Below, piece after piece: positions 1 through 11,301 of a stretch of DNA of 11,301 nt. The stretch is from assembly GCA_947372405.1 (NCBI GenBank), contig CANBTO010000112.1, positions 1-11,301 of the forward strand. Reading direction: 5' to 3'. The stretch is from Verrucomicrobiaceae bacterium (GTDB lineage: Bacteria; Verrucomicrobiota; Verrucomicrobiae; Verrucomicrobiales; Akkermansiaceae). The stretch's first letter is position 1; the number at the start of each line of letters is the position of its first letter. The notes under the pieces were generated by a model, which was not told the DNA's origin, ran no database searches, and worked only from the letters and a program-made list of their open reading frames with translations. Position numbers and translations under genes: made by a program.

Positions 1-101
1 CGACGGAAGCTGCCGCGGTTTCACGCAAGGGCGATGCCTACCGGGCCTATCAGAAAACCACGAGCCCCTTCATCCCGTGGCCGCCGCGGCGCATTGAATG
101 A
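1..101 (+). CDS. DUF1295-type membrane protein, C-terminal end only
   Basis: The frame starting at base 3 is open from the window edge to the TGA at 99-101 and encodes about 32 residues ending GDAYRAYQKTTSPFIPWPPR followed by RIE. From memory, this ending (a Gly-Asp/Glu-Ala-Tyr-Arg-x-Tyr-Gln run, then a Phe-x-Pro-Trp-x-Pro cluster) is typical of the cytoplasmic tail of DUF1295 proteins, which resemble steroid 5-alpha-reductases and isoprenylcysteine methyltransferases. These are polytopic membrane proteins of mostly unknown substrate. The stop lies 16 bp before the start of the next gene, so the two are probably co-transcribed. DUF1295 genes often sit beside cyclopropane-synthase-like methyltransferases, which fits. 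Only the tail is visible, so the family call is moderate. Confidence 0.6.
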   Translation, partial: TEAAAVSRKGDAYRAYQKTTSPFIPWPPRRIE

Positions 102-117
102 TTTTTCAGAACATACC

Positions 118-1158
118 ATGATCCATACCAACGACCTACTCGCCAAGGGCATCATCCCGGATGCACTGATCCGTGCTGGAATCCGCCATCGACTGGCTGG
201 AACTCTCGCCCCGTTTGAAAGGCTGGACTGCGAACAACGCCAGCAAAAAGTGATGCAGCATGTCAGCGGGTTGCGAACAAGCCCGCTTGCCATCGCGACG
301 GATGAGGCGAACGAGCAACACTATGAACTGCCGACCCGGTTCTTCGAGCGTGTGCTGGGAAAACACATGAAATACAGCTCCGGTTATTGGGATGAGGGCG
401 TCACCGACATCGACGCCTCCGAGGCGCGGATGCTTGGAATTACCTGTGAGCGGGCCGAACTGCAAGACGGCCAGCGGATTCTCGAACTCGGCTGCGGCTG
501 GGGATCGCTCACCCTGTGGATGGCGGCCCATTATCCAGGTGCGCGGATCACGGCCGTTTCAAATTCACGGACCCAGAAAGCGCATATCGACTCACAACTT
601 GCCGCGCGGGGCCTGACCAACGTCGAGGTGCGGACCGTGAACATGATCGACTACGAAGGAGAAGGCGACGGGGTCTTCGACCGTGTGGTTTCGGTTGAAA
701 TGTTCGAGCACATGAAGAACTACGAACTGCTCATGCAGCGTGTCTCAAGATGGCTCAAGTCCGGCGGCGCGCTTTTCGTGCATATCTTCACCCATCGTGA
801 ATTTGCCTATCATTATGAAGCGGAAGGCGAGGATGACTGGATGGCCCGCTATTTTTTCACGGGAGGCCAGATGCCATCGGACGACCTGCTGCTCTATTTC
901 CAGGACCAGCTGAAAATCGAAGGCCACTGGCATGTCAACGGAAGCCACTATCAGAAAACCTCGGAAGCATGGTTGTCCCGAATGGATGCCGCCCGGCAGG
1001 AGCTGTGGCCGTTGATCGGCGAAACGTATGGTCCGGATCAACAGACCCGCTGGTGGGTCTATTGGCGGGTCTTCTTCATGGCCTGCGCCGAGTTATGGGG
1101 TTATCGCAAGGGTGACGAATGGATTGTTTCTCACTATCGATTCCGCAAGCCCGATTGA
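118..1158 (+). CDS. SAM-dependent methyltransferase, cyclopropane-synthase / coclaurine N-methyltransferase-like
   Basis: This 346-residue class I SAM-dependent methyltransferase is probably soluble. The SAM-binding glycine motif LELGCGWGS is at residues 122-130, after HYELP (68-72) and YSSGYW (86-91). The acidic/histidine motif SVEMFEHMKNYE is at 192-203. FFTGGQMPS (246-254) and a Trp-rich WWVYWRVFFMACAELWGY (312-329) follow. By recall, this string of motifs matches plant coclaurine N-methyltransferases more closely than classical Cfa. E194, E197 and H198 have the spacing of the catalytic Glu/Glu/His trio described for the Coptis enzyme. The bicarbonate-binding Cys of true cyclopropane synthases (YSCGYW in E. 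coli Cfa) is Ser88 here. The frame is open from 34, but the ATG at 118 is preferred: it yields the family-typical N-terminus (MIHTNDLLAKGIIPDALIRA) and lies just after the upstream stop. The substrate, lipid or amine, is unknown. Confidence 0.85.
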   Translation: MIHTNDLLAKGIIPDALIRAGIRHRLAGTLAPFERLDCEQRQQKVMQHVSGLRTSPLAIATDEANEQHYELPTRFFERVLGKHMKYSSGYWDEGVTDIDASEARMLGITCERAELQDGQRILELGCGWGSLTLWMAAHYPGARITAVSNSRTQKAHIDSQLAARGLTNVEVRTVNMIDYEGEGDGVFDRVVSVEMFEHMKNYELLMQRVSRWLKSGGALFVHIFTHREFAYHYEAEGEDDWMARYFFTGGQMPSDDLLLYFQDQLKIEGHWHVNGSHYQKTSEAWLSRMDAARQELWPLIGETYGPDQQTRWWVYWRVFFMACAELWGYRKGDEWIVSHYRFRKPD

Positions 1159-1281
1159 CATTCATAGGAAATGGTTTCCCAGATGACCTGACTTTTCACA
1201 GCCAACATCAAAAATGGATTTGATCGCAAGCGGCCGCTCGACGCCTCCTTATGGTCCACCTGCTGTCACATCGGTCATCCC

Positions 1282-3348
1282 TCAACCGTCGGCAATGATC
1301 CGCGCCGTCTTCCTCCCGCGCCTGCGCGCCACCGGCACGACAAGCTGAAGGCGCGTGCCATTCCCGGGCTGGCTTTCGACGATGAGTTCCGCTCCCAGCG
1401 CTTCGGTCCGTTGACGCAGGGCGCGTAGCGTGGCGGGACGTTCAAGGCGCTGGGGATCGATGCCGACACCGTCGTCATGAATCACGAGATGGAAGCAGCC
1501 GTCGCTTTTTTCGACCCGGATCGCGACATTCGTGGCCTTGGCGTGGCGCATGATGTTGTGCAGCGCCTCGCGGAAGAAGAGAAAGAGATGTCGGGTTTCC
1601 TCCTCGGGCAGTTCGACCTGCCAGGCGGCCTCGTTTGCGGTGAACTTCCAGTCCAGCGTTTCCAACATGATGGAGCTGGTCTCGCGCAGATGCTCCACCG
1701 TCGCGATGCGGTGGTCACCCTCCGGACGCAACAGCCAGACGATGTCCCTAACAGCGCTGACCGTCTCCGCCGCGATGCGCTGGATGCGCTTGAGCTCGTC
1801 AGAGGGACCGGCGCGGCCTTCCGCCAGATCGGCAAACATCTGGATGCTGCCCAGGTTGCTGCCGACCTCGTCGTGCAGGTCACCCGCGATGCGTTCGCGC
1901 ACCTTGAGCAGCTCGCGGTTGGCATGGATGCGGTAGCGGATCGGCAGGGCGATGATCAGGAAAACCCCGGTCAGGACCAGCAGCGTCACACCTGTTAGAG
2001 CGGCGCGGTGCCAGCCGCCCACCAGCCGTTCGGCCTCCTCGCTGAGTTGGTGCTGGTGGGTTTCGATGCCCAGCCGCTGGTCCAGCCGGGTGAGCCAGTC
2101 ACGCGTGGAAACGAGGCGTCCGTCCGGCCCGAAACCGTCGCACAGCGCCGCGCCGCTCCAATACCGCCCGCCCGGGGCGATGAGGTTGAGCATGCCGTCG
2201 GACGAACGTACGGCCTTGCCCAGCGCCAGGTTGTTGTCACCTGCTAGAACCTCCACCTCGCTCAGCGCAAAAAACGCGGGGTAGCCCTCGAAGGCCTTCC
2301 AAAGCTCCGTCGCCTCGATCCGGACGAAGCGCCCACTGACTGGAGCGAATACGAGCTCCACCGGATTGTGGCCGGGATTTCGCAGTTCCAACCGGGCGAC
2401 TTCCGACCACGAGCCCTTCTCACCCGCTTCGCCAGTTTCCGAGACATCCACTCTGATTTTTCTCGGAAAACCGAAACCACTCGGCAGATCGGACGTCGGC
2501 CGTTTGGCAGGCAGCAGCCGGACCGCGTCCACTGTCGAGGACTGGCCGAGATCGACGGTTAGGGACGACGGCGAGGTTGCGTCCGCCTTGCCCTCGGACA
2601 TCCAGCCGATGTTGCCATGCGCTTCGGCAGGCACTTCCGGCAATCCGAGCGGCGTTTGCCCGTCCACCAGAAACGCGGGGTTCCAATGCCACGGCGCGGG
2701 CGGAGTGGACCCGCCAAGGCTGTGGACCTCCCCTCCCTTCGCGACATCACGCACCCCTTCGAAAACGAAGGCCTCCGCCCAGGCATGAACGAAGGTCCCA
2801 TTGCCGTCGGAATCCTCATGCAGATGGTCCGCGGAGATTCTCAGCCCCGCGGCCTCGACCGGCGGAGAAACCTGATAGACGAACGGATGGCCTCGCCTGA
2901 CCGGATGCGAGCGGGCCTTGTGTTCCTCACCCACCACGCCCACCACCGCGCCCGCGGCATCGATCAGCTCCACCTTGAAGTCGTCCGGCATTCCGTATTG
3001 CGCGTCCAAGCCCTTTGCGTCGTAACGCCTCGCAGGCACCAGTGCCACCATGTCCACCTTGGCCGGTGACTTCCACCGGACCTCCACCGCGCATGGGGAT
3101 TTGCCGGCGGGCGAGGCGTTGGAATACATGCCCGCATATCCGCCCGTGCCACCCTGGTCATCGATTGGGATTTTCGGAAGCGGCTCAAGCTGCGGTCCTA
3201 ACAAGTCGAGTTCCCGGTCGATCTCCCGCAGCCTCGTGGAAAACGCGCCCGCCAGCCGGACATCCCAGCCCGTGTCGACGGCACGGCCGGTTTCTCCTAA
3301 CAAAAAGAAAACGGCGAACATGCGTGAGATTCCGACGATGGTTTTCAT
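1282..3348 (-). CDS. Membrane sensor histidine kinase (NarL/HisKA_3 class) with periplasmic discoidin-like domains
   Basis: This 688-residue sensor kinase begins with a weak signal-like segment (1-23). Two tandem beta-rich regions resembling F5/8-type C (discoidin) domains follow at about 85-200 and 255-370; the second ends with GRFVRIEATEL. A third, partial one seems to begin at NLALGKAVRSSD (373-384). A transmembrane helix spans about 451-470. The cytoplasmic part has the HisKA_3 H-box RERIAGDLHDEVGSNLG with phospho-acceptor H492. The HATPase_c part has the N-box EALHNIMRHA (594-603), the G1 box DDGVGI (625-630) and a GNGT glycine motif (662-665). HisKA_3 kinases normally phosphorylate LuxR/NarL-type regulators, but none is encoded nearby. 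Discoidin-like domains often bind carbohydrate, so a glycan or cell-surface signal is plausible but unproven. It lies 18 bp downstream of the cupin gene and converges on the methyltransferase gene. Confidence 0.88.
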   Translation of the reverse strand: MKTIVGISRMFAVFFLLGETGRAVDTGWDVRLAGAFSTRLREIDRELDLLGPQLEPLPKIPIDDQGGTGGYAGMYSNASPAGKSPCAVEVRWKSPAKVDMVALVPARRYDAKGLDAQYGMPDDFKVELIDAAGAVVGVVGEEHKARSHPVRRGHPFVYQVSPPVEAAGLRISADHLHEDSDGNGTFVHAWAEAFVFEGVRDVAKGGEVHSLGGSTPPAPWHWNPAFLVDGQTPLGLPEVPAEAHGNIGWMSEGKADATSPSSLTVDLGQSSTVDAVRLLPAKRPTSDLPSGFGFPRKIRVDVSETGEAGEKGSWSEVARLELRNPGHNPVELVFAPVSGRFVRIEATELWKAFEGYPAFFALSEVEVLAGDNNLALGKAVRSSDGMLNLIAPGGRYWSGAALCDGFGPDGRLVSTRDWLTRLDQRLGIETHQHQLSEEAERLVGGWHRAALTGVTLLVLTGVFLIIALPIRYRIHANRELLKVRERIAGDLHDEVGSNLGSIQMFADLAEGRAGPSDELKRIQRIAAETVSAVRDIVWLLRPEGDHRIATVEHLRETSSIMLETLDWKFTANEAAWQVELPEEETRHLFLFFREALHNIMRHAKATNVAIRVEKSDGCFHLVIHDDGVGIDPQRLERPATLRALRQRTEALGAELIVESQPGNGTRLQLVVPVARRRGRKTARIIADG

Positions 3349-3366
3349 GGGATGGAGAACAAGGCG

Positions 3367-3720
3367 TCACTCGAAAAACGTGTCCTCATGCGTGTAGGGC
3401 GGCGCGCAGCAACAGAGGAAACGCAGCGCCTCGTCCGCCCGGATCTGGTGCCAGGCCCCCGCCGGAACCAGGACCGCATCACCCGGCCCCACCCGCCGTA
3501 CCTCGCCATCGATCTCCATCAGGCCGCTGCCTTCGAGCAGGTAGTAAAACTCCTCGCTCAAGCGGTGATAATGCCGGTCCGTTGCCGCGCCTGCGGGCAG
3601 CGCCGCCTCGGCCAGGCTTTGATTGGCGACGGGCGCGTTCGACAGGTCGAGCAGGCTGCGGATCGTCGAGCCGTCCTTGGTCGTGAACGGTGCCTGTGCC
3701 TCGCGGTTGCGAATTTCCAT
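3367..3720 (-). CDS. Small single-domain cupin protein
   Basis: This 117-residue protein carries one complete cupin_2 barrel. Motif 1, G(X5)HXH(X4)E(X6)G, is satisfied by G44, H50, H52, E57 and G64. Motif 2, G(X5)PXG(X2)H, is satisfied by G80, P86, G88 and H91. The three His and one Glu should bind a divalent metal. The C-terminus has an uncommon Cys triplet (103-105) followed by APPYTHEDT. The frame extends upstream to 3885, but the ATG at 3718-3720 gives a normal cupin start (MEIRNREAQAPF), and the extra sequence looks non-coding. Proteins of this size include sugar isomerase-like, dioxygenase-like and ligand-binding cupins, so the activity cannot be named. It precedes the histidine kinase by 18 bp on the same strand, suggesting a shared transcript and perhaps a role in the same response. 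Confidence 0.85.
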   Translation of the reverse strand: MEIRNREAQAPFTTKDGSTIRSLLDLSNAPVANQSLAEAALPAGAATDRHYHRLSEEFYYLLEGSGLMEIDGEVRRVGPGDAVLVPAGAWHQIRADEALRFLCCCAPPYTHEDTFFE

Positions 3721-4013
3721 GCGGGAAGACAAGCACGCCGCCGAAGGATGGGCAATGCTGTAGCGGCGGTCACAGGCAGCTCTGCCTGATAAGGAGAGCG
3801 GCCGACTGTGGCTGCGGCGTGTTCCGCATTCATCAGCCTCGTCGATGACGTCCGGCCATTGCTCACTTGGGTATGCCAGAAGCATCGAGGCAAACTCAGA
3901 GGTCCCTTCGCGGTCTTTGCGGCTTTGCGTTTTAAAATTCCCGCCAGCCCCTGCACTCCGCCAATCTCCGATCCGGGATGGACATGCGTCCGGGTTTTTC
4001 CATGCTTCCAGGC
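3721..4013. other. Divergent intergenic region between the cupin gene and aroB
   Basis: About 290 bp separate the divergent starts of the cupin/kinase unit (minus) and aroB (plus), so promoters for both should lie here. No frame in it gives a convincing protein. It contains a 16-bp palindrome at 3773-3788 and a TTTTAAAA tract at 3930-3937 that is conspicuously AT-rich for this GC-rich sequence. TAAAAT at 3933-3938 could be a -10 element for aroB, but I see no matching -35 hexamer at the right distance. Confidence 0.5.
3773..3788. promoter_or_regulatory. 16-bp palindrome, possible operator
   Basis: CAGGCAG-CT-CTGCCTG has perfect 7-bp arms around a 2-bp centre. The centre is too short for a good hairpin loop, so a dimeric-repressor site is more likely than a terminator. 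It lies about 50 bp upstream of the cupin start, in the divergent intergenic region. No regulator gene is nearby, and the function is inferred from symmetry alone. Confidence 0.25.
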
Positions 4014-5093
4014 ATGCCCACCGTCCATGTCGATCTTGCAGACCGCTCCTATGACGTCGTCGTTGATGCCGGAATCCTCGCGCAGGCCGGGGATTGGATT
4101 TCGAAAGCCGGTCTGGCAGGCCGCAGGGCCGCGATCATCAGCGATCAAACGGTGGCAGGCCTCCATTCCGCTGTGCTCGTCCGCTCGCTGGAAGCCGCCG
4201 GTTTCCGCCCCACGTTGCACTCGGTGCCCGCAGGCGAGGGCTCGAAGTCGATGACGCACATGGAAACCCTCAGCCGTGAGATGATCCGCGCGGGGCACGA
4301 CCGGAAGTCCGTGGTGGTCGCGCTGGGCGGCGGCGTGGTGGGTGACCTGGCGGGATTCGTGGCCGCTGTTTTCTATCGGGGCCTGCCCTTCGTGCAGATT
4401 CCGACGACCATCGTCGCGCAGGTGGATTCATCAGTGGGCGGGAAGACCGGGGTGAACGTGGCGGAGGGGAAGAATTTGTTAGGTGCCTTCCATCAGCCGC
4501 GGCTGGTGCTGGTGGATCCGGAAACGTTGCGCACGCTGCCGGACCGGGAGTTTCACGAGGGTTTCGCGGAGGCGATCAAACACGCCGCCATCCGCGACGC
4601 CGCGATGCTGGACGATCTCGCCGCGCTCGATCCCTCAAGCCGCGACGTGCCGGCGGAATTGATCGCGCGCAACATCGCCATCAAGGCGCGCGTGGTGGAG
4701 GCGGACGAACATGAAACGATCGGAGTGCGGGCGCTGCTCAACTTCGGCCACACCATCGGCCACGGCATCGAGGCATCCGTCCCCTACGGCGAGATGCTCC
4801 ACGGCGAGGCGATCTCGCTGGGCGTCAAGGCCGCGCTGTTTCTATCAGAGCGCCGCGCGGGGCTCGCGCCGGATGCGTCCTCGGAAATCATCGCGCTGCT
4901 GGATAAATTCCACCTCCCGCTGCGGCTGGACGTTTCCATTTCCACAAACACGGTGATGGAGAAACTCGCGAGGGACAAAAAGTTCTCCGCCGGGGCCATC
5001 CGCTTCGTCGTGCTGGACGCGCCGGGCAAGGCAAAGGTGATCGACACCGTGACGGAGGGCGACCTGCGAGACGCCATCGAACATTTGAGGTGA
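4014..5093 (+). CDS. aroB: 3-dehydroquinate synthase
   Basis: This enzyme converts DAHP to 3-dehydroquinate, the second step of the shikimate pathway, using NAD+ and a divalent metal in the cytoplasm. The 359-residue product matches the usual family length. The nucleotide-binding segment GGGVVGDLAGF is at 105-115, followed by RGLPFVQIPTT (122-132) and DSSVGGKTGVN (138-148). KNLLGAFHQP (153-162) is also present. The metal ligands expected from characterised DHQS structures are E186 (in FAEAIKH), H246 (in NFGHTIGH) and H263 (in LHGEA). The frame is open from an ATG at 3978 and also has an ATG at 4002. The ATG at 4014 is chosen because MPTVHVDLADRSYDVVV aligns with the normal AroB start; none of the three has a Shine-Dalgarno sequence. 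No other shikimate gene flanks it. Confidence 0.95.
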   Translation: MPTVHVDLADRSYDVVVDAGILAQAGDWISKAGLAGRRAAIISDQTVAGLHSAVLVRSLEAAGFRPTLHSVPAGEGSKSMTHMETLSREMIRAGHDRKSVVVALGGGVVGDLAGFVAAVFYRGLPFVQIPTTIVAQVDSSVGGKTGVNVAEGKNLLGAFHQPRLVLVDPETLRTLPDREFHEGFAEAIKHAAIRDAAMLDDLAALDPSSRDVPAELIARNIAIKARVVEADEHETIGVRALLNFGHTIGHGIEASVPYGEMLHGEAISLGVKAALFLSERRAGLAPDASSEIIALLDKFHLPLRLDVSISTNTVMEKLARDKKFSAGAIRFVVLDAPGKAKVIDTVTEGDLRDAIEHLR

Positions 5094-5136
5094 TTTTTCC
5101 CGGGGTTTGCCACATCATGTTGCCAATCCCTCCGCC

Positions 5137-6582
5137 ATGTCCCCCCTCCCCCGAACCGCCTTCGCCCTGCTGCTTTTCACAGCCGCGCACGCCCTCGCCG
5201 CAAAACCGCCGCCACCTTTCGGTGCGGTGCCCCACGAGAGGCAGCTCGCATGGCAGCGCATGGAATACTATGGCTTCGTCCACTTCGGGCTGAACACCTA
5301 CACCGGCCGCGCATGGGGCTATGGCAACGAGAGCGAGAGGCTTTTCAACCCCACGTCGTTCGACGCGCGGGCGATCGTCCGCCACTTCAAGGACGCGGGG
5401 ATGAAGGGCATGATCCTGACGGCGAAACACCACGACGGCTTCTGCCTGTGGCCCACCAAGACCACCACACATGACATCTCCAAAAGCCCGTGGAAGAACG
5501 GCACCGGAGATATGCTGAAAGAGTTCTCCGAAGCCTGCCGGGCGGAAGGCATGAAGTTAGGTATCTATGTTTCCCCGTGGGACCGCAACAACGCCGAATA
5601 CGCCCGGCCGGGTTATGTGAAAACCTTTCACGAACAAATCCGGGAAGTCATGTCAAACTACGGCCCGGTCTTCGAAGTCTGGTTCGATGGAGCGAACGGC
5701 GGCGATGGATACTATGGCGGCGCGAACGAGACCCGCACCATCACGGACGGCTACTATCAGTTTCCAATACTGGTGGAGATGATCCGCAAGCTCCAGCCGC
5801 AATGCGTGGCGTGGAGCGCGGGCGACGCGCGCTGGGGCGGCTCGGAACAGGGTTTCGTGAAATACCCGCAGTGGGACACCATGGATTCCGTTAGACCCGG
5901 AGACGTCGCCAGCGGCGTTCCCCACGGCGACCTGTGGGTGCCTGCGGAAGCCGATGTTTCGATCCGCCCCGGATGGTTCTGGCGCGCGCAGGAGGATACC
6001 GAAATCAAATCCCCGGAAACGCTGTTGGACATCTGGTTCAAGAGCGTGGGCCGCGGCGCGAACCTCATCCTCAACGTGCCGCCGGACCGCGATGGAAAAC
6101 TCCGTGACGGCGATGTGCGATCACTCACGGAATTCCGCAGTCTGCGCGACGGATTGCTTTCGAAAGACTTCGCCGCCGGCGCCCATGCCACCGGCCCGAC
6201 ACGTGGTGGAGACGGGCGTTTTTCACCCGCCAATCTAACGGACAGCGACATCGGGAGTTACTGGGCTCCTGACGATGGCACGGCCGCTCCGACCGCCGAG
6301 ATCTATCTGAAATCCGCGGCCACCTTCGACGTCATCCGCCTGCGCGAGCAGATCCGTTTGGGCCAGCGTGTGGACGCCTTCGGGGTCGACGCCTGGCTCG
6401 ACGGAGGATGGAAGGAGATCCACACCGGGAAAACCGTCGGCAACCAGGTTCTGGTGCGGCTTGCGAGCCCGGTCACCGCCGGACGGCTGCGCTTGCGCGT
6501 CACGCATTCAGCCGCCACGCCCTGCATCTCGGAGTTCTCACTCTACAAAATGCCGGCCTTGCACGGGCTCCCTGCGGACTGA
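5137..6582 (+). CDS. Secreted alpha-L-fucosidase, GH29, with C-terminal discoidin-like domain
   Basis: This 481-residue glycosidase should remove alpha-linked L-fucose from glycans outside the cytoplasm. Starting at 5137 gives a clean signal peptide (MSPLPRTAFALLLFTAAHALA, cleavage near residue 21 or 22), preferred over the in-frame ATG at 5107. GH29 marks include GFVHFGLNT (46-54), LTAKHHDGF (94-102) and YVSPWDRNN (144-152). D184 in VWFDGANG (181-188) is the expected nucleophile. E237 in GGSEQG sits where GH29-B (alpha-1,3/1,4-type) enzymes place the acid/base, and EADVSIRPGWFW (271-282) also suggests that subfamily. Residues from about 360 to 470 form a discoidin-like carbohydrate-binding module. 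It starts 43 bp after aroB on the same strand. No fucose catabolism genes are seen. The subfamily is inferred. Confidence 0.9.
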   Translation: MSPLPRTAFALLLFTAAHALAAKPPPPFGAVPHERQLAWQRMEYYGFVHFGLNTYTGRAWGYGNESERLFNPTSFDARAIVRHFKDAGMKGMILTAKHHDGFCLWPTKTTTHDISKSPWKNGTGDMLKEFSEACRAEGMKLGIYVSPWDRNNAEYARPGYVKTFHEQIREVMSNYGPVFEVWFDGANGGDGYYGGANETRTITDGYYQFPILVEMIRKLQPQCVAWSAGDARWGGSEQGFVKYPQWDTMDSVRPGDVASGVPHGDLWVPAEADVSIRPGWFWRAQEDTEIKSPETLLDIWFKSVGRGANLILNVPPDRDGKLRDGDVRSLTEFRSLRDGLLSKDFAAGAHATGPTRGGDGRFSPANLTDSDIGSYWAPDDGTAAPTAEIYLKSAATFDVIRLREQIRLGQRVDAFGVDAWLDGGWKEIHTGKTVGNQVLVRLASPVTAGRLRLRVTHSAATPCISEFSLYKMPALHGLPAD

Positions 6583-6657
6583 GCGCCAGATTCCGGTGGT
6601 TTCCCGGAGAAATTCCGTGCCTCGCCGGGGAAAATCCGTTGTAAATGCCCGTGGAGC

Positions 6658-6672
6658 GAGACTTCGAGTCTC
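6658..6672. repeat. Small inverted repeat, GAGACT-TCG-AGTCTC
   Basis: Perfect 6-bp arms flank a 3-nt centre. GGA (6653-6655) and TCC (6673-6675) can extend the stem with a 2-nt bulge. It lies in the 112-bp gap between the fucosidase and the acyl-ACP synthetase and lacks a T tract, so it is not a classical terminator. Its ACTTC-AGT centre resembles the stem of the trpA terminator at 9697-9712, which suggests a REP-like family of short palindromes. Confidence 0.5.
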
Positions 6673-6694
6673 TCCGCATCCCAGATCTCCCGCA

Positions 6695-8842
6695 ATGTCC
6701 TCATCCTCCACCCATTTCCTGCACAAAGACCGCATCCCAACCACCGGCGTGCTGGTCATCCCCGGCCGCCTGAGTTTCGAACAGCTTCTCCACCTCGAAC
6801 GCCTGTTCGCAGGGAGGAAAATCACCTGGCTCATCGAGGAAAGTTCGCATCATGATCCCATGTTGCGCGGCCACCTCGAACGGTCCGGTTCCGGAGCCAT
6901 GTTCTCCGCCGCGGACGCCGCGCCCGCGGACGCCGGTGCCCAGCTTCAGCCCTACCTCGCCAACGGCGGTGTGCTCATCTATGTGCCGGGCCGTACGACC
7001 GCACGCAACGCCTCGTCCTGCCACATCCCCTCGTCCCACCTGCGTGCGCTTTGCGCCTTCAAACTGCCGCTCTTGGTGGTTGCCATCGACTGCCCGCGCG
7101 AGTCCTGCCTCTCCGTCGAACGCCGTTCCTCCCTGCCCCACTCGGTTTTCGCTGTTGCGAAACCGGTCCCCGCCGCCGATTCAAGCGTCGCCGCATTCCA
7201 TCAGGCGCTGTTAGAAGCAGCCGAAGAGGCTTACAGCTCGCGCGCCTTGTTCAAGGGCTCGCTCGCCATGGTGCTGTTGGAGGGGCTGAAGAAACACGGT
7301 TCACGAAACCGCATCTTCGACGGCGCCGATGACACCGAGCTGACCTATGACAAGATCCTGCCGGCGGCCATCGCGTTCTCCAAGTTCATCAAGCAGGAAA
7401 CCGACCAGCCGCGCGTCGCCATCGTGCTGCCTCCCGGGAAAGCCGGCCTCATCGCCAATCTCGCCGTCATCTTCGCCGGCAAGACCCCGGTGAACCTGAA
7501 CTTCACCGCCGGTCCCGAGGCCATCCGCTCGTGCATCCGCCAGTCCGGCGTGGACCGCTTCATCACCGCGGATCCGTTTGTTAGAAAAATCTCCTCCTTC
7601 CCATGGCCGCCTAACAGGGACCTCATCCTCATCGAGCGCGTCATGCCGCTGCTCAAGAAGAAGATCGTCACCTGGGCCGCTGTTTCGAAGGTCCTGCCTG
7701 CCGCCGTGCTTGGCGCCGTGCTGGGCCTGAACAAACGCCGCGGCAACGACGAGGCCACACTGCTCTTCACCTCCGGCTCCTCCGGCGAGCCCAAGGGCGT
7801 CGTGCTCAGCCACCGCAACATGCTGGCCAACGTCACCCAGTTCGCCTCGCGCCTCGACCTGCCGGACGGCTCCGCCATTCTCGGCTGCCTGCCGCTTTTC
7901 CACTCGTTCGGCTGCACCGTCACGCTCTGGTTCCCCGTCATCGAGGGCGTGAACCTCGTCACCTATCCCAGCCCGCTTGAAACCAAGCGCCTCGCGGAAC
8001 TCATCGCCCTCCATCAGATCAACGTCTTCCTTTCCACCCCCACATTCCTCCGGGGTTACATGAAGCGCATCGACCCCGCGCAGCTTTCCTCGTTAAAACT
8101 CGTAGTCACCGGCGCGGAGAAACTGCCGCAATCCCTCGCCAACGCCTTCGAGGAGAAATTCGGCGTCCGCCCGCAGGAAGGCTACGGCCTGACGGAAACC
8201 TCGCCCGCCTCCAACGTCAACCTGCCGGACCCCGAACCGGAGAAGGACGCCGTCACTCTGCCATGCTCGCGCAACGGCTCCGTCGGTCAGATGCTGCCCG
8301 GCCTCGCCATCCGCATCACTGATCCCGCCACCGAACAACCGATCCCCATCAACAAACAGGGCATCATCTGGTTCAAGGGCTCCAACGTTTTTCCGGGCTA
8401 TCTCGGCGATCCGAAGAAAACCGCCGATGTCCTCAAGGACGGCTGGTTCCGCACCGGTGATGTCGGCCGTGTGGATGACGACGGCTTCCTCTACATCGAA
8501 GGCCGAATTTCACGCTTCTCCAAGATCGCGGGTGAAATGGTTCCCCACGAAACCGTGGAGGCCGCCATCAACAAGGTCCTCGGCCTCGATGGCGAGACCG
8601 AGCGCCGCATCGCCGTCGTCGGCGTGCCGGACGAACAGAAAGGCGAGGCCATCCTCCTGCTCTCCACCATCGCCGGACCCGCCCTCGAACAGGAATGCAT
8701 CGACCTCCGCTACAAGTTGTTGGATGAGGGGTTGTCCTCCCTCTGGTGCCCGAAACAGATCGTCCCCGTCAACGAGATCCCCGTCCTCGCCTCCGGCAAA
8801 CTCGACATCAAGGCCTGCGAAGCCCTCGTCAAACGGGGTTAA
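6695..8842 (+). CDS. Aas-like acyl-ACP synthetase (AMP-binding) with degenerate N-terminal PlsC-type domain
   Basis: This 715-residue protein is probably membrane-associated. Residues from about 200 to 715 form an ANL adenylating enzyme. The P-loop is FTSGSSGEPKGV (358-369), the acidic motif is EGYGLTETSP (495-504), and GWFRTGD (583-589) follows. GRISRFSKIAGEMV is at 603-616 and the catalytic lysine is K702 in SGKLD. The order and wording match the synthetase half of E. coli Aas, which activates fatty acids onto ACP to re-acylate lysophospholipid. Residues 13-180 align with the PlsC acyltransferase half of Aas. However, the catalytic NHxxxxD is replaced by GRLSFEQ (24-30), and the substrate-binding PEGR by VPGR (97-100). 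Aas's MFS domain is absent. The frame is open from 6368, but that stretch overlaps the fucosidase. The ATG at 6695 starts the recognisable protein. Acyltransferase activity is unlikely; ligase activity is well supported. Confidence 0.88.
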   Translation: MSSSSTHFLHKDRIPTTGVLVIPGRLSFEQLLHLERLFAGRKITWLIEESSHHDPMLRGHLERSGSGAMFSAADAAPADAGAQLQPYLANGGVLIYVPGRTTARNASSCHIPSSHLRALCAFKLPLLVVAIDCPRESCLSVERRSSLPHSVFAVAKPVPAADSSVAAFHQALLEAAEEAYSSRALFKGSLAMVLLEGLKKHGSRNRIFDGADDTELTYDKILPAAIAFSKFIKQETDQPRVAIVLPPGKAGLIANLAVIFAGKTPVNLNFTAGPEAIRSCIRQSGVDRFITADPFVRKISSFPWPPNRDLILIERVMPLLKKKIVTWAAVSKVLPAAVLGAVLGLNKRRGNDEATLLFTSGSSGEPKGVVLSHRNMLANVTQFASRLDLPDGSAILGCLPLFHSFGCTVTLWFPVIEGVNLVTYPSPLETKRLAELIALHQINVFLSTPTFLRGYMKRIDPAQLSSLKLVVTGAEKLPQSLANAFEEKFGVRPQEGYGLTETSPASNVNLPDPEPEKDAVTLPCSRNGSVGQMLPGLAIRITDPATEQPIPINKQGIIWFKGSNVFPGYLGDPKKTADVLKDGWFRTGDVGRVDDDGFLYIEGRISRFSKIAGEMVPHETVEAAINKVLGLDGETERRIAVVGVPDEQKGEAILLLSTIAGPALEQECIDLRYKLLDEGLSSLWCPKQIVPVNEIPVLASGKLDIKACEALVKRG

Positions 8843-8863
8843 GCATCTTGTTTATCTTCCACT

Positions 8864-8884
8864 GATCACTGCTCACCGATCACT
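8864..8884 (+). repeat. Imperfect 14-bp direct repeat (GATCACT core) upstream of trpA
   Basis: GATCACT occurs at 8864-8870 and again at 8878-8884, exactly 14 bp apart. The intervening CTCACC and the following TCCACT keep partial similarity. It sits in the 57-bp gap between the acyl-ACP synthetase stop and the trpA start. It could be a regulator half-site pair or a decayed tandem repeat; nothing else supports a function. Confidence 0.35.
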
Positions 8885-8899
8885 TTCCACTTCTTTACC

Positions 8900-9694
8900 A
8901 TGCCCGACCGTCTCTCCACCACTTTCCAGAAACTTCGCGAGGCTAACAAAAAGGCGTTCGTCGCCTACATCGCCGCCGGTGATCCGGATTTCGACAAATC
9001 CCTGGAAATCATGAAAACCCTCGCCGACCTCGGCGCGGACATCATCGAGCTCGGACTGCCGTTCTCCGATCCGCTCGCCGACGGCATCGTCAACCAGATG
9101 GCCGCCGACCGCGCGCTCAGGTCCGGCATGACCACGCATCATGTGCTGGACCTCATCCGCGATTTCCGCAAAACGCATGAAACACCCATCGTACTCTTCA
9201 CCTATCTCAACCCGGTCTTCACCTATGGCTTCGAAGCCTTCCATCACGACGCCGCGGCCGCCGGCGCCGATGGCATCCTTTTGTTAGACCTGCCGCCGGA
9301 CGAGGCCGCGCTCAACACCGACCTCGCCGTGGGTGCGGGACTCAAGCACATCCGCCTCATCGCCCCCACCACTCCGCCGGAGCGCGTGAAGTTGCTGGCG
9401 CAATCGTCGGAAGGTTTCATCTATGCGCTCTCCCGCACCGGCGTCACGGGGGCCCACGGCGCGCCATCCGCAAACATCGCGGAACTCGTTGCCTCCATCA
9501 AAGCCCACACCGACGTACCGGTCTGCGTCGGCTTCGGCATCAGCACCCCCGAACAGGCCGCCATGGTCGCCGCAGCCGCCGACGGAGTCATCGTCGGCTC
9601 CGCCATCGTCAAGCAGGTGGAACTGAACCAGGACAACCCCGCTAAAGCCGTCAGGGATTTCACCGCGCCGCTCATCGCCGCCACCAAAAAGTAG
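8900..9694 (+). CDS. trpA: Tryptophan synthase alpha subunit
   Basis: TrpA cleaves indole-3-glycerol phosphate to indole and glyceraldehyde-3-phosphate, passing indole to TrpB in the cytoplasmic alpha2-beta2 complex. The 264-residue product has the normal family length and a TIM-barrel pattern. The catalytic pair is present: E50 in IELGLPFSDPLADG (49-62) and D61. The loop-6 segment SRTGVTGA (178-185) and the phosphate-binding GFGIS (211-215) and VGSAIV (232-237) are recognisable. The signature after ADG reads IVNQ rather than the usual PVIQ/PTIQ. The ATG at 8900 gives the typical start MPDRLSTTFQKLRE. trpB is not adjacent, unlike in many bacteria. A strong terminator follows immediately, so this is the last gene of the plus-strand run from aroB. 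Confidence 0.95.
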   Translation: MPDRLSTTFQKLREANKKAFVAYIAAGDPDFDKSLEIMKTLADLGADIIELGLPFSDPLADGIVNQMAADRALRSGMTTHHVLDLIRDFRKTHETPIVLFTYLNPVFTYGFEAFHHDAAAAGADGILLLDLPPDEAALNTDLAVGAGLKHIRLIAPTTPPERVKLLAQSSEGFIYALSRTGVTGAHGAPSANIAELVASIKAHTDVPVCVGFGISTPEQAAMVAAAADGVIVGSAIVKQVELNQDNPAKAVRDFTAPLIAATKK

Positions 9695-9696
9695 TC

Positions 9697-9720
9697 ACGG
9701 ACTTCAGTCCGTTTCTTTTT
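9697..9720 (+). terminator. Rho-independent terminator after trpA
   Basis: ACGGAC-TTCA-GTCCGT forms a perfect 6-bp stem with a tetraloop; the T-A pair inside the loop could lengthen it to 7 bp. It is followed at once by the T-rich run TTCTTTTT. It starts 2 bp after the trpA stop and 38 bp before the first GspG-like gene, so it separates the two transcription units. Confidence 0.8.
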
Positions 9721-9734
9721 CACATCTATCACCC

Positions 9735-10316
9735 ATGAATAAGAAGCCGGGCATGGATGGCAAGCATGAGTCACGACGCTTCAGCATTGCAAATGTTGCG
9801 ATTGGAACCGTCTTGGGACTCACCATTCCGGCAGTCTATATGTTTACGGCGGGCCATGTTGACCCGCGTCCCAACCGCAGCAAATACGCCCTCGCCACCG
9901 CCATCGCAATCGAAAGCGCTGTAATCAATTTTCAAACCGAATACGGAGCCCTCCCTGACGCCGCCAGTCATGTCACCACCGACTCCTCAGAAGGCATCAA
10001 CCTCCTGTCCATCCTGCTGGGTCTGGAACCCCAGATCCAAAAACCCCAAAACACCCGCGGCATCAAGCTTCTGTATGTAAAGGAAGGCAAAGACCGCAAA
10101 AACGGCCTGATCTATTCCGAGTCCGGAACCTCAATCGAAGGTCTCTTCGATCCGTGGGGAAACCCCTACACCATCGAACTCGACACCCAAAACGCAGGCC
10201 ACCTTCATTTCACCATCGGCAACAAGACCATCGAACTCAAGAACCGCCGCGTCGCAGCCTATTCCCCTGGGCCGGATGGAAAACTTGGAACCAAAGACGA
10301 CGTCATTACTTGGTGA
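9735..10316 (+). CDS. GspG-like membrane-anchored protein, array copy 1
   Basis: This 193-residue protein has a short polar N-terminus with SRRFSIANV (13-21), a single hydrophobic segment (about 19-40), and a periplasmic part resembling the type II secretion major pseudopilin GspG. That part contains the helix AIAIESAVINFQTEYG (56-71), DPWGNPYTIELD (139-150) and a C-terminal YSPGPDGKLGTKDDV (176-190), where pseudopilins bind calcium. Unlike real pseudopilins, it lacks the G|FTLIE prepilin-peptidase site: Arg replaces Gly before the Phe, and Asn replaces the Glu at position 5. It is therefore probably a plain N-in membrane-anchored protein. It follows the trpA terminator and needs its own promoter, which I cannot identify in the 38-bp gap. 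The function is unknown. Confidence 0.85.
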   Translation: MNKKPGMDGKHESRRFSIANVAIGTVLGLTIPAVYMFTAGHVDPRPNRSKYALATAIAIESAVINFQTEYGALPDAASHVTTDSSEGINLLSILLGLEPQIQKPQNTRGIKLLYVKEGKDRKNGLIYSESGTSIEGLFDPWGNPYTIELDTQNAGHLHFTIGNKTIELKNRRVAAYSPGPDGKLGTKDDVITW

Positions 10317-10392
10317 ACAGCCCTTATGATTCAAAGCATCCCGGGCATCATCCTTCCTTGAATTGCTTTCCCATACTGCTACGTCTTTCGTC
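10317..10392 (+). repeat. 76-bp inter-gene spacer, repeat copy A
   Basis: This spacer lies between the copy 1 stop and the copy 2 start. It matches the spacer at 10972-11047 in length and at 74 of 76 positions; the differences are at 10325 and in the TTT/TTG before GCGTC/TCGTC near the start codon. It contains CCCGGG and two inverted-repeat pairs, ATTCAA (10329-10334) with TTGAAT (10358-10363) and AAAGCA (10333-10338) with TGCTTT (10364-10369). It has no Shine-Dalgarno sequence and no terminator-like T tract. It may carry a promoter or a 5' leader for the following copy. Confidence 0.85.
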
Positions 10393-10971
10393 ATGAGTGA
10401 AACACCGGAAATGGATGGGCGGAAAAAGTCCCGGCGCTTCGACCTCGCGAATGTAGCAGCCGCAACCTTCCTGGGTCTTATCTTTCTGGCGTTCATTGCA
10501 TATTTTTTGGGACCAAGAAACATAGGCTGCCGCAGGACAACAGAGTCATCGACCGCCATCGCACTTGAATCCGCAGTCATCAATTTCCAAACCGAATTAG
10601 GAAACATCCCCGACGTTGGAGCCCACATAACAACCGACTCCCCGGAAGGCATTCAACTCCTGACCATTCTACTCGGAATGGAACCCCAGACCGGAAAAAT
10701 CCAAAACACCCGCGGCATCAAGTTCCTGAATGCAAGAGAAGGCAAGAACCGCAAGAACAGCCTGATTTACTCCAAATCCGGAACCTCAATCGAAGGTCTC
10801 TTCGATCGGTGGGGAAACCCCTACACCATCGAACTCGACACCCGGAACGCAGGCCACCTGCATTTCACCCTCGGCAACAGAACCATCGACCTCAAGAACC
10901 GCCGCGTCGCGGCCTATTCTCCTGGTCCGGATGGAAAACTTGGAACCGAAGATGACGTCCTCACTTGGTGA
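10393..10971 (+). CDS. GspG-like membrane-anchored protein, array copy 2
   Basis: This 192-residue paralogue of copy 1 starts at the ATG at 10393, matching the N-termini of the other copies (MSETPEMDG here, MNKKPGMDG in copy 1). An upstream in-frame ATG at 10363 lies inside the repeated spacer and is rejected. SRRFDLANV (13-21) leads into a hydrophobic helix (about 19-40), a basic variable stretch with C46, then the conserved helix ALESAVINFQTELG (57-70). FDRWGNPYTIELD (137-149) and YSPGPDGKLGTEDDV (175-189) close the protein. From NTRGIK (105-110) onward it is highly similar to copy 1. Like copy 1 it lacks a usable prepilin-peptidase site. It is presumably a membrane-anchored protein with its globular domain outside the cytoplasm; the role is unknown. 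Confidence 0.85.
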   Translation: MSETPEMDGRKKSRRFDLANVAAATFLGLIFLAFIAYFLGPRNIGCRRTTESSTAIALESAVINFQTELGNIPDVGAHITTDSPEGIQLLTILLGMEPQTGKIQNTRGIKFLNAREGKNRKNSLIYSKSGTSIEGLFDRWGNPYTIELDTRNAGHLHFTLGNRTIDLKNRRVAAYSPGPDGKLGTEDDVLTW

Positions 10972-11047
10972 ACAGCCCTGATGATTCAAAGCATCCCGGG
11001 CATCATCCTTCCTTGAATTGCTTTCCCATACTGCTACGTCTTGCGTC
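10972..11047 (+). repeat. 76-bp inter-gene spacer, repeat copy B
   Basis: This is the second copy of the array spacer, identical to 10317-10392 except at two positions. It lies between the copy 2 stop and the copy 3 start. Both inverted-repeat pairs are preserved. Confidence 0.85.
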
Positions 11048-11301
11048 ATGAGCGAAACACCGGTCATGGATGGCATGCAGAAGTCCCGGCGCTTCGACCT
11101 CGCGAATGTTGCAGCCGCAACCTTCCTGAGTCTTGTCATTCTGGGGGTCTTAATATTTGTGATGAGCCCCTCACCACCGCGCCACAGCAAAACTCTCACC
11201 ACCGCCACCGCCATTGAAAAGGGAGTCATCAACTTCCAAACCGAATACGGCGCCATGCCTGACGTCGCCAGTCATGTCACCACAGACTCCCCGGAAGGCA
11301 T
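11048..11301 (+). CDS. GspG-like membrane-anchored protein, array copy 3 (cut by window end)
   Basis: An open frame from the ATG at 11048 runs off the right edge after 84 codons. It begins MSETPVMDGMQKSRRFDLAN, nearly the same as copy 2, followed by a divergent hydrophobic helix (about 19-40), a proline-rich SPSPPRHSK stretch (40-48) and the helix AIEKGVINFQTEYG (55-68). The segment EYGAMPDVASHVTTDS (66-81) is closer to copy 1 than to copy 2, making this copy a mosaic. It has the same Arg-Arg-Phe-Asp start to the hydrophobic segment in place of a prepilin cleavage site. Its C-terminal half should resemble copies 1 and 2 but is outside the window. Confidence 0.8.
   Translation, partial: MSETPVMDGMQKSRRFDLANVAAATFLSLVILGVLIFVMSPSPPRHSKTLTTATAIEKGVINFQTEYGAMPDVASHVTTDSPEG

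Follow-up and report, generated by a model that had tools for sequence, protein, structure and literature searches.

The window, the whole 11,301-nucleotide stretch of DNA that was analyzed, ends in a tandem array of at least three consecutive plus-strand paralogs, of which two are full genes and the third is truncated where the window stops. Copy 1 (positions 9735 to 10316, +; 193 amino acids), identified by its open reading frame (ORF), a structural model, and a GspG match, and copy 2 (10393 to 10971, +; 192 amino acids), identified by its ORF and its similarity to copy 1 (68% identity, E = 1.4e-77), encode leaderless GspG-like proteins. Copy 3 (11048 to 11301, +), called by ORF and similarity, is complete in P0002 (190 amino acids), which is located on another contig of 6,156 bases and whose residues 1 to 84 are the part visible in the window; measured on P0002, its identity to copy 1 is 72% (E = 6.3e-82). 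A first-pass annotation had described three paralogs in a row, and the ORFs and these identities bear it out, with the third paralog incomplete in the window. The array has periods of 658 and 655 bases, and its two 76-nucleotide spacers (10317 to 10392 and 10972 to 11047) are identical at 74 of 76 positions. These spacers are more alike than the genes between which they stand, a likeness that could reflect gene conversion or a regulatory element.

The array comes after trpA. A terminator-like hairpin in the intervening gap (9697 to 9712, +) is a pattern match only, and the four such patterns in the stretch are little above the chance expectation of 2.5 ± 1.7; no promoter pattern was found between 9600 and 11301, where 0.8 was expected. 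G+C content is 53.5% in the array (9735 to 11301), 61.2% in the window, and 63.1% in trpA. Elsewhere in the window, a gene for a histidine kinase with an F5/8 type C domain (1285 to 3348, −) lies near an alpha-L-fucosidase gene (5107 to 6579) that shares such a domain. The Pfam matches of the seven upstream genes in the window include no secretion family, in agreement with the first-pass statement that no other secretion genes are present.

The head of copy 1 (residues 48 to 193; 9876 to 10313, +) was modeled as GspG-like with a pLDDT of 88, and its delineation agrees with structure matches and alignment. GspG chains took ranks 1 to 11 in a Foldseek search with the model, although the best E value was only 0.02, and ranks 1 to 8 in a VIA comparison. 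The model and its matches show the globular head on an antiparallel beta sheet that is typical of type 4 pilins, in the form of the GspG head fold. The first-pass proposal, which a structure prediction without a pseudopilin fold would have refuted, withstands this comparison. Profile searches gave less: copy 1 matched Pfam T2SSG (PF08334) at an E value of 0.086 and 13.4 bits, below the cutoff of 21, and NCBIfam GspG (TIGR01710) at 16.9 bits against a cutoff of 88.85, and neither profile matched copy 2 or 3. We therefore base the GspG assignment on alignment to GspG chains, the copy 1 model, and the structure matches, the curated profile matches being weak. The pseudopilin core motifs had been attributed to all three copies. 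Copy 2 diverges, reading ELGNIPD in place of YG.LPD and DRWGNPY in place of DPWGNPY, and the DPWG segment and tail of copy 3 fall outside the window; P0002 reads DPWGKPY and has the tail SAGPDGKLGTSDDV.

We collected 144 proteins of this family and classed 134 by their starts, excluding 10 in which the start was missing, cut, or unclear. Eighty have a prepilin leader, 31 a single transmembrane (TM) segment, 18 multiple TM segments, 4 a lipoprotein signal, and 1 a Sec signal; regions were drawn preferentially from genomes with several matches, and these shares are not prevalences. Proteins were assigned to classes by sequence patterns, hydropathy scanning, and manual overrides rather than by a trained predictor, and the pilin class admits Ala or Gly at −1. 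Locus matches below 70 bits, such as the third copy at L136 and the piece at L056 7294 to 7494, were left unclassed. Residues D181, D188, and D189 of copy 1 align with the GPDG...DD of GspG chains at the calcium-site aspartates, and we take them to be putative calcium ligands. D181 and D188 are kept in 54/54 leaderless proteins (75/80 and 73/80 of those with a leader), and D189 is kept in 46/54, with Asn in the other 8 (62/80 with a leader). Alteration of the GspG calcium aspartates impairs secretion, according to the accessible part of a review (PMC10574481).

The prepilin cleavage site is absent from all three copies. With the heads aligned, F(+1) lies at a distance of 43 from a fixed column of the head in every one of the 79 leader-bearing proteins (of 80; P0039 lacks its start) that could be measured. 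For the corresponding F, copy 1 gives 44, copy 2 gives 43, and copy 3 gives 41, and stem length is therefore invariant in the leader-bearing proteins and variable in the window copies. The first-pass reading that the site is replaced by R|F(D/S)(L/I)AN is sound as an alignment and exact for copy 2, in which FDLAN (10438 to 10452, +) is in register with the FTLxE of leader-bearing relatives and Arg and Asn occupy −1 and +5. Copies 1 and 3 are only near register, the FSIAN of copy 1 (9780 to 9794, +) being one residue long and copy 3 two short. That reading confined the loss to the cleavage site, but the differences extend through the entire stem.

Other searches for a leader agreed. The N_methyl profile matched none of the three copies at E values up to 10, and the copies lack the class III signal peptide of type 4 prepilins, with its Gly(−1) site and Glu5. 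None of the 31 single-TM proteins combines Gly or Ala at −1 with Glu5 (two have Gly at −1). When the 54 leaderless proteins were scanned with a pattern for hidden leaders, three matches came up, none plausible. A GspK-type tip cap has a cleavable prepilin leader without Glu5, a definition taken partly from the article on modular pilins cited next; copy 2, with neither Gly nor Ala at −1, falls outside it. In the portion of that article available (PMC10191384), the leader is the defining feature of type 4 pilins. The copies are GspG-like heads without this leader and thus are not prepilins by a leader-based definition, though they share descent with prepilins.

The stem is also predicted to be altered. 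The copy 1 model has two helices, residues 18 to 38 and 48 to 70. The first is the predicted TM helix (9786 to 9848, +; pLDDT 56 to 67, also seen by hydropathy), and the break that follows (residues 39 to 47; 9849 to 9875, +) has low pLDDT and contains two prolines. Hydropathy places TM segments at residues 21 to 39 of copy 2 (10453 to 10509, +) and of copy 3 (11108 to 11164, +). The long continuous N-terminal stem helix of prepilins is thus missing from the copy 1 model, whereas leader-bearing P0033, modeled from the same 94 rows, was predicted to form a single unbroken helix of 52 residues (14 to 65). A linker proline is present in 25/31 single-TM proteins versus 7/80 with a leader; the counts for multi-TM, lipoprotein, and Sec proteins are 4/18, 1/4, and 1/1. 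A linker cysteine recurs in several single-TM members, namely, copy 2 (10528 to 10530), P0004, P0006, P0007, P0014, P0015, and P0020, and a disulfide-linked dimer is possible.

These features bear on whether the copies are unusual subunits that still enter a pseudopilus, for example, as a cap that does not need Glu5. We consider this very unlikely: the copies have no leader, the hidden-leader search was negative, the stem is predicted to be broken, and the lipoprotein, Sec, and multihelix anchors of relatives could not form a stem core.

We built a quick unrooted tree from the heads alone. A minimum of 15 changes in the leader label is required on this tree, with 6 of them forced by starred branches, and the five anchor states require 24. 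A single clade for the 54 leaderless proteins was rejected (lnL −541, p-AU 2.9e-54), and one for the 18 multi-TM proteins was weakly rejected (p = 0.0235). Pairs from the same genome with unlike starts are sisters at L051 (starred), L052 (support, 80), L084/L085 (94), and L014/L017 (starred). These results demonstrate that leaderless forms arose several times, not once. The window copies fall within a cluster of 25 proteins, 14 single-TM and 11 multi-TM, that contains no leader-bearing member (support, 83; short branch). Homologs with a normal leader, which the first pass had named as evidence against its proposal, were found in number (80/134), yet on other branches, and we did not count them as a refutation.

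Several starts retain traces of their history. L138 (1207 to 2043, −) encodes GYF_2 and DUF4190 domains followed by a GspG-like head and retains AGFAAGNAAITMARKTT after DUF4190, as in leader-bearing proteins, leaving leader-type stem residues at the junction; P0031 carries AGFTAGHSAIQKARKIT at the matching position. DUF4190 (PF13828) is the anchor in 7/29 homologs scanned and also at L056 (two), L063, L065, and L138; this domain is confined to relatives, a Pfam scan giving no match in the three window copies. At L053 (12547 to 13227, −), a gene beside RNase R reads SGLTLLVVAILL where leader-bearing proteins read GFTLIELLVV, with Glu5 and its neighbors missing, and judging from these residues this start is an apparent decay of the leader in place. 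At L136 (5565 to 7276, −), three tandem leaderless copies have unlike TM segments; the first scores 55 bits and is outside the tree.

Across the three copy pairs, dN/dS for the heads is 0.23 to 0.31 (copies 1 and 2, 0.137/0.437 over 141 codons; 1 and 3, 0.116/0.510, and 2 and 3, 0.263/0.884, over 35 codons each), and the heads are under purifying selection. The anchor ratios for the same pairs are 0.29 (0.453/1.54), 0.57 (0.475/0.839), and 0.73 (0.306/0.417) over 46 to 49 codons. DNA identity between units 1 and 2 falls to 19/48 in the TM and linker part and rises to 49/50 and 50/50 toward the 3′ end. Copy 3 is a mosaic, copy-2-like before alignment column 99 and copy-1-like after it, with the inferred breakpoint in the TM segment near 11147 (79 informative sites, maximum chi-square 16.9, permutation p = 0.0009), in a test of modest power on three sequences over about 250 bases.

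The same data address the idea that an orphan prepilin was duplicated and that the copies are now decaying and have no present function. Birth and death are visible in the family, with truncated copies at L049 (9163 to 9498) and L055 (3368 to 3709) and a remnant start at L051 (5244 to 5606), and both the anchor dN/dS of up to 0.73 and an array G+C content below that of the window (53.5% against 61.2%) are in keeping with decay. On the other hand, the reading frames of copies 1 and 2 are intact, the heads are constrained, D181 and D188 are kept in every leaderless protein, and the leaderless cluster holds 25 members. We judge decay improbable, and the first-pass view of a stable family is supported by the cluster, the head dN/dS, and the retained aspartates.

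Leader-bearing genes are often found next to RNase R and leaderless genes rarely. In the loci read, RNase R lies within 600 nucleotides of 53/76 leader genes versus 2/25 leaderless genes, and beyond 600 nucleotides but within 6 kb of four more of each. RNase R was not found near 15 leader and 13 leaderless genes with at least 1.4 kb on both sides, or near 4 and 6, respectively, with a shorter flank. The RNase R assignment at L121 has an RNB E value of 3.7e-104. An orphan leader-bearing prepilin beside this RNA exonuclease is a conserved pairing, as at L049, L050, L051, and L052. At L050 to L053, leaderless copies flank RNase R and are apparently local duplicates. Two genes resembling HtrA-type proteases by eye (L053 6923 to 8941 and 8978 to 9856) separate the leader-bearing copy from RNase R. 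Both the junctions in L138 and P0031 and this synteny point to the leader form as the earlier one, a direction that the unrooted tree does not indicate, and the leader-bearing homologs look like the ancestral form. Four long stop-to-stop frames (795 to 1,146 amino acids) resembled fusion proteins. Those at L057, L058, and L059 were rejected as such: their upstream portion is an antisense reading of RNase R, and a leader directly precedes the head. For the fourth, at L060, no RNase R was found.

A search at E values up to 1 returned 40 relatives, including the window's own, 39 of them below 1e-25. A genome scan with copy 1 found seven loci, in records labeled Haloferula, Akkermansiaceae, Verrucomicrobiia, Verrucomicrobiales, Verrucomicrobiota, and Kiritimatiellae, and a head profile matched 5/7 of these genomes at an E value of 1e-5. 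The head profile matched 148/195 genomes from the family of the Haloferula record (E = 1e-15), copy 1 matched 84/386 from its order (E = 1e-15), and leaderless L137 matched 11/387 from its phylum (E = 1e-20); the head family looks centered on one bacterial family, with draws that differ in query and cutoff. Genomes of ten chosen relatives all contained prepilin peptidase (PF01478, 9 over the cutoff) and the pilus-platform family T2SSF. Among 17 genomes with a leaderless copy, 13 also showed a leader-bearing copy in the stretches read (that in G006 has Ala at −1), and G130, G137, G306, and G407 showed none within those stretches.

The heads might instead serve a function that has nothing to do with secretion, as periplasmic sensors or scaffolds that bind calcium and are tethered to the membrane. 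That one head occurs on five start types, once with GYF_2 and DUF4190 ahead of it, and that the seven genes upstream of the array lack any secretion family would fit such a role, but the leader-bearing copies in 13/17 genomes and the pilus-platform genes in 10/10 genomes tested make it unlikely.

The anatomy of freed heads is well supported computationally. The head fold and stem break are predicted, and the missing leader, several origins, purifying selection, and mosaic copy 3 were obtained by computation; from there we infer the topology, nonpolymerization, and binding role of the copies. The reading that we favor, by a little better than an even chance, is that the array encodes pilin heads of the GspG type that no longer belong to the filament and act as nonpolymerizing, membrane-tethered, static binding partners in the periplasm. 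An orphan prepilin, often beside RNase R in this group, would have been duplicated again and again. Many duplicates would have kept the head but shed the leader, which either decayed in place or was replaced, along with the rest of the start, by a lipoprotein signal, a Sec signal, or DUF4190 or another multihelix anchor. Decay in place is the likely route for the window copies rather than exchange of the start, because copy 2 is still in register. Each would then consist of one TM helix, a broken linker, and the head. Lacking the leader, the copies should escape cutting by prepilin peptidase, and with Glu5 and a continuous stem missing, they are not expected to pack into a pseudopilus either. 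The inner membrane would retain them, with the head facing the periplasm, possibly in the role of adaptor, docking site, or brake toward the binding partner of the leader-bearing head, which might be the pseudopilus, a client protein, or a protein of the assembly platform. Adjacent copies may trade anchor and head parts through recombination.

The first-pass annotation had pictured the copies as surface-anchored decoys, adhesins, or specificity modules. Tandem arrays, variable starts, and recombination between copies are what such modules might be expected to show. However, a single N-terminal TM helix arranged as in GspG would place the head at the periplasmic face of the inner membrane, so surface exposure is unsupported; anchor and linker vary most among the copies, and PADLOC gave no defense-family match for three proteins. 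We found no support for any of these roles and regard a surface function as highly improbable.

Tethered, static heads in the periplasm remain our preferred reading, and the retention of the head, again and again, despite loss of leader and stem implies that it is useful outside the filament. More speculatively, and with less confidence, the pilin head may be a reusable periplasmic binding module that was freed many separate times and reanchored in at least four ways, with arrays as sites of anchor-head exchange and the static partners tuning or loading the cell's pseudopili. Proteins annotated in these genomes as PulG-like, DUF4190, or hypothetical have one head in common, and the natural anchor swaps are a ready experiment for finding its binding partner.

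In the literature searched, mostly nonsubscription, no title described pseudopilins with lost or changed leaders, orphan prepilins, or pilins on other anchors; no title or abstract opening joined pseudopilins with Verrucomicrobia, and DUF4190 and GspG with Verrucomicrobiota returned nothing. With the type II major pseudopilins GspG, PulG, and EpsG (PF08334, TIGR01710), the copies share the predicted head fold, the DPWG..Y segment, and the GPDG...DD..W tail. They differ in having no prepilin leader or Glu5, a predicted broken stem, scores below the curated cutoffs, and no adjoining secretion genes in the window. Orphan relatives that carry the leader, frequently located next to RNase R (for example, L051 9815 to 10513 and P0033), belong to the same head family but have their own GFTLxE and, in the P0033 model, an unbroken stem helix. 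Head identity to copy 1 is 50% for P0033, 48% for P0035, 47% for P0036, and 42% for L001. DUF4190 membrane proteins (PF13828) supply the anchor of some relatives, whereas the window copies are without this domain. The mitochondrial GspG of some protists likewise places a GspG head after an altered N-terminal targeting part; in the available sections of that report, Glu at +5 is conserved and peptides are consistent with processing (PMC8134430), whereas the window copies have no processing site. Modular type 4 pilins, in which adhesive domains are grafted onto a pilin, share with this family the cutting and pasting of domains, as far as the available portion of their description goes (PMC10191384). 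The exchange here is the opposite one: the pilin head stays, and the stem is replaced.
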